Shown here: piece after piece, positions 1-64,000 of the stretch
How the letters are laid out: the number at the start of each line of letters is the position of its first letter
Position numbering within the stretch: position 1 is the stretch's first letter
Source of the DNA: Candidatus Methanoperedens sp.
Lineage (GTDB): Archaea; Halobacteriota; Methanosarcinia; Methanosarcinales; Methanoperedenaceae
Assembly (NCBI GenBank): GCA_027460525.1
Contig: JAPZAS010000006.1
Span: 1 to 64,000 of the forward strand
DNA: 64,000 bases
Direction: 5' to 3'
Notes under the pieces: model-generated
The model's input: only the letters and a program-made list of their open reading frames with translations
The model's database searches: none
Told to the model about the DNA's origin: nothing
Program-made: the position numbers and the translations under genes

Positions 1-684
1 GAAGGCATATTCCAGACCTCCATTGAAGGGGGCATCCTGGCGGCAAACCCTGCGCTGGCACACATGTTGGGCTACGAATCACAAGAGGAAATCATTACCA
101 GTATTACCAATGCCCGGAAACTCTATGTCGAGCCAGGCCGGCGCTTGCAGTTAGTGCGCACGATTCGTGCACGCGGCATCGTGACAAATTTCGAAGCACA
201 GATACGCCGTAAGGATGGCAGCAAGAATTGGGTTTTGATCAACGCCCATGCTCTATACGATTCCAGCGGCAACGTTGTTGGTTTGGAGGGGATGGTAACG
301 GATATCACCAATCGCAAACGTGCTGAGAGAAATTTCCAGATGCTTATAGATTCTGCACCCGATGCCATCGTGGCTGTTGATAGTAGCTACAATATCCTTC
401 TCATCAATACCCAGACTGAGAGTATATTTGGCTATAAGCGGGAAGAACTGCTCGGCAAATCCTATGATATCCTTATACCCGAGCGCTTCAGGGAAAAACA
501 TGCCGGGTACTGCGCCGGCTACTTTGCAGAACCAACCACGAAGAAAATGGCACTTCATCTTGGAGCAGTTGCCGTGCGTAAGGACGGAAGTGAGTTCCCC
601 GTGGAAATTAACATGAGTCCAATTGAAACAGAGGAAGGAATTATCGTAGTAACCGACATTCGCGACAGCAGCGGGAGAATATAA
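1..684 (+). CDS. PAS-domain sensor protein, 5' end outside window
   Basis: The frame is open from base 1, so the gene begins before the window. Two PAS folds follow each other: the first (start cut) ends near GLEGMVTDITNRKRAE, a typical PAC end, and the second runs from about FQMLIDSAPDAIVAVD to VVTDIRDSSGRI. PAS domains are small ligand, redox or protein-interaction sensors, commonly placed before a histidine kinase. Here the protein stops right after the second PAS, where IRDITERK normally continues into a kinase or another PAS. It is therefore either a stand-alone PAS protein or a kinase truncated at its C-terminus. No kinase motif (H-box, N-box) follows in any forward frame before the convergent gene at 1308. 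The sensor role is a family inference. Confidence 0.85.
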   Translation, partial: EGIFQTSIEGGILAANPALAHMLGYESQEEIITSITNARKLYVEPGRRLQLVRTIRARGIVTNFEAQIRRKDGSKNWVLINAHALYDSSGNVVGLEGMVTDITNRKRAERNFQMLIDSAPDAIVAVDSSYNILLINTQTESIFGYKREELLGKSYDILIPERFREKHAGYCAGYFAEPTTKKMALHLGAVAVRKDGSEFPVEINMSPIETEEGIIVVTDIRDSSGRI

Positions 685-699
685 GTATAGCCTCCTTTT

Positions 700-1308
700 C
701 TATGATACTTCTGGAATTGGCATTTCAGCCTCAGGAAACATCTTTTTGGTTTTCATGAACTCCCTTGCCTTTTTAATAGCGGTAGCGTAGACAAACATCC
801 ACCCTTCATTAATAAAAATTGTGGCATCTCTTATAGTTTCTTTGCTCAGGCTCCCAGCCCCGAATTCCATCAGCAGCTGGATTGTAGCCATGCATGCTGC
901 GGAATATTCATCCCTGTCCCTGGATTCTGTTGCGATATCGTGCAGCAGCATCTTGAAGAGGCTTCTGAATTTATTGGAAGGTATGAATTGTTTTTCTCCT
1001 GCTTTTACAAGAACGTTGATTTCAACAAGGTCGCTGATCAATGTGTTGGTTTTATCTTCTTTCCAGTATTCCATCGGGTAATCCGTGAGTTCATACTGTG
1101 CCCAGACATCCCTCAGATTTTCTTCTATCTCATCTTTATGTTCAACCCGTCTCAAAGCATATTCAGACGACTTTAATTCGGGTACGGTCGCTATATAAAC
1201 CCTTAAAAGATTTCTTAGCTTCTCACCATCAACTCCTTCGACTATTTTTAAATTTTTTAGAATCTTGTATTCTATGTCGCTCAGGGTTACTGTCAAATCT
1301 TTTGGCAT
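700..1308 (-). CDS. Unknown 202-aa protein
   Basis: I do not recognise a family. The protein begins with LTVTLSDIEYKILKNLK, which could be the first helices of a winged-helix-like domain. It is rich in charged helices and lacks signal peptide, membrane segment or cysteine cluster (a single Cys). The start ATG at 1308 is followed by a clean frame to TAG at 700, converging on the PAS gene with a 15-base gap. Codon use resembles the neighbours, so it is probably a real gene. A regulatory function is only a guess. Confidence 0.6.
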   Translation of the reverse strand: MPKDLTVTLSDIEYKILKNLKIVEGVDGEKLRNLLRVYIATVPELKSSEYALRRVEHKDEIEENLRDVWAQYELTDYPMEYWKEDKTNTLISDLVEINVLVKAGEKQFIPSNKFRSLFKMLLHDIATESRDRDEYSAACMATIQLLMEFGAGSLSKETIRDATIFINEGWMFVYATAIKKAREFMKTKKMFPEAEMPIPEVS

Positions 1309-1387
1309 TTAACACCTTAGAATAAAAATCCAATTGAAGATTTTAGAACCAGATGCCGGACAAAGTCATGTGTGCGGTTAAAATTAT

Positions 1388-1765
1388 TCATTCAATCAGC
1401 TCCGCTATGAATGTACACCGGTTCCCCCCTTCAATAACACATTCTGCGCCTTTTTTGCAGTAAAATCTGGGGTCAACGTGCTTTCTCGCCAAGCCCCCGA
1501 AGAAACCTCTTAAAATATCGCAATATTTACATCTATTGCCTAAGAGGGGTAAGCCTTTAACGTGGAATGTAACTTTTTTTTCAGATATTTCTATGGATGT
1601 CGTGATACCATCTTTTTCAAATTCCCTGTTAATATCCTCTATTTTTATGGTTTTAATGGACATTGCAGCCTGCTCACCGGCTTCGAACATCAGCACTGAA
1701 TTGGCAGCCTCGGTTACGATATTATTGCACACTTCGATATAGGATTCCAAAAATTTCCTGAACAA
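1388..1765 (-). CDS. Short V4R-like domain protein
   Basis: A 125-aa protein whose C-terminal half resembles the end of V4R (4-vinyl-reductase/hydrocarbon-binding) domains: a Cys pair CKYCDILRGFFGGLAR, then CKKGAECVIEGGNRCTFIAEL, the usual GxxxCxFxxx ending. V4R domains bind small hydrophobic ligands and often sit in methanogen regulators or in proteins of tetrapyrrole metabolism. At 125 residues it is shorter than a complete V4R protein (about 150-180), so the N-terminal part may be divergent. It is transcribed away from argB from a shared intergenic region. Domain call moderate, ligand unknown. Confidence 0.55.
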   Translation of the reverse strand: MFRKFLESYIEVCNNIVTEAANSVLMFEAGEQAAMSIKTIKIEDINREFEKDGITTSIEISEKKVTFHVKGLPLLGNRCKYCDILRGFFGGLARKHVDPRFYCKKGAECVIEGGNRCTFIAELIE

Positions 1766-1776
1766 TCATTCACGCC

Positions 1777-1850
1777 CTTTATTTATATATAAAGTCGAAT
1801 TGCATGCATATTAAGGCTTTCTCTCGATTAAGAATAACTTTAATATCCTG
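1777..1850. promoter_or_regulatory. Divergent promoter region (V4R-like gene / argB)
   Basis: A TATA-box-like tract TTTATTTATATATAAAG lies 12-28 bases upstream of the minus-strand gene starting at 1765, and CTTTAATAT lies about 24-32 bases upstream of the argB ATG at 1871. These distances suit archaeal TATA boxes (about -26) with leaderless or short-leader transcripts. Assigned by eye only. Confidence 0.4.
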
Positions 1851-1870
1851 ACTCCCCATTTTAACCCCGA

Positions 1871-2755
1871 ATGCTCAAGCGCGAAAACATCCTCATAGAA
1901 GCCCTTCCCTACATCCGTGAGTTCTACGATTCCATCATGGTAATCAAGATGGGAGGACATGCAATCGTTGACCCCGACATAATGGAGAAGATAGTGCAGG
2001 ATATCGTGCTCTTAAAATTTGTGGGAATACATCCCGTCATCGTTCACGGCGGAGGACCGGAGATCACGGAAAAGATGGAGCGCATGGGAAAGAAGCCCGA
2101 GTTTGTGGCAGGGCTTCGGGTCACGGACGACGAGACACTTGAGATAGCCAGGATGGTGCTCGTGGGCAATGTCAACAGCAAGATAGTTTCGCTCATAAAC
2201 AAACACGGCGGTAAGGGTATAGGTCTTTCAGGAAGCGACGGACGGCTTATCGTGGCAAGGAAGCTCGCTCCCCAGCGCGTGAAAGTCGGCGGTGTTGAGA
2301 AGGAAATCGACCTTGGCTGGGTGGGTGAAACCGAGGTCATCAACCCCGAGATAGTGATGATACTCGCAGGCAAGGGATACATCCCTGTGATATCGCCCAT
2401 AGCAACGGATGAAAAAGGCAATGACCTGAATGTGAACGCTGACACCGTGGCAGGGGATATCGCAGCCGCCCTCAAAGCCAGAAAACTCATCTCCCTTACG
2501 GATGTGCCCGGCGTTCTGCGTGACCCTAAAGACCCGCAAACGCGTATTTCAAGGATAGCGTTCGATGAGATAGAATCCCTTATAGCTGAAAACATCATAA
2601 GCGGCGGGATGATACCGAAGATAAAATCAAGTGCGTCTGCAATCGAAGGCGGCGTGGGACAGGTTCATATCATCGACGGCGGTTTGCCGCATTCCCTGCT
2701 GCTTGAACTGTTTACGCATGAAGGCATAGGTACTATGATATACAGGAAAGAGTGA
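1871..2755 (+). CDS. argB: Acetylglutamate kinase
   Basis: ArgB phosphorylates N-acetyl-L-glutamate with ATP, the second step of arginine synthesis through acetylated intermediates. The sequence shows the amino-acid-kinase fold signatures: VIKMGGHA near residues 24-31 (phosphate-binding Lys), VIVHGGGPEI near 57-66, GLSGSDG near 119, and the C-terminal SGGMIPKI segment that closes the active site. Length 294 aa is normal for the family. Start ATG at 1871 gives the usual N-terminus (ENILIEALPYI). A small membrane-protein gene and ABCE1 follow within a few bases, so all three may be cotranscribed, although their functions are unrelated. Confidence 0.95.
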   Translation: MLKRENILIEALPYIREFYDSIMVIKMGGHAIVDPDIMEKIVQDIVLLKFVGIHPVIVHGGGPEITEKMERMGKKPEFVAGLRVTDDETLEIARMVLVGNVNSKIVSLINKHGGKGIGLSGSDGRLIVARKLAPQRVKVGGVEKEIDLGWVGETEVINPEIVMILAGKGYIPVISPIATDEKGNDLNVNADTVAGDIAAALKARKLISLTDVPGVLRDPKDPQTRISRIAFDEIESLIAENIISGGMIPKIKSSASAIEGGVGQVHIIDGGLPHSLLLELFTHEGIGTMIYRKE

Positions 2756-2761
2756 ACCACC

Positions 2762-3097
2762 GTGGCTGAAAAGGAAAAGACCGAACCTGAACCTAAAACC
2801 CAAACCCCGGATGAGCGGAAGCGGTTGTTGATCGAAGGAATTAAAAAAACGGTACTTCCGGCATTCATCAGTGCGGCTTTTGCGCTGCTTTTTTTCCTGA
2901 AATTCAGGGATGCATCCGGAATTTCCTGGGTGTCGATCATTTTGTTAGTGGTCCTGCTTTCGTATTACATCCAGAGGTTATTATATCCCTTGATCGGCGT
3001 CAGGGTAAAGGAATTTGAGGCAAAGGACTGGCTGTATGTGGAATTTTTGATCATCATCTACTTACTTGTTTTCTGGACACTATTATTAAATAAATAA
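2762..3097 (+). CDS. Small membrane protein, EMC6-like family candidate
   Basis: A 111-aa protein starting with GTG, 6 bases after argB. An acidic/proline-rich head of about 25 residues is followed by three hydrophobic helices (about residues 33-50, 56-73 and 88-108) with the loop PLIGVRVKEFEAKDW. This layout matches the small archaeal membrane proteins annotated as EMC6-like, homologues of a subunit of the eukaryotic ER membrane protein complex that helps insert membrane proteins. I assign this by topology and size, so it is tentative. It ends two bases before the ABCE1 start, suggesting cotranscription with a ribosome-recycling factor. Confidence 0.55.
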   Translation: MAEKEKTEPEPKTQTPDERKRLLIEGIKKTVLPAFISAAFALLFFLKFRDASGISWVSIILLVVLLSYYIQRLLYPLIGVRVKEFEAKDWLYVEFLIIIYLLVFWTLLLNK

Positions 3098-3099
3098 TT

Positions 3100-4869
3100 A
3101 TGCGACTTGCGATTTTAGACCGTGATAGATGCCAGCCCAGGTTGTGCGGGCTTCAGTGCATAAAGTTCTGCCCCAGGGTAAGAACTGGAGACGAGACGAT
3201 AATAACAGGTGAGGATGGGAAACCTGTCATATCTGAAGAATTGTGCGTGGGGTGCGGCATATGCGTCAACCGCTGCCCGTTTGGCTCGATCATGATCATA
3301 AGTTTGCCCGAGAAACTTGAGGAGCCCACGCACAGGTACGGCAGAAACGGGTTCGCCTTATACGGGCTTCCGGTGCCAGTGGTTGGAAAGGTTACAGGCA
3401 TCCTCGGACCGAATGGAATCGGGAAAAGTACAGCCATAAATATACTTTCAGGAACGCTGAAGCCCAACCTGGGGCGTGGCAGGATAGGATGGGAGGAGAT
3501 ACTTGAATATTATGCCGGCAGCGCACTTGCCGATTACCTTGAAGGTGTATCGAAAGGAGGGGTAAAAACCTCGCAGAAGCCGCAGTACGTGGACATGATT
3601 CCCAAGAAATTCAAAGGCACTGTCGCAAGCCTGCTAACAAGGACTGACGAGAGAGGAATACTGGATGAGCTGTTATCCAAACTCGACATCGCAGGCATCA
3701 CAGACCGCAAGATCGAAGAATTAAGCGGCGGGGAGCTGCAGAGGGTTGCGCTTGCGGCATGTGTGGCAAAGGAAGCGGATTTCTATTTCATTGACGAGAT
3801 AAGCCCTTATCTTGATATTTACCAGAGAATAAAAGCGGCACATATTATCAGGGAGCTTGCGCAGAATAAAGCAGTGATGGTTGTTGAGCATGACCTTGCG
3901 ATACTGGATTTGCTCGCAGATGTAGTGCATATCGCATACGGCACGCCGGGAGGTTTCGGTGTGATTACCCATCCTAAAGGCATCAGGGTAGGGATCAACG
4001 AATATCTCAAGGGTTTCCTGCGCGAGGAAAACGTCAGGATACGCACGGAAGCCATCAAGTTCGATGTGCATGCGCCCCAGATTGCGAAGGAGGTCTCTCC
4101 TCTTATGACCTTTGGACGATTCGCGAAAAAATACGATGAAGGCTTCGAGCTTGCGGCGCAGGGCGGGGAGATAAGGAAGGGCGAAGTCACAGGCATTGTG
4201 GGTCCGAACGGCATCGGAAAATCTACTTTCGTGAAGATACTGGCAGGGGAAATACAGCCCACTGAGGGCAAGATAGAGATGAATATCAAGGTGTCCTACA
4301 AGCCCCAGTATATCAAAGCAGATGAGCCTGTGATGGTTTCTGAGCTTCTTCGCTCCCTGACAACTCAGGTTGATACCAGCTATTACGAGACTGAGATCCT
4401 AAGACCGCTTCAGATTGAGCGGCTCCTTAACCAGAAGGTGAATGATCTGAGCGGCGGGGAGCTTCAGAGGGTGGCGATAGCTGCGTGTTTATCACGGACG
4501 GCAGACCTGTATCTTCTGGATGAACCCTCGGCGCATCTTGATGTTGAGCAGAGGGTGCTGGCTACGAAGGTTATCCGGAGATTTGCCGAGAACAATAAAG
4601 TTACAGCAATGGTAGTTGACCACGATATCTACATGATAGACATGCTGAGCGACAGGCTCCTTGTGTTCGAGGGAGAGCCCATGAAGAGGGGAGAGGTGCA
4701 CGGACCTTTTGACATGAGGCAGGGCATGAACAGGTTCCTTAAAGGCATTGGAATCACGTTCAGGCGGGATGAGGAGACCAAGAGACCGAGGGTGAATAAG
4801 CTTGACTCGCAGCTTGACAGGAGGCAGAAGGCGGAAGGGGAGTATTATTACAGCGTGGCGGGGAGTTAA
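3100..4869 (+). CDS. abce1: Ribosome recycling/biogenesis ATPase ABCE1 (Rli1)
   Basis: A 589-aa soluble twin-ATPase that splits archaeal ribosomes after termination. The N-terminus carries two 4Fe-4S clusters: Cys 11/16/20/24 with the following Pro, and CVGCGICVNRCP near 49-60. Two ATPase cassettes follow, each with Walker A GPNGIGKST (about 107 and 368) and signature SGGELQRVA (about 208 and 451). The second Walker B is YLLDEPSAHLD; the first reads YFIDEISPYLD, in which the usual Pro/Ser residues differ, a normal asymmetry of this family. Length is typical. The ATG lies two bases after the preceding stop, so expression is probably coupled to the upstream membrane-protein gene. Confidence 0.97.
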   Translation: MRLAILDRDRCQPRLCGLQCIKFCPRVRTGDETIITGEDGKPVISEELCVGCGICVNRCPFGSIMIISLPEKLEEPTHRYGRNGFALYGLPVPVVGKVTGILGPNGIGKSTAINILSGTLKPNLGRGRIGWEEILEYYAGSALADYLEGVSKGGVKTSQKPQYVDMIPKKFKGTVASLLTRTDERGILDELLSKLDIAGITDRKIEELSGGELQRVALAACVAKEADFYFIDEISPYLDIYQRIKAAHIIRELAQNKAVMVVEHDLAILDLLADVVHIAYGTPGGFGVITHPKGIRVGINEYLKGFLREENVRIRTEAIKFDVHAPQIAKEVSPLMTFGRFAKKYDEGFELAAQGGEIRKGEVTGIVGPNGIGKSTFVKILAGEIQPTEGKIEMNIKVSYKPQYIKADEPVMVSELLRSLTTQVDTSYYETEILRPLQIERLLNQKVNDLSGGELQRVAIAACLSRTADLYLLDEPSAHLDVEQRVLATKVIRRFAENNKVTAMVVDHDIYMIDMLSDRLLVFEGEPMKRGEVHGPFDMRQGMNRFLKGIGITFRRDEETKRPRVNKLDSQLDRRQKAEGEYYYSVAGS

Positions 4870-4877
4870 GATGAAAA

Positions 4878-6025
4878 TTATTTTATCCCCAAATCTACCT
4901 TTATACTGCTGAACTCCTCCAACGCAGATTCAAGGTTTTCTGCAATATCCCTTGCAATAACATCAGGGTCGGGGAGGTTCTCAGAATCTTCAAGACTTTC
5001 ATCCTTCAGCCAGAATATATCAAGGCTTAACTTATCCCTTGATACAAGTTCTTCATAAGTATATGCTCGCCATCTGCCGTCTTGTGTTTCCGGGGTCCAC
5101 GTGGGCTTTCTCTCGTGACGATTCTTCGGGTTGTAGCACTTGATGAAATCCAGGAGGTCTTCATATTTCAGCGTGTTTGTTTTGAGCGTAAAGTGCATAT
5201 TGGTTCTTAAATCGTATATCCAGAGCTTCTCAGTCCATGGCTTTTCGCTGGCATGTTTCCTGTCGAAGAAAAGCACGTTGGCTTTTACCCCTTGTGCGTA
5301 AAACACGCCTGTTGGAAGCCTCAAAAGAGTATGAACATCGCATTCCTGCAGCAGCTTTCTCCACACAGGCGAGCGGCGTTGTCAACTATCTCATACCCCC
5401 TGAACGTATCGAACCTGAGAAACTTTTTCTGCTCCTTGTCCATCGAATGCTTTGAGATATAATCATGCGCCGCCAGAAGGAAGCCGCCTGTGCCGCATGC
5501 AGGGTCGCAGACCGTCATTCCAGCCTGCGGTTTTATGACCTCGACCATGGCTTTGATTAGCGGTCTTGGGGTGAAATACTGTCCTGCGCCGCTCTTTATG
5601 TCCTCGGCGTTCTTCTGCAAAAGCCCCTCGTAAATCTCACCTTTAACATCAATGTCCAGCCCAACCCAGGTTTCATCATTGATTAGCTCGACTAAACGCT
5701 TAAGTTTCGCTGGATCCTGAATCCTATTCTGGGATTTTCTGAAAATAACGCCAAGCATACCTTTCCCTTTTCCCAGAGTCTCAAGGATGTGGCGGTAATG
5801 GGTTTCAAGTGCATCGCCATCTTTTTCAAGAAGGCTGTGCCAGTTAAGGTCTTTAGGGATTGTGGACGGCTTGTTGAAAGGCGGTTTTGTCTGCTCTTCA
5901 GCCATTTTCAAAAACAGAAGATAGGTCAACTGCTCCACATAATCGCCGTAGCTCACGCCGTCGTCGCGGAGCACATTGCAGTAGTTCCAGAGACGCTGCA
6001 CGATTGTTGATGATTCGTTTGCCAT
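4878..6025 (-). pseudogene. hsdM: Type I restriction-modification methyltransferase HsdM, internally deleted and frameshifted
   Basis: The N-terminal part (6025 down to about 5360) is a good HsdM: helical N-terminus, GQYFTPRPLIKAMVE and the SAM-binding DPACGTGGFL. It reads RGYEIVDNAARLC and then runs out of frame at 5321. The other frame (from about 5370 to 4878) resumes with RKLLQECDVHTLLRLPTG and continues to a normal C-terminus (DPDVIARDIAENLE). In intact HsdM about 100 residues lie between these points, including the catalytic NPPF motif; here they are gone and the frame is shifted. The remaining parts sum to about 380 aa against about 480-500 expected. The enzyme should be unable to methylate adenine unless the deletion is an assembly error. 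hsdS and hsdR upstream on the same strand look intact. Confidence 0.88.
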
Positions 6026-6121
6026 TTAAACCAGCCTCCGGATAGCTTCTAAAAAGGCTTTTGCAGAGCTTATTGCAACAGTAGCATCTTTTTCTTTGAC
6101 TTTTATCTTTTCCAAGTTCAT
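6026..6121 (-). pseudogene. 31-aa ORF between nucleotidyltransferase and hsdM, possible HEPN remnant
   Basis: A 31-codon frame begins with an ATGA overlap on the stop of the nucleotidyltransferase gene (ATG at 6121) and stops at 6026, directly abutting the hsdM start. It reads MNLEKIKVKEKDATVAISSA and then KAFLEAIRRLV. The charged lead plus an SAKxFLE helix resembles the first helix of HEPN-domain proteins, the usual partners encoded right after HTH-nucleotidyltransferase genes. The Rx4-6H active-site part is absent, so I read it as a truncated HEPN partner. It could equally be a small antitoxin-type peptide. Confidence 0.45.
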
Positions 6122-6675
6122 TCCACCACCGGTCTTGTTCCAAATAAAACAATCCCTTCAGTGATAACATCTATGTAAAAAGCTTTGTTCTTTTCAGCCT
6201 GTTCTTTCCATTCCGAAGGTGTGAATATGATTAAAGAGGTCTCTTTTCCTAAAAGTTCCGATAACCGCAGGTCTAATTTTTCCGCTGATAAAGAAATTGC
6301 AAGAAGGTCGATGTCGCTTGTTTCATCGTTTTCTCCTTTTGCAAAGCTGCCATAAAGAACCAGTGAACTTAACCCGGGAAGCCTTTCTTTCAGGAATTCT
6401 ACGATGCCTTTTTCCTCAAGCCAGGCAAGATTATAAGCTGTCTTCAGGTGTTTGAAGGCAGGGCTTGCCATGTTGGCTTTGTACAGTATCTGGTTTTTGA
6501 ATTCTTCCCTGACCAACAGCCTGTCCTGAACAAGCAGGTCAATAGCGCGTTTGACGGTCATCGGGCTGATATCCAGTATTCTGGAAGCTTCCCTGAGATA
6601 GTACCGCTCATATGGGTTCTTGATGAAAAGTTCGAGAACTTTTAATTGTGTAATTTTTTGATACAACTGTATCAT
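6118..6675 (-). CDS. Winged-helix plus minimal nucleotidyltransferase protein
   Basis: 185 aa. Residues 1-70 form a winged helix-turn-helix (FIKNPYERYYLREASRILD, then SPMTVKRAIDLL). Residues about 100-185 are a minimal nucleotidyltransferase (MNT) domain with the active-site motif GSFAKGENDETSDIDLLAIS (G-S-x10-D-x-D). MNT proteins paired with HEPN RNases act as antitoxins, some by AMP-ylating the HEPN partner; the HTH suggests self-regulation of the operon. The next frame downstream (6026-6121) begins by ATGA overlap and may be what remains of the HEPN partner. The AT-rich stretch just before the start (6676-6710), with two copies of ACAATTGTATCAT-like sequence, is a likely operator. Confidence 0.8.
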   Translation of the reverse strand: MIQLYQKITQLKVLELFIKNPYERYYLREASRILDISPMTVKRAIDLLVQDRLLVREEFKNQILYKANMASPAFKHLKTAYNLAWLEEKGIVEFLKERLPGLSSLVLYGSFAKGENDETSDIDLLAISLSAEKLDLRLSELLGKETSLIIFTPSEWKEQAEKNKAFYIDVITEGIVLFGTRPVVE

Positions 6676-6745
6676 ATAATAAACAATTGTATCATAAAGT
6701 TAATAAACCTTGCGCACGATTCTCCTTTTTTAGTCCAAATCGTAA

Positions 6746-7162
6746 TTAAGAGATATACTTCAAAATCTTCTTAACAAACTCCCGAATATCTTTCAGGTCT
6801 TCTGACATAATAATAAAAAGCCTTTTCGTGTCTATCTTGCCGTATCTGTGCACAAGGAGATTTCTAAACTGCGCCATCTCCTGAAGCTTTGAAGATAAAA
6901 CATGGTCTATAATTCCTTCTTCTTCAAGAACATTATAAATATCTTTGTAATCATCTGCGCGTCTGAAACCTCTTTCAGCTATTATGTGACTGCCTATGTC
7001 AAGACATGCCTCGATTGCTTCCTGCAATGAGTGTTTAGCAGCCTGAATATCCTTGAAGTTGCTTGAGAATGAATCGAATCCCTGTGACCTGATTTCTTCA
7101 ATGAGCTGAAGATTCTCATCAATGAGGTCAATCATGGCATTAATGACTTCGCTGCTTATCAT
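6746..7162 (-). CDS. hepT: HepT-like HEPN toxin (ribonuclease)
   Basis: 138 aa of the HEPN/DUF86 (HepT) family: helical throughout, with the catalytic Rx4-6H motif as RNLLVHRYGKID near residues 104-115. HepT proteins are RNases whose toxicity is blocked by MntA-type nucleotidyltransferases that modify a Tyr beside the active site (an RxxxxHxY arrangement, seen here as RNLLVHRY). The start ATG at 7162 overlaps the stop of the upstream mntA-like gene by four bases (ATGA), the classic layout of this module. Intact, and probably functional as a toxin-antitoxin pair within the restriction island. Confidence 0.88.
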   Translation of the reverse strand: MISSEVINAMIDLIDENLQLIEEIRSQGFDSFSSNFKDIQAAKHSLQEAIEACLDIGSHIIAERGFRRADDYKDIYNVLEEEGIIDHVLSSKLQEMAQFRNLLVHRYGKIDTKRLFIIMSEDLKDIREFVKKILKYIS

Positions 7163-7557
7163 ACTCCAAGCCTCGCTCGCCTTGCGGCATCGTACATTTC
7201 AAGGTGAGGTTTGAAATCGTAATATTGAGCTAAAGAGGAGGTTTCAAATTCTATTCGTTTTTTCTCGTCCTTGGAGTGCAGAAGCTTCCCGTACCTTAAT
7301 ACCTGGCTTTTAAATCTCAAGGTCGAGCCGTTTAGAACCCTCACATCAACTTTCTTTTTTTCAACCAGAGCCTTTTCGAGCTTTATCGCAAGCCTTGAAG
7401 GATATAAGGGGTCTTTTTCAAGGATATTTTCATCTTTTAAGTAAATAGCAATGTCAATGTCGCTTTTTTCGTCCTGAATGCCTTTTGCGTATGAGCCGAA
7501 AAGGTAAGCGAAGAGGACTTCATAATCTTTTTCCAGTACTCTTGTTATGTTTTCCAC
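7159..7557 (-). CDS. mntA: MntA-like nucleotidyltransferase antitoxin
   Basis: 132 aa. The MNT active site is GSYAKGIQDEKSDIDIAIYL near residues 21-40, then a third acidic residue in KKVDVRVL around residue 81. In characterised pairs MntA transfers AMP to HepT and so silences it. The gene leads the two-gene operon mntA-hepT; a perfect 9-bp inverted repeat about 60-80 bases upstream (7615-7635) may be its operator. The antitoxin role rests on family knowledge plus the adjacent HEPN gene. Confidence 0.87.
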   Translation of the reverse strand: MENITRVLEKDYEVLFAYLFGSYAKGIQDEKSDIDIAIYLKDENILEKDPLYPSRLAIKLEKALVEKKKVDVRVLNGSTLRFKSQVLRYGKLLHSKDEKKRIEFETSSLAQYYDFKPHLEMYDAARRARLGV

Positions 7558-7614
7558 GTAAGATAAATGTCTAAAGGGTTTTATAAACTCTTTGAATCAA
7601 GGGGGATGGTCAAA

Positions 7615-7635
7615 TCTTGAAATTAAATTTCAAGA
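7615..7635. promoter_or_regulatory. Perfect inverted repeat upstream of mntA
   Basis: TCTTGAAAT and ATTTCAAGA flank a 3-base centre (TAA), a perfect 9+9 palindrome 58-78 bases upstream of the mntA start. Its position suits an operator for autoregulation of the mntA-hepT operon; regulator not known. Confidence 0.4.
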
Positions 7636-7649
7636 TGATGCGTGGTTCC

Positions 7650-7693
7650 CCGCCGTCAGGCGGCGCCTCACGGGGGTCTGGGGCTTGCCCCAG
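7650..7693. terminator. GC-rich hairpins between hsdS and mntA
   Basis: Two hairpins lie just beyond the 3' end of hsdS: CCGCC-GTCA-GGCGG (7650-7663) and CTGGGGC-TT-GCCCCAG (7678-7693). No long U-tract follows in the transcription direction, so they may be processing signals or a mobile palindromic repeat and not a classical terminator. Confidence 0.4.
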
Positions 7694-7710
7694 CGCTTGC
7701 AGAAGTAAAG

Positions 7711-9162
7711 TTAGCGCTTGCTCCTGCCTTTTTTGATTTCTAATATTTTCTGAAGGCGTATCTTCTCCAGCAGCACGCTTGCAGGCTCATCATTCGCATC
7801 CTGCGCAACAAGCTTTCCCTCGAACGCCTTTTTCAGTATGCTCTGCCGCAGCCGCCCTGCCTGCGCGAGGCTCTGCTCCACATTTCTTGCGACCTCATCC
7901 GCTACAGAGAGGCGGCGCTCGACATCGGCGACGATGCGGCGCTGCTCAGCGAGGGGAGGGAGAGGCAAGACAATTCTCTTAACAATACTTGTATTTAAAT
8001 TTGGTTGAGCTGCACCTTGATTTATCTGGCGAAGTTTCTTTGTTTGACTAAAAAGAAAAAAATACAAATACAATTTCAAAGTCTCTTCAAGACCTAACAA
8101 AGCAACAGAGCCGTCATTAATACAACCACTTATCAAAGTAATTTTTGGAACACCCAGAGTTGCACCACTATTTGTAAGCAAAAATGTTCCTTCATCAATA
8201 AATCTACTAGCTTTTTTACCTTCTTCGGTAACAAAATTTTCGACAGAAGTAAGATATATTTTTTTATCTTTTGTGATTTCTCCAACTGTAATCCATGGAA
8301 TGTTGCCTCCAAAATATTTTGGATTTCCTGCTGGACGAGGTGATGCTCCTCTTACAACTTCTGATAGCTGATCTATGTTCACCCAATGCCACCCCTCCGG
8401 CAGCGCAGACAAACCACTCATATCCGGCGCCGCTGGCTCTTTGTACTTCCCACCTTTGCTCTTTTCCCGCCGCTCCTTTAAGATGCGCGCCAGCAGCACA
8501 TCCGCAGGCTCATAATCGCGCCCCTCGGCTTTCACTAATTCAGCCTCGGTCGGCACAAGTTTACCCTCGCAGGCGGCTTTCAAGACTGACTGGCGGTAGA
8601 GCTTCAACTGCGCCTGCGTCTTTTTGAGCGCCGAAACGCCTGCGTCCAGTTTTGTGAAAAGCTCTTCGATTATCGTTACGATGCGGTGCTGTTCGGGGAG
8701 AGGGGGGAGGGGGATTTGAATTTGTTTTAACTTTGATGCATTGACATTAGGAATGGCTATACCAAGACTTTTTTCCGAGATAGAATCCCAATACAATGGA
8801 CTTTTTATGAAACATGCTAAATATTTTTCATCGATTAGAGGTCTAAACCTAATTAGATAGGAGGCAAATACAGCTTCTTTTGGATTCTTAATAAGATGAC
8901 TATAACCAACAGAACCAGCCCTTGAAATAATAATATCTCCATCTTTCAATAAGTATTTCTCTTTTTCAGGTGGTTCTTCCTTGCAAAATGGAACTGTACT
9001 CCAATCAATATTTCCTGAAGTTATGTCAGTAGTTCTCAACAAATGAAGTGATCCTTTTGATATCGCACTTGTCGTCCAACCGTATTGAGGGTCTAAACAG
9101 ACTTCCCCCAGCCTCGCCCACACCCAGCCTCCGGGGAGTTCAGGCAGTGCGCCCTCGCTCAT
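7711..9162 (-). CDS. hsdS: Type I restriction-modification specificity subunit HsdS
   Basis: 483 aa with the two-fold HsdS plan: TRD1 (from LPGGWVWARLGEVC), conserved helix 1 with IPLPPLPEQHRIV and a coiled coil (about 165-200), TRD2 (from LPEGWHWVNIDQL near residue 258), then the second conserved helix with LPLPPLAEQRRIV and a C-terminal coil ending in FEGKLVAQ. HsdS recognises a bipartite DNA target and docks two HsdM and two HsdR. Both halves look intact. Because hsdM is broken, HsdS has no obvious local methyltransferase partner. Its first 75 bases occur a second time at 9912-9986, beyond the inserted hicBA genes. Confidence 0.95.
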   Translation of the reverse strand: MSEGALPELPGGWVWARLGEVCLDPQYGWTTSAISKGSLHLLRTTDITSGNIDWSTVPFCKEEPPEKEKYLLKDGDIIISRAGSVGYSHLIKNPKEAVFASYLIRFRPLIDEKYLACFIKSPLYWDSISEKSLGIAIPNVNASKLKQIQIPLPPLPEQHRIVTIIEELFTKLDAGVSALKKTQAQLKLYRQSVLKAACEGKLVPTEAELVKAEGRDYEPADVLLARILKERREKSKGGKYKEPAAPDMSGLSALPEGWHWVNIDQLSEVVRGASPRPAGNPKYFGGNIPWITVGEITKDKKIYLTSVENFVTEEGKKASRFIDEGTFLLTNSGATLGVPKITLISGCINDGSVALLGLEETLKLYLYFFLFSQTKKLRQINQGAAQPNLNTSIVKRIVLPLPPLAEQRRIVADVERRLSVADEVARNVEQSLAQAGRLRQSILKKAFEGKLVAQDANDEPASVLLEKIRLQKILEIKKGRSKR

Positions 9163-9208
9163 CCCGCCAGCGCCTCCCGCGCCTCTTTAAAAATCAGCCG
9201 CCGATGAA
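9109..9208. repeat. hsdS 5'-end direct repeat, copy A
   Basis: The first codons of hsdS and about 45 bases upstream of it recur at 9912-10013 with about five differences in the first 75 bases. Both copies continue into a sequence of type AGCCGC(A)GATGAACGC, so the duplicated unit is about 100 bp. hicBA lies between the two copies. Confidence 0.85.
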
Positions 9209-9243
9209 CGCCCCGAGTCGCGCCTCGGGAGGGCGCATCCACG
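9204..9243. repeat. Dispersed palindromic repeat, copy A
   Basis: The core CCCGAGTCGCGCCTCGGG (CCCGAG/CTCGGG stem) followed by AGGGCGCATCCACG is nearly identical over about 40 bases to the copy inside the RPA-associated gene at 29273-29311 (inverted). Related copies lie at 32181-32204 and 43826-43849. Confidence 0.85.
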
Positions 9244-9405
9244 GATGACGCGCGCGGATTGGTGAAAGGCGCAAATATTTCATCATCCTGCATATCCAGA
9301 TTTTTCATCATCTTCAACCCTGAGGTGTTAATAAGATACTGCTATGTATAAAAAAGTATATCAGGATGATAAGTTAAAATACAGAATGCAAAATTGGTGA
9401 TCCTG

Positions 9406-9669
9406 ATGCTTATAGATTATATTAACAAAGCGTTGAGCAAAGCTGAATACGATAAGCTCGAAGATGGTAGCTTTTCCGGCAGAATACCACAATGTCCGGG
9501 TGTTATCGCTTTTGGGAAGACGCTTTTTGAGTGCCAGAAAGAACTTGAATCAGTCCTTGAAGGCTGGCTCATAGTCAAAATACGGCACGGCGATACATTG
9601 CCAGTGATAGATCATCTGGATATCAATGCAGGTATCCCGCAAGGCAATGAGGCTGCGGCTCATGCCTAA
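9406..9669 (+). CDS. hicB: HicB-like antitoxin
   Basis: 87 aa. A partially degraded RNase-H-like HicB fold: YDKLEDGSFSGRIPQCPGVI, then GKTLFECQKELESVLEGWL, which is the standard HicB pattern (E-D-G-x-F-x-G-x-I-P-x-C-P-G). It neutralises HicA. I start it at ATG 9406, preceded by a GGTGAT ribosome-binding site; an in-frame GTG lies 12 bases earlier. Its last eight bases overlap hicA. It is transcribed opposite to the restriction genes around it and sits between two copies of the hsdS 5' end, so it is a module inserted in the island. Confidence 0.88.
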   Translation: MLIDYINKALSKAEYDKLEDGSFSGRIPQCPGVIAFGKTLFECQKELESVLEGWLIVKIRHGDTLPVIDHLDINAGIPQGNEAAAHA

Positions 9670-9892
9670 ATGGAAGCCATGCAAACGCAGAATTTTTATC
9701 AAAAAACTGGTAAAATTGGGTTTCAATCCGCCTGAACCTGGCGGACGACATTTCTATATGCGATACGGCACCAAAGTTCTAACAATTCCAAGCAACGATG
9801 AATATTCAGTCCCGCAGCTTAAAATGATGATCAAAGAATTGCAGAAACTCATCGGAAGAATAATAGCTCTGGAAGAATGGGAAGAACTTTAA
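9662..9892 (+). CDS. hicA: HicA-like mRNA interferase toxin
   Basis: 76 aa with the double-stranded-RNA-binding-like HicA fold. The catalytic-His signature is present as GGRHFYMRY, and the C-terminal LTIPSNDEYSVPQLKMMIKE is typical of the family. HicA cleaves mRNA independently of ribosomes. The order here is hicB then hicA, the reverse of the commonest arrangement. Start ATG 9662 gives the expected length; an upstream in-frame ATG at 9626 would only add residues that lie inside hicB. Confidence 0.88.
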   Translation: MPKWKPCKRRIFIKKLVKLGFNPPEPGGRHFYMRYGTKVLTIPSNDEYSVPQLKMMIKELQKLIGRIIALEEWEEL

Positions 9893-9911
9893 TCCGTATA
9901 TCCAGATTTCT

Positions 9912-9965
9912 CAGCCTCGTCCACACCCAGCCTCCGGGGAGTTCAGGCAGCGCGCCCTCGCTCAT
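9912..9965 (-). pseudogene. Remnant of an hsdS start (direct repeat copy B)
   Basis: The minus strand reads MSEGALPELPGGWVW from ATG 9965, the same as the intact HsdS N-terminus, then loses similarity after about 18 codons as it enters the hicBA region. The repeat continues upstream to about 10013. It is a leftover of a second hsdS gene or of a duplication that flanks hicBA. Confidence 0.75.
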
Positions 9966-10002
9966 TCTGCCAGCGCCTCCCGCACCACTCTATTAATTAG
10001 CC

Positions 10003-10034
10003 GCAGATGAACGCAGATAAACGCAGATACGCAA
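10003..10034. repeat. ATCTGCG-type short direct repeat cluster
   Basis: CCGCAGATGAACGCAGATAA continuing into ACGCAGATAC: repeats of GATRAACGCA. The inverse form (ATCTGCGTTCATCTG...) occurs at 21869-21897, and single units flank the palindromic repeat at 29214-29316. Elements of this type are scattered through many prokaryotic genomes. Confidence 0.7.
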
Positions 10035-10086
10035 GCGGCGCCGGATTGATTGCGATATTGACCCAATAACATCGTATAAATCCCAT

Positions 10087-10563
10087 TCATAATTGTTTCA
10101 TAAAGGAGATTCCTGGTATGGATTCTGCTGAGAAAGCAGGTTTGACTAATTCAGTATCATGAACATCCCACAGGCTCTGGAGAAAATTTGTTGGTACATA
10201 ATAGAACGACTGAGGCGGCTTAAAATCTTTAAAAATATTAAACGGGTCTATAGGCTCATGAAAACTATCGACATCACTAATTTCAATTGCAAACGCAACA
10301 TCAGAATTTTTGAAATATGCAAAAAAATCTTTTTTTGATATTCCGGCATTCTCAGAACATAGCTTCCATATCCTCTCCGGAGAATCCTTTAAGATTTGTT
10401 CAATCTCAAAAGCGGCAATGATTTTACTCACTGGCGAACAGGAATAAATATAGACCTTCTCTATGTCATTCCTTTTAAAAATTGACCTCCTGAACTCGTA
10501 TTTTTTTGTGCCTTTTACTATTTTCTCAGCATATTTAGGCTTAACTGATAGTAAAACGTTCAT
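10087..10563 (-). CDS. ASCH-like domain protein
   Basis: 158 aa. The N-terminus MNVLLSVKPKYAEKIVKGTK and following KYEFRR is the hallmark of ASCH-superfamily proteins (a PUA-like beta barrel predicted to bind RNA or modified nucleotides). It is followed by VYIYSCSPVSKIIAAFEIEQI, a typical second strand block. Start ATG 10563 is chosen because GGAGGG sits just upstream; a frame opening 30 bases earlier lacks this. The gene begins 23 bases inside the 3' end of the PIN-GNAT-EVE gene, so the two are translationally linked. The overlap suggests they work together, perhaps as regulator and effector. Function not established. Confidence 0.72.
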   Translation of the reverse strand: MNVLLSVKPKYAEKIVKGTKKYEFRRSIFKRNDIEKVYIYSCSPVSKIIAAFEIEQILKDSPERIWKLCSENAGISKKDFFAYFKNSDVAFAIEISDVDSFHEPIDPFNIFKDFKPPQSFYYVPTNFLQSLWDVHDTELVKPAFSAESIPGISFMKQL

Positions 10564-12037
10564 CCAGTTTCCCTCCTTTCTTGATCGCCACATACTGATT
10601 ATGATTTAATTCCATTATTGACTGCGGCGCATATTGTATTATTTTATGATTACGAAGATAATTTAAGTCCGGCGGATTTGGTAGATTAAGATGATGTCTG
10701 AAAAGAAGAACTAAAACAGGTTTTTGCGCCATATCCTTGATTTCGTCATAAAGATAAACGCTTCTTTGCCCCACAATTGCTGCTACCTTATCTGGCTGAT
10801 TTGTGTGAACGGGTTCTTGGTCAACAATTCCTATTGATGTTATCGCTTTCTGGTCATGAGAACGATAAAAAAGAAGAATGTCTCCCGGTCTTATTTTCGT
10901 GATTGCTGAATGCGAAAGATATGCCTTTTTAATGGCATTCCCCGGAATATTAATCTCAGAATAATCAGTAATTCTCATCTGGCGTTTCTTAAAATCCGGA
11001 AAAAGCCTATCATGATATTCAGGTATGATAGGGACTAAAAATTTTCTAATGCTTGGAGAGTCCTTAAAAGATGGATAAAATTTTTTCGCTAAATTCAACG
11101 ACGACAAATCATTTTCTTTCGGAATGAGCTTTTTAAGATAGACCTCCTCTTTTTCCTTCTTCCCTCTACGTTCTTCTAAAAAACCCACGAGTTCAAACCC
11201 AAAGTTCTCAATGAGCGGTATCAGCCGATCATTCTGTTTTCGATAATGGGTGAGAAACGTCTCAAAAATCTGGTTACCAATGCAGTATTGAAATGCCATT
11301 TTTAAAAAAAGCTCTCCCAGTTTAGAACCGGGTATATCGACTTTTAAGGTAGCAATCTTTAGCCTTTTAGCAGCTGTTATAGGAGGAGATGTCGGAATAG
11401 GCTCATCTTCCTCTTTCAACATCAATAGTCCTTTAATCATATCATTTTCATGATAAACCCAGCATTTTCTATCTTGTATTGAAACTTTTTTAAACCAATC
11501 CGTGAAATCCGGATAATCCTCTTTTAGAGAATCGAAAAATGGATCCTCTATCTTAAGGTTACGAACAAAATCTTCTTCTAAAAGTGGATGGCGTATTACT
11601 TTTCGTGCGTAAAGGTTCTTAAAGTAATCCAGCGCCGAATCAATGGACAGCGCGCGATCTTCAAGATTTGCTCGGACTGCTTTCTTCTGAAGCCCATAAT
11701 CTTCAGTAATTAAAAAATCAGCAGCATTTCTCTGGATTGCGAAAAGGATTTCATTATCGTTTATTTCATTGGAATTGGATGATACCCCCACAACTGATAA
11801 AAATTCATCAGTTGGTTTTGGAGGAGACTCTATTCGCGGATAACCCTCAATTTTTGATAAAATAACCTTTTTTCGTTGCTCATCTTTATCATTGTTTATA
11901 TCTTTCAATGATGCCGGATGAATGAATATATGATGCCCATGCTCACGAAATATCTTAAGCAAGTCCTGAAGATTTTTAGATAACTCCTTTGGGTCTTCAA
12001 CATGAATCAGGATATTTGTATCAAAAATTACTTTCAT
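10541..12037 (-). CDS. PIN-GNAT-EVE/ASCH-like fusion protein
   Basis: 498 aa with three apparent domains. Residues 1-140: PIN nuclease, beginning MKVIFDTNILIHVEDP, with NEINDNEILFAI and ADFLITEDYGL giving the acidic residues of the active site. Residues about 165-310: a GNAT-like acetyltransferase region (WVYHENDMIKGLLMLKEE, then KLGELFLKMAFQY and a final FGFELVGFLEE). Residues about 350-498: a PUA-like EVE/ASCH barrel (KIRPGDILLFYRSHDQKAIT). I take ATG 12037 as start, since the open frame upstream has no PIN similarity. It sits between hsdR and an ASCH-like gene within a type I restriction locus. It is probably an RNA-targeting conflict or toxin-type protein; substrate unknown. Confidence 0.75.
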   Translation of the reverse strand: MKVIFDTNILIHVEDPKELSKNLQDLLKIFREHGHHIFIHPASLKDINNDKDEQRKKVILSKIEGYPRIESPPKPTDEFLSVVGVSSNSNEINDNEILFAIQRNAADFLITEDYGLQKKAVRANLEDRALSIDSALDYFKNLYARKVIRHPLLEEDFVRNLKIEDPFFDSLKEDYPDFTDWFKKVSIQDRKCWVYHENDMIKGLLMLKEEDEPIPTSPPITAAKRLKIATLKVDIPGSKLGELFLKMAFQYCIGNQIFETFLTHYRKQNDRLIPLIENFGFELVGFLEERRGKKEKEEVYLKKLIPKENDLSSLNLAKKFYPSFKDSPSIRKFLVPIIPEYHDRLFPDFKKRQMRITDYSEINIPGNAIKKAYLSHSAITKIRPGDILLFYRSHDQKAITSIGIVDQEPVHTNQPDKVAAIVGQRSVYLYDEIKDMAQKPVLVLLFRHHLNLPNPPDLNYLRNHKIIQYAPQSIMELNHNQYVAIKKGGKLDERFTIS

Positions 12038-12095
12038 TGAGATACCCTTATTGTTTTCAATATATATCGCTTTAGAGAGGACTGTGAAAGTAATA

Positions 12096-14891
12096 TCATG
12101 CCACCAGCGCCTCATTTAGCTCTTCTAAGATATTATCCAATCCCTTGCCGAACAGTTGATAAGCCCTAACAGCCCCTCCCTTCTGGTTAAAAGGCACGTT
12201 CTCAAAGTCCCCTATCTCAATGCCAAGCGACGAAGCGATATGGTCTTTTATCATTACAAGCCACTCCACCTGCGCCTCTGTGAACCTCACCCCCGCCCTC
12301 TCCTGCTCCGCGCGCCACCTCTCAAAGCGCTGGTTCACCGTTTCAGGGAAAGGCTCAAGTATATCGCTCTTTCCCGCGGCATAGCGTATCAAAGAAATGA
12401 TGTCTGTCAGAAGCTTCTGCGCCCCCGCGCCCCTTACTTTTGATATATCCAGTTGTTCATATGCCTGCCAGAGCAACTCAGGCGTAAGACGATAAGGCGG
12501 CTTCTTAATCGCCTCTGCAATCTCTCTTATCTCCTCGTAAGTAAGGTGGCGACTGCCATAGGGCTTGCTGTAAATGATCTGGAGCGCCGTAATTTCATCC
12601 CTGTTCTCCTCTATGAACTTTTTAAAGGTTTCAACGATGCTGCGCGCCTTTATTTTTGCCTGCTCGTCAAAACCTGAGAAGCTCACAGCGTCCTTACTCA
12701 CAGTGTCAATGATCTGCTCGTTTCTTTTCTTGATGTCAATAATGGCATTCCTGAGTTTCGGAACCTCAAAAGGCGCACAGGCGCTCTTTGCAAGCTCCGC
12801 CCCAGCTTTCTTGATCTCATCCCCTGTCGGCGTCTCTGTATTGAAAATCTCCTTTGCCTTCTCGAGCTTCTTATCGGGGTCAACCGCATCCAGGAGGTTG
12901 TTAATGATCTCTTTTAATGATTTCCCATCCGCAGCTTTCTGGATCTCTGACCTGTCTTTTTCTTCGATTTCCCTGTCCATCCTCGCAAGCCTTCCTGCTA
13001 GCGAGGTAATGGTGTCCTCATCCTTGTTACCAAGTGCTACTGACATTATGAGCTTATCAAACGCCACGCTCTTCTTTCGCTCAAGTGGGCGCGAATCTGT
13101 CTTATCGTTCTCGCATACGCCCACGGCATCCACTATCATAAAATGCGTTTTGGTGGAAGCGCCGGGAGTAATGGCTTTAAAATCCGTGGAAGAAATAGTA
13201 CGCGTCCCGCGCCCTTTCATCTGTTCAAAAAGCACACGTGATTTGACATCGCGCATGAACAGCAGGCATTCAAGCGGTTTGATATCCGTGCCTGTTGATA
13301 TCATATCTACGGTCACTGCTATGCGCGGGTTGTAGGAATTGCGGAAGCTTGCTATCAGGTCTTCAGGCTTTGCGCCTTCGGTTTTATACGTGATCTTCTT
13401 GCAGAACTCATTACCCTTCCCGAACTCCTCTCTTATGATATGTACAATATCCTCAGCATGTGAATCATCCTTGGCAAACACAAGGGTCTTTGGGATTTCC
13501 GCCCTTCCTGGGAATATCTCGGTAAAGAGCTTATCCCTGAACGTCCTGACAACAGTCCGTATCTGGTCTTGCGCCACAACGCTTCGGTCAAGTTGGTCAG
13601 GGGCATATTCAAAAGGCTCGTCCAGTTGCTCCCAACGCACCTTTCTTGTGAGCTTATCCCTTTTGTCCACGAAGTCCCCGGCTTCGACCTTACTTCCTTT
13701 TTCAGTGATATCGGTTTTAATGCGGTACACTTCATAGCCCACATTCACGCCGTCCGCAACCGCGCGCTCATGGCTGTATTCCATGACAAGGTTCTGGTTA
13801 AAAAATCCCAGCGTTTGCTTGGATGGAGTGGCTGTTAACCCGATCAGGAATGCATCAAAATATTCAAGCACCTGCCGCCAGACTTTGTATATGGAGCGGT
13901 GACACTCGTCAGTAACGATAAAATCAAAAGTCTCGATAGGTATTTGAGGATTGTAGGAAACATCCTTTTCAGTACCATCCGGGGAGATCTCAAAAAGTGA
14001 AGGCTCTTCGTTTTCGGGTTCAAACTCTGTCTCTCCCCTGAGCATCGAATAGAGTCTCTGGATCGTGGTGATACAAACCTTGCTAACAGGATCGATAGTA
14101 TTTGATGTCAGATGCTGGACATTATAAAGCTCTGTAAACTTCCTGCCGTCGTCAGGTGTAACATACTGCTGGAACTCTTTTTTTGTCTGGCGCCCCAGGT
14201 TGCTCCTGTCCACTAAAAAGAGCACCCTTTTTGCACCTGCGAATTTTATCAGGCGGTAAATGAAACTCACGGCTGTATAAGTCTTGCCGCTTCCTGTTGC
14301 CATCTGGATAAGTGCCCGTGGTCTTGCTTCTGAAAAGGATTGTTCAAGGTTCTGGATAGCTTCAAACTGGCAATCTCTCAAACCTTCTTTGTTGAGAGGT
14401 ATTGTTGATGGCATCTTTTTGAGACTTGTCCTGAGAGTCTCCTTCTGCAAGCTCAATTCCTTAAGGGTTTCAGGCTTATGAAAAGCAAAAACCCTTCGCG
14501 AGCGCGCATCCGGGTCTCTTGTATCCCTGAAAAGAGTTTCTATGCCTGTGCTTTCATAGGAAAAGGGAAGAGGTTCCTGAACATGAGGGAGTCCTTCCGG
14601 AATTCCAGTTAAGTATTTTTCAGATTGTTCAGCCACTCCACTTAACGTTGTCCCTTCAGGCTTTGCCTCTACCACTCCTACGGCCTCTCTATCAACAAAA
14701 TTTAAATAATCAGCAGCGCCGGATTTTAAGGGAAATTCACGAACCGCTACGCCAAGAGAAGCTCCCAGATTTAAATCACGCAAATCCTGGATATTCCAAC
14801 CTGCCGCTTCAAGTAGTTGGTCGATCCGTTGCCTTGCTTTTTCTTCAGGTTTCATCCTTACGACCCGTTTATAAGCATCAAGTGTCTTCAT
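12096..14891 (-). CDS. hsdR: Type I restriction-modification motor/nuclease subunit HsdR
   Basis: 931 aa of the EcoEI-like R-subunit type. N-terminal nuclease core: AADYLNFVDREAVGVVEAKP (the D...ExK residues). Superfamily 2 helicase motifs: QMATGSGKTYTAVSF (I), VTDECHRSIY (II, DECH), LTATPSK (III), and MISTGTDIKPLECLLFM with QMKGRGTR (V/VI). A helical C-terminus of about 200 residues is the usual HsdM/HsdS docking region. It translocates DNA and cuts far from the recognition site, but only within the complex with HsdS and HsdM. With HsdM disrupted downstream it may be inert. It looks full length and heads the leftward run of island genes. Confidence 0.95.
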   Translation of the reverse strand: MKTLDAYKRVVRMKPEEKARQRIDQLLEAAGWNIQDLRDLNLGASLGVAVREFPLKSGAADYLNFVDREAVGVVEAKPEGTTLSGVAEQSEKYLTGIPEGLPHVQEPLPFSYESTGIETLFRDTRDPDARSRRVFAFHKPETLKELSLQKETLRTSLKKMPSTIPLNKEGLRDCQFEAIQNLEQSFSEARPRALIQMATGSGKTYTAVSFIYRLIKFAGAKRVLFLVDRSNLGRQTKKEFQQYVTPDDGRKFTELYNVQHLTSNTIDPVSKVCITTIQRLYSMLRGETEFEPENEEPSLFEISPDGTEKDVSYNPQIPIETFDFIVTDECHRSIYKVWRQVLEYFDAFLIGLTATPSKQTLGFFNQNLVMEYSHERAVADGVNVGYEVYRIKTDITEKGSKVEAGDFVDKRDKLTRKVRWEQLDEPFEYAPDQLDRSVVAQDQIRTVVRTFRDKLFTEIFPGRAEIPKTLVFAKDDSHAEDIVHIIREEFGKGNEFCKKITYKTEGAKPEDLIASFRNSYNPRIAVTVDMISTGTDIKPLECLLFMRDVKSRVLFEQMKGRGTRTISSTDFKAITPGASTKTHFMIVDAVGVCENDKTDSRPLERKKSVAFDKLIMSVALGNKDEDTITSLAGRLARMDREIEEKDRSEIQKAADGKSLKEIINNLLDAVDPDKKLEKAKEIFNTETPTGDEIKKAGAELAKSACAPFEVPKLRNAIIDIKKRNEQIIDTVSKDAVSFSGFDEQAKIKARSIVETFKKFIEENRDEITALQIIYSKPYGSRHLTYEEIREIAEAIKKPPYRLTPELLWQAYEQLDISKVRGAGAQKLLTDIISLIRYAAGKSDILEPFPETVNQRFERWRAEQERAGVRFTEAQVEWLVMIKDHIASSLGIEIGDFENVPFNQKGGAVRAYQLFGKGLDNILEELNEALVA

Positions 14892-14981
14892 TTAATATAA
14901 CAGTTTGTTATCCATAACGCTTTACCAAATAAAAGAGACATACAGAAATCATTTTAACCTTCCGAATAAAACTAACATCTA

Positions 14982-16151
14982 ATGGCAATCGACCCCATCT
15001 GCAAAAAAACCATTGACGAAACCACACCCTTCAAATCCACCTACAAAAACAAAGAGTACTATTTCTGCTCCGAAGAATGCAAGCGAAAGTTCGACGAGCT
15101 TGACAAAAGCGTAATCCGCGTGCGCCGCTCCTTAAAAGACAAAGAGAGAATCTCCTTCGGCAAACTCAAGCGCGAGATCATAGACCCCGGCATCTGCACG
15201 CTCTGCGGCGCCTGTGTGTCAAGCTGTGAAGTCCTGGAAATCGTAGCAGGCAAGCCCGCGCTCCAAGGACCGTGCACCGCATGCGGCGTGTGCTACAACC
15301 AGTGCCCCCGCACCATAACCACGGAATCAAGCCTTATAGGGAACGTGCGCGATGTCTTCACTGCGAAAACCCTTATTCCCGAGGTGAAAGGGCAGGACGG
15401 CGGCGTTGTGACCTCCATGCTGCTGTACGGGCTTGAAGAAGGGCTGATCGACAGTGCAGTCGTCACGGTGAAAAGCGAGGAAGAGCCCTGGAAACCCGTG
15501 CCCATAGTGGCGCAGACGAGGGAAGAGATACTGCGCTCGGCAGGCTCCATATACGTGCATTCATTGACCATGGAATCGCTGATGAGTGCAATAAAAAGAG
15601 GCTCTCGCTCCATAGGTTTTGTGGGTCCTTCCTGCAACATCGATGCTGTGTACAAGATGCAGAACTCGCCGTACGGTCTATTGCACATGTTCATGAGGGC
15701 GAATATATTGAAACTGGGTCTTTTCTGCATGGACACGTTTTATTACGACGGCTTGAAGGCATTCCTTGAATCGTTGGGCATTCCTCTATCCTCGGTCAAG
15801 GAAATGAAGATCCGCAAAGGGAAGTTCAGGATTAAAGCTGAGTCTGAGCATGTATTTCCTTTAAGCGACCTTGACACGATTCGAAGCGGCTCCTGCATGG
15901 TCTGCACCGATTTAACGGCAGAAAAGGCAGACCTCTCCTTCGGAGGCGTGGGGTCAAAGGAAGGTTACACCACGGTACTGGCGCGCACCGGGCTTGGTCT
16001 TGAGCTTTTCCAGGATGCGGAGGACAGGGGATATATCAAGATAGAGCACCTTGAAAGAGAAGGGCTTGAGCGGGTTCTGCACCAGGCTAAATCCAAGAAG
16101 GTGCAGATGTACATGATAAAGAAAAGAATTGAAAAGGGGAAAGGTATATGA
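14982..16151 (+). CDS. YHS-domain/FrhB-type F420-linked iron-sulfur flavoprotein
   Basis: 389 aa. Residues 1-40 are a YHS/TRASH metal-binding module (DPICKKTIDE, YYFCSEECKRKFDE). Then two 4Fe-4S motifs, CTLCGACVSSCE and CTACGVCYNQCP (about 69-107), then the FrhB N- and C-terminal domains (GQDGGVVTSMLLYGLEEGLI, GFVGPSCNIDAVYKMQ, CMVCTDLTAEKADLSFG). FrhB-family proteins bind FAD and F420 and pass electrons between F420H2 and iron-sulfur partners. The YHS head is not part of ordinary FrhB. No hydrogenase subunits are adjacent, so the redox partner is unknown. Transcribed away from hsdR. Confidence 0.85.
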   Translation: MAIDPICKKTIDETTPFKSTYKNKEYYFCSEECKRKFDELDKSVIRVRRSLKDKERISFGKLKREIIDPGICTLCGACVSSCEVLEIVAGKPALQGPCTACGVCYNQCPRTITTESSLIGNVRDVFTAKTLIPEVKGQDGGVVTSMLLYGLEEGLIDSAVVTVKSEEEPWKPVPIVAQTREEILRSAGSIYVHSLTMESLMSAIKRGSRSIGFVGPSCNIDAVYKMQNSPYGLLHMFMRANILKLGLFCMDTFYYDGLKAFLESLGIPLSSVKEMKIRKGKFRIKAESEHVFPLSDLDTIRSGSCMVCTDLTAEKADLSFGGVGSKEGYTTVLARTGLGLELFQDAEDRGYIKIEHLEREGLERVLHQAKSKKVQMYMIKKRIEKGKGI

Positions 16152-16202
16152 ATAAATGGAATTATTGTGGAGCCATACAAATTTACTGGAGGATATAATT
16201 AC

Positions 16203-16379
16203 ATGGGAAAAACAGGCACGACAAAATGGGGAAGGGTTAAAGGCAGGAAAGGAAATGTAATAATGGTCCCTGAAGCCGAACTAGCCTACAAACGCCCTGG
16301 ACCTGCGCAGCGATACACTTCCGAAGGCAAAAAGCGCCGGAAGATTAAGCGCTCACCAAAAGCTCTTGTAAAAGCGTAA
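16203..16379 (+). CDS. Small basic DUF5350-like protein
   Basis: 58 aa, very basic: MGKTGTTKWGRVKGRKGNVI, later KRPGPAQRYTSEGKK and a Lys/Arg tail. It resembles short conserved methanogen proteins I remember as DUF5350, of unknown role; the charge suggests nucleic-acid or ribosome contact. ATG 16203 is preceded by GGAGG at 9 bases and is preferred to a frame opening at 16167. It lies 51 bases after the FrhB-type gene. Confidence 0.6.
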   Translation: MGKTGTTKWGRVKGRKGNVIMVPEAELAYKRPGPAQRYTSEGKKRRKIKRSPKALVKA

Positions 16380-16516
16380 TTTTTGATTAGATGGACTGCC
16401 TCAGGCATCTATCTATTCTTGGTTTCAAAACAAACTCTTTTTTGGTATACGATTGGTTTAGGTTTAGATTCTATCGTTTATTATTGCATTTTAGCCGTTT
16501 CTGAAATATTATTATA

Positions 16517-16598
16517 TACGTACCAATAATAATAAAAATATACGTATAGATAGAAAACTATTTAAGCATACGTACACATTATGAAATAAAGATACGTA
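16517..16598. promoter_or_regulatory. Four-site TACGTA operator array
   Basis: Perfect TACGTA palindromes start at 16517, 16541, 16569 and 16593, spaced 24, 28 and 24 bases, the last overlapping the start codon of the next gene. Sites 1-2 and 3-4 form two similar blocks, ATACGTAC...ATACGTAT, about 52 bases apart. This is the layout expected for cooperative binding by a ribbon-helix-helix type repressor such as the CcdA-like product it precedes. Confidence 0.65.
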
Positions 16599-17134
16599 TG
16601 CAATCTGAGAAAAAGAAATTAACACTTTCAATAAATTCAGAAGTAATTGAAAAAGCGAAAAAGTTAGGTCTCAATCTTTCTGAAATCACTGAAAAAGCAC
16701 TAAAAATATCTTCGTTAAGTCCAGACGACAATATAGTAACACCTGATAAATTGCGTGAAGTTTATATAGATGTCCTTAAAAAAATATCAGAAATACTTAA
16801 AAAATGGAACGCCAGATTAGAAATAGGATCTCAGGATGACTTGGCAGTATATACCGATTCTCTCGGAAAAAAAAGCTACCACAATACTAATTCGAAGTAT
16901 ATTTTATCGCCATATCTGGTTGAACTATGGAGTGAAAATAATCCATCTGATGAACCCGATATAATTTGGTTTTTTGATGATGAAAAATTACCAGTTACTC
17001 GCTTTTACAATCCTGAAAAAATTATTATTAATTTAGTTGATACATTGTATAATAAAGCTAATAAAAATAAAGAAGTTCTTGATAAATTACAGGTTTTAAA
17101 AAATATTTTAGAATTGTCTGGATTATCAAAATAA
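16598..17134 (+). CDS. CcdA-like N-terminal domain protein with unknown C-terminal domain
   Basis: 178 aa. Residues 1-32 (KKLTLSINSEVIEKAKKLGL, NLSEITEKAL) match the ribbon-helix-helix end of CcdA-family antitoxins, which bind their own promoter. The remaining 145 residues, with VYTDSLGKKSYHNTNSKYIL and PDIIWFFDDEKLPVTRFYNP, are not a family I know and are far longer than the CcdA toxin-binding tail. No CcdB-like toxin follows; instead a 94-aa membrane protein begins 25 bases downstream. Both genes are markedly more AT-rich than their neighbours, which suggests recent transfer. Confidence 0.6.
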   Translation: MQSEKKKLTLSINSEVIEKAKKLGLNLSEITEKALKISSLSPDDNIVTPDKLREVYIDVLKKISEILKKWNARLEIGSQDDLAVYTDSLGKKSYHNTNSKYILSPYLVELWSENNPSDEPDIIWFFDDEKLPVTRFYNPEKIIINLVDTLYNKANKNKEVLDKLQVLKNILELSGLSK

Positions 17135-17159
17135 TCTTAATAAAATTAATGGTGAATTA

Positions 17160-17444
17160 ATGGCTAACAAAATAGAAAATCCTGAAATAATTAAAACATC
17201 TATTCACCACGATATTTGGGTTAAAACATGTCCGTATACAATTAATTTAGTTAAACACACCATCCTATTTTTTCTAACAATTTTAATAATTTGGTTTACG
17301 ATTAAACTGACTGAACTTTTGTTTCCAAATTTACCTTTCGCAGTAAAAATTTTAGTATACCTTTCTGAAGTAGCATTAATAATTCATTTCGCTAAGGAAA
17401 GCATATTCGAAACTTTTTCGTCTATTCATCTTTCAATGAAGTAA
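17160..17444 (+). CDS. Unknown 94-aa membrane protein
   Basis: Two hydrophobic helices (about residues 29-52 and 58-78: TILFFLTILIIWFTIKL and FAVKILVYLSEVALIIHFA) with a short N-terminal tail. AT-rich like the CcdA-like gene 25 bases upstream, with which it probably forms an operon. Small membrane proteins behind an autoregulated DNA-binding gene can be toxins, but nothing in the sequence proves that. No recognised family. Confidence 0.55.
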   Translation: MANKIENPEIIKTSIHHDIWVKTCPYTINLVKHTILFFLTILIIWFTIKLTELLFPNLPFAVKILVYLSEVALIIHFAKESIFETFSSIHLSMK

Positions 17445-17452
17445 GAAAAATT

Positions 17453-18337
17453 ATGTTAGAACCCGTGCAATTCCTGTTCAATGACAACATCAACATATAC
17501 CTTCAGAGTGTTGGAAATCCCTCACTTGATGTATTATTTAAAGCTATAACCACCATCGGCAGCGAGCCTTCATATATTCTTCTAGCTTCGCTCATCTTCT
17601 GGTGCTTTGGCAAAAAAACAGGCATAAGAGCAATGTACGTCATTCTTTTTTCAGCATTCGCCGCAATATTTGCAAAAAACCTGTTCGCCATGCCAAGACC
17701 GCCTGAATACCTCCATAAAATCCAGGAGAACGATTTCGGATTCCCGAGCGGTCATGCGTTTGTATCATCGGGTTTCTGGGGATATCTCGGCGGCATGATT
17801 AAGAATTATTGGCTCATATCTGTGGGCGCCGTAGCAATCCTGTCCATTTCCTTATCGCGGATTTATCTGGGTGTCCATTACCTCGGCGATGTGGTAGGCG
17901 GGATTATATTCGGACTTTTAATGGCATTAATTTCCTTAAAGGCTGAGCCGGGAATAACCAGTAGATTGGAAAAGCTGGGTCGCATTCCGGGATATTTCGT
18001 TGCTTTGATGCTCCCTGTAATATTGGTAGCTATCGCTATCATGCAGCACAATATTTTAATAGAGCAGGAGGAGGTAGGACTTGTGATGGCAGGCATCGGC
18101 GCGGGCTACCTGCTTGAGGAAGAGCGTGTCGGATTTGCGGATGCAACGAATAACAGGCAGAGGATTAAGAGAGCGGTCATGGGAATAGTAGTGCTGGGAA
18201 TAATTTATTTGATCTCAAGCGTATTATTATCGATAAATCCCAATTTTATATTTTTCAAATATGCTGCACTTGGATTTGCCTCGACCTTTATCGCCCCCTG
18301 GGTGATTACAAAGATTGAGTTTAAAAATCAAAAATAG
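17453..18337 (+). CDS. PAP2-family membrane phosphatase
   Basis: 294 aa. The three-part PAP2 active site is complete: KNLFAMPRP (KX6RP), PSGHAF and SRIYLGVHYLGDV (SRX5HX3D), placed among six or more hydrophobic helices, with an extra membrane region after residue 175. Such enzymes dephosphorylate lipid phosphates or isoprenyl pyrophosphates; a polyprenol or lipid substrate is likely in an archaeon but not shown. The gene starts 8 bases after the small membrane-protein gene and returns to the normal base composition. Its 3' end overlaps the convergent proline dehydrogenase gene by 17 bases. Confidence 0.88.
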   Translation: MLEPVQFLFNDNINIYLQSVGNPSLDVLFKAITTIGSEPSYILLASLIFWCFGKKTGIRAMYVILFSAFAAIFAKNLFAMPRPPEYLHKIQENDFGFPSGHAFVSSGFWGYLGGMIKNYWLISVGAVAILSISLSRIYLGVHYLGDVVGGIIFGLLMALISLKAEPGITSRLEKLGRIPGYFVALMLPVILVAIAIMQHNILIEQEEVGLVMAGIGAGYLLEEERVGFADATNNRQRIKRAVMGIVVLGIIYLISSVLLSINPNFIFFKYAALGFASTFIAPWVITKIEFKNQK

Positions 18338-19160
18338 ACCGCAGTATCAGCAGTATATTCCGCTTCCTTTCCCTTATCCTGCGCACTGAGTACGGGAACC
18401 AGTGCTTTCCATAAGGGATATAATCAACTACTGCAAGACCTTTTTTTACAAGCTCATGTTTTAGTTCTTCTCTCACTCCCATGAGCATCTGGAATTCAAG
18501 CCTCTTCTGGTGCGTTTTGTTAGCCTCAAGTGCCTCGTTAATCAATAGCTCGTCATGGGTTGCGATCGCGAAAAAAAGGCTTTTATAGAAAAGGTATCCC
18601 ATGAGTTTTGAGAAATTAATGGTGACGTCCCTGCGGCTTGTGTATGCAATATCGCTTTTTTCCCCGTATGCGCCCTTGACGAGCCGGATGATGCCCCCTT
18701 CAGCAGCTATCCGTTTCACATCATTCTCGCTTCTTTTCAGGTTGGACTGTATTGCAATGCCCACTTTTTTATATTTCTTGAAAATCTCAAGGTAAATGTC
18801 AATGGTTTCTTCCGTATAGGGCGAGTTCTCCATATCAATCCAGACAAAGATGTTTTTTGAAGCTGCTGCGCTTACAATTATCTCCACGTTGGAGAGGCAA
18901 AGGCGCTTTTCAATCTCAAGCCCAAGCTGCGTGAGTTTTATAGAAAAGGAAGCATTGAGCTTCGATTCCTCTATAGCCTGGAGGATGCGGAGATTCTCTT
19001 GTATGTTCTTACTTGCCTCTGCCTCTTCCTTTACATGCTCCCCGAGGAAATTGATGATGGCGCCTATGCCTGATATGTTTGATCTCCTTGTGCATGAGAT
19101 GGCATCAGCCAAGGTCTCGCCCGCAATCCACTGGCGCGCTAACCTGATTAAAAGGCTCAT
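18321..19160 (-). CDS. Proline dehydrogenase
   Basis: 279 aa of the stand-alone PRODH type, a FAD-dependent TIM barrel that oxidises proline to pyrroline-5-carboxylate. Family landmarks: VWIDMENSPYTEETIDIY, GGIIRLVKGAYGE (the RLVKGAY strand), FAIATHDELLI (ATHD), EFQMLMGVRE and the C-terminal VDYIPYGKHWFPYSVRRIRE that covers proline and FAD. Length suits monofunctional PRODH. No P5C dehydrogenase is adjacent, so the downstream step must be encoded elsewhere. Confidence 0.9.
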   Translation of the reverse strand: MSLLIRLARQWIAGETLADAISCTRRSNISGIGAIINFLGEHVKEEAEASKNIQENLRILQAIEESKLNASFSIKLTQLGLEIEKRLCLSNVEIIVSAAASKNIFVWIDMENSPYTEETIDIYLEIFKKYKKVGIAIQSNLKRSENDVKRIAAEGGIIRLVKGAYGEKSDIAYTSRRDVTINFSKLMGYLFYKSLFFAIATHDELLINEALEANKTHQKRLEFQMLMGVREELKHELVKKGLAVVDYIPYGKHWFPYSVRRIRERKRNILLILRSIFDF

Positions 19161-19288
19161 TCTTTAATAAAAAGCTCTTGTTCTACTTAAGAACAGCGAT
19201 GACAAATAACTACCTCAGTTTTCTTGTACGGTATTATATGCCTTTGTACATAAGGACGAAGCTAGTAGGATTTTTACTAATTACAATA

Positions 19289-19363
19289 TGCTCCGATGGG
19301 GATTTGAACCCCAGTCGTCAGAGTGAGAGTCTGACATGATTGGCCGTGCTACACTATCGGAGC
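19289..19363 (-). tRNA. tRNA-Glu (CTC anticodon)
   Basis: Read on the minus strand the gene starts GCTCCGA and ends TCGGAGC plus the discriminator A, a perfect 7-bp acceptor stem. The anticodon arm is TCAGA-CTCTCAC-TCTGA, giving anticodon CTC (codon GAG). The T arm is CTGGGGTTCAAATCCCCA. CCA is not encoded. No intron. 75 nt. Confidence 0.95.
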
Positions 19364-19535
19364 GGGATTCTTTGAAAGTCTCTACTTTGTTATTAAAGTT
19401 TCGTTATGTTCGCTGATTTCTGGTTTATGATTATATTTGGATAATTATTTAATATCACTATTAATTATTATAATGATTAAACATGATAAACTATATGTAC
19501 TATGACGTTTTATTAACTCACAGGGTGAAACCTTT

Positions 19536-19952
19536 ATGAGTGAAATCGTAAATGTGGTTTCCCGTGATAACGGGAAGGTAACGAGAAAAAAAGTGAAGGC
19601 ATCGCCGTATGAATTTACCATAGCCACAAGGGCAAAATGGGAAATGGTCATTGCGGACGAGGATGTTACTATCGGGGCTGGGAAACTTGAGCGCGTGAAG
19701 GTAAAAGACATTAAAGTGCAGAAGGACATGCTTGCAATGCCCTGCGCCTTCAGCCACCATCCAATCGTTTCGGTAATAAAGGTCGGGGCAAGAGAAGGGC
19801 CGGCTCCGGTGGAGACAGACAGAACCATAAATATAGCTTACGTCATGGGGCAGGAATCGGGCGAAATCAAGAAAGGAGACCTGCTTTCTGTGCTCAACCT
19901 GTATCCCATAATGTTCACGCGTGAGGCTACCAAACCAGTGCTGGTCGGGTGA
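19536..19952 (+). CDS. DUF22-like conserved archaeal protein
   Basis: 138 aa, soluble, mostly beta-strand, with KASPYEFTIATRAKWEMVIA, CAFSHHPIVSVIKVGAREGP and a C-terminal LYPIMFTREATKPVLV. The pattern matches the DUF22 family of methanogen/Archaeoglobus proteins of unknown function. A start at ATG 19536 with GGGTGA upstream fits. It ends four bases before a zinc-ribbon gene, so the two are probably cotranscribed. Confidence 0.6.
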   Translation: MSEIVNVVSRDNGKVTRKKVKASPYEFTIATRAKWEMVIADEDVTIGAGKLERVKVKDIKVQKDMLAMPCAFSHHPIVSVIKVGAREGPAPVETDRTINIAYVMGQESGEIKKGDLLSVLNLYPIMFTREATKPVLVG

Positions 19953-19956
19953 GAAT

Positions 19957-20460
19957 ATGGATACCTGCAAAATATGCAATGGCGTGCAGGACTCAAAAAA
20001 CTACAAGGGCTACAATATATGCACAGAATGCTCAGACCTGATGGAAGACCTCATGAGTGAATATTTCCTGAGAACGCTAAGAGAGGGCTCGAATACAAAA
20101 ACAGGGTACCAGAAATATCTTGAGCATGGGAAAGAGTATATCAGCGACTACCAGAGGATAAGAAAAAACAGCAAGCGCCACATCAAGCACATGGAAGAGC
20201 ATGTGCACGAGGAGATGCAGAAAGGCGCTGAAGGTGGAAAGCAGAGGTATCTTGAAAGGTTGCTCCAGACCATCAACTGGCTTGAGCGCTGTCCAGAGTT
20301 CTACAACTACTATTTCAAGGAGTACTACGTCTGCCCAAACTGCGGCGCATCCATATTCGACCACTATGATAAGCAGGACGTCGGGGACTGGCTCATGATA
20401 ACGTGCGATAAGTGCGATACTGTCATCAAGAAGTATTTCTCGCCGAAGTTTGTGAGCTAA
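19957..20460 (+). CDS. Zinc-ribbon protein, unknown function
   Basis: 167 aa with a CxxC pair at each end: CKICN plus CTECSD (residues 4-25), and CPNCGAS plus CDKCDTV near the C-terminus, separated by a long helical segment rich in Lys/Glu/His. The two knuckle pairs look like separate zinc sites. ATG 19957, with GGGTGA upstream, is preferred to a frame opening 36 bases earlier inside the DUF22-like gene. No family recognised; the partner gene upstream suggests a shared pathway. Confidence 0.65.
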   Translation: MDTCKICNGVQDSKNYKGYNICTECSDLMEDLMSEYFLRTLREGSNTKTGYQKYLEHGKEYISDYQRIRKNSKRHIKHMEEHVHEEMQKGAEGGKQRYLERLLQTINWLERCPEFYNYYFKEYYVCPNCGASIFDHYDKQDVGDWLMITCDKCDTVIKKYFSPKFVS

Positions 20461-20488
20461 CCCTTTTTATTTTTTACGGGAAACTTTT

Positions 20489-21880
20489 TCACATCCTTCC
20501 GTATTCATCTTCAAATCTTACAATGTCGTCCTCACCCACATAATCACCAAGCTGCACTTCTATGATCTCAAGCGGGATTGTTCCAGGGTTTGATAATCTG
20601 TGCTTCGTGCCAGGCTTGATAAATGTACTTTCTCCATCTTGTAAATGGTATTCTTCTCCATCCACATTCACAAGTGCCTCTCCTTTTACAACTACCCAGT
20701 GCTCGCTCCTGTGATTGTGCAGCTGAAGGCTGAGTTTCTCACCCGGCGTGACCCTTATATTTTTTATCTTGTGTCTTTTTGAATATTCAAGTACAGTATA
20801 TGAGCCCCATGGCCTGTAGACGGTCTGGTGAAAGAGCACCCTTTCGTCTTTCCTTTCTTTCAGCGCGGCAACAACATCCTTAACTTTCTGGCAGCTTTTT
20901 CTCGGGCACACGAGCAGTGCATCTGGTGTATCCACGACCACCATGTCATTGACATCTATGAGCGATACTGCCTTGTCCTGTTTTGAGTATAAGAGGTTAC
21001 CCGTGGAATTTATCGAGATATCATCGCAGTTATAGGTAGCATTCCCGTGTTCATTCTTCCCGGTTTCTGCAAACATAGACTCAAAATCTCCCAGGTCGCT
21101 CCATTTGTATGCGAGCCTGACAACCGCTACCCTTTGTGATTTCTCCAGTATGCCGTAGTCAATTGAAATGGAGGGGAGTTCTTGATATATCTGCCGAATC
21201 TCTTTGTGGGATGCGAATGCGGAAAAGATGTCCTGCGCATGGGTTTTAAGCTCTTCAAAAAAAACTTTGGTAGAGAACACGAACATGCCGCTGTTCCAGA
21301 GGCATCCTTCTTCACGATATTTGATTGCCTCATCAAGTTTCGGCTTCTCCCTGAACTCGATGACCCTGAAGCCTTTGTCTATGGTCTCACCTGGTTTTAT
21401 GTATCCATAGCCTGTATGAGGCGACGCTGGTGCAATCCCGAAAGTCACAAGATTTTCAGCAGCCAATTCTCCGGCATCTGAAATAGTATCCATGGCTTCC
21501 ATGTCCAGCATGTGGTCTGAAGGGAATACGCCAACGGCACAATTGCCGAATCGCTTCTCTATCTCGCGCATCCCGAAACATATTGCAGGAAGTGTATTCT
21601 TTCCCTTAGGTTCAATGAGTATGTTGTCTTTCGGGATATCAATCCCGAGTTCCTCCATCTGCCCTGTAACAAAGAATTTCTGGGCTTCATTGGTAACTGT
21701 AAATATCTCTGAGGGTTCGGATACCTTGAGGCATCGCTTCACAGTGTCCTGAAAAAGCGAGGTCTCACCGAATTTCAAGAACTGTTTCGGGTATTGTTCC
21801 CTGCTCAAAGGCCAAAGGCGCGTGCCCGATCCACCTGCAAGTATTATGGATTTTATGTTTCTTTTTCTATCTGCGTTCAT
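20489..21880 (-). CDS. manC: Mannose-1-phosphate guanylyltransferase / mannose-6-phosphate isomerase
   Basis: 463 aa, the bifunctional type II arrangement. The N-terminal nucleotidyltransferase has SIILAGGSGTRLWPLSREQY and PKQFLKF, FPSDHML and EFREKPKL. The C-terminal cupin (from about 350) has YRPWGSYTVLE, KLSLQLHNHRSEHWVVVKG and the metal-binding His/Glu of the isomerase. It supplies GDP-mannose for glycans. The first eight codons (MNADRKRN) come from an ATCTGCG-type repeat lying across the start, so the repeat seems to have provided the start codon; there is no other Met before the active-site motif. Confidence 0.93.
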   Translation of the reverse strand: MNADRKRNIKSIILAGGSGTRLWPLSREQYPKQFLKFGETSLFQDTVKRCLKVSEPSEIFTVTNEAQKFFVTGQMEELGIDIPKDNILIEPKGKNTLPAICFGMREIEKRFGNCAVGVFPSDHMLDMEAMDTISDAGELAAENLVTFGIAPASPHTGYGYIKPGETIDKGFRVIEFREKPKLDEAIKYREEGCLWNSGMFVFSTKVFFEELKTHAQDIFSAFASHKEIRQIYQELPSISIDYGILEKSQRVAVVRLAYKWSDLGDFESMFAETGKNEHGNATYNCDDISINSTGNLLYSKQDKAVSLIDVNDMVVVDTPDALLVCPRKSCQKVKDVVAALKERKDERVLFHQTVYRPWGSYTVLEYSKRHKIKNIRVTPGEKLSLQLHNHRSEHWVVVKGEALVNVDGEEYHLQDGESTFIKPGTKHRLSNPGTIPLEIIEVQLGDYVGEDDIVRFEDEYGRM

Positions 21881-21897
21881 CTGTGTTCATCTGCGGT
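21869..21897. repeat. ATCTGCG-type repeat over the manC start
   Basis: ATCTGCGTTCATCTGTGTTC then ATCTGCGGT: two and a half units of the element also seen inverted at 10003-10034. On the minus strand it yields ATGAACGCAGATAG, the start of manC. Confidence 0.75.
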
Positions 21898-21905
21898 TAT
21901 TTAAA

Positions 21906-23066
21906 TCACGTCACTATCTCTTCCACCCTTTCCTGTTCGATAGCATGCTTTATCTCCATTGCCACTCTACGACCTGTGCTCATGGGTTTGCGCCACAGCG
22001 TATTGCCGTAAGGATGCCCCACAGACACATGCACGTTGGTGCCTCCACCCACGCGGGGCGCCACGTCGTACACATAGAAATTCAGGTCCTTGTCCACGCA
22101 TGTCTGGAGACAGAACGGTCCTATTATCCCGGGATTATAGTATTTTTGGGTCGCCCTGACGTATTTCTCAGCAAGTTCGAATACATCCTCCAATAATGAT
22201 TCACGCAGCGTGGCTGAATTGTGCCCGCATACCGTATATTCAGGCACAAGCTGCCGCTCATTCAGCGTCAGTTGCTGGGGGGCAGGCAACCGCACGTGCC
22301 CGTCCAGGCTTGTTTCAAACCTCCAGTCTATGCCGAGCAGTTCAATCCTGCTCATCTCCTCCTCTATGGGTGAATAGAACATATCAAGGTTAAAAACAGG
22401 TCCGATTATATATCGCTCGATTCTTGCATTTGCAAGCGCCTCTTGTGTGATTATCCCCTGTCTTAGGAACGCCTCTGATTTTTGTTTGAATTCAGAAAAA
22501 GATGCTGCTGTGAAGAACCCGCGCTCAAGTTTCTTTACCGCATGGGGGAGTTTCACCATCACAAGGCTGTCGATATCTTCGGGTTTTTCAATTTTTTCAG
22601 GATATGGGAGACCTGCTTTTTCAAGCAGCCAATAATAATCCCGCTCAATGCCCCGCTCCTCGCTTCTAAGCAGGTTCCGGCTTCCGAACATCGGCACCCT
22701 GAAATCATCTTCGATCTCATCTATGCCGCAATAAGAAGTAAAGGAGCGATTTGGAATGAAAATCGTATTCTTATCCCGCAGTTTCTGTTGATTTTTATTT
22801 TTAAGCATTTCATCGAATCTGGTATAAACATCCGTGGTGTCAATAATCCCGCGGATGAGTTTTCCGTTTCGTCTCCGCGCCTTGAAATATTCCGTATAAG
22901 TCTTCTCGCGTCCTTTCTCGCACACAGCGTATGTCCTGAATCCTTCTTCCACAGCGCCGTCGCATACGTCTAACGCAGAATGTGATGCCAGTACCCCGAT
23001 TGTGGTTTTATCGAAGTCATATCCGGATAATACTTCGATTATTTCCTTCTTTTCAATCATATTCAT
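21906..23066 (-). CDS. purP: FAICAR synthetase PurP
   Basis: 386 aa ATP-grasp enzyme, the archaeal replacement for the AICAR transformylase half of PurH. It makes FAICAR from AICAR, formate and ATP. Recognised by TTIGVLASHSALDVCDGAVE, FIPNRSFTSYCGIDEIE, VPMFGSRNLLRSEER, VKLPHAVKKLERGFFTA, and the C-terminal IGPFCLQTCVDKDLNFYVYD and APRVGGGTNVHV metal/ATP site. Length typical. PurM lies 15 kb away and is not in the same operon. Confidence 0.93.
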   Translation of the reverse strand: MNMIEKKEIIEVLSGYDFDKTTIGVLASHSALDVCDGAVEEGFRTYAVCEKGREKTYTEYFKARRRNGKLIRGIIDTTDVYTRFDEMLKNKNQQKLRDKNTIFIPNRSFTSYCGIDEIEDDFRVPMFGSRNLLRSEERGIERDYYWLLEKAGLPYPEKIEKPEDIDSLVMVKLPHAVKKLERGFFTAASFSEFKQKSEAFLRQGIITQEALANARIERYIIGPVFNLDMFYSPIEEEMSRIELLGIDWRFETSLDGHVRLPAPQQLTLNERQLVPEYTVCGHNSATLRESLLEDVFELAEKYVRATQKYYNPGIIGPFCLQTCVDKDLNFYVYDVAPRVGGGTNVHVSVGHPYGNTLWRKPMSTGRRVAMEIKHAIEQERVEEIVT

Positions 23067-23113
23067 CTCTTGGTCTTATACGTCTATGAAGATTACGATT
23101 TCGAAAAGTTGCT

Positions 23114-23860
23114 TTATTTTTGAACTTCCGCAATTATTATGTTAGAGCGCCCTTTTTTTATTTTTTTAATTAAAGCCCTGTCTTCCAGATCGTCCAGCAT
23201 CAGACTGACCTTTGCTTCTGAGTGTGCCATTTTTTTCCTCACATCCTTTTGTGTCGTTCTTCCGCCCATTTTTAGTATTGTATCATAGAGATTACGAAGG
23301 TCTTCTGGAAGTTCTTTGTGCGCGGTTTCTGCTAGATTTTCAGGAGGCAATTCCCGGGTCTTATCTTTAATAGATTCAATCGCTATGCCCTTTTTTTTCT
23401 TAATCCAGTAAATGAGCATTAAAGCAGAGAATGCTAAAATTAAGAAGATTATAATATAGTAATTTGGGTGGTATTCACTTTTTATATCCATACCGCTGGT
23501 CAGGTTTATGTCGCCAAGATACTCGTATTCTGAATCCGTAGGAGGAAAGAGCAGAAGATCATGCACGAAATCCCCTTCTCTGTCTATCCGGATTTCCTCT
23601 TCTGTGGTATATTCAAGGATATTATTGCGGTAGTATTTTGCTTTGATTAAATAACTTCCAGGTGAAAGATTGAATGAATACGTTCCTGTTGTAGCGACCA
23701 CATACTGTCCTGGCGTGGAGTTCACCTCCACGATTGCGTCCTTAAGAGGGTTCTCAAAATCCGACCATTCGTAAATGGTGCCGTGTAAGGTTGCAGCCTG
23801 CGCGCCGGTAATGAAGACTATAAATAGAATTCCCAAGAAAAACCTACTTCTCGTGAACAC
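23114..23860 (-). CDS. Membrane-anchored winged-helix regulator with extracellular Ig-like domain
   Basis: 248 aa. Signal peptide (LGILFIVFITGAQA) then an outside domain of about 110 residues resembling carboxypeptidase-regulatory-like folds (LKDAIVEVNSTPGQYVVATT, GSYLIKAKYY), a membrane helix (about 133-153, YIIIFLILAFSALMLIYWI), a Lys-rich stop, and a cytoplasmic winged helix (MGGRTTQKDVRKKMAHSEAK, LMLDDLEDRALIKK). This one-component layout is common in Methanosarcinales. It is divergent from the secreted-protein operon at 24067, which is a plausible target. Confidence 0.78.
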   Translation of the reverse strand: MFTRSRFFLGILFIVFITGAQAATLHGTIYEWSDFENPLKDAIVEVNSTPGQYVVATTGTYSFNLSPGSYLIKAKYYRNNILEYTTEEEIRIDREGDFVHDLLLFPPTDSEYEYLGDINLTSGMDIKSEYHPNYYIIIFLILAFSALMLIYWIKKKKGIAIESIKDKTRELPPENLAETAHKELPEDLRNLYDTILKMGGRTTQKDVRKKMAHSEAKVSLMLDDLEDRALIKKIKKGRSNIIIAEVQK

Positions 23861-24066
23861 AATAGTCTAATCTTAAAAGAGAATATATATAGTTTAGTAT
23901 AAAGTTAAAAAAGCATTTATAAAGGTTTGTAAAGGATTCGAAAGCCTAAAAAAGATTGAATTTTTAATCATATACAAGTATATTTATCTATTCTGTGATT
24001 ATAGTATCGGATACACAATCGCAGGAATAGTTGGCGATTGAACAAAAAAACAGAAGGAGGCATACA

Positions 24067-25311
24067 ATGAAAAATAGATATTGGTTCACTATATTAACGT
24101 CGCTAGTTGCGGCTGTGTTTGTACTGAGCCTGTTCTCCGGAATCGCAGCAGCACAAGCGCCCGGGGAAAATAACGGAAATCTGGAGAAATACACAAACAC
24201 AGAAAAACAATTTCAGGATGCGAAGGGACAATTAGACAAGGCATTGAGGCAATTCAATGCTAAAAAGGACAGCAAATCAAAGGAAGATCTTGTGCTCAAA
24301 GCCAAGGACTATCTTGGAAAAGCAATAGACCATACAATTTCATATCTTGATGTCCTGAAGTCCAGGGCAGAAAAATCTGAAAATAAAGGAATAATTCCAT
24401 TCGATGTTTCTAACAATATCGATGCTCATGTGGCGGAACTGGAACAGCTAAGAACAAAAGTGCAGCAGGATAACACAACCGAGGAATTAAGGGCTGACAA
24501 TAAAGAGTTAACGGATATATACGCCAGGATAAGACTTGAAACTCGATATGATATCGCAATACTGCTTGATAATACAACAGGTAAATTCATTGCAAAGTCG
24601 GATAATGTATCAGCCAGACTTGCTGCGGCAATTCAGAACTTGAAATCCAAGGGTAAAGATACATCCAACCTTGAGGCAATCGCAGCTAATTTCACGAATT
24701 TGATGCAGGAAGCAGCAGCCGACCAGCGAAAAACAGAAGCCTTATTGGCAACCCACACAGGATTTGACAATTCTGGCATGGTTATAAACAATACGGATGC
24801 CCAGGCTTTCCTAAAGCAAGTGGACGCTTCGCAAAAAGAAACTATCAAAATACTGAGAGATGCAAGCAGGCAACTGCAGGTCTTCGTCCGGGATTACAGA
24901 ATACTTTCGGGTGGACCAGCCGCAACAGCTCAGCCGGGAAATCAGGGGAATGAACGAAACGGAGGAACCGCGGTTATGGGGGCAGGTACACTGACAGCCA
25001 ATGGCAGCGGCAGGGCGGCAATCGAAGGAAATGTCACTGTTGCGCTGTCTGGAATAAACGGCACCCTGTTGGTCTCACGTAATGCCGTCGTTACCACTGA
25101 CGGAGGGACAAACCAGGCTCTCGGCAACGGACGGGTGAGATATCAGGGATTCAGCTCAGCAACAATAACGGGCACCAACATCATGGTAGGGATATCAGGC
25201 AACAGTATCAGCCTCACTGCCACAGGCAAAGGCGCAGCAGTCCTTAACGGCAATGGAACATATAGGACAGATAATTTCGGCGTGAGCGGTGAATGGAAAA
25301 AAGGAGGATAA
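24067..25311 (+). CDS. Secreted coiled-coil protein
   Basis: 414 aa. ATG 24067 follows a strong AGGAGG; a frame opening 36 bases upstream is ignored. Signal peptide FTILTSLVAAVFVLSLFSGI, cut near AAAQA. Residues 30-290 are helical and charged, with coiled-coil stretches. The last 110 residues are glycine/asparagine-rich short beta repeats (GAGTLTANGSGRAAIEGNVT, VGISGNSISLTATGKGAAVL), a likely beta-helix or adhesive tail. No family recognised. Three bases separate it from the lipoprotein gene, so they form an operon acting at the cell surface. Confidence 0.75.
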   Translation: MKNRYWFTILTSLVAAVFVLSLFSGIAAAQAPGENNGNLEKYTNTEKQFQDAKGQLDKALRQFNAKKDSKSKEDLVLKAKDYLGKAIDHTISYLDVLKSRAEKSENKGIIPFDVSNNIDAHVAELEQLRTKVQQDNTTEELRADNKELTDIYARIRLETRYDIAILLDNTTGKFIAKSDNVSARLAAAIQNLKSKGKDTSNLEAIAANFTNLMQEAAADQRKTEALLATHTGFDNSGMVINNTDAQAFLKQVDASQKETIKILRDASRQLQVFVRDYRILSGGPAATAQPGNQGNERNGGTAVMGAGTLTANGSGRAAIEGNVTVALSGINGTLLVSRNAVVTTDGGTNQALGNGRVRYQGFSSATITGTNIMVGISGNSISLTATGKGAAVLNGNGTYRTDNFGVSGEWKKGG

Positions 25312-25314
25312 AAC

Positions 25315-25587
25315 ATGAAAATTGTTTTTATATTGCTGGTGCTTATACTCGCAGCATCAGTTTTAGGTTGTGTGAGCCCAAAATCACCTGAAGTAACACC
25401 CACTGCCACCCCGGTTGAAACACCCGCGCAGACACCCGTAAGTCCGACCGAAACACCTGTTTCTGCTGTAGCAACCCCGACCCCTTCAGGCAGTGACGAT
25501 TTCGGGACGCAGAATGACATTAATGCAATAGATTCGCTGGTTAACGATTCGAATATGGATATTCCCTTATCCGATGCAACAATCTAA
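25315..25587 (+). CDS. Small Thr/Pro-rich lipoprotein
   Basis: 90 aa. Signal sequence FILLVLILAASVLGC with an LGC lipobox at about residue 19. A TP-rich linker (TPTATPVETPAQTPVSPTET) is of the kind heavily O-glycosylated at archaeal surfaces. Short acidic C-terminus, no enzymatic domain. Follows the secreted coiled-coil gene after three bases. Confidence 0.8.
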   Translation: MKIVFILLVLILAASVLGCVSPKSPEVTPTATPVETPAQTPVSPTETPVSAVATPTPSGSDDFGTQNDINAIDSLVNDSNMDIPLSDATI

Positions 25588-25616
25588 GGTAAGCGCTTTG
25601 GAGTTTACCTTTTTTT
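25586..25616 (+). terminator. Terminator-like hairpin after the secreted operon
   Basis: AAGGTAA (25586-25592) pairs with TTACCTT (25605-25611), followed by a T-rich tract TTTTTTTATTTTTT. It sits directly at the stop of the lipoprotein gene and also serves the convergent gene ending at 25615. Confidence 0.6.
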
Positions 25617-25914
25617 ATTTTTTAATATTCGCCAGCAGCTCCTCTATTCCTTTAGCGTTAAGCCTGCACCTCTCCTCCTCCACCTCAGCATAGCACATTT
25701 TCACAAGATAATCAAGCTGGAACTTTAACTGGGTTTCACTTATGCCAAGTTCTTTCATAATTTCTTTCTTCGTTTTCCCAAAAGCTCCTATGGATTTGAC
25801 TATCCTTCTTCGAAGCGGATTTTCAAGCGCCTTGAACATCAACTGGTGGTCGTGAGGCGTTTTTGTCTCGCATGCATCAGGTTCTTCTTGTATTGAATCT
25901 ATCTCATCTTCCAT
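25615..25914 (-). CDS. ArsR-like winged-helix regulator
   Basis: 99 aa. A winged helix-turn-helix: HQLMFKALENPLRRRIVKSI, then KTKKEIMKELGISETQLKFQ as the recognition helix and VEEERCRLNAKGIEELL as the wing. The N-terminal 20 residues are acidic. Family-level call as ArsR-like; two Cys (in the head and in the wing) might sense redox or metal, but this is speculative. Confidence 0.75.
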   Translation of the reverse strand: MEDEIDSIQEEPDACETKTPHDHQLMFKALENPLRRRIVKSIGAFGKTKKEIMKELGISETQLKFQLDYLVKMCYAEVEEERCRLNAKGIEELLANIKK

Positions 25915-25995
25915 AATATCTCACCCGTTTTCAATTCTTTTGATTGACTTATATCTTTTGCGAATCCTTGTTATATAAAGTCTGGGTTACGCATA

Positions 25996-26187
25996 GTGAA
26001 TACAGAGCAGAAATCGGGGAATACAGAATCTAAGCAAGGTGAAAGTATTATTAAAGGGGGAGAAAATAGTTTAGCTGATAGCGAATTACTTAAAAGGCTG
26101 GATAGAGTTATCGAATTGTTAGAGCGTAATGGAGAACAGATGCAAAAGATAAATACGCTATTGGCTGATAAAAAAAATGCAAATTAA
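25996..26187 (+). CDS. Small coiled-coil protein
   Basis: 63 aa from GTG 25996, divergent from the ArsR-like gene. Polar N-terminus, then a heptad-like helix LLKRLDRVIELLERNGEQMQ. No family recognised. The leucine spacing and a clean frame support a real gene; the length makes it uncertain. Confidence 0.45.
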   Translation: MNTEQKSGNTESKQGESIIKGGENSLADSELLKRLDRVIELLERNGEQMQKINTLLADKKNAN

Positions 26188-26340
26188 ACGATTTTGACTG
26201 TATTCTGGCTGACTTCCTTGGCTGATCTAACTGGCTGCACATACACACTCACAAGTTTTAATTACTTTATAGTCATATACCTGGTTGTCATACCTTCGTA
26301 CACTAAAGGGTAAGGAGGCGATCGTACCCAATCAAGGTCT

Positions 26341-26372
26341 GCCCCGCCCCGCCCGAAGGGCGGCGGGCGGGC
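26341..26372. repeat. GC-rich hairpin
   Basis: GCCCCGCCCCGCCC, loop GAA, GGGCGGCGGGCGGGC, in an otherwise AT-rich region. One bulged base. Possibly a terminator for the small gene at 25996 or a mobile palindromic element. Confidence 0.6.
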
Positions 26373-26667
26373 TTTCCTTGTCCGTCCTAGAATATATAAA
26401 AGAAATGTGTACACAAAAAACAAATTTAAGTTTTAGCTGATATTTTTAATTATTGGATTTTATAAAGTGCTACAATTAGATTGTGTGTGCTACAACCTTT
26501 ATTTAAAATTTGATAATTTCCTGTGTAACGATGATTAAAAGAGCCGTGCTGGCTTTTTTTGTCCTGTTTGTACATCGTTAGCAGTAGGCTTTTACTCTCA
26601 GCTCTAATGATACTGATCTTGGCGAGATCTGTCTTCCTGGCTGTACAATTGTCCTATTTACCAGGTT

Positions 26668-26766
26668 GCTACCAGGCACAACAAAACAGCTACCCAGGCC
26701 AAACAGCTACCCAGGCCAAACAGCTACCCAGGCACAACAAAACAGCTACCCAGGCACAACAAAACA
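26668..26766. repeat. Tandem repeat, five units of 17-22 bp
   Basis: Units of GCTACCCAGGCCAAACA (17 bp, twice) alternate with a 21-22 bp form that carries an ACAACAAAACA end (three times). The 17-bp units are not multiples of three, so the array is unlikely to be coding. Copy number may vary between strains. Confidence 0.9.
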
Positions 26767-26992
26767 ACTATTAATTAATTAAAAATAGTCGACTGATAGC
26801 GATAAATCAAAAGTAAAAATCATATAAAAAGTCATGACATTAAAAATAACATTCTAAAAATAATAAACATCAAACACTAAAAAAACTAAAAAATCTAAAA
26901 AAACTCATGATAAAAAACAATAAAAAAATAGCTATCAGGCGGCTTAATCTAAAGGAATAATACGATAGATATCTCTTGATCAAGTGCGTTCC

Positions 26993-27022
26993 GAAGTCTG
27001 CAAAATTGCCTTTGCAGACTTC
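26993..27022. ncRNA. Perfect 12-bp stem-loop, possible RNA or recombination site
   Basis: GAAGTCTGCAAA and TTTGCAGACTTC flank the loop ATTGCC. The 3' arm overlaps a second hairpin, ACTTCC-ATAAC-GGAAGT (27018-27034), so two alternative structures are possible. It lies about 250 bases upstream of the XerA-like gene. Confidence 0.4.
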
Positions 27023-27276
27023 CATAACGGAAGTTTAGATCTAAAATCCTGATCTCTTTTTTACGGGACATCTTTCAATTAGTGCGCAGACATGCGCCGA
27101 GTCCATTAAACGTCTTTAGGCAGTCCGATACCCTCGTCCTGCCTATGGCAGGGGCTGTCTTGATAACTTCCCTCTCGTGATGCTCGTATTTTGCTATAAA
27201 TTAAAATAAAGCTTCATTATAAAAATAGCTCGAATTTATATAGATTGTTGATAATATTCTGAATAGGTGATTTATC

Positions 27277-28320
27277 ATGACCAACATAGAGACATATCTA
27301 AAACAATTAGAGACAGAAATGACAATAAGAGGGTTCTCAAAGAGGACGATGGATACATATCTTGGGTATAACAAAAGATTCTTAGACTATATAAAAAAAT
27401 CTCCGAATAAAATAAAAATTGATGATATAAAAATGTATATGAATTATTTAATAAGTGAAAGGGCTGTTTCCACTTCGGCAGTTAATGTTATTTTGGCATC
27501 TCTTGAATTTTATTATAATGAGGTATTAAAACGTAATATGCCGCACATAAACAGACCTAAGAGGTTACAAAAATTGCCAACTGTTCTATCTTGTGAGGAG
27601 GTTCAAAACATTATAGATAAAACCAAAAACCAGAAGCATAGATTAATTATTGAATTGCTTTATAGTTCCGGTCTAAGAGTTTCAGAACTTGTTAATTTAA
27701 AATTTTCTGACATTGATATAAAAGAGGGTGTCGGATGGGTGCGCAATGGGAAAGGTGGTAAGGATCGGATGTTTATAATTTCTAAAGAGCTTTGCAAGGA
27801 TTTGGAGGGATTTGCTTTACAGGATGGTCAGAATGAAGCAGGATGGCTTTTTTCTGGGGGGCAAAAGGAGTCTCCTTTATGGGAGCCGATGACTTCCGCC
27901 GCTGTTCAACAATTGGTGCTTCTGGCTGCCGGTCGGGCTGGCATAAATAAAAAGGTTCACCCCCATACCTTTAGACATTCCTTCGCAACCCATCTATTAG
28001 ATAGCGGGGAAGATATACGCAAGATTCAGGTCCTGTTAGGACATGAAAGTTTAGACACAACTCAACTATACACGCATGTATCGACTCGACAGATTATGGG
28101 GGTTGAAAATCCGTTAGATACGCTTCGTAGGAAAGCGCTTTCTGGAAAATCTGGGGATAATCCTTGTTATCCCCAGTTTTTTTATGCTTCCGATTGTGCC
28201 GAGATCAGTGCCGTCAAGCAGGAATGCCCTTGCCTTTTCAAGCTCAATCGCATGGTTGGCAAAAACCGGTCCGAGCAGCTCTTCATGTATGGATTCATTG
28301 AAAGGTATTCCTCCGCATAA
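27277..28320 (+). CDS. xerA: XerA-like tyrosine recombinase
   Basis: 347 aa. N-terminal SAM-like core-binding domain (residues 1-90), then the catalytic domain: ELLYSSGLRVSELVNLKFSD (first Arg), HPHTFRHSFATHLLDSG (HxxR), LLGHESLDTTQLYTHV (second His and Tyr nucleophile). Archaeal XerA proteins resolve chromosome dimers at dif and are usually about 280-290 aa, ending near the equivalent of ENPLDTLRR. Here about 60 residues extend beyond that point; these run antisense through the end of the phosphoesterase gene and across a terminator hairpin, so they look like read-through, not a real domain. Upstream lies a structured non-coding region. Confidence 0.88.
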   Translation: MTNIETYLKQLETEMTIRGFSKRTMDTYLGYNKRFLDYIKKSPNKIKIDDIKMYMNYLISERAVSTSAVNVILASLEFYYNEVLKRNMPHINRPKRLQKLPTVLSCEEVQNIIDKTKNQKHRLIIELLYSSGLRVSELVNLKFSDIDIKEGVGWVRNGKGGKDRMFIISKELCKDLEGFALQDGQNEAGWLFSGGQKESPLWEPMTSAAVQQLVLLAAGRAGINKKVHPHTFRHSFATHLLDSGEDIRKIQVLLGHESLDTTQLYTHVSTRQIMGVENPLDTLRRKALSGKSGDNPCYPQFFYASDCAEISAVKQECPCLFKLNRMVGKNRSEQLFMYGFIERYSSA

Positions 28321-28932
28321 CTCATTAAACGCAGGCATTATTATAACCTCTGGGTTCTTCAATCTGATATCGCCGTAATGTTCCTTGAGAGCTTTTTCAA
28401 TAAAATGCGTGCGTATCCATACCTCTTCCGAAACTGCATGACCAAGCGAATCCGTGAACCTTATCGTGGGATGATTATGGGACATCACAACATGTGATGC
28501 AGAAAGTAATTCCGCATCCGGCCATGTGTGACCGTGAAAATAACCCACATTGTCGAGCACAAAGCCCCTCATCCCGTGCACGGTTACATTCTCAGGCATA
28601 AGGTTCTCTATGTCGCCGTCATGGTTTCCAGGTACGATATCCACAGGCGCGGAAACAGATAATTCTTTCAGGAAGAGGGGAACCTCCTGCTTTTCCTGCC
28701 ATGAGGTTATGGGCACATTATGCTTGACATCCCCGAGCAGCACTATCCTGTCGGGCTTTACTTTTTCGATATAACCCCGGATTCGCACCTTCCTCTTCTC
28801 AATCTGGCTTGGAATTGAAAAGCCGCTCTGATAAAGCTCCCACTCGATGCCGAGATGGACATCCGCAATTACAAGCGTTTTAAAAGTATTCTCAACAACA
28901 AGGGCAGGTTCGTTTAATAAAGGGCTGATCAT
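28114..28932 (-). CDS. Archaeal metallophosphoesterase (MJ0037-like)
   Basis: 272 aa calcineurin-like phosphoesterase: VIADVHLGIEWELYQSG (DVHLG), RIVLLGDVKHN (GDVKH), VPGNHDGDIE (GNHD), GYFHGHTWPDAEL (GHT) and the metal His. The family is an uncharacterised archaeal phosphatase/nuclease often found beside DNA repair and replication genes. Here it follows the RPA-associated gene after two bases and is likely cotranscribed with the RPA operon. About 207 bases of its 3' end overlap the tail of the convergent recombinase frame. Confidence 0.87.
   Translation of the reverse strand: MISPLLNEPALVVENTFKTLVIADVHLGIEWELYQSGFSIPSQIEKRKVRIRGYIEKVKPDRIVLLGDVKHNVPITSWQEKQEVPLFLKELSVSAPVDIVPGNHDGDIENLMPENVTVHGMRGFVLDNVGYFHGHTWPDAELLSASHVVMSHNHPTIRFTDSLGHAVSEEVWIRTHFIEKALKEHYGDIRLKNPEVIIMPAFNELCGGIPFNESIHEELLGPVFANHAIELEKARAFLLDGTDLGTIGSIKKLGITRIIPRFSRKRFPTKRI
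28151..28183. terminator. Hairpin terminator inside the xerA/phosphoesterase overlap
   Basis: CTGGGGATAA and TTATCCCCAG form a perfect 10-bp stem around TCCTTG, followed on the plus strand by TTTTTTT. It is placed just after where the conserved XerA domain ends, implying that recombinase transcription stops here. Confidence 0.7.
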
Positions 28933-28934
28933 TC

Positions 28935-30002
28935 CTATACCTTACGAAGCACCCCGATTTTGGGCTCATAGCATCTTCCTTCAGCCATAAGCTCTTTGAT
29001 AGACGACTCCACCAATTCAGCGTCAAGACCTGCCGATTGTGCAGTTTCAACCACCATGGAATAAGATGTGCCCTTGCCAGTATCCAGTTTATCAATTATT
29101 GCTGCAAGTACTTCTTTTGGCTGTGTCTGGGCGGTTTCATCGGTCTTGCTTTCCGCTTCTGCACCTCTTATTTCCTCTTTTTGTTCAGGCTTTTCGGCAG
29201 GCTGCTCTTGGAATCTGCGTTCATCGGCGTCGTGCCCGCCGTTATGCATAGACACGTATGCCTGCGGGGATACGTGGATGCGCCCTCCCGAGGCGCGACT
29301 CGGGGCGTTTATCTGCGGTTCTTTCTGCTTTTCAACTTCCTGGGTGGTAACGCTCTCGGATGCCACAGTCCCAATAGCATGAATTAATGCGGTTTTAAGC
29401 TCCTGAATGATTTTAGCCAGGTTTTTATAATGTTGAACCGCCCGCACCCCACCATCCGCAAGCACAGGATTTGTTCCCTTCTTCAGCAAAAGCTCCTTCA
29501 ATTCATTTCCAGATAAACCCGAGTCCAATACCTCTCCCATGGTTCTGATGCGCAGGAGCGTTTGTTCCGCCGTATCAAGAACCCACCTGTCCCTGAGCTT
29601 TTCATCCGCGGTATTCATTTCCTCAGGTCTAATCGAAATATACACACTGCCGTCCTCGGGTTCATATTTTCTTGCCTTGCCAACTATCGCCACGTAAGCA
29701 GGAACCTGCAGTCCGGATAAAAAAATAGCGGCTTCGGGCTGGTACTGCCCTGCATATACCGTGAACACGCCTGTGGGGTCGGCTACGCGCGCCCGCCACA
29801 AGTTATTCTCCTTGCCGATGTTCTCGACTTCCGTGACCACACCCACAATAAAAAGACGGTTGCACTTTACCCCGGTGGGTGTAATGATATAATTCGGCGC
29901 CCTCTCATCCCCTTCACTGATATAGAGATTTGACCTGTTAAACTCATGTGCGAAGATGCGCCATGCAACTTCCCTGTCCATCATCTTTTCCCTCTTTTCC
30001 AT
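28935..30002 (-). CDS. RPA-associated OB-fold protein (COG3390)
   Basis: 355 aa. The N-terminal OB fold (VKCNRLFIVGVVTEVENIGK, RARVADPTGVFTVYAGQYQP) binds single-stranded DNA or RPA. A helical linker follows, then a low-complexity E/Q/K-rich stretch (about 220-290), and a winged-helix-like C-terminus (AAIIDKLDTGKGTSYSMVVE, LMAEGRCYEPKIGVLRKV). The gene pairs with RPA41 (one-base gap) as in other Euryarchaeota. Residues about 230-262 are encoded by a palindromic repeat plus ATCTGCG-type elements inserted in frame in the linker. Confidence 0.88.
   Translation of the reverse strand: MEKREKMMDREVAWRIFAHEFNRSNLYISEGDERAPNYIITPTGVKCNRLFIVGVVTEVENIGKENNLWRARVADPTGVFTVYAGQYQPEAAIFLSGLQVPAYVAIVGKARKYEPEDGSVYISIRPEEMNTADEKLRDRWVLDTAEQTLLRIRTMGEVLDSGLSGNELKELLLKKGTNPVLADGGVRAVQHYKNLAKIIQELKTALIHAIGTVASESVTTQEVEKQKEPQINAPSRASGGRIHVSPQAYVSMHNGGHDADERRFQEQPAEKPEQKEEIRGAEAESKTDETAQTQPKEVLAAIIDKLDTGKGTSYSMVVETAQSAGLDAELVESSIKELMAEGRCYEPKIGVLRKV
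29214..29316. repeat. Composite repeat inserted in a coding region (palindromic copy B)
   Basis: Bounded by ATCTGCGTTCATC at one end and GTTTATCTGCGG at the other, with the palindromic core (CCCGAGGCGCGACTCGGG) at 29288-29305. The core plus flanks match the copy at 9204-9243 almost exactly, inverted. It keeps the reading frame, adding a peptide that contains NAPSRASGGRIH. Confidence 0.8.
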
Positions 30003-30003
30003 G

Positions 30004-31266
30004 TCACCCCGCCCTGCCCAGAAGCATGGCTGCTTTTTCTTTGTTCATATCAAGGGGCTCCCACACATCACTTGCTACAAGCGTGCTCCCGAATTCGCCT
30101 TTTGAGGTATTACCCCTTGCTGCGAGCATTTTCCCGACAAGTTTCTTTTTGATTTCGTCTTCCACAGCTTTCTGGGACATCGCCGCCTTTGCAATGTTCT
30201 GCGCATCTTCTATGGTATATCCGCATATCTTTTGTGTAAGGGGTGCGTCAAGAACAAGTGTCAATGCTCCTGTTCCGTCATCGATTATGGCTTTAATCCG
30301 CATATCCATTTTTTCATCCACTTTGCCATGAACCCTGCAGATGCCTTTTTGAATAACCCTCGAACACTCAGGGCAGCGGGCTACCAATCCAGAACCCGGT
30401 CTGATGGAGAGGATGTTGCCTTCGATAATAATGTCATAGGCCCCGTCTTTGCCTGCAATATCTCCTATGCTGACCTTGCCGATTACTTTGTATTCGATTT
30501 TCTTATCAAGCTTTATTACCTGGCTGGTTTCATTTATATTCAGGGTAGGAACGCCCCGGAATGACCGCACGTAGGCGTTTTTTACCTCAACTGCACTTCC
30601 AGCCGCAAGTTCAGGCAATACTATCCACGCAGTAAATGGAAGTTTGGTATCATCATCTGCAGCAATACCGCTTAGAATTTTTTTAGTGCCGTCCTTTGTA
30701 TTGATTTCGCGCGATTCGATGTTCAAGATAGTGAACTCGGTATGGACATTTATATCTCCATCCTTTAATTCTCCAAGTTTTCTTACCTCGCTTTCCTGGA
30801 CTATCTGGATTTTTGAGGTAAGCTTTGTGACTTTTGACCTGTTCCCGAAATTTATCTCAGGTCGCTCCTGCCAGTTTCTCACATAAGCCTGCGCGATCTT
30901 TATTACATCGCCCACATTCAGGTCGAAATCATGCCATGCAGTAAAACTTCTCGCAGCTGTCTCGTCGCTTATAGTTCCGGAAAAAACCGTCTTTTCATTA
31001 TTTTTTACATTTACGGTTTTTTTGCTAATTTCCAGTATCTGCCCGGTAATCTCGATATTGCGGTCTCCGATTTGTATATCCTTTAGTTTCTTCTCTTTAC
31101 TCTTTTCCGACCCGCCGTATTTCTTAATCAGGCTTCTCTTCGCTTCGCTCAGCGGTACCCGGTATTCAAGCAGCTTTTTTAAATCCGCTATAATATTACT
31201 TTCGTCTATTTCATTATCAAGCGCCCTTTTTATTTCTTCGATATGGGGCGCAAATTCAGTCTCCAT
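30004..31266 (-). CDS. rpa41: Replication protein A, RPA41-type large subunit
   Basis: 420 aa single-stranded DNA-binding protein with at least three OB folds (around residues 60-150, 165-255 and 265-370). The C-terminal zinc finger is CPECSRVIQKGICRVHG. OB strand patterns repeat as FTAWHDFDLNVGDVIKIAQA and FTAWIVLPELAAGSAVEVKN. It coats DNA in replication and repair. ATG 31266 is chosen: AAGGAGG lies 5 bases upstream, while the longer frame starting at 31302 has none. The partner gene follows after one base. Confidence 0.92.
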   Translation of the reverse strand: METEFAPHIEEIKRALDNEIDESNIIADLKKLLEYRVPLSEAKRSLIKKYGGSEKSKEKKLKDIQIGDRNIEITGQILEISKKTVNVKNNEKTVFSGTISDETAARSFTAWHDFDLNVGDVIKIAQAYVRNWQERPEINFGNRSKVTKLTSKIQIVQESEVRKLGELKDGDINVHTEFTILNIESREINTKDGTKKILSGIAADDDTKLPFTAWIVLPELAAGSAVEVKNAYVRSFRGVPTLNINETSQVIKLDKKIEYKVIGKVSIGDIAGKDGAYDIIIEGNILSIRPGSGLVARCPECSRVIQKGICRVHGKVDEKMDMRIKAIIDDGTGALTLVLDAPLTQKICGYTIEDAQNIAKAAMSQKAVEDEIKKKLVGKMLAARGNTSKGEFGSTLVASDVWEPLDMNKEKAAMLLGRAG

Positions 31267-31378
31267 GAAGCCTCCTTCTTTGATGAACCCAAAAACATTC
31301 ATTCTTTTTTAGACGGGTTCATCAAACTGACCGATGGAATAAGACTATAAAGGTAGTAAAAGATAAAAAACCATCGGA

Positions 31379-32155
31379 TTATTTACTCAGATCCACAACC
31401 TCGTAGTTCAAGCCTTCGGATTCAAGCCTGTTGAGCAGGGACGGTATTTCCTCATCCACAGAAACCACAAGCGAGGAGAGACCGTGAAAAGCCGCCTCCA
31501 CAACTGATTCTTTTGCCCCGAAGAGAATGTTGGGCGCAATATTTATTTTACGAAGGGAGATCAGAGCTTCGACCCCGAGCGCTGCGATATACGGCTTCCC
31601 CTTCGAAAGTTTTTTCAGAATATCGTAATCCACGTTTCGAGAGCCCCCTCTTTCAACTCTCGGTATTTTGCAGATGGTTATATTAACCTCGGGCAGGCTT
31701 ATCATCCCTTTCAAATCAGTCACTCCCACCTCTTCTCCCTCCATGGCATCTGACATGGTAATGCCCGCCACATCACCTTCTCCTCTGCCTGCATATAGCA
31801 AGCCATTCTCCATCCAGAGCGAGACCTTCTGCCCTTTATCAAGTCCTTCCGTAGCTATAGCTGTCGCAACGGATATATGGCTCACTACATCTTCCATCAC
31901 AAACCGCGCGTATTTTTTCAATTCCTGCGCCCTTTCAAGCACCCACTCCACACCCTTCTTGGTAACACGATATCTCACGCGTCCATCCGAGTACAGGAAA
32001 CCATCAGAAACAAGTTCCTTGATATATTCCGACACAGCCTGAGGTGTTATGCCGATCTTATATGCAATCTCTTTCTGCATAACATCGGGCTGGTGTGCGG
32101 CTATTTCAACAAGTATCTGGAATTTGGTGATTTCTTTTTTACTCCGAAGTATCAT
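31379..32155 (-). CDS. Winged-helix transcriptional regulator with ligand-type domain
   Basis: 258 aa. Residues 1-75 form a winged HTH: KFQILVEIAAHQPDVMQKEI, then AYKIGITPQAVSEYIKELVS and the wing RVRYRVTKKGVEWVL. The remaining 180 residues (VSLWMENGLLYAGRGEGDVA, ITICKIPRVERGG, FGAKESVVEAAFHGLSSLVV) look like a small-molecule or protein-binding domain conserved in methanogens, ligand unknown. Probably a single gene unit; the upstream intergenic space holds a palindromic repeat. Confidence 0.75.
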   Translation of the reverse strand: MILRSKKEITKFQILVEIAAHQPDVMQKEIAYKIGITPQAVSEYIKELVSDGFLYSDGRVRYRVTKKGVEWVLERAQELKKYARFVMEDVVSHISVATAIATEGLDKGQKVSLWMENGLLYAGRGEGDVAGITMSDAMEGEEVGVTDLKGMISLPEVNITICKIPRVERGGSRNVDYDILKKLSKGKPYIAALGVEALISLRKINIAPNILFGAKESVVEAAFHGLSSLVVSVDEEIPSLLNRLESEGLNYEVVDLSK

Positions 32156-32177
32156 AAAGGGTTAAGCCCCTTTATGA

Positions 32178-32204
32178 CGTCCCGAGTCACGCCTCGGGAG
32201 GGCG
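32178..32204. repeat. Dispersed palindromic repeat, copy C
   Basis: CCCGAGTCACGCCTCGGG plus AGGGCG, same core as the other copies, in the upstream region of the regulator ending at 32155. Confidence 0.85.
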
Positions 32205-32258
32205 TGTGCGCGGTGTAAACTGACGCAACAGTTTTTGATAAAACTTTCTTAAAGTTTT

Positions 32259-32768
32259 TCATTCGGTTTCTCCGAGCATTTCAATCCTCTGCCCTTTTAC
32301 TGCCAGGATTGATGATCGCCTTGCGACCGCGCGGATGAACATAATGCTTTTATCTACTACCCTCTGGAGCCCGTTCATCGACTGGTTGCCGCTCTTAACT
32401 TCTTTCTCGATTAAATCAAGATAGCTTCGCAATTCTTTGTCGTTCTTGAAAGTGACCATTATCAGGTCGCTTAAATCTTCAACAGAGCACTGGAAATTTA
32501 CCTGTACCTTGGAATAGGATGAGTGATACTCCTTTTCTGGCATTTTCCCTGGCTGCGGCATTCTCCATTTACTCTCCACAAATCCGCTCTTTTTCAGAAC
32601 GTCGAGGCTCTCATGTGGTTCAAACCCCACCTCTTTATCTATCTCTTCTTCAGTCTTCCAGCCATTTTGCAGGCACTCGAAAACTTTCTTGTGCGTATCC
32701 GAACCAAAGGCACGCAGAAGCGGAACAATGTCTGAAGGTTCATTAATAATACGAGTTCTCTTGCCCAT
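32259..32768 (-). CDS. ArsR-like regulator, archaeal type
   Basis: 169 aa. An N-terminal winged helix (FGSDTHKKVFECLQNGWKTE, EEIDKEVGFEPHESLDVLKK, SGFVESKWRMPQPGK) is followed by a helical region (about 90-150) likely used for dimerisation. The pattern matches conserved ArsR-type regulators of Methanosarcinales. No metal-binding cysteines are obvious, so an arsenic or metal role should not be assumed. Confidence 0.72.
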   Translation of the reverse strand: MGKRTRIINEPSDIVPLLRAFGSDTHKKVFECLQNGWKTEEEIDKEVGFEPHESLDVLKKSGFVESKWRMPQPGKMPEKEYHSSYSKVQVNFQCSVEDLSDLIMVTFKNDKELRSYLDLIEKEVKSGNQSMNGLQRVVDKSIMFIRAVARRSSILAVKGQRIEMLGETE

Positions 32769-32861
32769 GATAACATCTCTAAATACTAGCTATATTCTCT
32801 CAATACGAGTCTATATTATGTGTTCAAAATGGATAAACGTTTTGAAGAAGGGATATGTTAC

Positions 32862-33461
32862 TCACTTTTTGAGCTTCCAGTAATATAAAATAATCATAAT
32901 TACTGCTGCAACAACAATAATATCAAGCCCATTAAAAAACCCGATTATATTTTCCCAGGAAGGTCCGAGAGAGAAACCAACATATGCTAAAGCAAAGCAC
33001 CAGGGTAAAGAGCCAATGAAACTGAAGGTCACAAGCTTTTTTAAATCATACTTTCCTATGCCTGCTGGCAGGGATATAAAAGTGCGAACTACAGGGAGCA
33101 GCCTGGAAAAGAGAACTGCCCTGTCCCCGTATTTCCTGAACCAGGTTTCTGCAAGCTCTATGTGGCTGCTTTCAATGAACAGATACCTGCCGTATTTTTC
33201 TATGAAAGGCCTCCCCCCTTTCAGACCTACATAATATGAGATCAGCGAGCCTGCGGTGCAGCCAACTGCGCCCACAATGCTTATCAAAAACAGATCGAAT
33301 TTCTTCAGGTATGCCAGATAGCCTGCAAACGGCATCACAACCTCTGAAGGCACGGGAAGCGCGGCGCTTTCCAAAGTCATTAAAATAAAAACCCCGATAT
33401 ATCCGATGGAAGAGATAAACTGCGTAATGAAACCGGACAATAGCTCTGCAATCATAACCAC
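32862..33461 (-). CDS. DedA/SNARE-associated family membrane protein
   Basis: 199 aa with 5-6 hydrophobic segments and the DedA signatures LESAALPVPSEVVMPFAGYL, FGRF-type stretch KYGDRAVLFSRLLPVVRTFI, and SLPAGIGKYDLKKLVTFSFI with GSLPWC. DedA proteins act in membrane homeostasis and lipid-carrier flipping (undecaprenyl phosphate in bacteria); the archaeal substrate is not known. Length matches the family. Confidence 0.88.
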   Translation of the reverse strand: MVMIAELLSGFITQFISSIGYIGVFILMTLESAALPVPSEVVMPFAGYLAYLKKFDLFLISIVGAVGCTAGSLISYYVGLKGGRPFIEKYGRYLFIESSHIELAETWFRKYGDRAVLFSRLLPVVRTFISLPAGIGKYDLKKLVTFSFIGSLPWCFALAYVGFSLGPSWENIIGFFNGLDIIVVAAVIMIILYYWKLKK

Positions 33462-33491
33462 AGAATAGAAATGGACATTATTTAAAGGTTG

Positions 33492-34454
33492 TCAGCGCTT
33501 ATTTCCGCACAGCATGAAGTGTGCAATCAAAGCCTCAAGCTGGATGCGCTCATTTGCCCCTTCAGCCATCCTGAAATCGATTTCTCCGATGCGGTCAATC
33601 ATGTCCACTTTCAGCCTGTCCGGAATGGTCATGTCAAACATAACCCGGTATATCTGCCCTATAATATCCTCGCCAGAAAGTCCCTGCTCGATCAACAGAT
33701 AATCCAATTTCGCCCTGGCTTTCATGAAATTGCCCTCAAGACCGAGTTTTACAAGTTCCACAACTTCTTCTGGCTTTGCAGTAGCTGTTGTCTTATAAAT
33801 AGCATCCATGTTGACGGTCTTATCAAGCATCGCAGCCGCCTGAAGGGCATTGATGGCGCGCCTCATGTCGCCTGCTGCCACGTATTTTATTGCATCCATT
33901 CCGTCATCAGTCAAGTTCACGCCTTCTGCCCTGGCGATATGCCTTATTCTCTCCTCCACTGCCGTGCTCCCGATGGGTTTGAACCTGTATACTGCGCATC
34001 TTGACTGGATGGGTTCGATTATTTTTGAGGAATAATTGCAGGAGAGTAGAAACCGGCATGTTGCTGTGTATTTTTCCATCGTTCTTCGAAGCGCTGACTG
34101 CGCATCAGAAGTAAGGGCATCTGCTTCGTCAAGGAATATTATCTTGAACTCAGCTTCGCCCAGGGGTGCAGTCCTGGCAAAGTTCTTAATCTTGTTCCTC
34201 ACCACATCGATACCGCGCTCATCGCTGGCATTCAACTCGGTGAAATTATTAGTCCACGCTTCGCCGAAAAGCTCTCGTGCTATGCATATTGCTGAGGCTG
34301 TTTTCCCAACGCCTGGAGGACCTGAGAAGAGAAGGTGCGGCAGGTTTCTTGAATGCACATAGGATTTAAGGCGCTTTATAACTTCAGCCTGCCCAACTAC
34401 ATCGTCCAGTTTTTTTGGGCGGTATTTCTCGATCCAGATTTCTTCTTTGAGCAT
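33492..34454 (-). CDS. rfcS: Replication factor C small subunit
   Basis: 320 aa AAA+ clamp-loader subunit that opens PCNA. Landmarks: EEIWIEKYRPKKLDDVVGQ, Walker A GPPGVGKTASA, Walker B IIFLDEADALTSDAQSALRR, sensor LSCNYSSKIIEPIQSRCAVY (SRC motif, arginine finger). The longer frame to 34598 adds 48 residues of no similarity, so I start at ATG 34454. Length is typical for archaeal RfcS. The large subunit is not in the window. Confidence 0.95.
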   Translation of the reverse strand: MLKEEIWIEKYRPKKLDDVVGQAEVIKRLKSYVHSRNLPHLLFSGPPGVGKTASAICIARELFGEAWTNNFTELNASDERGIDVVRNKIKNFARTAPLGEAEFKIIFLDEADALTSDAQSALRRTMEKYTATCRFLLSCNYSSKIIEPIQSRCAVYRFKPIGSTAVEERIRHIARAEGVNLTDDGMDAIKYVAAGDMRRAINALQAAAMLDKTVNMDAIYKTTATAKPEEVVELVKLGLEGNFMKARAKLDYLLIEQGLSGEDIIGQIYRVMFDMTIPDRLKVDMIDRIGEIDFRMAEGANERIQLEALIAHFMLCGNKR

Positions 34455-34542
34455 GTAAGCTTTAATAAGAGGCAAACTATTATTTAACTTTCTTCCCTGA
34501 TACGTCAGCGGTGAAAAATAATTAATCTCGGGATTAACTAGT

Positions 34543-35022
34543 ATGAACCATTCTTTAAAAATAGGATTTATCTTTGGTTTAACCTCTGGAATAATCACGA
34601 CACTCGGTCTAATCGTAGGTTTGGATGCCGGGACACATTCAAGACTCGCTGTTATTGGCGGTGTATTGACAATAGCAATAGCCGATGCATTCTCGGACGC
34701 GCTTGGTATTCATATCTCAGAGGAAGCGGAGAGTAAACACATTCAAAAAGAGATATGGGAATCAACGCTCTCCACTTTTCTGGCTAAGTTCTTTTTTGCA
34801 TCCACATTTCTCGTTCCCCTTTTGCTTTTTGAACTTTCAACCGCAATTATTGTAAGTGTTGCCTGGGGATTGTCCCTGCTGGGTATTTTAAGTTTTGAAA
34901 TTGCCAGGGAGCAAAAAGTAAAACCCTGGAAGGTTATCACGGAACATCTGGTTATTGCGGCTGTGGTAATTGTTTGTACTCACTATGTTGGCGATTGGAT
35001 ATCAAAAACCTTTATGCTATAG
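34543..35022 (+). CDS. Half-length VIT1/CCC1-like membrane protein
   Basis: 159 aa, four to five membrane helices. The N-terminal GFIFGLTSGIITTLGLIVGL and IAIADAFSDALGIHISEEAE match the VIT1/CCC1 iron-manganese transporter start. It lacks the long cytosolic insertion of full-length transporters (about 230 aa). It may work as a dimer or have another role. Divergent from rfcS. Confidence 0.72.
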   Translation: MNHSLKIGFIFGLTSGIITTLGLIVGLDAGTHSRLAVIGGVLTIAIADAFSDALGIHISEEAESKHIQKEIWESTLSTFLAKFFFASTFLVPLLLFELSTAIIVSVAWGLSLLGILSFEIAREQKVKPWKVITEHLVIAAVVIVCTHYVGDWISKTFML

Positions 35023-35050
35023 TTATTCCTGTCATTCCCCTGTGAGAAGT

Positions 35051-35968
35051 ATGCCAAAAACCCTCTTGTATCCTAATTCCAGTAAAAAAATCAATTTTTT
35101 CATCACCTCGCATCTTTTCCCTTCGCTCTCGGTTACTGGTAATTCCTGCGCTCTCATGTGCAGGCACTGTGAAGGAAAATTGCTGGAATCTCTTTTTCCA
35201 GCAACAACCTGTGATGAGCTTGAAAAAAAAGCCTTTGCGCTGCACAAACAGGGAGCTAAGGGCTTATTAATTACGGGGGGCTGCGATATGCGAGGGCGTG
35301 TGCCCATAAACAGCTTAATCCCTGCAATAAAAAAAATTAAGCAAAAAACAGAGCTAATCCTCATCGCACACACAGGTTTTATTTCCCCTGAAGAAGCGAC
35401 AGCTTTAAAAAATTCAGGGCTTGACGGCATCGGTTTTGACGTAATTGGGGATATGAGCACAGCCAGGGATGTTTATGGTCTTGATATTTCTGAAAAAGAC
35501 TATACAGACAGCCTTTGCGCCATAGAAGATGCAGGAATAATGATATTCCCCCATGTCTGTGTTGGATTGCATTTCGGCGAATTGAGGGGTGAATTCCACG
35601 CCCTTGAACTGATAAAAACAATAACTCCATCCACGGTAATAATAACAGGACTGATGCCTGTTGCAGGCACGCCGATGGCGCATGTCAAGCCAATACCTTC
35701 CGATTTTGAAAAGGTGATAGCGAAGGCGGTAGATATGTTCCCGCATACCCCCATCGTGCTTGGATGCGCCCATTCAAGCGGAAAAGACAGGGGTGAAATA
35801 GAAAGAATGGCGCTCCAGTGCGGCATAAGCGGCATTGCTTCGCCGACAATGCAAACCATCAATTTTGCAAGGAAAAAAGGATTTGAAATCAATTATTACG
35901 GCACTTGCTGCGGACTTATTCCGAGTGAAAAGACAAGGATTGAAGTACTGCCTCAAGCCCGGCTCTAA
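35051..35968 (+). CDS. Radical SAM protein, biotin-synthase-like (COG1856)
   Basis: 305 aa. The CxxxCxxC motif is CALMCRHCEG (about residues 36-45), followed by a TIM-barrel pattern: GLLITGGCDMRGRVP, LILIAHTGFIS, GIGFDVIGDM, VCVGLHFGELRGE, VIITGLMPVAGTPM. An additional Cys pair near the C-terminus (YYGTCCGLIP) may hold a second cluster. It matches an uncharacterised archaeal radical SAM family distantly like BioB. Start ATG 35051 follows GAGAAG; upstream frame discarded. Ends 15 bases before the convergent HMG-CoA reductase gene. Confidence 0.85.
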   Translation: MPKTLLYPNSSKKINFFITSHLFPSLSVTGNSCALMCRHCEGKLLESLFPATTCDELEKKAFALHKQGAKGLLITGGCDMRGRVPINSLIPAIKKIKQKTELILIAHTGFISPEEATALKNSGLDGIGFDVIGDMSTARDVYGLDISEKDYTDSLCAIEDAGIMIFPHVCVGLHFGELRGEFHALELIKTITPSTVIITGLMPVAGTPMAHVKPIPSDFEKVIAKAVDMFPHTPIVLGCAHSSGKDRGEIERMALQCGISGIASPTMQTINFARKKGFEINYYGTCCGLIPSEKTRIEVLPQARL

Positions 35969-35982
35969 TCTCTTGCCGCTTC

Positions 35983-37254
35983 TTATTTCTTTTTCTTCAT
36001 CTCATCCAGCAATTCCTTCGCCCTGTCAGCCCTGACTTTCCTTTCCCTGACCATTATTTCTGCTATCTTATCCACCATTTCACCCGTGGCGCCTGCCTGA
36101 ATCGCAACATTCCTTGAGTGAAGCCCCATATGCCCCCTCTGTATGCCTTCGGTGGCAAGCGCCTTCAATGCTGCGAAATTCTGGGCAAGACCTAACGCTG
36201 CAAATACCTCGCCCATTTCCGTAGCAGTCTTGACGCCGAGGATTTTAACGGCAGCGCGTGCAATGGGGTTAGTTTTTGTGGCGCCTCCTACAAGCCCAAC
36301 TGCCATGGGCATTTCGATTGTCGCCACAAGATCCCCGTTTGCATTTTTCTCATATGCTGACAGGGGACGGTACGTCCCGCTTCGGGCGGCATAGACATGC
36401 GCTCCTGCCTCGATTGCCCTTGTATCGTTGCCGGTGGCCAGCACTGCAGCCGTTACTCCGTTCATTATGCCTTTGTTATGCGTGGCAGCTCGATAAGGGT
36501 CTCCTGCAGCAAAATGATATGCTGCAAGAATGCCGTCCACAACGTCTGCGCCGCCGATTGCCTCTTTTGTGAATACAACTTTTGCCCTCATGATGCGCTT
36601 GTCTGCAAAATTCGAGATTATCCTGAGGTACACCCTTCCGCCAGTCAGCTCTTCGATATAAGGAGCTACGGTTTCAGCCATGGTGTTTACAGCATTGGCT
36701 CCCATGGCATCCCTGCAGTCCACTATTAAATGCGTTATCACCATTTTTCCGCCAGGCGTGTCAATAACCCTTACCTCCACATCCTTTGCTCCTCCTCCGA
36801 ACTTGACAAGCACGGGATCCACTTCGTTTGCCCGCCGGATTATCTCGTCCTTCTTCTCAAGGATGTTCACCCTCGCAAAATTGGGGTCTGCGATTCCAAC
36901 AGCCTGTATCTGACCTATCATAACCGGACCCGTGCTGCTTGTGGTGAATCCCCCGCCCTCACGCGCCATCTTTGCCGCATTGCCGGCAGCAGCTATCACC
37001 GAGGGCTCTTCTATTGCCATGGGAATGAGGTAATCTTTGCCGTTGATTAAGAAATTCACAGCTACGCCCAGAGGAACTTCCATTACGCCGATGACGTTCT
37101 CCACCATGCGGTCTGCCGCATCATGGGATAGGGCGCCCGTGGCGCTGATGCATGAAGCTTCTTCCTCCGTGAGACTTGAAAACTCGCTTACCACTTTGAG
37201 CCTTTCCTTCGGGCTCAGCTTGTAGAAACCCGAGAGCTTTGATGTTTTTGTCAT
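35983..37254 (-). CDS. hmgA: HMG-CoA reductase, class II
   Basis: 423 aa. Reduces HMG-CoA to mevalonate for archaeal isoprenoid lipids. The motifs are of the class II type: [38 protein letters not shown] (catalytic Glu), [24 protein letters not shown] (catalytic Lys), [17 protein letters not shown] (Asp). The C-terminal [16 protein letters not shown] carries the His. I start at ATG 37254; an upstream extension of 27 residues has no similarity. Most archaea use class I, with class II known from Archaeoglobales and some relatives, which makes this notable. Confidence 0.92.
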
Positions 37255-37426
37255 GATTTTTCCACCTGCGAGAGATTTTAGATGGCAGGAGGATATAAAT
37301 AGGTTATCGCCAGCCTTGCACCTAAAGTCGTTCAAACACGGTACTTAGGTGCAAAGCCATTATCGCCAAAAGCTTTATCAATAAATCAATACTTTAAGAT
37401 GACCCTATCATTTCGGTGAACTTTTT

Positions 37427-37579
37427 ATGACTCAAAAGACCAAAGGAAAGAAGAAAAGACTGGCAAAAGCGCACAACCAGAACCAGCGGGTGCCAGCCTG
37501 GGTTATTGTAAAAACCAAAAGAAAAGTGATGACCCATCCAAAGCGCAGGCACTGGCGAAGAAGCACACTCAAGGTTTGA
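37427..37579 (+). CDS. rpl39e: Ribosomal protein eL39
   Basis: 50 aa, read directly: [20 protein letters not shown], then [14 protein letters not shown] and a C-terminus [11 protein letters not shown]. The W-x-x-x-x-T pattern and RRHWRRS end are diagnostic of eL39, which lines the exit tunnel of the large subunit. It stands first in the archaeal cluster eL39-eL31-aIF6, six bases before eL31. Confidence 0.95.
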
Positions 37580-37584
37580 TTGAT

Positions 37585-37848
37585 ATGGCAGACATAGAAA
37601 GAATCTATACCATTCCCCTCTCGGATGCAAGGAAAGTGCCGAGATGGAAGAGGGCGGAAAGCGCAGCAAGAAAGGTAAGAGCCTATCTTGCAAAACATTT
37701 AAAGACAGATTTAAAAGAAGTAAAACTGGATAAGACGATTAACGAGAAGCTCTGGGAGAGAGGTTCCATGAAACCGCCCTTGAAATTAAGAGTGAGAGCG
37801 GTTAAATTCGAGGCTGGCGGCGTGGAAGCCGAACTCGCCCAGGAATAA
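37585..37848 (+). CDS. rpl31e: Ribosomal protein eL31
   Basis: 87 aa: [40 protein letters not shown], and [13 protein letters not shown] with [13 protein letters not shown] are the family hallmarks. ATG 37585 is used; a TTG nine bases earlier would overlap eL39. Large-subunit protein near the tunnel exit, in the conserved eL39-eL31-aIF6 operon. Confidence 0.96.
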
Positions 37849-37864
37849 TTTGGGGAATAAGGGA

Positions 37865-38524
37865 GTGAAGCGCAGGTTAAATATTTCAGGAAGCCCGGTA
37901 CTTGGCGTATTCGCAGCATGTACCGAGGAGCTCGTTTTTGTACCGCGCGATGCTTCCGACGAAACAGTGAAAGAACTGGAAGAATCCCTTGGCGTAACAG
38001 CCCTTCGTTTTTCAGTGAGCGGAAGTTCTATCATAGGCTCGCTGCTGCGGGGAAACAGCAACGGGGTCATGGTGGCGGGTTTTATCCTCGAAAGAGAGCT
38101 TCGTGCCATAAGGAAACACACAAAAGCCGCAAGATTGACAGGGGAACTGAACGCTGCAGGAAACCTCATACTTGCCAACGATACTGCTGCGCTTGTGCAT
38201 CCTGACCTCTCGGATAGATCCATCGGGGTGATTAAAAAGACCCTCGGCGTGGACGTAAGGCGGGGCACCATCGGAGAGTTAAAGACCGTGGGCATGGCGG
38301 GTATTGCCACGAACAAAGGGGTACTCGTGCATCCAAAATCCAGTCCAGCCGAGATTGGGGTAATAGAAGATCTCTTCTCCCTGCCTGTGGATATCGGGAC
38401 TGTCAATTTCGGATCACCACTTGTGGGTTCAGGGCTTCTTGCCAACAGCAAAGGTTATGTTGCAGGCGAGGAAACCACCGGTCCTGAAATCAGCAGGATT
38501 GAAGATACGCTGGGTTATCTGTAA
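37865..38524 (+). CDS. eif6: Translation initiation factor aIF6
   Basis: 219 aa, five-fold pentein repeat: [92 protein letters not shown]. It binds the large subunit and prevents premature subunit joining. GTG 37865 gives the expected start [11 protein letters not shown]; a TTG at 37850 is less likely. Confidence 0.95.
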
Positions 38525-38705
38525 AGATTGTTGAATTTTTATCACGAATAATACGCATATAAACATAACCAAAACTTTTATATGGTATTATGATAATGAT
38601 AGTGATGAGCAGGCGTGTATTTTTAAAATCAATCCCACACCCTATCCAAAGCCTGCTCTTTTAAAATCATAAAATCTTTATGCAATCACCTTTATTGAGT
38701 AACGC

Positions 38706-39698
38706 ATGGCTTTAACCTACGCAAAAGCAGGGGTGGATATAGAAAAGGAGAACCGTGCGATAGCGTCGCTTGCAAAACAACTTGTCTATAAACGCAGAGG
38801 CTTTGGTGCACCTTTAACAGACGTGGGCCATTATGCCGGTCTTATAGATTTTGGCGAATATGCCCTTGCGCTTACAACCGATGGTGTGGGTTCGAAGGTT
38901 CTGATAGCAAACGAGATGAGAAGATGGAACACAGTCGGGATTGACTGCATCGCCATGAACGTGAACGACCTTCTTGCAATGGGCATCGAGCCTCTTGCTT
39001 TCGTGGATTATATTGCCATAAGCGAACCGAACGAGGAAATAATGAGGCAGATAGGGGAGGGGCTTTCAAAAGGGGCTGAGATCTCAAGAATGACCATAGT
39101 GGGAGGCGAGACCGCCACTCTTCCTGATATCATCAAGGGCTTTGACCTTGCAGGCACGTGCCTCGGGATGGTAAAGAAGGACAGGATTATAACCGGCGAG
39201 CACATTGAAATCGGGGATGCCATTATCGGGCTTCCCTCAAACGGGGTGCACAGCAATGGATATTCACTTGTTCGAAAAATTATAAAGGAGTCGGGCTACT
39301 CATATCAGGATTTATTCCCTTATAATAAAGATACCACTATCGGGGGTGAGCTGTTAATCCCCACAAGGATATATATGGAAATACTGGACGCTGCCCGCAA
39401 GTACGATATTCACGGTCTCGCCCATATAACGGGAAGCGGGCTAATGAAACTCCACCGCATCACCAAATACGGGTTTGATATGGCTGATCCACTCAAGCCG
39501 CAGCCTATCTTCCGGTTTCTGAAGGAGGAAGGGGGCGTGGACGAAGTCGAGATGTACAAGACCTTTAATATGGGCATGGGTTTTGTGGTTGTACTATCAA
39601 AGAGCCAGGCTCGCGAAGCTTCGAAGATGCTGGGAGGAAAGATAATAGGGGAGATCGTGGAACAGGGGATATTTGTTGACGGGATGGAGATAAAGTAA
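38706..39698 (+). CDS. purM: Phosphoribosylformylglycinamidine cyclo-ligase PurM
   Basis: 330 aa. Purine synthesis step 5, closing the imidazole ring (AIR formation) with ATP. Motifs: TYAKAGVDIEKENRAI, TDGVGSKVLIANEM, DCIAMNVNDLLAMGIEPLAF, MTIVGGETATLPDI, GLPSNGVHSNGYSLVRKI and the C-terminal TGSGLMKLHRITKYG. Length standard. ATG 38706 preceded by an AT-rich promoter region (38530-38700) that contains no other gene. Confidence 0.95.
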   Translation: MALTYAKAGVDIEKENRAIASLAKQLVYKRRGFGAPLTDVGHYAGLIDFGEYALALTTDGVGSKVLIANEMRRWNTVGIDCIAMNVNDLLAMGIEPLAFVDYIAISEPNEEIMRQIGEGLSKGAEISRMTIVGGETATLPDIIKGFDLAGTCLGMVKKDRIITGEHIEIGDAIIGLPSNGVHSNGYSLVRKIIKESGYSYQDLFPYNKDTTIGGELLIPTRIYMEILDAARKYDIHGLAHITGSGLMKLHRITKYGFDMADPLKPQPIFRFLKEEGGVDEVEMYKTFNMGMGFVVVLSKSQAREASKMLGGKIIGEIVEQGIFVDGMEIK

Positions 39699-39743
39699 AT
39701 GCCAATCCTTAAATAAGAACAAAGCCAACAATTGTTGATAATT

Positions 39744-40154
39744 ATGGCGGATGAATTGTTGGATTTATTAAATAAAGCGATTGCAAGAGAGCTTGGGGTC
39801 AGCATACAGTATATGTGGCATCATGTAATGGCAATGGGGATGGAAAGTCCTGAGATAAAGGATGTTTTTAAGGAGATAGCCATAGTAGAGATGAAGCATG
39901 CCGAGGATATTGCTGAGCGCCTTTTTTATCTCGGCGGGACTCCAACCACCAAACCCACGCCGATTAAAGTTGGGGGTTCACTGAAAGAGATGATTGAGGC
40001 AAACCTCCAGGCAGAGATTGAGGCTGTTGCGATGTATAAGGAAATCATAGACAAAGCTTCAGAAAAAGAGGATACAACCACGCGATTGCTGTTTGAGGAG
40101 ATTCTAACTGCAGAGGAAGAGCACAAACATACGTTTTCGATCCTGCTGAAATAG
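39744..40154 (+). CDS. Ferritin-like/bacterioferritin-type protein
   Basis: 136 aa four-helix bundle. Metal ligands are arranged as in ferritin-like di-iron proteins: ARELGVSIQYMWHHV, VEMKHAEDIAERLFYLGG (E-x2-H), AEIEAVAMYKEII, and TAEEEHKHTFSIL (E-x2-H). Likely iron storage or oxidative-stress protection. Shorter than bacterioferritin (about 155). Starts at ATG 39744, 45 bases after purM ends. Confidence 0.82.
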   Translation: MADELLDLLNKAIARELGVSIQYMWHHVMAMGMESPEIKDVFKEIAIVEMKHAEDIAERLFYLGGTPTTKPTPIKVGGSLKEMIEANLQAEIEAVAMYKEIIDKASEKEDTTTRLLFEEILTAEEEHKHTFSILLK

Positions 40155-40226
40155 TATCCGCTATTTTTTAATCCATTATTATTATTTAACCCCTTTATTT
40201 CTTCTGGAGAATTTAAATCATCGTAC

Positions 40227-40394
40227 TTATGATAATGATGGAATATTAAGAAACGATTTCTTCGTCGCTATCCGATTAAATTCTTTGCCCAATTCCGTGG
40301 TGTTGAATTTTAAACTTTTTACTCGTACTGTAGTAACGATTTTGTTAATCACCTCGGTTTCCTCTGGAAACTGTTTGTAAAGCCATTCGTTTTC
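40227..40394 (-). pseudogene. Fragment of an unknown protein gene
   Basis: Minus strand, open for 55 codons without a start codon: ENEWLYKQFPEETEVINKIV, then VRVKSLKFNTTELGKEFNRI and a stop at 40227. The amino-acid mix is protein-like and an upstream stretch in another frame (IWKDVRISVR) seems to join it through a frameshift near 40398. No family recognised. Probably a decayed gene filling the gap between the ferritin-like gene and larE. Confidence 0.4.
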
Positions 40395-40438
40395 TCACAG
40401 AAATCCTTACATCTTTCCAGATTGTGTGAATATCCACC

Positions 40439-41239
40439 ATGTCCAATAAGATACGGTTAATCGTAAATGCCCTGACAGAGAGAGGCAGTGTTCTCGTAGC
40501 CTTTTCGGGTGGTGTAGACAGCGCCGTACTTGCGGCGCTTGCATACAGGGCTTTAAAGAATCAGGCAATTGCCGTTACCGCAGATTCGAAGACCCTTGCG
40601 CCTGGCGAGCTTGAGTGCGCAAAAGAAGTTGCAAAAGAGATAGGCCTAAGGCATATTGTTATTTCCTACGATGAGCTCAGCGAGCCTGAATTTGCAAAAA
40701 ACCCTGTGGATAGATGCTATTACTGCAAGAAGGGATTGCTGCGTGAGTTGAAAAAGCTTGCAGCTCTGCATGGCATGAATACCATTATCGAGGGAACTAA
40801 TATTTCTGATTTGAAAAACCACAGACCAGGTCACAGGGCTGTGATGGAAGAGGAGGTTTATAACCCGTATGTTGAATTTAAAGTCACAAAGGAAGAAATT
40901 CGAAAAATGGCGCATGAGCTTGGTCTGTCGGTTGCTGATAAGCCCTCTATGGCATGCCTTTCCTCTCGTTTTCCCTACGGGCAGGCAATAACCTCTGAGG
41001 GATTGAAACGTGTGGGTGCTGCGGAGGATTTTCTTCGAAGAGCAGGGTTCAAGGTTGTGCGGGTAAGAGACCATTCCGGCATAGCGCGGATAGAGATAAT
41101 GCCTGATGAAATGCCGCGATTTCTGGAAATGAGAGAGGCTGTTGTGTCTGAATTCAAAAGGCTCGGATTTTCCTATATTACCCTTGACCTCATAGGTTTC
41201 AGGAGCGGGAGCATGGATGAAGTATTATCAAAATTATGA
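40439..41239 (+). CDS. larE: ATP-dependent sulfur-transfer enzyme LarE family
   Basis: 266 aa PP-loop enzyme: VLVAFSGGVDSAVLAALAYR is the ATP-pyrophosphatase loop, RCYYCKKGLLRELKKLA a Cys pair, EGTNISDLKNHRPG and PSMACLSSRFPYGQAIT the position of the sacrificial or cluster-binding Cys. LarE sulfurates the nickel-pincer precursor of lactate racemase or, in archaea, other cofactors. The CxxC plus single Cys pattern suits the [4Fe-4S] variety of LarE, which recycles sulfur rather than sacrificing a Cys. LarB/LarC are not adjacent. Ends 8 bases from convergent nifB. Confidence 0.87.
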   Translation: MSNKIRLIVNALTERGSVLVAFSGGVDSAVLAALAYRALKNQAIAVTADSKTLAPGELECAKEVAKEIGLRHIVISYDELSEPEFAKNPVDRCYYCKKGLLRELKKLAALHGMNTIIEGTNISDLKNHRPGHRAVMEEEVYNPYVEFKVTKEEIRKMAHELGLSVADKPSMACLSSRFPYGQAITSEGLKRVGAAEDFLRRAGFKVVRVRDHSGIARIEIMPDEMPRFLEMREAVVSEFKRLGFSYITLDLIGFRSGSMDEVLSKL

Positions 41240-41247
41240 ATCTTTCC

Positions 41248-42138
41248 TCATGCGTGGTAATATTCGCCCGTTGCGCGCTGCTGCACCGGAGAACCGCACG
41301 GCTCAAATCCCGGGACACCTATGGCATCTGCCCTGCACTGCCTGCACAGCCTGAACTGCGGCAGGAATTCTTCAGCCAGCGTCCTTGCTATGGTTAGTTC
41401 ATCGCATTCTGGGGCTCTTGCGTGTTCAAACATGTGAAGCGGTATAAGCGGGATGATGTTCATCAGCATCGCACCGCTTTCTGCTGCCCTCTTTGCTATT
41501 TCCTTTACCTGCTCAAAATTGACCTCGGGGATGAGCACGGTGTTCACCTTGACATTCAGTCCTGCCTCGCTTGCCTTCTTCACGCCGAGGAACTGGTTCT
41601 CGATCAGCAGCTTTGCTCCTTCAACGCCTTTATAGGTCGTATCATGGTAGCGCACGAAGGAGTAAATTTTTGCGCCAACCTCGGGGTCAACTGCGTTTAT
41701 CGTTACCGTGACGCTTGTCACTCCAACCTCAACAAGCTGCTCCACTTTCTCAGATAGCAGAAGACCATTAGAAGCCACGCATTTTATGAGTTCGGGATAT
41801 TTCTCATGGACAAGCCTCAGGGTCTCAAAAGTCTCCTCATTTGCCAGCGACTCCCCTGGTCCTGCGATTCCCACAACGCGCAGGTTTGGCATCTCTTTTA
41901 TATATTTGTCCACTCTTACGAGCGCCTCCCGCGGATTGAGAATTACGCCTGCTACGCCCGGCCTGTGCTCGCATTTATCCAGTTTCCGTATGCAGTAGTT
42001 GCACTGGATATTGCAGCGCGGCGCCACTGGCAGGTGAATTCTCGCAGTAGTAAAGTGCGCTTTCTCATTGTAACATGGGTGCACGCTCGTGAGGTGTGCG
42101 AATTTTGACCCGATGTTTCCCCAGCGTTCCTGTTTCAT
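41248..42138 (-). CDS. nifB: Nitrogenase cofactor radical SAM protein NifB
   Basis: 296 aa. Radical SAM motif CNIQCNYCIRKLDKCEHRPG within RIHLPVAPR..., then VVGIAGPGESLANEETFETL, ASNGLLL, VTINAVDPEVGAKIYSFVRY, and a C-terminal RLCRQCRADAIGVPG. It builds the NifB-co iron-sulfur-carbide core of nitrogenase cofactor. This is the short archaeal form without the NifX-like tail. No nif structural genes are in the window. ATG 42138 chosen; longer frame rejected. Confidence 0.95.
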   Translation of the reverse strand: MKQERWGNIGSKFAHLTSVHPCYNEKAHFTTARIHLPVAPRCNIQCNYCIRKLDKCEHRPGVAGVILNPREALVRVDKYIKEMPNLRVVGIAGPGESLANEETFETLRLVHEKYPELIKCVASNGLLLSEKVEQLVEVGVTSVTVTINAVDPEVGAKIYSFVRYHDTTYKGVEGAKLLIENQFLGVKKASEAGLNVKVNTVLIPEVNFEQVKEIAKRAAESGAMLMNIIPLIPLHMFEHARAPECDELTIARTLAEEFLPQFRLCRQCRADAIGVPGFEPCGSPVQQRATGEYYHA

Positions 42139-42287
42139 ATTTCCTCGTTTTATTCGTGATTGTACGAACAATAAATTGGCGTTAATACTATATAGGCATT
42201 TTCCCGATTATTCCCCTACAAATTCTTCGTTAATAAATCTACCGAAGTTGCGAGGTTCTTTTAATGACCAACCGGACAGCTATTCAG

Positions 42288-42443
42288 TTACATTTTTTCA
42301 AACATATCCTTACCCACACCGCATTGGGGACATACCCAGTCGTCCGGGAGGTCTTCAAATGCTGTCCCCGGTTTAATCCTTGGGGTGTCCCCGACTTCGG
42401 GGTCATAGATATAACCACAAACAGTACAGCGATATTTTATCAT
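42288..42443 (-). CDS. rub: Rubredoxin
   Basis: 51 aa read from the minus strand: [20 protein letters not shown], later [20 protein letters not shown]. Two CxxCG loops bind one iron. GAGGTGAAAT lies just upstream of ATG 42443. Rubredoxins pass electrons to oxygen-, superoxide- or NO-reducing enzymes; the flavodiiron gene fprA starts 100 bases away on the other strand, so a redox partnership is likely. Confidence 0.93.
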
Positions 42444-42544
42444 ATTTCACCTCGTTTTAATAACGTCCTAAAGTAAAAGTAATACTCGCACACCTACCAA
42501 AAGCTATTATCCCATTGAGATAAATAGCTATCGTGGGAATGAAT

Positions 42545-43753
42545 ATGGCTAAAATTGAATTAACAGATGGAGTTTACTGGGTCGGCGTCGTGGACTGGAA
42601 CCTGCGTGATTTCCACGGGTACACCACGCCCCGCGGAGGAACGTACAACGCTTACCTCATCGTGGATGAGAAAGTTGCGCTTGTGGATACCGTAAAACAT
42701 GGTTTTGCAGGCGAGATGATCGAACGTATAAAAGAGATTATAGATCCCTCGAAGATTGATTACATCGTCTCAAACCATGTTGAAATGGACCACTCGGGTT
42801 CCCTGCCCGAAATAATGAAAATAGCAACGAATGCCCAGGTTATTGCTACTGAAAAAGGAAAGGAAGGGTTGGTTCGGCATTACAGGGCAAACTGGAATTT
42901 CAGGACTGTCAAGACAGGCGATGAACTTACGCTTGGCAAAAAGACGCTTACCTTTATCACTGCGCCGATGCTTCACTGGCCTGACAGCATGTTCACCTAC
43001 ATGAAAGAGGATAAAATCCTCCTGTCCAACGATGGGTTCGGGCAGCATCTTGCCTCATCGTTTCGGTTTGATGAAGATTTATGCAGCCTCCTTGGATATG
43101 AATGCGATACGGTGATGGATGAGGCTGCCAAGTATTATGCCAACATCCTGATGCCATTCGCAGGTATTATCCTTAAAAAAATAGAGGAGATCCAGAAACT
43201 GGGCATAGAGATTAAGATGATAGCGCCGTCGCACGGCATGATATGGACAAACCCGGGAAAGATAATCGACGCATATCTCAAATGGGCTCAAGGAATCTCA
43301 AAGCAAAAAGTCCTTATCATTTATGATACCATGTGGAGCAGCACCGAGATAATGGCCAATGAAATCCTGCGAGGGGTCGCCGATTCAGGAGTGGAGGCTG
43401 CACTATTCCATCTGCGCAAGAATGATTGGAGCGAAATAGTTAAAGAGGTACTTGAAGCCAGGGCAATAATTATAGGTTCGCCCACTTTGAATAACGGCAT
43501 GTTCCCTACCGTTGGGGGATTCCTGACGTATCTTATGGGCTTGCGGCCCAAGAACAAGCTCTGGGCGACCTTCGGCTCCTACGGTTGGGCAGGCGGGGCT
43601 GTTAAGGCTGTAAACGAAAAATTAAAATCATCGGGATACGAACCCGTTGAGTCGCTGGAGGTGATTTTCAGACCTGATGAGCAGGATATGGCGAAGTGCT
43701 ACGCACTTGGGCAGAAAATTGCTTCGATGGTTAAAACTAACTCGAGTTTTTAG
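42545..43753 (+). CDS. fprA: Flavodiiron protein / F420H2 oxidase FprA
   Basis: 402 aa. N-terminal metallo-beta-lactamase-like di-iron domain: IVSNHVEMDHSGSLPE (HxExDH), LHWPDSMFTY, LSNDGFGQH, APSHGMIWTNPG. The C-terminal flavodoxin domain (about 255-402) has IIYDTMWSSTEIMANEIL and WATFGSYGWAGGAVK. In methanogens it reduces O2 to water with F420H2. ATG 42545 is preferred to a GTG at 42533. The stop codon lies in the first unit of a tandem repeat. Confidence 0.93.
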   Translation: MAKIELTDGVYWVGVVDWNLRDFHGYTTPRGGTYNAYLIVDEKVALVDTVKHGFAGEMIERIKEIIDPSKIDYIVSNHVEMDHSGSLPEIMKIATNAQVIATEKGKEGLVRHYRANWNFRTVKTGDELTLGKKTLTFITAPMLHWPDSMFTYMKEDKILLSNDGFGQHLASSFRFDEDLCSLLGYECDTVMDEAAKYYANILMPFAGIILKKIEEIQKLGIEIKMIAPSHGMIWTNPGKIIDAYLKWAQGISKQKVLIIYDTMWSSTEIMANEILRGVADSGVEAALFHLRKNDWSEIVKEVLEARAIIIGSPTLNNGMFPTVGGFLTYLMGLRPKNKLWATFGSYGWAGGAVKAVNEKLKSSGYEPVESLEVIFRPDEQDMAKCYALGQKIASMVKTNSSF

Positions 43754-43849
43754 TCCAGCCGAAGCGCTGGACACGCCTTCCGGAAGCATGATTCGAGTTT
43801 TTTAGTCCGGCCGAAGTGCCGGACACGCCCTCCCGAGGCGTGACTCGGG
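43738..43849. repeat. Two tandem hairpin repeats (palindromic copies D1 and D2)
   Basis: A unit of about 51-53 bases occurs twice: TCGAG-T-tract-TAGTCC, the hairpin GTCCRGC-CGAAG-GCYGGAC, then the palindrome family core. The second copy ends in CGCCCTCCCGAGGCGTGACT and CGGG, the same core as copies A-C inverted. The first unit covers the fprA stop codon. Confidence 0.8.
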
Positions 43850-43850
43850 A

Positions 43851-43997
43851 TTAACGAAACTGCATAGCCTGCGGCCTTATGAAATAGAGGCGGTAGCGAA
43901 GGCATTCCTTGAAATTGTCCCCTTTGAAGTCGCAGGGTTCAAGGTTGGCTGCCGTGCATTCGTTTCCAGAGTGGAAGGTACATTTTTCAGATGGCAT
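43851..43997 (-). CDS. 48-aa Cys-containing paralogue 1
   Basis: MPSEKCTFHSGNECTAANLE, then PCDFKGDNFKECLRYRLYFI and RPQAMQFR. It is the same length as, and nearly identical to, the protein at 51553-51699, with mostly silent DNA differences, so both are translated genes under selection. Four Cys plus the His at residue 9 could bind zinc or a cluster; the sister has Cys at that residue. Function unknown. It lies between a repeat and the cstA operon. Confidence 0.8.
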   Translation of the reverse strand: MPSEKCTFHSGNECTAANLEPCDFKGDNFKECLRYRLYFIRPQAMQFR

Positions 43998-44045
43998 TGT
44001 TCTGAGAATATAAGATATTAAAGGATATTATTAGTTTCGGTGCCT

Positions 44046-44069
44046 CAGCTAATCGTAGCTGCTTTTTTT
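44046..44069 (+). terminator. Terminator-like hairpin
   Basis: CAGCTA-ATCG-TAGCTG followed by C and TTTTTTT, on the plus strand about 290 bases after fprA. It could end the fprA transcript or read-through across the small minus-strand gene. Confidence 0.5.
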
Positions 44070-44239
44070 CATTATCCATATCATTGTGAAAACATCTGCG
44101 AACCCCCTTTAAACAAGGACTTTTTTTGAGTTATTAAGGCAGCCTCAATCTGCAGCGAATCTGAGGAAACCTTAATAAATACTGATGATGTTTTCATGAT
44201 GACCCCATGGGATGGGTCGGAAAATGGAGGATTTGAAAA

Positions 44240-45880
44240 ATGTTGGTGAATGCGGCCATGATACTTATTGCGGGTATCATTATTTATTTTCTGGTGTATC
44301 ATTTACGTGTCAAGAAAATTGACAGAGATGTAATGAAATGCGACCCGGCGCGTGCGACACCGGCAAAGGTCTACATGGACGGCGTGGAGTATTTCCCGAC
44401 CAATAAGTTCGTGCTCTTCGGCTTCCAGTTCAAGAGCATAGCAGGGCTATCACCCGTGGTGGGAGCTATCACTGCAGCATTGCTGTGGGGCTGGCTTCCA
44501 GCGCTAATCTGGATACTTGTGGGGAATATCTTCATCGGCTGGGTGCAGGATTATTTTTCTTGCATGGTCTCGTTGAGGAACGAAGGCAAGAGCTTCGGTC
44601 CCCTGTCATACGAACTCATAAGTCCGCGCACAAGAAACATCCTTATGGTCTTCCTCGTTTTTTACCTGATCCTTATAATGGCTGCCTTCGCAAGCCTCGC
44701 GGCAGGGATGCTTAAGGCAAGCATTAATTCCATTCTCCCCACAGCAACTGTAATCTTTGCAGGTATATTTGTAGGCTTACTCATCCATAAATTAAGGATT
44801 AACCCCTTTGCTGGGACTGCGGCTGGCATCGTGTTGATCGTGGGCGGTATCTTTGCGGGCGCCGCGCTTCCTGTCAGCATCGGCGATGTCAATATCTGGC
44901 TCATTGCCATCCTTGCGATCTGTTTTATAGCTGCTCTCACGCCTATATGGAGCTTCACCCAGCCCACCATATACATGTTCTTCTATGTGGTGTTCTTCGG
45001 GCTTATAGCGCTTGTCGCTTCCCTGATTATCGGCCATCCTGATTATGTCATGCCGGATTACACGGATTTCTTTGCAGGATTTACGGGTTCAGCCGCAATG
45101 CCTCTCTGGCCCCTCCTTTTCGTCACCATAGCCTGTGGGTCTGTCTCGGGGTGGCACAGCCTGGTGAGCAGTTCTGCTACATCAAAGCAGATAGAGAACG
45201 AACGCGACGTCGCACCTGTGACAGCCGGTTCCATGCTTGCCGAAGGGGCACTTGCATTACTTGCGCTCTCCATCGTGGCCGTGCTCCCTGTAGCGGATAC
45301 AAAGGGGCTTGCAGCTGCGTCAATATTCACAAAAGGGGCCGGGTCTCTTCTCGGGGGAAGTAATACGGCGCTGGCATACGTTGGGCTCATATTTATCGCC
45401 CTGGCGCTTGCCGTCATGATGCTTGTGGTGCGCCTCGGGAGGCTCACGATACATGAAATAGGTGGGGAAAAAGTGTCTCTGCTTGGTAACAAGTATATTG
45501 CCTCAATACTCTTCCTGGCGGTGACTTTTGTACTGGCTAGCCCAACCTTCGGAGGCACATGGTTTTATATCTGGGTTTTGTTCGGCGGGTCAAACCAGCT
45601 CATGGCAGGGCTTTCACTGATGCTTATTACGCTATGGCTTCTCGATACTAAAAAGGGCTGGATGATCTCAGGAGTCCCTGGAGCGTTCATGATTGTCACG
45701 ACGATCGCGGCCCTGGGTTATGCGAGCTATCAGTCTCTTACAAAGGGATTTGCCTCAACTCCGATTGCAGCGGGGAACATAGTGGCAGGTATCATAGGAG
45801 TAATTCTGATAATCGCAGCACTTATCATGTGTATTGATATATACGGGGCTTTCAAGAGAAGAAAAAAGGTTCCCCAGTAA
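44240..45880 (+). CDS. cstA: CstA-family carbon-starvation transporter
   Basis: 546 aa with about 15 hydrophobic helices. CstA landmarks: CDPARATPAKVYMDGVEYFP, FGFQFKSIAGLSPVVGA, WILVGNIFIGWVQDYFSC, SVSGWHSLVSSSATSKQIEN, WVLFGGSNQLMAG. In bacteria CstA imports pyruvate or peptides. It is the first gene of a run with a 95-aa protein and two ArsA-type ATPases; such an association with tail-anchor/arsenite ATPases is unusual. GGAGGA ribosome-binding site before ATG 44240. Confidence 0.92.
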   Translation: MLVNAAMILIAGIIIYFLVYHLRVKKIDRDVMKCDPARATPAKVYMDGVEYFPTNKFVLFGFQFKSIAGLSPVVGAITAALLWGWLPALIWILVGNIFIGWVQDYFSCMVSLRNEGKSFGPLSYELISPRTRNILMVFLVFYLILIMAAFASLAAGMLKASINSILPTATVIFAGIFVGLLIHKLRINPFAGTAAGIVLIVGGIFAGAALPVSIGDVNIWLIAILAICFIAALTPIWSFTQPTIYMFFYVVFFGLIALVASLIIGHPDYVMPDYTDFFAGFTGSAAMPLWPLLFVTIACGSVSGWHSLVSSSATSKQIENERDVAPVTAGSMLAEGALALLALSIVAVLPVADTKGLAAASIFTKGAGSLLGGSNTALAYVGLIFIALALAVMMLVVRLGRLTIHEIGGEKVSLLGNKYIASILFLAVTFVLASPTFGGTWFYIWVLFGGSNQLMAGLSLMLITLWLLDTKKGWMISGVPGAFMIVTTIAALGYASYQSLTKGFASTPIAAGNIVAGIIGVILIIAALIMCIDIYGAFKRRKKVPQ

Positions 45881-45894
45881 AATGAGGTGTAACA

Positions 45895-46182
45895 ATGGAT
45901 ACGCAGAAAGATGAGAAAAAAAGATTTGCCTCCATAAAGAGCGCCATCAAGGACTTCGTATACGGGATGGCTGCCCACGACATGGTAACGTATTCGCTTC
46001 GCACGCGGATGCATATGGAAAATCTTTTCATGCTGATAGTGATGGGTGACATGCTGGGGATACCTGTGCTTCCCCCATATTACTCGCTGCGCCTGCTTCC
46101 TCACGTTGTGCCGCATGTGAAGACCTGGAAGAGGACGCTCTTGCGCGACCGGGACGTGACGGACAGGATGTTCGGAGGCTGA
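45895..46182 (+). CDS. Unknown 95-aa protein of the cstA operon
   Basis: Basic N-terminus (KKRFASIKSAIKDFVYGMAA) and a moderately hydrophobic middle (MENLFMLIVMGDMLGIPVLP, PYYSLRLLPHVVPHVKTWK). GAGGTG ahead of ATG 45895. It starts 14 bases after cstA and 34 bases before the first ATPase, so it is most likely a subunit or partner of CstA or the ATPases. No family recognised. Confidence 0.65.
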   Translation: MDTQKDEKKRFASIKSAIKDFVYGMAAHDMVTYSLRTRMHMENLFMLIVMGDMLGIPVLPPYYSLRLLPHVVPHVKTWKRTLLRDRDVTDRMFGG

Positions 46183-46216
46183 AGATATTCTAAAAGAAAT
46201 TGTAGAGCGTCCTGGT

Positions 46217-47152
46217 ATGAAATACCTGCTCTTCGCTGGTAAGGGCGGTCTCGGGAAGACCACTCTTTCAGCAATTACCGCACGATATCTCGCATCGAAA
46301 GGTAAGAAAGTCATAGTTTTTTCTACAGACCCGCAGGCATCTCTCACCGATGTATTCGAGCATGACCTTTTCGGGAAAGGTGAGGTGCAGCTTGCCCCGA
46401 ACCTCTTTGCTCTTGAGATAGATGCGGACAGGGTGGTCTCGGAATACCAGGCAAGTGTCAGGAAAAAGATATTGGACATGTACGGTGAGGTCCCTGAGGA
46501 GATCGAAGACTATATTAAGAGCGCCTCAGCGCAGCCTGCCATGTCCGAAAGTGCCACCTTTGACAGTATGATTGAACTAATTATGGCAGGGAACTATGAT
46601 TACTACATCTTCGACATGATGCCTCACGGGCATGCTATACGCTTCCTTTCCATGGCATCCCTTCTTGATGTCTGGATAAACAAAGTTGTGGACATAAGAA
46701 AGGATTCACAGGACGTGGATGAAAGGGTTAAGAGGATATCCGGCAAGAAGCAGGTATCTGAGGAAATGGGAATACTTGAGGAACTCCAGGATATCAAGAA
46801 CAGACTTGGCTTTATGGCAAAGATCATAGGCGGGCGTGATACAACTGCCCTCTTTTATGTGGTTATCCCTGAACAGATGGCTATCCTTGATACCGAGATA
46901 GCGATCAAGGAATTCAGGAAATTCGGGATCGAACTTTCCGGGATCATCGTGAACCAGGTGTATCCGCGCGAGCTACTGAATGACCCGAATGTGCCCGATT
47001 TCCTGAAGAGCAGGGTCAAAATGCAGCAGGGAAATATGGAGACAATACACAAGAAATTTGGCGGCAGGATAGTGGCGGAGGTCCCGATGATGGACCGCGA
47101 GCCCAAAGGACTTTTGACGCTAGAAAAGACTGCGGGTATAGTGTATGGGTGA
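46217..47152 (+). CDS. ArsA/Get3-type ATPase 1
   Basis: 311 aa. Deviant Walker A FAGKGGLGKTTLSAITARYL (residues 5-24), switch I FSTDPQASLTDVFEHD with the catalytic Asp, switch II FDMMPHGHAIRFLSM, and NQVYPRELL as the A-loop. ArsA/Get3 proteins work as dimers: arsenite pump motors in bacteria, chaperones for tail-anchored membrane proteins in eukaryotes and archaea. The operon location suggests a role connected with CstA assembly or its energising, not arsenic. The His of the usual STDPAHS is missing, a mild deviation. Confidence 0.87.
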   Translation: MKYLLFAGKGGLGKTTLSAITARYLASKGKKVIVFSTDPQASLTDVFEHDLFGKGEVQLAPNLFALEIDADRVVSEYQASVRKKILDMYGEVPEEIEDYIKSASAQPAMSESATFDSMIELIMAGNYDYYIFDMMPHGHAIRFLSMASLLDVWINKVVDIRKDSQDVDERVKRISGKKQVSEEMGILEELQDIKNRLGFMAKIIGGRDTTALFYVVIPEQMAILDTEIAIKEFRKFGIELSGIIVNQVYPRELLNDPNVPDFLKSRVKMQQGNMETIHKKFGGRIVAEVPMMDREPKGLLTLEKTAGIVYG

Positions 47153-48099
47153 AAAAGATGAATAAACTCACTGAAGGAAAAGCCAAATACGTTTTTTTCG
47201 GGGGTAAAGGCGGAGTGGGTAAAACAGTAATGGCTTCGGCAACAGCCATCTACCTTGCATCGTGGGGCAAAAAAACACTCCTTTGCAGCACGAATCCGGT
47301 GCATAGCCTCTCAAGCTGCTTCGGACAGCAATTTATTGGGGGCGGTGAGGCGCCAGTCGAGGGATGCAGTAACCTCTTTGCACTTGAGATCGAAACAGGT
47401 GCGACAGTTGAGAAGTATCGCGAGAACACCCGCAGCAAGATTCTCGATTTCCTGAAATATGCAGACATACCGATAGATCCGACGCCTTTTATTGATGCTG
47501 CCATAACGAATCCTGCCTTTGAGGAATCCGCCATGTTCGACAACGTTGTGGACATCATACTCCAGAACAGGTATGATTACTATGTCTTTGACACTGCACC
47601 GGTTGCACATACCTATCGCCTTCTTGGAATGAGCAGGATGTACGACATATGGCTTGGGAAAATGATAAAGAGCAGGGAGGAGGCGTTATGTCTCAAAAAA
47701 TCCCTTTCTTTCAAAAAGGAAAAAAAAGAGGTTTGTGATCCAATGGTCGAAGGCCTTCTGGAATCCAGACGTAAAACAGAGGAGATAAGGAAGATCATAA
47801 CGGATCCGGCCCTCACCGCTTTCTATTTTGTCACGCTTCCGCTGGCGCTTCCCATCTCTGTGGTGGAGAGGTTCATTTACTGGGTAAGAGCATTCCAGAT
47901 TCCCGTCGGCGGGGTGATAGTTAACCAGGTCATGCCGCTCTCGGACTCAAGCTCATCTTTCATCGTGAACAAACAGGCCGAGCAGAAGCATTATCTTGAG
48001 CTCATTGATAGAAAGTTCGGGGCTCTTGTTATCGCAAAGATACCGATGTTCGAGGGAGAGATAAGGGGAGTGGATATGCTGAAAAAGGTTCTGAAATGA
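47149..48099 (+). CDS. ArsA/Get3-type ATPase 2 with Asn replacing catalytic Asp
   Basis: 316 aa. Walker A FFGGKGGVGKTVMASATAIY, switch II DTAPVAHTYRLLGMS and NQVMPLSD are conserved, but switch I reads CSTNPVHSLSSCFG: Asn stands where Get3/ArsA have the catalytic Asp (STDPAHS). In yeast Get3 the same D57N change abolishes ATP hydrolysis. This subunit may thus bind but not hydrolyse ATP, and pair with ATPase 1 as an active/inactive heterodimer. Its GTG start overlaps the upstream stop by four bases (GTGA); an ATG at 47158 is an alternative. Confidence 0.87.
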   Translation: MKKMNKLTEGKAKYVFFGGKGGVGKTVMASATAIYLASWGKKTLLCSTNPVHSLSSCFGQQFIGGGEAPVEGCSNLFALEIETGATVEKYRENTRSKILDFLKYADIPIDPTPFIDAAITNPAFEESAMFDNVVDIILQNRYDYYVFDTAPVAHTYRLLGMSRMYDIWLGKMIKSREEALCLKKSLSFKKEKKEVCDPMVEGLLESRRKTEEIRKIITDPALTAFYFVTLPLALPISVVERFIYWVRAFQIPVGGVIVNQVMPLSDSSSSFIVNKQAEQKHYLELIDRKFGALVIAKIPMFEGEIRGVDMLKKVLK

Positions 48100-48248
48100 A
48101 TCTAATTTGAGTTGATACATATTTATTTAGGGTTCTGTCAGGTTATCGGTTGGTTGAGGGGGTGTAAAGTTTAAGGACATAATAGCTCAGCTTGAAAAAT
48201 AGCATAAAGAATATGTTTATACGGCGCAGTCAAAGATTCCGGGGTTAA

Positions 48249-48587
48249 TTACTTGGGCAAGCAACTTCCCGGGAAACTCCGGCACGCATGAAGTTCGTAG
48301 ACAAATATTTCTGCTTTTACTCCCGGATCTTCATCCATTATCCTTTTTGTTTCTTCGACACTGGTGTTGAATATACCAACGCCTCTTACATCGCTTCCGT
48401 CAATGACAGGGCAGACAATCGACAGCAATCCATCTGCACGGAGCGCGAAGTTCCGCCGGCCATGTTCCCATATGATCTTTTCTGCGCCAAGTTCCTTGCT
48501 TTTCGGTCCGGCTCTCAAAATAACGAGACAGTAATTTTTTGTCGTGGGGAGCATCCGCCTCATGAAATCGTCAGTGATCGTTTGCAT
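48249..48587 (-). CDS. YciI-like protein
   Basis: 112 aa ferredoxin-like fold: NYCLVILRAGPKSKELGAEK, then WEHGRRNFALRADGLLSIV, VGIFNTSVEETKRIMDEDPG and a final AEIFVYELHACRSFPG. The pattern agrees with YCII-related domains, small proteins of poorly known, perhaps dehalogenase-like function. GAGG stands before ATG 48587. Family-level call only. Confidence 0.65.
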   Translation of the reverse strand: MQTITDDFMRRMLPTTKNYCLVILRAGPKSKELGAEKIIWEHGRRNFALRADGLLSIVCPVIDGSDVRGVGIFNTSVEETKRIMDEDPGVKAEIFVYELHACRSFPGSCLPK

Positions 48588-48924
48588 GTCGTAAACCTCT
48601 AAAGAAGTATTTCAATATTGAAGCTATGGACTTTCTTTTCTTTATATGTAATGCTACTTACTATCAGTGCTGCGCGATCAAGAGGTGAAGTAGACTTATT
48701 TCATGGAGATACCCAGCAGCTCGCTGCAGGGAGTGTCACGACCGCAGCGTGCGACCCAACACCGCTTTGCCCGCTAACGTGGAGAGGTAAAGAATTCCAT
48801 TTTAGGCAAATTCTTCACACTGCATATCTTTCCGTGGCTACAAAAGAGCATGTCCGTGCTTTCCACACCGATAACATCCTCGGAAAGTTTCTTATTGATC
48901 TACGCATATGATATTGAGGAAATC
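48588..48924. other. Intergenic, no gene seen
   Basis: A 97-codon frame runs through here but looks non-coding (rare Cys/His/Ser mix, no family signature). I see neither tRNA nor strong hairpin. It probably holds the divergent promoters of the flanking genes. Confidence 0.5.
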
Positions 48925-49503
48925 ATGAATTTTTTTGATTCCGCATACGAGGGTATTCCACCATGGGATATCGGGCGCCCACAGAAGGAGTTCATCAGGC
49001 TTGCGGAAAATGGAGAAATAAGCGGAAGAGTGCTTGATGTGGGATGTGGAACAGGGGAAAACTCATTATATCTTGCCAGTAAGGGTCTTGAAGTGTGGGG
49101 CATCGATGCAGCACAGTCTGCCATCAAAAAAGCAAAAGACAAGGCAAAAGAACGTGGAATAACTGTAAACTTTCTCGTTTCAGACGCTCTCAAACTTCAA
49201 TTGCTTCAGACTAAGTTCGATACCATAATCGACTGCGGCCTGTTTCACGTGTTCTCGGATGAGGAGCGTCCGATTTATGCTGCAAGTTTATCTTCGGCGC
49301 TCCATCCTGGTGGCAAGTATTTCATGCTCTGTTTCAGCGAGCATGAGCCGGGATCATACGGGCCAAGGAGAGTAACGCAGGCAGAGATACGGGCCACGTT
49401 CCGCGAAGGTTGGAAGATCAATTACATCAGGGAAGCGGAACTTGAAACAACGCTTGGGGCTGAGGGTGTGAAAGCCTGGCTGTCCTCCATTGCTCGTTTG
49501 TAG
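48925..49503 (+). CDS. Class I SAM-dependent methyltransferase
   Basis: 192 aa Rossmann methyltransferase: VLDVGCGTGENSLYLA (motif I), WGIDAAQSAIKKAKD (II), FDTIIDCGLFHVFSDEER (IV), HPGGKYFMLCFSE (post-IV). N-terminal IPPWDIGRPQKEFI matches the thiopurine/halide-methyltransferase-like group that acts on small molecules such as thiols, metalloids or halides. Substrate undetermined. ATG 48925 with GAGGAA upstream is preferred to the longer frame at 48850. Confidence 0.85.
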   Translation: MNFFDSAYEGIPPWDIGRPQKEFIRLAENGEISGRVLDVGCGTGENSLYLASKGLEVWGIDAAQSAIKKAKDKAKERGITVNFLVSDALKLQLLQTKFDTIIDCGLFHVFSDEERPIYAASLSSALHPGGKYFMLCFSEHEPGSYGPRRVTQAEIRATFREGWKINYIREAELETTLGAEGVKAWLSSIARL

Positions 49504-49671
49504 ATCAACGCCTGATTACATGCGTACTCTATAAGGCCTAGACCGTCACAAGAAAAAGAAAGGTAAGCGAAGACCCTGTAAATGAAAAGCAGCCAGATTA
49601 CTTCTTATGCTTCTTCCTCAAGGTCAGCCTCTTCTATGATTTTACTGGTCATTAGAAAGGTGTTTAATCAA

Positions 49672-50196
49672 CTAAAGCTTCATAAATGAACTGTTTAGAA
49701 GTATGCATCCACTATCATATTCAGGAAAAATAATCTGTCTGATATTCTCAGCATTATTTCTCAAAAATCCCAACACATCTTTCAGATAGGGTTCTGTTCC
49801 CGGAACAATAACTGCACTGTTTTTGCCCCAGCTATTTATGCAATTGTCAATAGTCTCTCTACCGCCCTTTATCAGATCTTTATTCTCGTAAATATTATCG
49901 ACAGCAAGATGCAGATAGTAGCACCTGATATATTCTTTTCTCGTTGCCAGTAACCATTTCAAGTCCTCTTTTTGTACCCATTCTTTTTTTCCCCTCTCGT
50001 TTAACTTTTCACTTCCCATCAAAGTCCTGATTGATACATTCAAGTGCCCGCACACGAATATCTTTCTTTCAGTATTGTGATCTTCAAATTCCTTTGGAGG
50101 ATTCATATCATTCATGAATCGATTGATCTCTTCGGATATGACGGATGGTATTCCTGCCATTTCTGCTATTTTATCGTGTTCTGTATATCCTGCCAT
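49672..50196 (-). CDS. Unknown 174-aa protein
   Basis: Soluble, helical, charged; contains RKIFVCGHLNVSIRTLMGSE, KEYIRCYYLHLAVDNIYENK and a final FPEYDSGCILLNSS. The C-terminal part, with a strand ending in IIVPGTEPYLKDV, may be an alpha/beta domain. No family recognised. It is divergent from the nuclease-like gene at 50249, 52 bases away, and the two might be functionally paired. Confidence 0.5.
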   Translation of the reverse strand: MAGYTEHDKIAEMAGIPSVISEEINRFMNDMNPPKEFEDHNTERKIFVCGHLNVSIRTLMGSEKLNERGKKEWVQKEDLKWLLATRKEYIRCYYLHLAVDNIYENKDLIKGGRETIDNCINSWGKNSAVIVPGTEPYLKDVLGFLRNNAENIRQIIFPEYDSGCILLNSSFMKL

Positions 50197-50248
50197 TTTT
50201 TCTTCACTTTCACTTTCCTCTTACCTCAATCTTATAATATAAAACTCC

Positions 50249-50748
50249 ATGAGATATCTGATGCACTTCTCCAGCTTCGGAACTACCATTAATTCCAATA
50301 TAATTGTCAATGCTATTACCCGCCACGGGATCCCTGTATTCCAAACGTCCGAGATCCATCTAAAACCTTTCCTCTGTCGGGAAAGCGTCTGCAATCTTGC
50401 CGACATTATTGCAGTTTATAAACAATTTGAGAGGTTCTATATTGTGGGAATCGAGATCAAGGAATGGGATAAGCGTGTATATCCGAAGATGGCGATGGAA
50501 TATCTGGAGACATACAGGGGTACATGCGAATATTTCTATCTGGCAGCCAATAAATTCTCAAAGAGCACACTGGAATTGAAGGATATAGGATTGTTCGATC
50601 TTGGCAGGATGAAAGTTATTAAAAATCCAGGATATTTATATCCAGATGTGGAATTCAGAGCGAATTTGATGAAGAGAATAAAAATAACTTCAAGGTGCTG
50701 CCAAATGCCATGGATGATCCATTCCAGAGGACGATTCTGGAGTTTTAG
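50249..50748 (+). pseudogene. PD-(D/E)XK-like nuclease-fold protein with a frameshift near its end
   Basis: Reads MRYLMHFSSFGTTINSNIIV, then CNLADIIAVYKQFERFYIVG, IEIKEWDKRV (a D...ExK arrangement), CEYFYLAANKFS, DIGLFDLGRMKVIKNPG, the pattern of small restriction-nuclease-fold proteins. The frame then becomes unlike protein. If one base is added near 50663 (GAATTTGATG), it continues as NFDEENKNNFKVLPNAMDDP, FQRTILEF and stops at 50748, a sensible C-terminus. So there is either a one-base deletion or a sequencing error in a short T run. The uncorrected frame would stop at 50863. Confidence 0.6.
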
Positions 50749-50843
50749 ATCGCATTATTATACTGAAGGAACTGGTGTAAAATCAATGCTCATAATTGGT
50801 ATTTTATTCCATGAAGTGGTATTTGGATATAGAGGCGATCAGC

Positions 50844-51422
50844 ATGAAGGTAGTAGCATTTAACGGAAGCGCCCGAAAACAGGGCAACACTGCAATTCTC
50901 ATAAACCATGTGTTCAGCGAACTGGAGAAAGTTGGGATAGAAACAGAATTAGTGGAGCTTGCAGGCAGGAAAATCCAGGGATGTACTGCCTGCTATAAAT
51001 GTTTTGAAACAAAAGACAGGAAATGCGCAGTCAAAAATGATATAGTGAATGATTGTATTGAAAAGATGGTGGAAGCTGATGGAATTATTCTCGGTTCACC
51101 AACATATTTCGCCGATATAACCTCAGAAATGAAGGCTCTGATAGAACGTGCGGGATTTACCGCAATGGCCAATGGTTCCATGTTCAAGCGAAAAGTAGGC
51201 GCCGCTGTGGTTGCGGTGCGAAGGGGAGGCGCAATACATGTTTTTGACTCGATCAATCATTTCTTCCTTATCAATCAGATAGTCGTTCCAGGTTCAAGTT
51301 ACTGGAACATGGGCATGGGAAGAGAAATTGGGGATGTTGATAAAGACGAAGAAGGAATCCGGAATATGAAGAATCTCGGAGAGAATATGGCATGGCTGCT
51401 TAAGAAAATAAGAAGTGATTGA
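50844..51422 (+). CDS. Iron-sulfur flavoprotein (Isf-like)
   Basis: 192 aa. The flavodoxin/NADPH-FMN-reductase fold begins MKVVAFNGSARKQGNTAILI (FMN phosphate loop). The compact cluster motif GCTACYKCFETKDRKC (Cx2Cx2Cx7C) is that of Isf, first known from Methanosarcina. SPTYFADITSEMKALIER and GAAVVAVRRGGA complete the fold. Isf moves electrons from ferredoxin to FMN and O2/H2O2-removing reactions. ATG 50844 chosen; the longer frame overlaps the nuclease-like gene. Confidence 0.9.
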   Translation: MKVVAFNGSARKQGNTAILINHVFSELEKVGIETELVELAGRKIQGCTACYKCFETKDRKCAVKNDIVNDCIEKMVEADGIILGSPTYFADITSEMKALIERAGFTAMANGSMFKRKVGAAVVAVRRGGAIHVFDSINHFFLINQIVVPGSSYWNMGMGREIGDVDKDEEGIRNMKNLGENMAWLLKKIRSD

Positions 51423-51552
51423 TTTGATTTTGTCTTAAGACCTGACACCTATCTCTCCCCGTATACTGGCTGAATTCCCACTGCCGCTTTTTGAAACCCC
51501 CGGTTTAGGTAACCGAAAAGAATAATAGAACCCTCTCTGTATATCGAGATTG

Positions 51553-51699
51553 ATGCCATCTGAAAAATGCACCTTCTGTTCGGGAGACAAATGCACAGCA
51601 GCAAACCTTGAGCCATGCGACTTCAAGGGTGATAATTTCAAAGAGTGCCTGCGCTACCGTCTCTATTTCATAAGACCGCAGGCTATGCAGTTCCGTTAA
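51553..51699 (+). CDS. 48-aa Cys-containing paralogue 2
   Basis: MPSEKCTFCSGDKCTAANLE, then PCDFKGDNFKECLRYRLYFI and RPQAMQFR; five Cys (residues 6, 9, 14, 22 and 32). Identical over most of its length to the gene at 43851-43997, with C for H at residue 9 and GDK for GNE at 11-13. CxxC plus CxxxxxxxC suggests a zinc or iron site. No family recognised. Positioned between the flavoprotein and pyrF. Confidence 0.82.
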   Translation: MPSEKCTFCSGDKCTAANLEPCDFKGDNFKECLRYRLYFIRPQAMQFR

Positions 51700-51797
51700 T
51701 TATCGAAGCTGAAAAAATAGCTTTCAGAAACGTATCTATATACAGATTCGTGCCATCAGTACTCATAGGGTTCATCATATGTCAGCGAATTTTATCA

Positions 51798-52457
51798 TCA
51801 TCGGCACTTTTCAATCTCTTTTGCTATTTTTTCGGCTTCCGTTCCGGGAGTCTTTGAGCCATAAATTGTTCGCCCAGCTATAACATAATCTGCACCAGCC
51901 TTTATGGCATCTGCTGCACTTCCTCCCTGCGCGCCCACGCCTGGCGAGATTATCGTCAGACTCCCGACAATACTTCGTATCTGCTTTATTCTTTCAGGGC
52001 GCGTTGCAGGAGCCACCACGCCCTGTGCTTTGCAATCAACTGCAAGAGCCGCAATCTCAAGGGCTTTTGGCGCCATGAACTCTACTGCCCCCGGATGGCT
52101 CATTTCCGTAACAACATATATCTCCCCTTTGTATTCCTGCGCCGTTTTCACGCACTCAAGAAGGCTGTCCCTTCCTGTAAAACCATGCACTATAACCGCA
52201 CTTGCGCCTGCCTCAAACGCCTGTCTGCATATAATCTGCGCTGTGTTTGGGATGTCAGCCACCTTAAAATCCGCAATTACAGGCGCAAATTCGCAAATCC
52301 TGTCAATTATCCCAAGTCCTGCCCCAAGAACAAGCGGGTAGCCTATCTTGATGGCATCCACATGCTTTGCTGCGGCTTTGGATATAGAGACGGCTTTATT
52401 TTCATCTGTAACATCAAGGGCAAGGATAAGGCGCGTTTTCCTGCGTACTGGCTGCAT
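51798..52457 (-). CDS. pyrF: Orotidine 5'-phosphate decarboxylase
   Basis: 219 aa TIM barrel that makes UMP from OMP. Core residues: [15 protein letters not shown] (Asp), [12 protein letters not shown] (Lys), [14 protein letters not shown] (DxKxxD), [28 protein letters not shown] and [14 protein letters not shown] 52457 chosen; another ATG nine bases upstream is equally possible. A longer frame to 52571 would overlap nadA and lacks similarity. Confidence 0.95.
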
Positions 52458-52544
52458 AGCAATCATAACGTTTCTCAATCTCTTTAATATTGCCGTGAAG
52501 TTAGAAAACAATTTAAGCAATAGGATAATGTCTGACCCTGAAAT

Positions 52545-53453
52545 ATGGATGAAGTCAAAAGAATAGAACAATTAAAAAAAGAAAAAAATGCAATCATCCT
52601 TGCGCATAACTACCAGCGCGGGGATGTGCAGGATATCGCTGACTTTGTAGGGGATTCCTTCGGCTTGAGCCAGAAAGCCGCTTCTCACGCGGCTTCCGTT
52701 ATTGTCTTTTGCGGTGTGGATTTCATGGCAGAGAGTGCTGCAATCCTCTGCCCGAAAAAAACCGTGCTCATGCCAGAGCTCAGCGCCCAGTGCCCGATGG
52801 CTGCCATGATAACCGCCGAGTTATTAAGACAGGAGAAGGAAAAATATCCAGAAGCTGCTGTCGTTTGTTACGTGAATACCCCCGCATCGGTTAAAGCCGA
52901 AAGCGATATATGCTGCACTTCTGCGAACGCCGTTAAAGTGGTGGACTCATTGGCTGAAGATGAGATAATCTTCGTCCCTGATAAAAATCTTGCCCTGTAT
53001 GTTGCAGCCCATACAAAAAAGAAAATCATTCCCTGGAACGGGTACTGTCCCACCCACCACCTTATACTGCCAGGCGATATACTGCTTGAAAAAGAGGAGC
53101 ATCCCGATGCCGAGGTGCTGGTTCATCCCGAGTGTAGACCCGATGTCATAACCCTTGCTGATAAGGTGCTGAGCACTGAGGGCATGTTAAAATATGCCGG
53201 GCTTTCCGCATCGCGGGAGTTCATCATAGGCACTGAGGTCGGACTTTTACACCGCCTGGGCAAAGAAAATCCCGATAAGACCTTCATTCCCGCAACACGA
53301 TATGCCGTCTGTCCGAATATGAAAATGAACACACTGCAGAGCATTATCCGCTCCCTTGAAAGAAACGAGCATGTGATAAAAGTCCCTGAGGACATAAGGA
53401 TTAAAGCAAAACTTGCACTTGACAGGATGCTGGAAGTGGGAAGGGGCGACTGA
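52545..53453 (+). CDS. nadA: Quinolinate synthase
   Basis: 302 aa, [4Fe-4S] enzyme condensing iminoaspartate with dihydroxyacetone phosphate for NAD synthesis. [31 protein letters not shown], the first cluster Cys in [13 protein letters not shown] or in [49 protein letters not shown] and CPNMKMNTL near the end carry the conserved residues. Length typical of archaeal NadA. Divergent from pyrF. Confidence 0.95.
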
Positions 53454-53455
53454 AA

Positions 53456-54028
53456 CTACAATACGCCTTTTGTGCTCGGAACACCTACCCCGCTTAACCT
53501 GGTTGCTCTTTTTAATGCAATCCCGAATGCCTTGAAGAGCGCTTCATTTTTATGATGGTCGTTCTCCCCCTTAACATCCATATGCGCGTTAATTCCCGCA
53601 TTGCTTGTTAGTGATTCAAAAAAATGCCGGGTATTCTGAGGATTGAAGCCCCCTATTTTCCCGCCAAACGATGCCTCGAAGGCAAGAAAACTCCGCCCGC
53701 TCAGGTCTATTGCAACTGTGGCAAGCGCTTCATCCATGGGCACGCTTGCTTCACCAAAGCGCTCAATCCCTTTTTTGTCCCCCAGTGCCTTCTCTAGCGC
53801 ACTGCCAAGTGCTATGCCAACGTCTTCTATGGTATGGTGGTCATCCACGCTGAGATCCCCTCGCGCCTTTACAGCGAGGTCAAAGGAGCCGTGCTTTGCA
53901 AAAGAGTTGAGCATATGGTCAAAGAATGCTATGCCTGTGTTGATATCGGTATTTCCCGAACCTTCCAGGGATAATTTCACTTCTATCTCGGTCTCGTTTG
54001 TTTTCCGGGTTACTTTCGATGAGCGCAT
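53456..54028 (-). CDS. hisB: Imidazoleglycerol-phosphate dehydratase
   Basis: 190 aa monofunctional HisB, histidine step 6. Metal-binding pairs [27 protein letters not shown], and [19 protein letters not shown] 54028 gives the canonical start [14 protein letters not shown]. Convergent with nadA, two bases apart. hisF and hisS lie 3-6 kb downstream. Confidence 0.96.
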
Positions 54029-54113
54029 GGTGGGTTTTATTATTTGGTTAGAATATAAAGGTATTGCAATTAACAGAAAGTTTCTTAACTCGATAAAGAT
54101 ATTATTTGTTCAT

Positions 54114-54809
54114 ATGATTCGCCAGAGATTCGTTCTTGATACCAGCGCCCTGACAGATACGCAGACAAGGGAACTTGAAGGCGGTACTCTTTGTATCGCA
54201 ATGGGAGGCATCCTTGATATCATAGCCGAGGTGCGCCTGCATCTCGGGATTAGCTGCTACATCCCGTATCCTTCCGTGTATAATGAGCTGAGGGAATTTG
54301 CAAAGAACAACGGCTGCGATGAGGAGACGCTGGCAAAAATAGATACGTGGCTTGTCAAAAAAACCCCGGACAGGTATGAAGTGAAAATCCCCTCCAAGAT
54401 TTTCTATGATTACGTGGATTTCATGCGCGGCAGGATCAACAAAGGGATGAACGTGGCAGAGGATGCAATATGGGAGTCAGCTACAGAGTGCCTCTTCCGC
54501 ACCACCAAAGCGCGCTCAAAGCACGAGATCGAGCCTGAGATCGAGCGAAATGTGATAGGCGGGATCATCAACAACTTCCGGGATAAATACAGGAACGCCC
54601 TGCGATACGGAATCCTTGACAGCGCCCCGGATATTGATGTGTTACTGCTTGCAAAAGAGCTTGATGCTGCAGTCGTGGCAAGCGATATCGGTATCCAGAA
54701 ATGGGCAGAGCAGCTCGGTCTTCGTTTCGTGGAGGCGAAATCTTTTCCTGCGATGATGAAAGAATACCTAAAACGCATAAAACCTGAAAAAATAGCAAGC
54801 ACGGTATAG
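54114..54809 (+). CDS. HARP, protein-only RNase P family (RNA ligase partner)
   Basis: 231 aa PIN-like metallonuclease: [20 protein letters not shown] (first Asp), [38 protein letters not shown] and [18 protein letters not shown] (acidic cluster). This is the MJ0950-type family known as RNA ligase partner and later as Homologues of Aquifex RNase P, which trims tRNA 5' leaders. Archaea that carry it usually also have RNA-based RNase P. ATG 54114 fits the family; the frame upstream is antisense to hisB. The following membrane-protein gene begins two bases after the stop. Confidence 0.9.
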
Positions 54810-54810
54810 C

Positions 54811-55152
54811 ATGAACATCTATCTCTATATCGCACTTTTCGGTTTTGCAGCAATTATTTTCCTGACGCTTCGCGATATTCGCATCTTCCATCGCACTAAA
54901 ATTGAATCATACAGGAAAGGCGCGATGCGCGGCATGGTTGCGGGGGTGCTTGCTTGGGTGGGCATGCTTGTTACTGCGGCAAATCCTGAAAATCCATTGA
55001 TCGGGCTTACCATAGTGCTTGTTGCTGTTTATATCAATGGAAAAGGCAAACGTGAGGATGTGTTCGGGGATGCGCCTTTGATTAAGAGGGTGCTTGGGGA
55101 GACTAAAGTTAAAAATAAGTATGCGTTTTTTGCTGATCATGGTAAGATCTAA
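54811..55152 (+). CDS. Small membrane protein after HARP
   Basis: 113 aa with three hydrophobic segments (IYLYIALFGFAAIIFLTL, GMVAGVLAWVGMLVT, PLIGLTIVLVAVYIN) and a basic/acidic tail. The start lies one base after the HARP stop, hence cotranscribed. No family recognised; the topology resembles small archaeal membrane proteins of unknown role. Confidence 0.7.
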   Translation: MNIYLYIALFGFAAIIFLTLRDIRIFHRTKIESYRKGAMRGMVAGVLAWVGMLVTAANPENPLIGLTIVLVAVYINGKGKREDVFGDAPLIKRVLGETKVKNKYAFFADHGKI

Positions 55153-55426
55153 ACCTCTATCATTTTCCTGAACTGAGCCGCTGGGTCTTTTTTCTCTCTG
55201 ATTTTTTCTGCAATCATGTCCTTTTTCTCAGTGAAATGATATGGACGTATAATTTGTGAAAAAATAGTTTTCTTAGAGATTAAAACAACGGATTCATTAT
55301 GTTATAGTGAAGTCCGGAGCAATATAACAATAAATTTTAAATACTATCTCATCATGTAAAGATATGGGTGAGGTGCGAGTAGTTACTAGGACGAAATACA
55401 TCGAACCAACTTAAAGGGAGGATATT

Positions 55427-56014
55427 ATGGCTGGTACAGAAGGACAGGAATTATCAAATATAAATTTTGAATCAATGATTGGCGGCCCGTTGAACGCCGT
55501 CATCAAAGCTCAAGCACAATCTGCACAAACATCGGTCGATTTCATCAAGAGTGTTGGATTCAATGCGACGGATCCCGATAAAGGTAAGCCAACGATGGTT
55601 ACATTTGAATACGACAAAATTATTGACACGAAAGATCCCGCTACTGGGGTTATTACCTCCACGCCGACACCGATGAAACTGACTGTGCCGATTCTCACGA
55701 TGCTTCCTATTCCCTTCATAAGGGTCGAAGAAGTAACGATTGACTTTAACGCGAAGATTAATTCTGTTGTGGAGTCGACAACGGCATCATCATCGGAATT
55801 AAACGCATCTCTGGCGGTAAAAGGTGGATGGGGGCCCGTGTCAGCAGAGTTGAAATGCAGTTACAGCAATAAGAAATCTTCATCTGCAACAGATAAAACG
55901 GAACGGACTTACAGCATGACCATTCATGTTCGTGCAGTGCAGGATGAGCTTCCAGCTGGGATGGAAAAGCTCTTGGGTATTCTCGAGAATAACATCAAGG
56001 AAGTACCCGCGTAA
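55427..56014 (+). CDS. DUF2589 protein
   Basis: 195 aa. Distinctive DUF2589 features: ESMIGGPLNAVIKAQAQSAQ, a central MLPIPFIRVEEVTIDFNAKI, then SSELNASLAVKGGWGPVSAE, repeated Ser-rich strand, and a final VRAVQDELPAGMEKLLGILE. Mostly beta. The function of DUF2589 is unknown; it is sporadically distributed, suggesting horizontal spread. GGGAGG before ATG 55427; a TATA-like TTTTAAATAC lies about 90 bases upstream. First gene of a three-gene set. Confidence 0.85.
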   Translation: MAGTEGQELSNINFESMIGGPLNAVIKAQAQSAQTSVDFIKSVGFNATDPDKGKPTMVTFEYDKIIDTKDPATGVITSTPTPMKLTVPILTMLPIPFIRVEEVTIDFNAKINSVVESTTASSSELNASLAVKGGWGPVSAELKCSYSNKKSSSATDKTERTYSMTIHVRAVQDELPAGMEKLLGILENNIKEVPA

Positions 56015-56030
56015 TATAAAATTATAAGCA

Positions 56031-56068
56031 TGCAGGTAAAGGGCGTCGGAAGTTTCCCTTTACCTGCA
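56031..56068 (+). promoter_or_regulatory. 13-bp perfect stem-loop between cassette genes 1 and 2
   Basis: TGCAGGTAAAGGG pairs with CCCTTTACCTGCA around a 12-base loop. It sits between the stop of the DUF2589 gene and the GAGGAGG site of gene 2 (8 bases before that site). No U-tract, so it may be a translation-control or mRNA-processing element that sets the ratio of the two proteins. Confidence 0.6.
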
Positions 56069-56086
56069 TTCGTCAGAGGAGGCAAT

Positions 56087-56764
56087 ATGGCAGATTTGGG
56101 CGACCTTTTGGGATCAATGATGTCTGGATTAATTCGTGCACGTCGCATGGCTGATGAGCAAACTGCAGCGCTGGCAGAATACTACAAAAGCAACCCGCTT
56201 CTCGAAGGTTTGTCGGTTCCTCGCATCCGTATTCCTGAGTTGACAATTGAAATGCCCATGCTTATCGAGAATCAAGTGGAAGGACAAAGCGGGGAGATGG
56301 AAGATCCGGCAAAGATTGCAGATGCAGCAGAAGCACAACTGAAAACGACCTTGTCTAAGAACAATATCAAGATTAACCCAGCTTTCTATGAAGCGTTTTT
56401 AAATGAGGTAAAAAACCGGCTTGAGTTGGTGAAACAAACAGAAGCCCCTATCATGAAAGAAACCGTTGCGCGTAGTGTTCAAGATGCTTTTGCAGCCACT
56501 GTGACCAAAATGAAGACCACCTTGACTGCAACACACAAGGAAGCCATTGCAAGAGATCTTCGCGCCAGGGTATCAATAGTCGGCGTCGCCAAAGAGCCAG
56601 TGGCTTCAAGTATTGTGGCCAACATCAAAACGGCTGATGTTAAAGAACAGGCATCAAATACGACGGTTGTGCGCCTGAAAATCACACTGAAAGAAGAAGG
56701 TCTTGAATGGGCTACAAAGGCGAGCGAATCTGGAGGCGTAGTACGTACGTTACAGCCAGAATGA
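56087..56764 (+). CDS. DUF2589-associated protein, gene 2
   Basis: 225 aa. N-terminus MADLGDLLGSMMSGLIRARR, a segment PRIRIPELTIEMPMLIENQV that echoes the beta strand of DUF2589, a helical middle (about 85-150) and a C-terminal beta-rich ITLKEEGLEWATKASE. Probably a partner with a related fold. GAGGAGG before ATG 56087; the frame upstream to 56030 is excluded because it would run through the hairpin. Function unknown. Confidence 0.7.
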   Translation: MADLGDLLGSMMSGLIRARRMADEQTAALAEYYKSNPLLEGLSVPRIRIPELTIEMPMLIENQVEGQSGEMEDPAKIADAAEAQLKTTLSKNNIKINPAFYEAFLNEVKNRLELVKQTEAPIMKETVARSVQDAFAATVTKMKTTLTATHKEAIARDLRARVSIVGVAKEPVASSIVANIKTADVKEQASNTTVVRLKITLKEEGLEWATKASESGGVVRTLQPE

Positions 56765-56782
56765 TTGACGGAGCTACATAGG

Positions 56783-57358
56783 ATGCAATGTATTCTGCGG
56801 GAAAAACTCTTGACGCAAGCGATGAAACTCGCAGACGTCAGCAATATTTACCGTACCGAAAGCTCCAGTTTTGTGGATGCGTACCTCGCCTGGCTGGAAG
56901 AAGCTGAAAAGGACTTGTCAGGCTTACGATCACCCATCGTTATTCTGCTCCAGGCAGAAAAAAGTTCTGTGGCTTCAGTCTTGGACGGGTACCTGCCCAA
57001 TCAAATTCAAGCAGGAACCAGCATCAGAAAAAACCAGAAAGCCGTTGCAGCCCAATCGTTGGAAAAAGTTTCAAAAGAGATATATTCCAAAATAGAAAAT
57101 ATTGATCACAACCTTGATCAATTCAGCGAAAAATTATGTCACGCCATTGCAGTCTTGGCGAGCAAGGAACCTGATTTGTATAACAATCTTCAAGTAAATC
57201 AGCAAGGGGTAGACACCATATGGAAAATGCTTAGTAGAACACCAGAGACCATACCGATGTATAACTATTTTTGTGCAAAGCTTGCGTCTACAGACATAAA
57301 TTACCTGCTCATGGATATCATACAGAAAATTGAAAGCAATAAGACTGACGCCCTTTAA
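56783..57358 (+). CDS. DUF2589-associated protein, gene 3
   Basis: 191 aa, all helical, no membrane segment: LREKLLTQAMKLADVSNIYR, YLAWLEEAEKDLSGLRSPIV, KVSKEIYSKIENIDHNLDQF, then MLSRTPETIPMYNYFCAKLA. No family recognised. Starts 18 bases after gene 2 ends (ATG 56783, AGG upstream; a TTG at 56765 is possible). Its unbroken association with the two beta proteins suggests a complex or shell with a helical cargo or adaptor. Confidence 0.6.
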   Translation: MQCILREKLLTQAMKLADVSNIYRTESSSFVDAYLAWLEEAEKDLSGLRSPIVILLQAEKSSVASVLDGYLPNQIQAGTSIRKNQKAVAAQSLEKVSKEIYSKIENIDHNLDQFSEKLCHAIAVLASKEPDLYNNLQVNQQGVDTIWKMLSRTPETIPMYNYFCAKLASTDINYLLMDIIQKIESNKTDAL

Positions 57359-57536
57359 AAAAGCACGCATTCGTCGAAGAACATATGTGCTGACAAATAG
57401 GGCCAGTGACCATTTAATGGGGGTAATCAAAGACCTTTTTTTCAATTTTATAATATTTACTGTCCATCTTAACAATAACAAATAAGTTATCAGGTACACC
57501 AAAACTATTTCATTCCATAACAAGTAGAAAAGGGCA

Positions 57537-58358
57537 ATGCTCACCAAACGAATCATCCCGTGCCTCGATGTCACCCTTGATAAGGAAGGGGGCTGCGTGG
57601 TCAAGGGAATCGAGTTTGTAAATTTAAAAGAGGCGGGCGACCCTGTGAAGCTTGCTAAGAGGTACAACGAGCAAGGTGCTGACGAGCTTGTCTTCCTGGA
57701 TATCACAGCCTCGCATGAGAAGAGAGCCACGATGATCGAGGTGATAGAGAGGACTGCGGACGAGGTCTTTATCCCTCTCACGGTGGGAGGAGGAATAAGC
57801 AGTATAAATGCTATCAGGAGCATCCTCCGGGCAGGCGCTGACAAGGTCTCGATCAATACCGCTGCTGTGAAGAATCCTGATTTTGTGAGGGAATCCTCTG
57901 GGATATTCGGCTCGCAGTGCATCGTCACCGCAATCGACTGCAGGCGTAATTTTGATATCAATAATAAAAAAGATAAGACTATAATCGAGCTTGAGGACGG
58001 GAGGAAAGCCTGGTACGAGGTTGTAATCTACGGGGGAAGGACGCCTACAGGCATAGATGCTGTACTCTGGGCGCAGAAAGTGGAAGAACTGGGCTCCGGC
58101 GAGATACTGCTCACCAGCATGGACAGGGACGGTACAAAGGACGGATATGATTTACCTGTTACACGAACGCTCTCAGAGACGCTGGATATTCCCATAATAG
58201 CCTCTGGCGGCGCGGGGAATATAGAGCACATGTACGAGGCATTCACACAAGGAAAAGCTGATGCTGCGCTTGCCGCGAGCATCTTCCATTTCGGGGAATA
58301 CAGCATCGGCGAGGTAAAGGAGTATCTCAGGAACAAAGGGGTGGCGGTAAGGGTTTAA
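57537..58358 (+). CDS. hisF: Imidazole glycerol phosphate synthase subunit HisF
   Basis: 273 aa TIM barrel cyclase, histidine step 5. [16 protein letters not shown] (catalytic Asp), [44 protein letters not shown] (Asp), [52 protein letters not shown]: all canonical. Its partner HisH is not in the window. Length normal. Confidence 0.96.
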
Positions 58359-58360
58359 GC

Positions 58361-59353
58361 CTATTCGATCTGTTTGATTTCACCCACGATATTTTCAAGC
58401 AGTAATCCCAGCGTTATAAGACCAAGAGGTTTTCCTTCCTCATCTATTACGAAGCACATGCTTGACTGGCTGCCTTTTATTAAATCTACGAGTTCGAGTA
58501 ACGATGTGCCGGGATTTGCAAAGAGAGCTGGTCTTGCTATTTCTTTTATTGATTTTTTCCAGTCAGCCAGATTATTAAGAGCGTCTTTTATGTGCACGAA
58601 TCCCAGTATTTTTCCTTCGTTAATAACAGGGATTCTTGCGAATTTCTTTCTGCGTACAAGTTCTACAGCATCGCCAAGCGTTGCCCCGGCATCAATGCAT
58701 GTTACTTTTTCAAAAGGAATCATTATGTCCCCTGCTTTTATCCCGGAAAAGTCAAGCGCTGATTTGAGAAGGTGTCTCTCTTCTTTCTGAATTATTCCTT
58801 CCTCTTCACCTATTTCAATCATATAGCCCAGGTCCTCACGCATGAAAATGGGTTCTTTTATGGAGGTTTTCACACCGAGCAGCCGCAGTATGACATTCGT
58901 TAATCCTGTAAAGAAAATGATGAGCGGTTTTAAAATCCATATAAGAAATTTCATCACTGGCGCAAGTTTGTAGGCTATCCCGGGATTCCTTGCTGCATAC
59001 GCCTTCGGGGTTATCTCTGCAAAAGCAACAATGAGGAGGGTGGCAACTATAGTTGCTATCGTTATGGCATTCGGACCAAAAAGATGAATTACTACTACTG
59101 TTACAAGTACCGAGATGGTGATGTTGACAATGTTGTTGCCTATCAGGATGGCTGCGAGGAAATTCTCGGGAACGTCGAGCATTTCTTTTATAATTGATGC
59201 GTTTTTTCGCCCTTTGGAAAGATGGCCTTTGAGACGGATCCTGTTCTGGGAGATTATGGAGGTTTCGGAAAGGCTGAAGAATATCGATGCCAGCATGAGG
59301 AGAATTATTGCGATTATTGTGAAGGAAAGCTCGGTCGGGGACAATAAATTCAC
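58361..59353 (-). CDS. CNNM/CorB-like membrane protein with CBS pair
   Basis: 330 aa. The N-terminal DUF21 region has three or four helices and the helix-start FFSLSETSIISQNRIRLKGH; ENFLAAILIGNNIVNI is a family mark. The cytoplasmic part has a CBS pair (about 200-325, IMIPFEKVTCIDAG, RIPVINEGKILGFVHIKDAL, MCFVIDEEGKPLGLITL). The C-terminal CorC/HlyC-type domain of longer members is absent. Likely an Mg2+ or other divalent cation transporter or regulator. Ends two bases after hisF, convergent. Confidence 0.88.
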   Translation of the reverse strand: MNLLSPTELSFTIIAIILLMLASIFFSLSETSIISQNRIRLKGHLSKGRKNASIIKEMLDVPENFLAAILIGNNIVNITISVLVTVVVIHLFGPNAITIATIVATLLIVAFAEITPKAYAARNPGIAYKLAPVMKFLIWILKPLIIFFTGLTNVILRLLGVKTSIKEPIFMREDLGYMIEIGEEEGIIQKEERHLLKSALDFSGIKAGDIMIPFEKVTCIDAGATLGDAVELVRRKKFARIPVINEGKILGFVHIKDALNNLADWKKSIKEIARPALFANPGTSLLELVDLIKGSQSSMCFVIDEEGKPLGLITLGLLLENIVGEIKQIE

Positions 59354-59441
59354 CTGGTTGAATACAGGTAAATAGTAGATTAATGCTTAAAACTAATCTT
59401 GGAACTTTTTTCTTTGCTATCCTTTAAGCGCTTGTTTTGTT

Positions 59442-60677
59442 TTAAATTTCGTTCAATCTCTCCCCCACTTCCTCCACCGTCACCAGCTCCTGCACCCCTG
59501 TCCTCATATCCTTGAGCGCCACCTTCCCTGCATCAAGCTCGTTCTTCCCCACGATAACAACATGGCTTGCGCCAATCGTATTTGCATAGGAAATCTGATC
59601 CTTGAACTTGCGCCCCATCACGTCCACGTATGTTGAGACATGCGCCCTCAGCTTTTTTGCAATCACAATAGCCTCTTTACGCGTGTCCTCAAAACAGACA
59701 ACAACAATGCGCTTTGAAGACTGCGGAGCCGCCTCGCATATCTCCATAACCCTGTCAAAACCGATAGCATATCCCGTCGAAGCTACATCCTCGCCGCCGA
59801 ACAATTGCGCGAGGCGATAGGAGCCGCCGCCGCACACCTGGTTCTGCGCCCCCAAGCCCTCGCAGTATATCTCAAACACCATGCCCGTATAATAATCAAG
59901 CCCCCTTGCTATCCCAAGGTCAACCTGGTATTCCAGCCCGTAAACATCCAGCAGATCAAGAAGCGCCTCGAACTGTGATATCGCCTCGATATCCCCGACT
60001 AATTCACGGGCTTCATGCACCGCATTATCCCCGTGAAGCCCTATCAAACGGAACAATTTTCCCCTCATCTCATCGGGCGCATTGATCTCATCCAGGAACT
60101 CCTCAAGCCCTTTATCGTCCTTCTTGTCCACGAGCCTCATTATCCTGCTCTGGTGCTCAGCTTGCATATCCTTCAACAGTGCGCGCACAATCCCAAGATG
60201 CCCCACATGCAGGTCTCCCTTCACATCCACGCTCGTTAGCATCTCTTCCGCCAGTGCGATAACCTCGGCATCAGCCTCTGCTTTTGCACTCCCTAGAATC
60301 TCCACGCCAAACTGGAAAAACTCCCTGAAGCGGCCTTTCTGCGGTCGCTCATACCTGAAGCAGTTGTCAAAATAATAGAACTTAAGCGGTTTCGCCGACC
60401 TCTGAAGTTCCTCGACGTACATCCTTACCACGGGCGCTGTGAGCTCGGGTCGAAGCGCAATCTCGCGGTCTCCCTTATCCCTGAAGTTGTATATCTCACC
60501 CAGAATGGCTTCTCCTGACTTCAGTGTAAAAAGCTCGATATGCTCAAAAGTAGGAGTCTTTATCTCGCCATAACCCCATCGTTGTGCAACCTCGCGCATC
60601 TTATTTTCTACGTACTTTCGCTTTGCCATTTCCTCGGGTAGAAAATCGCGCGTGCCTCGTGGTTTTTGTATTTCCAT
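59442..60677 (-). CDS. hisS: Histidyl-tRNA synthetase
   Basis: 411 aa class II synthetase. Motif 1/2 region: PEEMAKRKYVENKMREVAQR, LRPELTAPVVRMYVEEL, FRYERPQKGRFREFFQFGVE; His-specific RGLDYYTGMVFEIYCE and GGGSYRLAQLFGGED; C-terminal anticodon-binding fold VVVCFEDTRKEAIVIAKKLR. Length typical. Divergent from the signal peptidase gene with a 99-base promoter gap. Confidence 0.96.
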   Translation of the reverse strand: MEIQKPRGTRDFLPEEMAKRKYVENKMREVAQRWGYGEIKTPTFEHIELFTLKSGEAILGEIYNFRDKGDREIALRPELTAPVVRMYVEELQRSAKPLKFYYFDNCFRYERPQKGRFREFFQFGVEILGSAKAEADAEVIALAEEMLTSVDVKGDLHVGHLGIVRALLKDMQAEHQSRIMRLVDKKDDKGLEEFLDEINAPDEMRGKLFRLIGLHGDNAVHEARELVGDIEAISQFEALLDLLDVYGLEYQVDLGIARGLDYYTGMVFEIYCEGLGAQNQVCGGGSYRLAQLFGGEDVASTGYAIGFDRVMEICEAAPQSSKRIVVVCFEDTRKEAIVIAKKLRAHVSTYVDVMGRKFKDQISYANTIGASHVVIVGKNELDAGKVALKDMRTGVQELVTVEEVGERLNEI

Positions 60678-60776
60678 ACTTACTTCCTTTTTACCCGATA
60701 ACAGCTTTGTCCTTTATAAACTGTATGCTTTTCAGGGGCAAGGCTTAATACACCTTCTGATGTTACCTCCGTTCTT

Positions 60777-61352
60777 ATGGGTCTAATAGAAAAAATAAAA
60801 GAGTTCAATAAAAGCGAGAATCCCTGGGTCGGACTTTTACGGGATTTTCTCTTCGTAATCTTTGTTGTGGCAATTTTCGCTTCAGTATCCCACATTGCTT
60901 TAGGACTCTGGGCGCCCATGGTTGCGGTGGAGAGTGGCAGCATGATACCGCATATTCAAATAGGGGATATTATCTTTGTTCAGAGCAGCGACCGCACCCA
61001 GATAATAACATACGAAACAGGAAAAAATACCAATTATACTTCATTTGATGAATATGGCGATGTGATTTTATACAAACCCTATGGGAGAGAAGGGGTTACC
61101 CCCATAATCCACCGTGCCATGTACTATGTTGAAGAGGGTAAATCCATGTGGGATGGAGGACCTCCGGCTCCCTATGCAGGTTATATTACAAAAGGAGACA
61201 ATACCAGAACAAACCCAGCGTATGACCAGCAGGGCAGCATAAGTTATCTCCAGCCTGTGAAAAAAGAGTGGGTGATCGGGGTGGCACGGTTTTATCGTAT
61301 CCCTGTTCTGGGTTATGTTTCTATTATTCCCAGAAAGATACTAAGCATATAA
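60777..61352 (+). CDS. sec11: Signal peptidase I (S26B, ER/archaeal type)
   Basis: 191 aa. A membrane helix (about 26-46, LFVIFVVAIFASVSHIALGL), then catalytic Ser in VESGSMIPHIQIGD, His in PIIHRAMYYVEE, and Asp in ITKGDNTRTNPAYDQQG, giving the Ser-His-Asp type rather than bacterial Ser-Lys. It removes signal peptides from Sec substrates such as the secreted proteins in this window. Its end overlaps the convergent orc1/cdc6 by 12 bases. Confidence 0.92.
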   Translation: MGLIEKIKEFNKSENPWVGLLRDFLFVIFVVAIFASVSHIALGLWAPMVAVESGSMIPHIQIGDIIFVQSSDRTQIITYETGKNTNYTSFDEYGDVILYKPYGREGVTPIIHRAMYYVEEGKSMWDGGPPAPYAGYITKGDNTRTNPAYDQQGSISYLQPVKKEWVIGVARFYRIPVLGYVSIIPRKILSI

Positions 61353-62597
61353 CTTTGTCTGGTTGGGCGGCTTATAGCGCTCAAGCGGTTTTAACCTGTA
61401 ATCCTCAAAAAGAACTCGCTTTGTGCTATCAGAAGGGACACTCAGTGAGATTTCTTTAGTTCTTCCGTACCTGCCCTTGCTGACCACTGTTGCGTTCAGA
61501 ATGCCCATCATGTCAAGCTCTGATATTAAATCCGTTACCCTTCGCTGCGTCAGTACCTCTATTCCGATTATCTTGCACATCTGTTTGTAAATATTGTATG
61601 CTTCGCCTGTTGTTAAGCTGCCGTCCACATTATGATCAAGAAGTACCACGCTCAATAGAATGAGTTTAGACTGGCTGGGTAATGTCCTTACAACCTCGAC
61701 AACCCTGTCTATCTCTATTTTCTCCTGCGCCTGCCTGACGTGCATTTCCTGAACCTTGGGAGATTTTACACGTTCTGCAAGTTCCCCGGAAACGCGCAAT
61801 AAATCAAGCGCGCGCCTGGCATCCCCGTGCTCCTGTGCAGCATACGCCGCGCATAATGGTATTACCATCTCTTCCAGCACCCCTGGCTTGAATGCCATTT
61901 CAGCTCTCTGGCGAAGTATGTCCCTTAACTGATTGGCATCGTATGGAGGAAAGATAATCTCTTCCTCCCCAAGCGAGCTTTTCACCCTCGGATCAAGGTA
62001 TTCTGTAAACTTTAAGTCGTTGGTGATGCCGATAAGACTGGCTTTTGCTTTTGTTAATTCTGAATTGATCCGGGTGAGATTATAAAGCACATCATCCCCT
62101 TTAATTACAAGTTTGTCCACTTCATCCAGTATTATTATCGCAATGCGTTTATCCGAATCCAGTGCACTTTTAAGCTCACTGTAAACCTGGTCGGTCGGCC
62201 AGCCGGTCATGGGAATCTCTTTATCAAAATGCCTGGCTATGGATGCCAGCAGGCGGTACTGAGTGTCCACAACTTCGCAGTTAATATAAACTACAACACA
62301 TGGTATTCCTTGTGATTCTCCTGTCCTTTCAAGCTCCCTCCCGACATGTTTCGCCACTGCGGTTTTGCCGGTTCCTGTTTTTCCATATATCAGAATATTG
62401 GAAGGTGTTTCACCCCTGAGCGCAGGAAACAGAATCGTAGCCAGCCCGTTCACCTGGTCGCTTCTGTGAGGAAGGTCGTCTGGTGTATATGTGGACCGAA
62501 GAACCTCCCTGTTCTCAAAAATACTCACTCTCGTTAACATGTCCTCAAAGATACCATTTATTGTAGCCAGTTTGCTCTCCAATCCTTCAGCCTCCAA
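61341..62597 (-). CDS. cdc6: Origin-binding initiator Orc1/Cdc6
   Basis: 418 aa AAA+ plus winged helix. Walker A LIYGKTGTGKTAVAKHVGRE, Walker B IIIILDEVDKLV, sensor FTEYLDPRVKSSLGEEEIIF, and the C-terminal winged helix (SLTTGEAYNIYKQMCKIIGI, LTQRRVTDLISELDMMGIL). It recognises ORB elements to load MCM. ORB-like sequences stand 40-435 bases upstream, including one at the promoter. ATG 62597 is used; a later Met (MLTRVSIFENRE) would shorten it by 18 residues. Confidence 0.94.
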   Translation of the reverse strand: MEAEGLESKLATINGIFEDMLTRVSIFENREVLRSTYTPDDLPHRSDQVNGLATILFPALRGETPSNILIYGKTGTGKTAVAKHVGRELERTGESQGIPCVVVYINCEVVDTQYRLLASIARHFDKEIPMTGWPTDQVYSELKSALDSDKRIAIIILDEVDKLVIKGDDVLYNLTRINSELTKAKASLIGITNDLKFTEYLDPRVKSSLGEEEIIFPPYDANQLRDILRQRAEMAFKPGVLEEMVIPLCAAYAAQEHGDARRALDLLRVSGELAERVKSPKVQEMHVRQAQEKIEIDRVVEVVRTLPSQSKLILLSVVLLDHNVDGSLTTGEAYNIYKQMCKIIGIEVLTQRRVTDLISELDMMGILNATVVSKGRYGRTKEISLSVPSDSTKRVLFEDYRLKPLERYKPPNQTKLYA

Positions 62598-62636
62598 GAT
62601 ACTGGAATAGAAGGAGAGGTATTAAGACTTCTGGTT

Positions 62637-62662
62637 CTCACCCCTTTATTTCCATTGGAGTC
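62637..62662 (-). promoter_or_regulatory. ORB-like element 1
   Basis: Minus strand: GACTCCAATGGAAATAAA followed by GGGGTGAG. Matches the dyad plus G-string of archaeal origin recognition boxes. 40 bases upstream of cdc6, so it may also autoregulate the initiator. Confidence 0.75.
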
Positions 62663-62800
62663 CATCTTTAGTGCTTACAAAATGCTGTTGAAATTCTATA
62701 GCCCGTTGTCGATTTTTTTTGCTTTTTTGGTTTTAATTCCTCTAACCAACCTGTTATCAGCCAACGTAAAACCTCCGCTTCCTGTGGAATTAATATCCTT

Positions 62801-62829
62801 GACCCACCCCATTATTTCGTCTGGAAAAA
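62801..62829 (-). promoter_or_regulatory. ORB-like element 2
   Basis: Minus strand: TTTTTCCAGACGAAATAAT followed by GGGGTGGGTC. Inverted relative to element 3 and nearly identical in the conserved positions. Confidence 0.78.
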
Positions 62830-63002
62830 AATAAAATCTAATTTTAAATAATGAAAGATATAAATTAAAATCCAATGAGTCATACTTTGTACTTAACTGT
62901 ATATTAATCTTTCTCTTATTAGTTAATATAAAAATAATGTATAAATAAATCAGATATAAAATTAACGTAACATGAAGAAAATCGTAACCCAAAAAAATAT
63001 AA

Positions 63003-63031
63003 AATTTCCAGCAGAAATAACAGGGTGGGTA
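63003..63031 (+). promoter_or_regulatory. ORB-like element 3
   Basis: Plus strand: AATTTCCAGCAGAAATAACA followed by GGGTGGGT. With element 2 it brackets the AT-rich tract in opposite orientation, G-strings outward. Confidence 0.78.
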
Positions 63032-63043
63032 AACCGTCAAATA

Positions 63044-63328
63044 TTACGATCTATCCACAGGAATAGACTCTAGCCTGCTGGACAGCCCCCAGACGAGGGT
63101 TCGTGTGTGAATAGGGACGTTGGGATCGTTGCCTATATCATCAAGGTTGGAAATTACCATTGCGGCTCTTACTGACAGGGGTTCTTTTTCATTTGAGAGT
63201 ATTTTTTTGATGTTATCAGCTGTGCGCCTTATATTCCTTGGGACAGAATCATCCGTGCTTATCCTGTCAAGCACATCAATGCACTGTCGTATGACCTCGC
63301 TGGGATTTTCGGGCACAGTTATCACCAA
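63044..63328 (-). CDS. UPF0147 family protein
   Basis: 94 aa helical: SEVIRQCIDVLDRISTDDSV, PRNIRRTADNIKKIL, VRAAMVISNLDDIGNDPNVP and IHTRTLVWGLSSRLES are the family pattern, conserved across archaea, function unknown. Ends 13 bases from ORB-like element 3. Its own upstream region is shared with the zinc-ribbon gene at 63410. Confidence 0.9.
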   Translation of the reverse strand: MVITVPENPSEVIRQCIDVLDRISTDDSVPRNIRRTADNIKKILSNEKEPLSVRAAMVISNLDDIGNDPNVPIHTRTLVWGLSSRLESIPVDRS

Positions 63329-63409
63329 TTATTATAAAACAAAAGGGGCATATTTAGGTAGGCGCATATTTAAGTTATTGTAACAAAAGACTTTCGGTTT
63401 GGTGAATAC

Positions 63410-63805
63410 ATGTCGGGCAAAGAAGATGAAAAAATACAGAAAATCACAAAACTGCTTGAAAGAGGCGGGACTATGCTGGCAAGCCACCATGAATGCGGGG
63501 CGCCAATGTTTCGGTATCAGGGGAAAACAGTCTGTCCTGTGTGCGATTTCCAGGAAGAGGAAAAAAAAGCTGACCAGGGACATAAAAAGGACAAAAAAGA
63601 GCCAGAACCCCCTTCATCGCTAAAACCGCAAGCAGCGCAAGAAGGCGAGTACCAGACGATTAACAGGATAATTTCGAATAAAATACACGCTGTTGCTATG
63701 AATCTTGAAGCTGAGACCGACCTTGCGCGCGTCAAGGACAGGATGGAGTGCATAGAGCGGGGCATCAGGATCTTGAAATTGCTCAAGGAAGAAAAAGAAG
63801 GCTAG
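63410..63805 (+). CDS. UPF0148/Sjogren-autoantigen-type zinc-ribbon protein
   Basis: 131 aa. KITKLLERGGTMLASHHECG, then APMFRYQGKTVCPVCDFQE: the LxxGxxML-x-CP-CxxP-like pattern with a CPVC knuckle (first ligands His/Cys, HHEC). This is the archaeal relative of the p27/SSSCA1 family. Charged linker (about 50-85) and a helical C-terminus. Role unknown, possibly RNA or ribosome linked. ATG 63410. Confidence 0.78.
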   Translation: MSGKEDEKIQKITKLLERGGTMLASHHECGAPMFRYQGKTVCPVCDFQEEEKKADQGHKKDKKEPEPPSSLKPQAAQEGEYQTINRIISNKIHAVAMNLEAETDLARVKDRMECIERGIRILKLLKEEKEG

Positions 63806-64000
63806 CCCGCAGGTTTGACCAGGGTATTTCGCATGATCAGGAGATTGTATGAAGACAGCGCCCTGTTCTCTCTCACAAGGGTACCGTATATCTCAACTAT
63901 GTCGCCATATCCTGCTTCAAAGAGTTTCTTATTCCCCTCGCTTATGTGGTAAGCAGGCAGCACAGCATAGCATGGGTCGGAAGCGGTACCATCGCATACC
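63802..64000 (-). CDS. OB-fold-like protein, 5' end outside window
   Basis: The minus strand is open from the window edge to TAG at 63802 (65 codons): DPCYAVLPAYHISEGNKKLF, EAGYGDIVEIYGTLVRENRA and LSSYNLLIMRNTLVKPAG. The strand pattern GDIVEIYGTLV resembles an OB-fold barrel strand. Its end overlaps the zinc-ribbon gene by three bases. Too little to name. Confidence 0.65.
   Translation of the reverse strand, partial: VCDGTASDPCYAVLPAYHISEGNKKLFEAGYGDIVEIYGTLVRENRALSSYNLLIMRNTLVKPAG

Follow-up and report, generated by a model that had tools for sequence, protein, structure and literature searches.

A PIN-GNAT-EVE protein and its ASCH partner in an archaeal type I restriction operon: a probable toxin-antitoxin-type defence module

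What is a protein with PIN, GNAT and EVE domains, followed by an overlapping gene for an ASCH protein, doing inside a type I restriction-modification (RM) operon? The question is raised by the window, the whole stretch of 64,000 nucleotides analysed here, which comes from a Candidatus Methanoperedens assembly of 2.44 Mb in 37 contigs. The two proteins are called T and A below.

Archaeal operons with (PIN)-GNAT-EVE and ASCH proteins near HsdRMS are described by Bell, Wolf and Koonin (2020; PMC7641849). The passages of that paper on these operons predict roles in toxin-antitoxin systems or virus-host conflict, none of the modules being experimentally characterised. The domain combination is already known, the window locus is another member, and its function is a prediction. 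An earlier note on this DNA had known of no functional description of the combination; that statement has to be withdrawn, since Bell et al. (PMC7641849) describe the combination and predict its function in the passages concerned, and PADLOC models PDC-M11A and PDC-M11B exist.

The two proteins and their operon

The genes and domains of the locus are as follows.

10541-12037, minus strand: T, a 498-aa PIN-GNAT-EVE protein (open reading frame, domain matches, PADLOC PDC-M11A)
11603-12037, minus strand: predicted PIN domain, T residues 1-145 (family PIN matches, invariant acids)
11120-11596, minus strand: GNAT-fold domain, T residues about 148-306, or 145-306 in the AlphaFold model (model, fold match)
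10544-11074, minus strand: EVE (PUA-like) region, T residues about 322-498 (Pfam matches; low-confidence model)
10087-10563, minus strand: A, a 158-aa ASCH protein, probable antitoxin or partner (domain match, model, PADLOC PDC-M11B)
10541-10563, minus strand: overlap of 23 nt between the 3' end of T and the 5' end of A (coordinates)
12096-14891, minus strand: hsdR, type I restriction subunit with an EcoEI-type C-terminus, upstream of T
7711-9162, minus strand: hsdS, type I specificity subunit, downstream of A
7159-7557 and 6746-7162, minus strand: MntA-HepT type VII toxin-antitoxin pair, in the hsd operon between hsdS and hsdM
6118-6675, minus strand: nucleotidyltransferase gene with weak HTH matches, a guest of the hsd operon
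5321-6025 and 4878-5366 (span 4878-6025), minus strand: hsdM in two frames, lacking about 110 aa, the NPPF motif among them

Read from upstream, the order is hsdR, T, A, hsdS, MntA-HepT, nucleotidyltransferase and broken hsdM. The nearest homologue of named source belongs to a Candidatus Methanoperedens MAG and is 82% identical. The earlier note had placed the pair between hsdR and hsdS, with an ASCH protein starting 23 bases inside the 3' end of T, and had read T as a fusion of PIN, GNAT and EVE. The coordinates bear out the placement and the overlap. Its domain reading was right as well, for PIN and EVE through family matches and for GNAT through the model.

The N-terminus of T is assigned to the PIN domains by its family. 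The window protein taken alone gives no PIN match at E 0.1, nor does its N-terminal domain at 0.01. Among the N-terminal domains of the T family, PIN_3 is matched in 16 of 22, PIN_12 in 6 and PIN in 2. The residues D6, N8, D94, T111 and D113 are invariant in all 44 aligned full-length T proteins (36 archaeal-type and 8 bacterial). T thus shows the features of PIN RNases, namely the conserved acids D6, D94 and D113 together with the PIN_3 and PIN_12 family matches. By sequence profile the best PIN entry in the PDB reaches E 0.12, which is not significant, and the matches in a structure search of the T model are filled by GNATs, so that the PIN call rests on sequence.

In the AlphaFold model the GNAT fold is clear. 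Residues 145-306 match NatD, PaiA and other GNATs, the best being NatD (Z 14.8, rmsd 3.2 over 148 residues), and a profile match to plant Naa50 has an E-value of 0.0005. The reference for judging such a domain is the canonical GNAT CoA loop and the catalytic Tyr of motif B. Measured against it, the GNAT of T is unusual, with both places altered. At position 239, where the CoA loop would have its second glycine, 42 of 44 T proteins carry Lys; Gly 241 is kept in 44 of 44. Position 276, where the motif-B Tyr would stand, is Ile, Leu or Val in all 44, and Phe in all three phage GNAT-EVE proteins.

The C-terminus of T is EVE-like as judged by family matches. Pfam EVE scores 19.2 bits against the window protein (E 0.0013), under the cut-off of 23, and is found at E 0.01 or better in 17 of 27 T homologues. 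The AlphaFold model of this part, made from a shallow alignment of 11 rows, has low confidence and gives no fold support. Structure prediction, which the earlier note had proposed as a check, therefore upholds the GNAT fold in T and the ASCH fold in A and leaves the EVE part at low confidence.

The model of A has a mean pLDDT of 86 and superposes on ZmASCH (PDB 5guq) with Z 18.3 and rmsd 1.7 over 131 residues, at 28% identity. According to the passages on it in PMC5615036, ZmASCH is a nucleic-acid-binding protein with weak cleavage activity on single-stranded RNA; it cut ssRNA and not ssDNA, dsDNA or dsRNA, its nucleic-acid binding being broader. Counterparts of its Tyr47 and Ser128, with the match in numbering inferred, are Y40 and S119 of A, invariant in nine of nine rows including P0002. 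The residue aligned with Lys53 varies in the A family. The same passages (PMC5615036) mention no toxin.

Pairing, spread and loss of the two genes

That T and A work as one unit is suggested by their constant pairing and frozen overlap. An intact T locus was defined by a frame of at least 440 aa, or at least 340 aa for GNAT-EVE proteins, which gives 48 loci. An adjacent A on the same strand is present at 47 of them. At the exception, L045, T is intact and an A is found some 2.2 kb further downstream. With the homologous first residue of A taken as its start, 39 of the 47 adjacent pairs overlap by exactly 23 nt. These comprise all 36 pairs from archaea or archaeal viruses and all three from two Lactobacillus-group phages and a coliphage. 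None of the eight bacterial plasmid pairs has it; there A lies upstream or the overlap is another.

The distances of T and A are also correlated (r 0.87, n 48; 0 of 5000 permutations as high). Within the hsd clade (n 10), T tracks HsdR at least as well (r 0.88) as it tracks A (r 0.78). Shared descent thus explains much of the co-divergence of T and A, and may explain it alone.

Full-length T is conserved across the sample of the phylum, which excludes a chance origin. T is matched in 42 of 392 sampled genomes of the phylum and A in 54, some of the latter matches being weak, with E up to 0.001. By tblastn, T occurs in 33 of 72,556 plasmid records, with 80% or more of its length covered in 18, and in 16 of 50,697 phage records, with such coverage in two (both psiM100); eight of the 16 are near-identical coliphage records, and RefSeq duplicates are also among them. 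The PIN form is further encoded at five loci in IMG/VR viral contigs. The GNAT-EVE/ASCH pair of coliphage PhiR47_2 is present in 274 of 5426 complete E. coli genomes, always at 99% identity or more, in a search that finds near matches only. The family is widespread, yet the literature search found no experimental account of its function (toxicity, binding or cleavage), and for GNAT-EVE it found only Bell et al. relevant.

Phage genomes show A more often than T. In the phage records, many of them near-copies, A is present wherever T is matched (16 of 16), and 11 of the 27 with A give no T match by tblastn. An example can be found in psiM2 (L089). It keeps an A whose residues 1-117 are 96% identical to their counterparts in prophage psiM100 (L071) and whose frame changes close to the end; of T it keeps the last 43 codons, 100% identical to psiM100. 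The psiM100 record labels the part missing in psiM2 as "inserted fragment IFa", which ends inside T. The T remnant suggests a deletion in the psiM2 line and not an insert in psiM100.

Seven loci that lie clear of contig edges (L005, L043, L049, L073, L089, L097 and L102) have a broken T next to an A match, and no intact T beside a broken A was seen among the loci examined. Breaks of one gene thus hit T in seven of seven cases, with a probability of 0.20 by chance since T is about four times longer than A. With seven loci that have A and no T (L090-L096) added, the count is 14 of 14 and the chance 0.04; the ASCH genes of these loci may be other ASCH proteins. The bias of breaks toward T lends weak support to toxin-antitoxin polarity. 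Breaks recur near residue 201 (L048, L049, L102), and a programmed frameshift there was rejected because the sequence contexts differ.

A few further observations concern the neighbours of the pair. In Lactobacillus prophage Lj965 (L079:3283-3858) the GNAT-EVE/ASCH pair directly follows four annotated tRNA genes; tRNA genes beside T were rejected as a clue to its target, the 42 other scanned sources having at most two each. In Streptococcus phage MismyG (L091), outside that scan, one annotated tRNA-Tyr is near the ASCH gene, and an annotated 88-aa GNAT piece adjoins that gene (1691-2369), possibly a T remnant missed by tblastn. A third gene recurs beside T and A (L004:5676-6935, L045:10353-11618, L046:10627-11898, L069:7164-8861). 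It joins a GNAT, a middle part with a VEVKD motif that looks restriction-endonuclease-like by eye, and a C-terminal ASCH-like part, and at L069 it is fused to A. At L065:202-1104, A carries a fused C-terminal region in which HEPN matches weakly and an RNRVAH motif occurs.

The link to type I restriction

HsdS lies within 10 kb of T at 15 of 44 loci, against 1.6 expected from the density of HsdS; none of 200,000 simulations, with related loci treated as independent, reached 15. The other 29 loci showed no HsdS in that range, so that the comparison with other genomes proposed in the earlier note finds its restriction link at part of the loci. L048 and L060 have hsdM and hsdR with no HsdS among the matches listed, and the T-A pair also occurs in prophages and plasmids without RM genes in the stretches seen. 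The linkage of T to RM is real but optional. The 29 loci and the RM-free prophage and plasmid pairs make it unlikely that RM sensing is the general job of the pair. The earlier note's proposal of a sensor for modified DNA/RNA or for a failed restriction system is a conjecture.

In a quick tree of T, one supported set of 14 rows takes in most of the hsd-embedded proteins; 11 of its rows come from hsd operons. Within this set, L050 is without hsd genes for about 9 kb around it, L003 sits at the edge of a contig, and L002 has no hsd genes upstream and a contig that ends 0.5 kb downstream. Five of the 15 HsdS-linked loci are outside the set (G160, G202, G237, G310 and G360). At seven loci of one clade (L053-L059), A is the N-terminal domain of HsdS itself. 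Such fusions offer a concrete, testable connection of a type I RM complex with a protein that probably attacks RNA; PrrC is the established case of such a connection. Two side observations belong here. Between hsdR and T, two hsd operons of the related family f2 carry a schlafen-like gene of AlbA_2/COG2865 type, recognised by eye (L053:11117-12460, L057:11005-12372). At L048:9106-10158, T residues 1-201 run in-frame into an HsdS-like remnant and hsdR is split in two, a collapsed hsd-T locus.

The enrichment of HsdS, the 11 hsd operons of the 14-row set, the ASCH-HsdS fusions and the seat of T inside a type I RM operon would all fit a guard modelled on PrrC, which its linked type I RM enzyme silences (PMC2610378, in the passages concerned). 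Under such a guard T would stay latent as long as the Hsd complex restrains it, with A or the ASCH-HsdS fusion as the link, and a virus that disables restriction would free it. The window itself may speak against this. Compared with L051 and L004, its hsdM has lost about 110 aa including NPPF and lies in two frames, yet hsdR, hsdS, T and A are open. This loss may be an assembly error, and T might be under another control. If the loss is real, the methylase of the operon would be dead while T and A stay open; control by Hsd then seems dispensable, and A by itself is apparently sufficient to hold T in check here. The 29 loci with no HsdS in the 10-kb range, L050 and L002 also count against the guard, which is unlikely.

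A narrower version is confined to archaea. There the antitoxin of an RNA-cutting PIN-GNAT-EVE protein would have become a domain of HsdS, and damage to HsdS or to the RM system would free the effector, as in a trip-wire of the PrrC type; the orphan phage ASCH genes of psiM2, Oenococcus, Fusobacterium and Streptococcus would then be escape antitoxins. This is quite a speculative proposal, and rather improbable as it stands.

The RM link and the ASCH-HsdS fusions can also be read in terms of DNA. Bell et al. (PMC7641849) cite an earlier proposal of Iyer et al. that the GNAT modifies DNA bases: it would acetylate a base, and EVE and ASCH would read the modified DNA for the RM enzyme. Bell et al. 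argue, in the part of the text concerned, that ASCH binds modified DNA, and HTH-ASCH-like genes stand beside T in plasmids. The invariant PIN domain points to RNA, however, the CoA loop and Tyr position of the GNAT are altered, and ZmASCH cut ssRNA and not DNA or dsRNA even though its binding is wider (PMC5615036). Modification of DNA is very unlikely to be what T does.

Least probable is that PIN-GNAT-EVE proteins protect the cell by degrading aminoacyl-tRNAs acetylated by a phage GNAT-EVE, as Bell et al. suggest (PMC7641849): the PIN part is covered in only 2 of 16 phage T records (psiM100) and full-length T is common in genomes of the phylum, but PIN forms occur in prophage psiM100 and the five IMG/VR contigs too, and the archaeal PIN forms share the A partner and the 23-nt overlap with the three phage GNAT-EVE forms, which suggests one mode.

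The preferred reading and known systems

The pair is probably a toxin-antitoxin-type defence module of the PDC-M11 or GevTA kind, in which T would be an RNA-targeting, growth-arresting effector neutralised by A and sometimes tethered to an RM complex. This reading builds on the domain make-up of T and the enrichment near RM genes. Counted in its favour are the pairing at 47 of 48 loci, the 23-nt overlap, the correlation of 0.87, the PIN acids kept in 44 of 44 proteins, A without T in phages and the remnant in psiM2. The PV340567 naming of GevT and GevA and the PADLOC models PDC-M11A/B also count for it, as does, by analogy, the binding of nucleic acids by the nearest solved structure to A. Counted against it are the weakness of the break bias, shared descent, the eight plasmid pairs arranged otherwise and L045.

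In the mechanism that we infer, the EVE part of T, perhaps with the GNAT fold, would pick the RNA, with tRNA or some other modified RNA as the most plausible target, and the cut itself would be made by the PIN domain, so that translation stops. The GNAT and EVE parts would serve in the choice of target or in a second step. A, presumably co-translated through the 23-nt overlap, would hold T in check, either by binding to it directly or by covering the RNA that T targets. The trigger that sets T free would be that A is lost or is captured by a phage product. Among the RM-embedded members the module would ride in the hsd operon as a favoured seat. A physical tie between A and HsdS exists in some archaea, and this fusion suggests that the restriction complex holds the leash there, as for PrrC (PMC2610378, in the passages concerned).

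Among known systems, the operons of Bell et al. (PMC7641849) are nearest. They share with the window the domain order, the ASCH partner, the vicinity of type I RM genes and an ASCH-HsdS fusion, reported there in Methanohalophilus. The 23-nt overlap, the residue conservation and the psiM2 remnant were measured here and go beyond that account, psiM being absent from the relevant text of Bell et al., which speaks of overlap in other connections. The passages of a BREX paper (PMC12839542) that bear on such systems do not describe the PIN-GNAT-EVE/ASCH combination.

The window pair also belongs to PADLOC PDC-M11, with adjacent genes and full-length matches (PDC-M11A to T at 8e-150, residues 1-497; PDC-M11B to A at 5e-50, residues 1-130). 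Phage relatives of T and A match the same two models. PDC-M11 is a candidate-defence model name only, and the literature search found no paper for it.

For Escherichia phage PhiR47_2 (PV340567), the depositors name the GNAT-EVE/ASCH pair GevT toxin and GevA antitoxin; no paper behind these names was among the literature matches listed. The coliphage pair shares with the window the GNAT-EVE and ASCH proteins, the 23-nt overlap and the PDC-M11 match. It differs in having no PIN, in its lambdoid phage setting and in showing no RM genes in the stretch seen.

The type II GNAT toxins AtaT and TacT share the GNAT fold with T. They have a canonical CoA loop and motif-B Tyr, which T has not, and the absence of the usual catalytic Tyr counts against AtaT/TacT-like chemistry. 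The antitoxin of these toxins, where the source consulted treats it, is a DUF1778 (ribbon-helix-helix) protein, whereas the adjacent partner of T is an ASCH protein.

PrrC, to our knowledge, has neither a PIN-GNAT-EVE architecture nor an ASCH partner. The anticodon nuclease PrrC of EcoprrI has ABC-ATPase motifs and an ACNase triad, according to the parts of PMC2610378 that describe it. What it shares with T is its place: a gene that attacks RNA, lodged inside a type I RM locus.

What the first reader, a model, noticed from the sequence alone, without database searches (positions are those of the whole stretch)
55427..57358. Three-gene DUF2589 cassette of unknown function
A DUF2589 protein, a second protein that shares a similar strand motif, and an all-helical third protein are arranged in one operon with strong ribosome-binding sites and a hairpin between genes 1 and 2. 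DUF2589 occurs patchily in bacteria and archaea without known role. Two beta-rich partners plus a helical protein suggest a structural assembly such as a compartment, a membrane-binding coat or a conflict system. Its genomic position between core genes implies acquisition.
Basis: partly seen in the sequence, partly recalled or inferred. Interest (0 to 1): 0.68.

Follow-up and report, generated by a model that had tools for sequence, protein, structure and literature searches.

The report
Mobile three-gene DUF2589 cassette
A methane-eating archaeon carries a compact three-gene unit of unknown function that it picked up as a block from bacteria; the same three genes travel together, in the same order, across many bacterial and archaeal phyla, and in some bacteria related units sit beside cell-wall-cutting enzymes, which hints at a job at the cell envelope.

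Summary
Gene 1 is DUF2589; genes 2 and 3 have no family in Pfam, NCBIfam, PHROGs or PADLOC. Starts of genes 2 and 3 are corrected to 56087 and 56783, which puts the hairpin in the gene 1-2 spacer. The three genes form a conserved autonomous unit: in 80 related loci from many phyla the order is 1-2-3, apart from contig ends and two loci without gene 3, and no fourth gene is generally shared. In 296 Bacteroidota genomes every genome with gene 2 (12) or gene 3 (10) also has gene 1. The host is Candidatus Methanoperedens. In eight relatives the site before hisF is empty. The cassette nests in a bacterial clade, is 80-83% identical in DNA to three bacterial copies, and is under purifying selection: a recent transfer between domains. 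Gene 2 shares its strand motif with gene 1. A hairpin recurs in most gene 1-2 spacers and may keep gene 1 in excess. Five of 23 randomly drawn bacterial DUF2589 loci carry a mostly leaderless peptidoglycan hydrolase just downstream. My best guess is an envelope-acting hetero-oligomer (permeabilisation, lysis/release or delivery). Function is not shown.

The parts
55427..56014 (+). gene 1 (g1), DUF2589 protein, 195 aa: N-terminal helix 14-44, beta strands 57-168 with a low-confidence amphipathic hairpin (about 115-157), C-terminal helix 177-188
   Evidence: PF11655 E 6e-30; AlphaFold2 mean pLDDT 66, 115-157 below 50; start supported by alignment
56087..56764 (+). gene 2 (g2), 225 aa, no named family; long N-terminal helix, VPRIRIPE strand related to DUF2589, helical insert, C-terminal strands; start corrected from 56030
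   Evidence: Conserved start and motifs in 65 sequences; hhalign to g1 E 2e-4; AlphaFold2 mean pLDDT 86
56783..57358 (+). gene 3 (g3), 191 aa, conserved, probably all-helical, no named family; start corrected from TTG 56765
   Evidence: Alignment of 55 sequences; no Pfam family shared; profile finds it beside g2 in nearly all complete loci
56030..56069 (+). intercistronic hairpin between g1 and g2, 14-bp perfect stem (56030-56043 / 56056-56069), no T-run
   Evidence: compensatory changes in close relatives; stems of 10 bp or more in 37 of 64 g1-g2 spacers
55336..55343 (+). TATA-box-like TTTAAATA, probable archaeal promoter
   Evidence: Read from sequence; lies in a block shared with the two other Methanoperedens copies and not with bacterial copies
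55416..55422 (+). Shine-Dalgarno GGGAGGA of g1
56075..56082 (+). Shine-Dalgarno AGAGGAGG of g2
56770..56773 (+). Shine-Dalgarno GGAG of g3
55153..57495 (.). Approximate extent of the insertion relative to the empty site between the upstream small gene and hisF; no clear target-site duplication or terminal repeats
   Evidence: DNA similarity to the other Methanoperedens copies spans about 55337-57378

Best explanation
The three genes are a self-contained, horizontally moving cassette for a heteromeric protein assembly. Step 1 (shown): genes 1-2-3 are one evolutionary unit that moves between bacteria and archaea and is kept by purifying selection. Step 2 (inferred, about 0.65): the products form one complex in which g1 is the major subunit; g2 is a distant DUF2589-like partner that shares the helix and the VP-strand element, and g3 is a helical accessory. 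The hairpin after g1 probably protects or ends part of the transcript so that g1 is made in excess. Step 3 (inferred, about 0.35): the complex is made in the cytoplasm (no signal peptide or clear transmembrane helix) and works at the cell envelope as a membrane-permeabilising, lysis/release or delivery module. In bacteria some DUF2589 loci carry mostly leaderless peptidoglycan hydrolases just downstream, as a holin works with an endolysin. In Methanoperedens, an archaeon without peptidoglycan (general knowledge), only the membrane part would be needed.
For: Unit: 80 related loci with g1-g2-g3 in the same order and strand, except at contig ends and in two loci without g3; no other generally conserved neighbour. 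Co-occurrence in 296 Bacteroidota: g3 in 10 and g2 in 12 genomes, all within the 19 with DUF2589. Distances of the three proteins correlate, r 0.82-0.87, though relatedness is not controlled. Transfer: empty site in 8 relatives; g1 in 3 of 24 genus members including this one, at another place in the other two; nested in a bacterial clade; 80-83% DNA identity to three bacterial copies. dN/dS 0.08-0.35. g1-g2 kinship. Hairpin. PG hydrolases: 5 of 23 random bacterial loci (L211 Phage_lysozyme, L212 Amidase_3, L215 GH19, L225 CHAP, L217 endolysin), plus L037 muramidase, L040 amidase, L100 and L105 PG_binding_1. By hydropathy g1-g3 have no leader or clear TM helix, and the hydrolases look leaderless, L225 less clearly.
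Against: In the window and in most 1-2-3 loci no PG hydrolase is adjacent. Three of the five random hydrolase cases have a different architecture (DUF2589 tandems, not 1-2-3). The background rate of PG hydrolases was taken from general knowledge (about 1% of genes), not measured in these genomes, and the downstream genes were picked for scanning by eye. No transmembrane helix as in holins. The g1 model is poor exactly in the hairpin region, and no solved fold matches g1 or g2. Alternating hydrophobicity in the hairpin is also normal for soluble beta sheets. No expression or interaction data.
Confidence: 0.35

Rival explanations
1. Cytoplasmic structural body: g1 builds a filament, granule coat or scaffold, g2 caps or nucleates it and g3 is an adaptor; the PG hydrolases are incidental neighbours.
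For: Hairpin after g1 suggests a major subunit. All three lack signals for export. Broad host range and mostly housekeeping neighbours. A region of DUF2589-related genes, AF0414-AF0417, is up-regulated on lactate in Archaeoglobus fulgidus (PMC3949148), more like physiology than conflict.
Against: No sequence or fold match to any shell, coat or filament protein. Does not explain hydrolases in 5 of 23 random loci.
Confidence: 0.25
2. Conflict or defence module: a membrane-active complex that kills or lyses the cell on infection, or delivers PG-degrading effectors to rivals.
For: Mobile, patchy, exchanged between domains. Variable downstream enzymes of effector type. One phage-labelled contig (L037) and one viral contig with a recombinase-like gene (L239) hold a related cassette.
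Against: No PADLOC match for the proteins. Neighbours mostly housekeeping genes, defence genes scattered. No conserved secretion, sensor or immunity gene. Viral searches with the window's g1 found nothing.
Confidence: 0.2
3. Stress or metabolic accessory in anaerobes and aquatic bacteria (for example binding lipid or another small ligand), with co-inheritance due only to co-transcription.
For: Purifying selection; lactate-dependent expression in A. fulgidus; no obvious effector gene beside the cassette in the window.
Against: Three proteins kept together across phyla and moved as a block suggest a dedicated machine; no ligand-binding fold found.
Confidence: 0.2

Closest known systems
DUF2589 (PF11655), including the A. 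fulgidus AF0414-AF0417 region
   Same: g1 is a clear member (E 6e-30). Archaeoglobi-type loci also have several adjacent genes: two DUF2589 plus a short g2-like protein.
   Different: Archaeoglobi-type and haloarchaea-type loci have a second DUF2589 and other helix-plus-strand proteins in place of g2 and g3; g3 was not found there. No function is known for any.
Holin-endolysin lysis cassettes / type 10 secretion systems (e.g. Yersinia entomophaga, PMC10847048)
   Same: Works-like only: a proposed membrane-acting part next to leaderless PG hydrolases in some bacterial loci.
   Different: No transmembrane helices, and most 1-2-3 cassettes including the window have no hydrolase beside them.
Aerolysin-type beta-pore-forming proteins
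   Same: Ser/Thr-rich amphipathic beta hairpin in g1; best PDB profile match is an insecticidal protein, 7ml9, at E 0.47.
   Different: The match is not significant, g1 has no signal peptide, and it carries an N-terminal helix and constant partners.

Membership tests
DUF2589 (PF11655) | Match above the Pfam gathering score | tested here: met
   g1: 105 bits against a cut-off of 23
DUF2589 (PF11655) | g2 is a member | tested here: not met
   No Pfam hit for the window's g2; 1 of 65 relatives hits at E 0.002; the profile match of E 2e-4 supports distant kinship only
Holin / type 10 secretion system | Transmembrane helices in the membrane component | tested here: not met
   Highest 19-residue hydropathy 0.95-1.33 for g1-g3
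Holin / type 10 secretion system | PG hydrolase in the same operon | tested here: not met
   None in the window; present in a minority of bacterial loci
Aerolysin-type pore-forming protein | Significant sequence or fold match | tested here: not met
   Best E 0.47; no fold match (on a low-confidence model)
Known anti-phage defence system | Match to PADLOC models | tested here: not met
   No hits for g1-g3
Encapsulin, microcompartment or phage-tube structural protein | Significant fold match | tested here: inconclusive
   No match with E <= 0.001 for g1 or g2 in the PDB, but the g1 model is weak and g3 was not modelled

The most novel reading that the evidence does not exclude
DUF2589 cassettes are a new class of membrane-perforating or envelope-crossing machine built from soluble subunits (a major beta-hairpin subunit, a paralogous partner and a helical accessory), used by bacteria with endolysin-like enzymes for lysis, release or delivery, and passed to archaea as a unit.
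Probability: 0.2. Interest if true: 0.88.

Novelty: categorically new. Interest (0 to 1): 0.62.

Why it matters
Three genes, two of them without any family name, stay together across many bacterial and archaeal phyla and have recently crossed between domains at 80-83% DNA identity. That points to a self-contained function useful in very different cells. The cassette is small enough to express and solve directly, and the link to PG hydrolases gives a first testable idea. 'Categorically new' here means that no described system fits; the mechanism is not shown.

Tried and rejected
Searches against Pfam, NCBIfam, PADLOC and PHROGs gave no family for g2 or g3. PHROGs hits for five g1 relatives are probably due to low-complexity Ala/Pro inserts, not kinship (not checked residue by residue). 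Profile searches of PDB sequences were not significant. Foldseek with g2 and g1 gave nothing at E <= 0.001. Viral-contig scans with the window's g1 found nothing, so a viral origin is not favoured. Transposon ends or target duplications were looked for and not found. Defence-island context was tested and is weak. A minus-strand peptide remnant left of the cassette has no match in 29 relatives. No Rfam family covers the hairpin. MAG contamination was considered for the bacterial copies; their flanking genes look bacterial by inspection only (RluA-type, sigma-54 activator, SelA).

Full report
What is there. The window holds three adjacent plus-strand genes between a small gene (54811-55152) and hisF (57537). 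Gene 1 (55427-56014) is DUF2589, PF11655, E 6e-30, and is the only copy in the genome. Gene 2 should start at 56087 and gene 3 at 56783: these starts have Shine-Dalgarno sites and match the starts of relatives. Genes 2 and 3 have no family in Pfam, NCBIfam, PHROGs or PADLOC.

Conservation as a unit. A scan of one genome per species gave 80 loci with g1 relatives. Profiles built for each gene find g1-g2-g3 in the same order and strand in nearly all of them. The exceptions are contig ends (L048, L063, L065, L075) and two loci, L092 and L099, that lack g3; no g3 was found elsewhere in those two genomes. All-against-all clustering finds no fourth gene shared widely; the other recurring clusters come mostly from Kordia synteny. 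In a draw of 296 Bacteroidota genomes, DUF2589 is in 19, g2 in 12 and g3 in 10; all g2 and g3 genomes are among the 19. Four of the other seven have only the N-terminal helix of DUF2589 and three have tandem DUF2589 genes. DUF2589 is patchy: 24 of 393 genomes in the window's phylum, 9 of 398 in Pseudomonadota, 19 of 296 in Bacteroidota (each count includes the genome used as the centre of the draw).

Acquisition. The genus is Candidatus Methanoperedens, inferred from two same-genus genomes whose matches coincide with named records L044 and L073. Only 3 of the 24 genus members examined, counting this one, carry g1. In eight relatives the upstream gene is followed at short distance by hisF, an empty site. 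In the other two carriers the cassette sits elsewhere, at a place they share. A tree of the joined proteins puts the three Methanoperedens copies with a Geobacter copy inside a large, mostly bacterial clade (quick method). DNA identity is 80-85% to the two other Methanoperedens copies and 80-83% to Desulfuromonadaceae, KSB1 and an unclassified bacterium, ending near the cassette borders. dS is about 0.3-0.9 and dN/dS is 0.08-0.35. The three Methanoperedens copies share a block of about 90 bp upstream with a TATA-like box that the bacterial copies lack. I read this as entry from bacteria followed by movement within the genus. Other archaea (Methanothrix, Bathyarchaeota, Methanocellales) lie in a separate branch, also mixed with bacteria.

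Anatomy. g1: a long N-terminal helix, then beta strands, with residues 115-157 modelled at very low confidence, then a C-terminal helix (pLDDT 66). The strands at 120-131 and 137-149 alternate hydrophobic and polar residues on average over 75 sequences. That fits a membrane hairpin but also a soluble sheet. g2: a long N-terminal helix, one strand, a four-helix insert and C-terminal strands (pLDDT 86). The g2 motif LSVPRIRIPELTIEMPMLI aligns with g1 LPIPFIRVEEVTIDFNAKI (E 2e-4). No fold match was found for either. None of the three has a clear transmembrane helix or signal peptide by hydropathy.

The hairpin. In 37 of 64 spacers of 40 nt or more between genes 1 and 2 there is a stem of at least 10 bp, and 24 have z below -3; the gene 2-3 spacer is usually about 20 nt, longer in Kordia. 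Stem sequences differ between clades, and close relatives show compensatory changes. I infer a role in making more of gene 1 than of genes 2 and 3. This was not tested.

Context in bacteria. Randomly drawn DUF2589 loci were read with their neighbours. In 5 of 23 a PG hydrolase lies on the same strand within three genes downstream: lysozyme (L211), amidase_3 (L212), GH19 (L215), M15-type endolysin (L217, PHROG E 1e-25) and CHAP (L225, lack of a leader less clear). L211, L212 and L215 are DUF2589-tandem loci; L217 and L225 are 1-2-3 loci. Further cases from non-random sets are L037, L040, L100 and L105. With about 30 downstream genes examined and a background near 1% (general knowledge, not measured), fewer than one is expected. 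Nearest neighbours are otherwise mixed housekeeping genes, and defence genes are scattered.

Interpretation. The unit status and transfer are shown. That the three form one complex with g1 in excess is inferred. That it works at the envelope, like a holin with an endolysin or like a delivery module, is a guess supported by the hydrolase association. The analogy is to lysis cassettes that release proteins, such as the type 10 system of Yersinia entomophaga (PMC10847048). It is not a member of that kind: it lacks transmembrane helices, and the window has no hydrolase. The only paper in the library that mentions DUF2589 reports up-regulation of AF0414-AF0417 on lactate in A. fulgidus.

Noticed in passing
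window 55152-55247, minus strand: A short reading frame ending ...RPYHFTEKKDMIAEKIREKKDPAAQFRKMIEV* at the left edge of the insertion looks like a gene remnant; no match in 29 relatives.
   Followed up: partly
L127, between the upstream small gene and hisF: Another Methanoperedens relative has a different insert of about 0.55 kb at the same site, so the site may accept insertions repeatedly.
   Followed up: no
L159:8068-8361 and L160:8163-8489: Short proteins with a signal-peptide-like start followed only by the DUF2589 N-terminal helix.
   Followed up: no
L033, L034, L036, L211, L212: These DUF2589 loci share a small protein of about 90 aa (PKGxIIGxExxF...GEHQVxxQ...YHIGFxRKP) right after DUF2589; the two copies scanned have no PHROG family and the one scanned has no Pfam family.
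   Followed up: partly
L033, L034, L088, L233: Large toxin-like genes (TcdA/TcdB-type by annotation, Tc-type by eye) lie near some DUF2589 loci; named only, not studied.
   Followed up: no
L060, L061 and L070, directly after g3: A fourth gene of about 240 aa with its own helix-plus-strand start (LGDLCLSLADEFAVALVTVKRTHPNVRV), possibly another g2-like partner, in Desulfotignum and Geopsychrobacter.
   Followed up: partly
L239:3625-6129: A viral-collection contig carries a DUF2589 - g2-like - DUF2589 set next to a recombinase-like and a Bro-N-like gene (identified by eye).
   Followed up: partly
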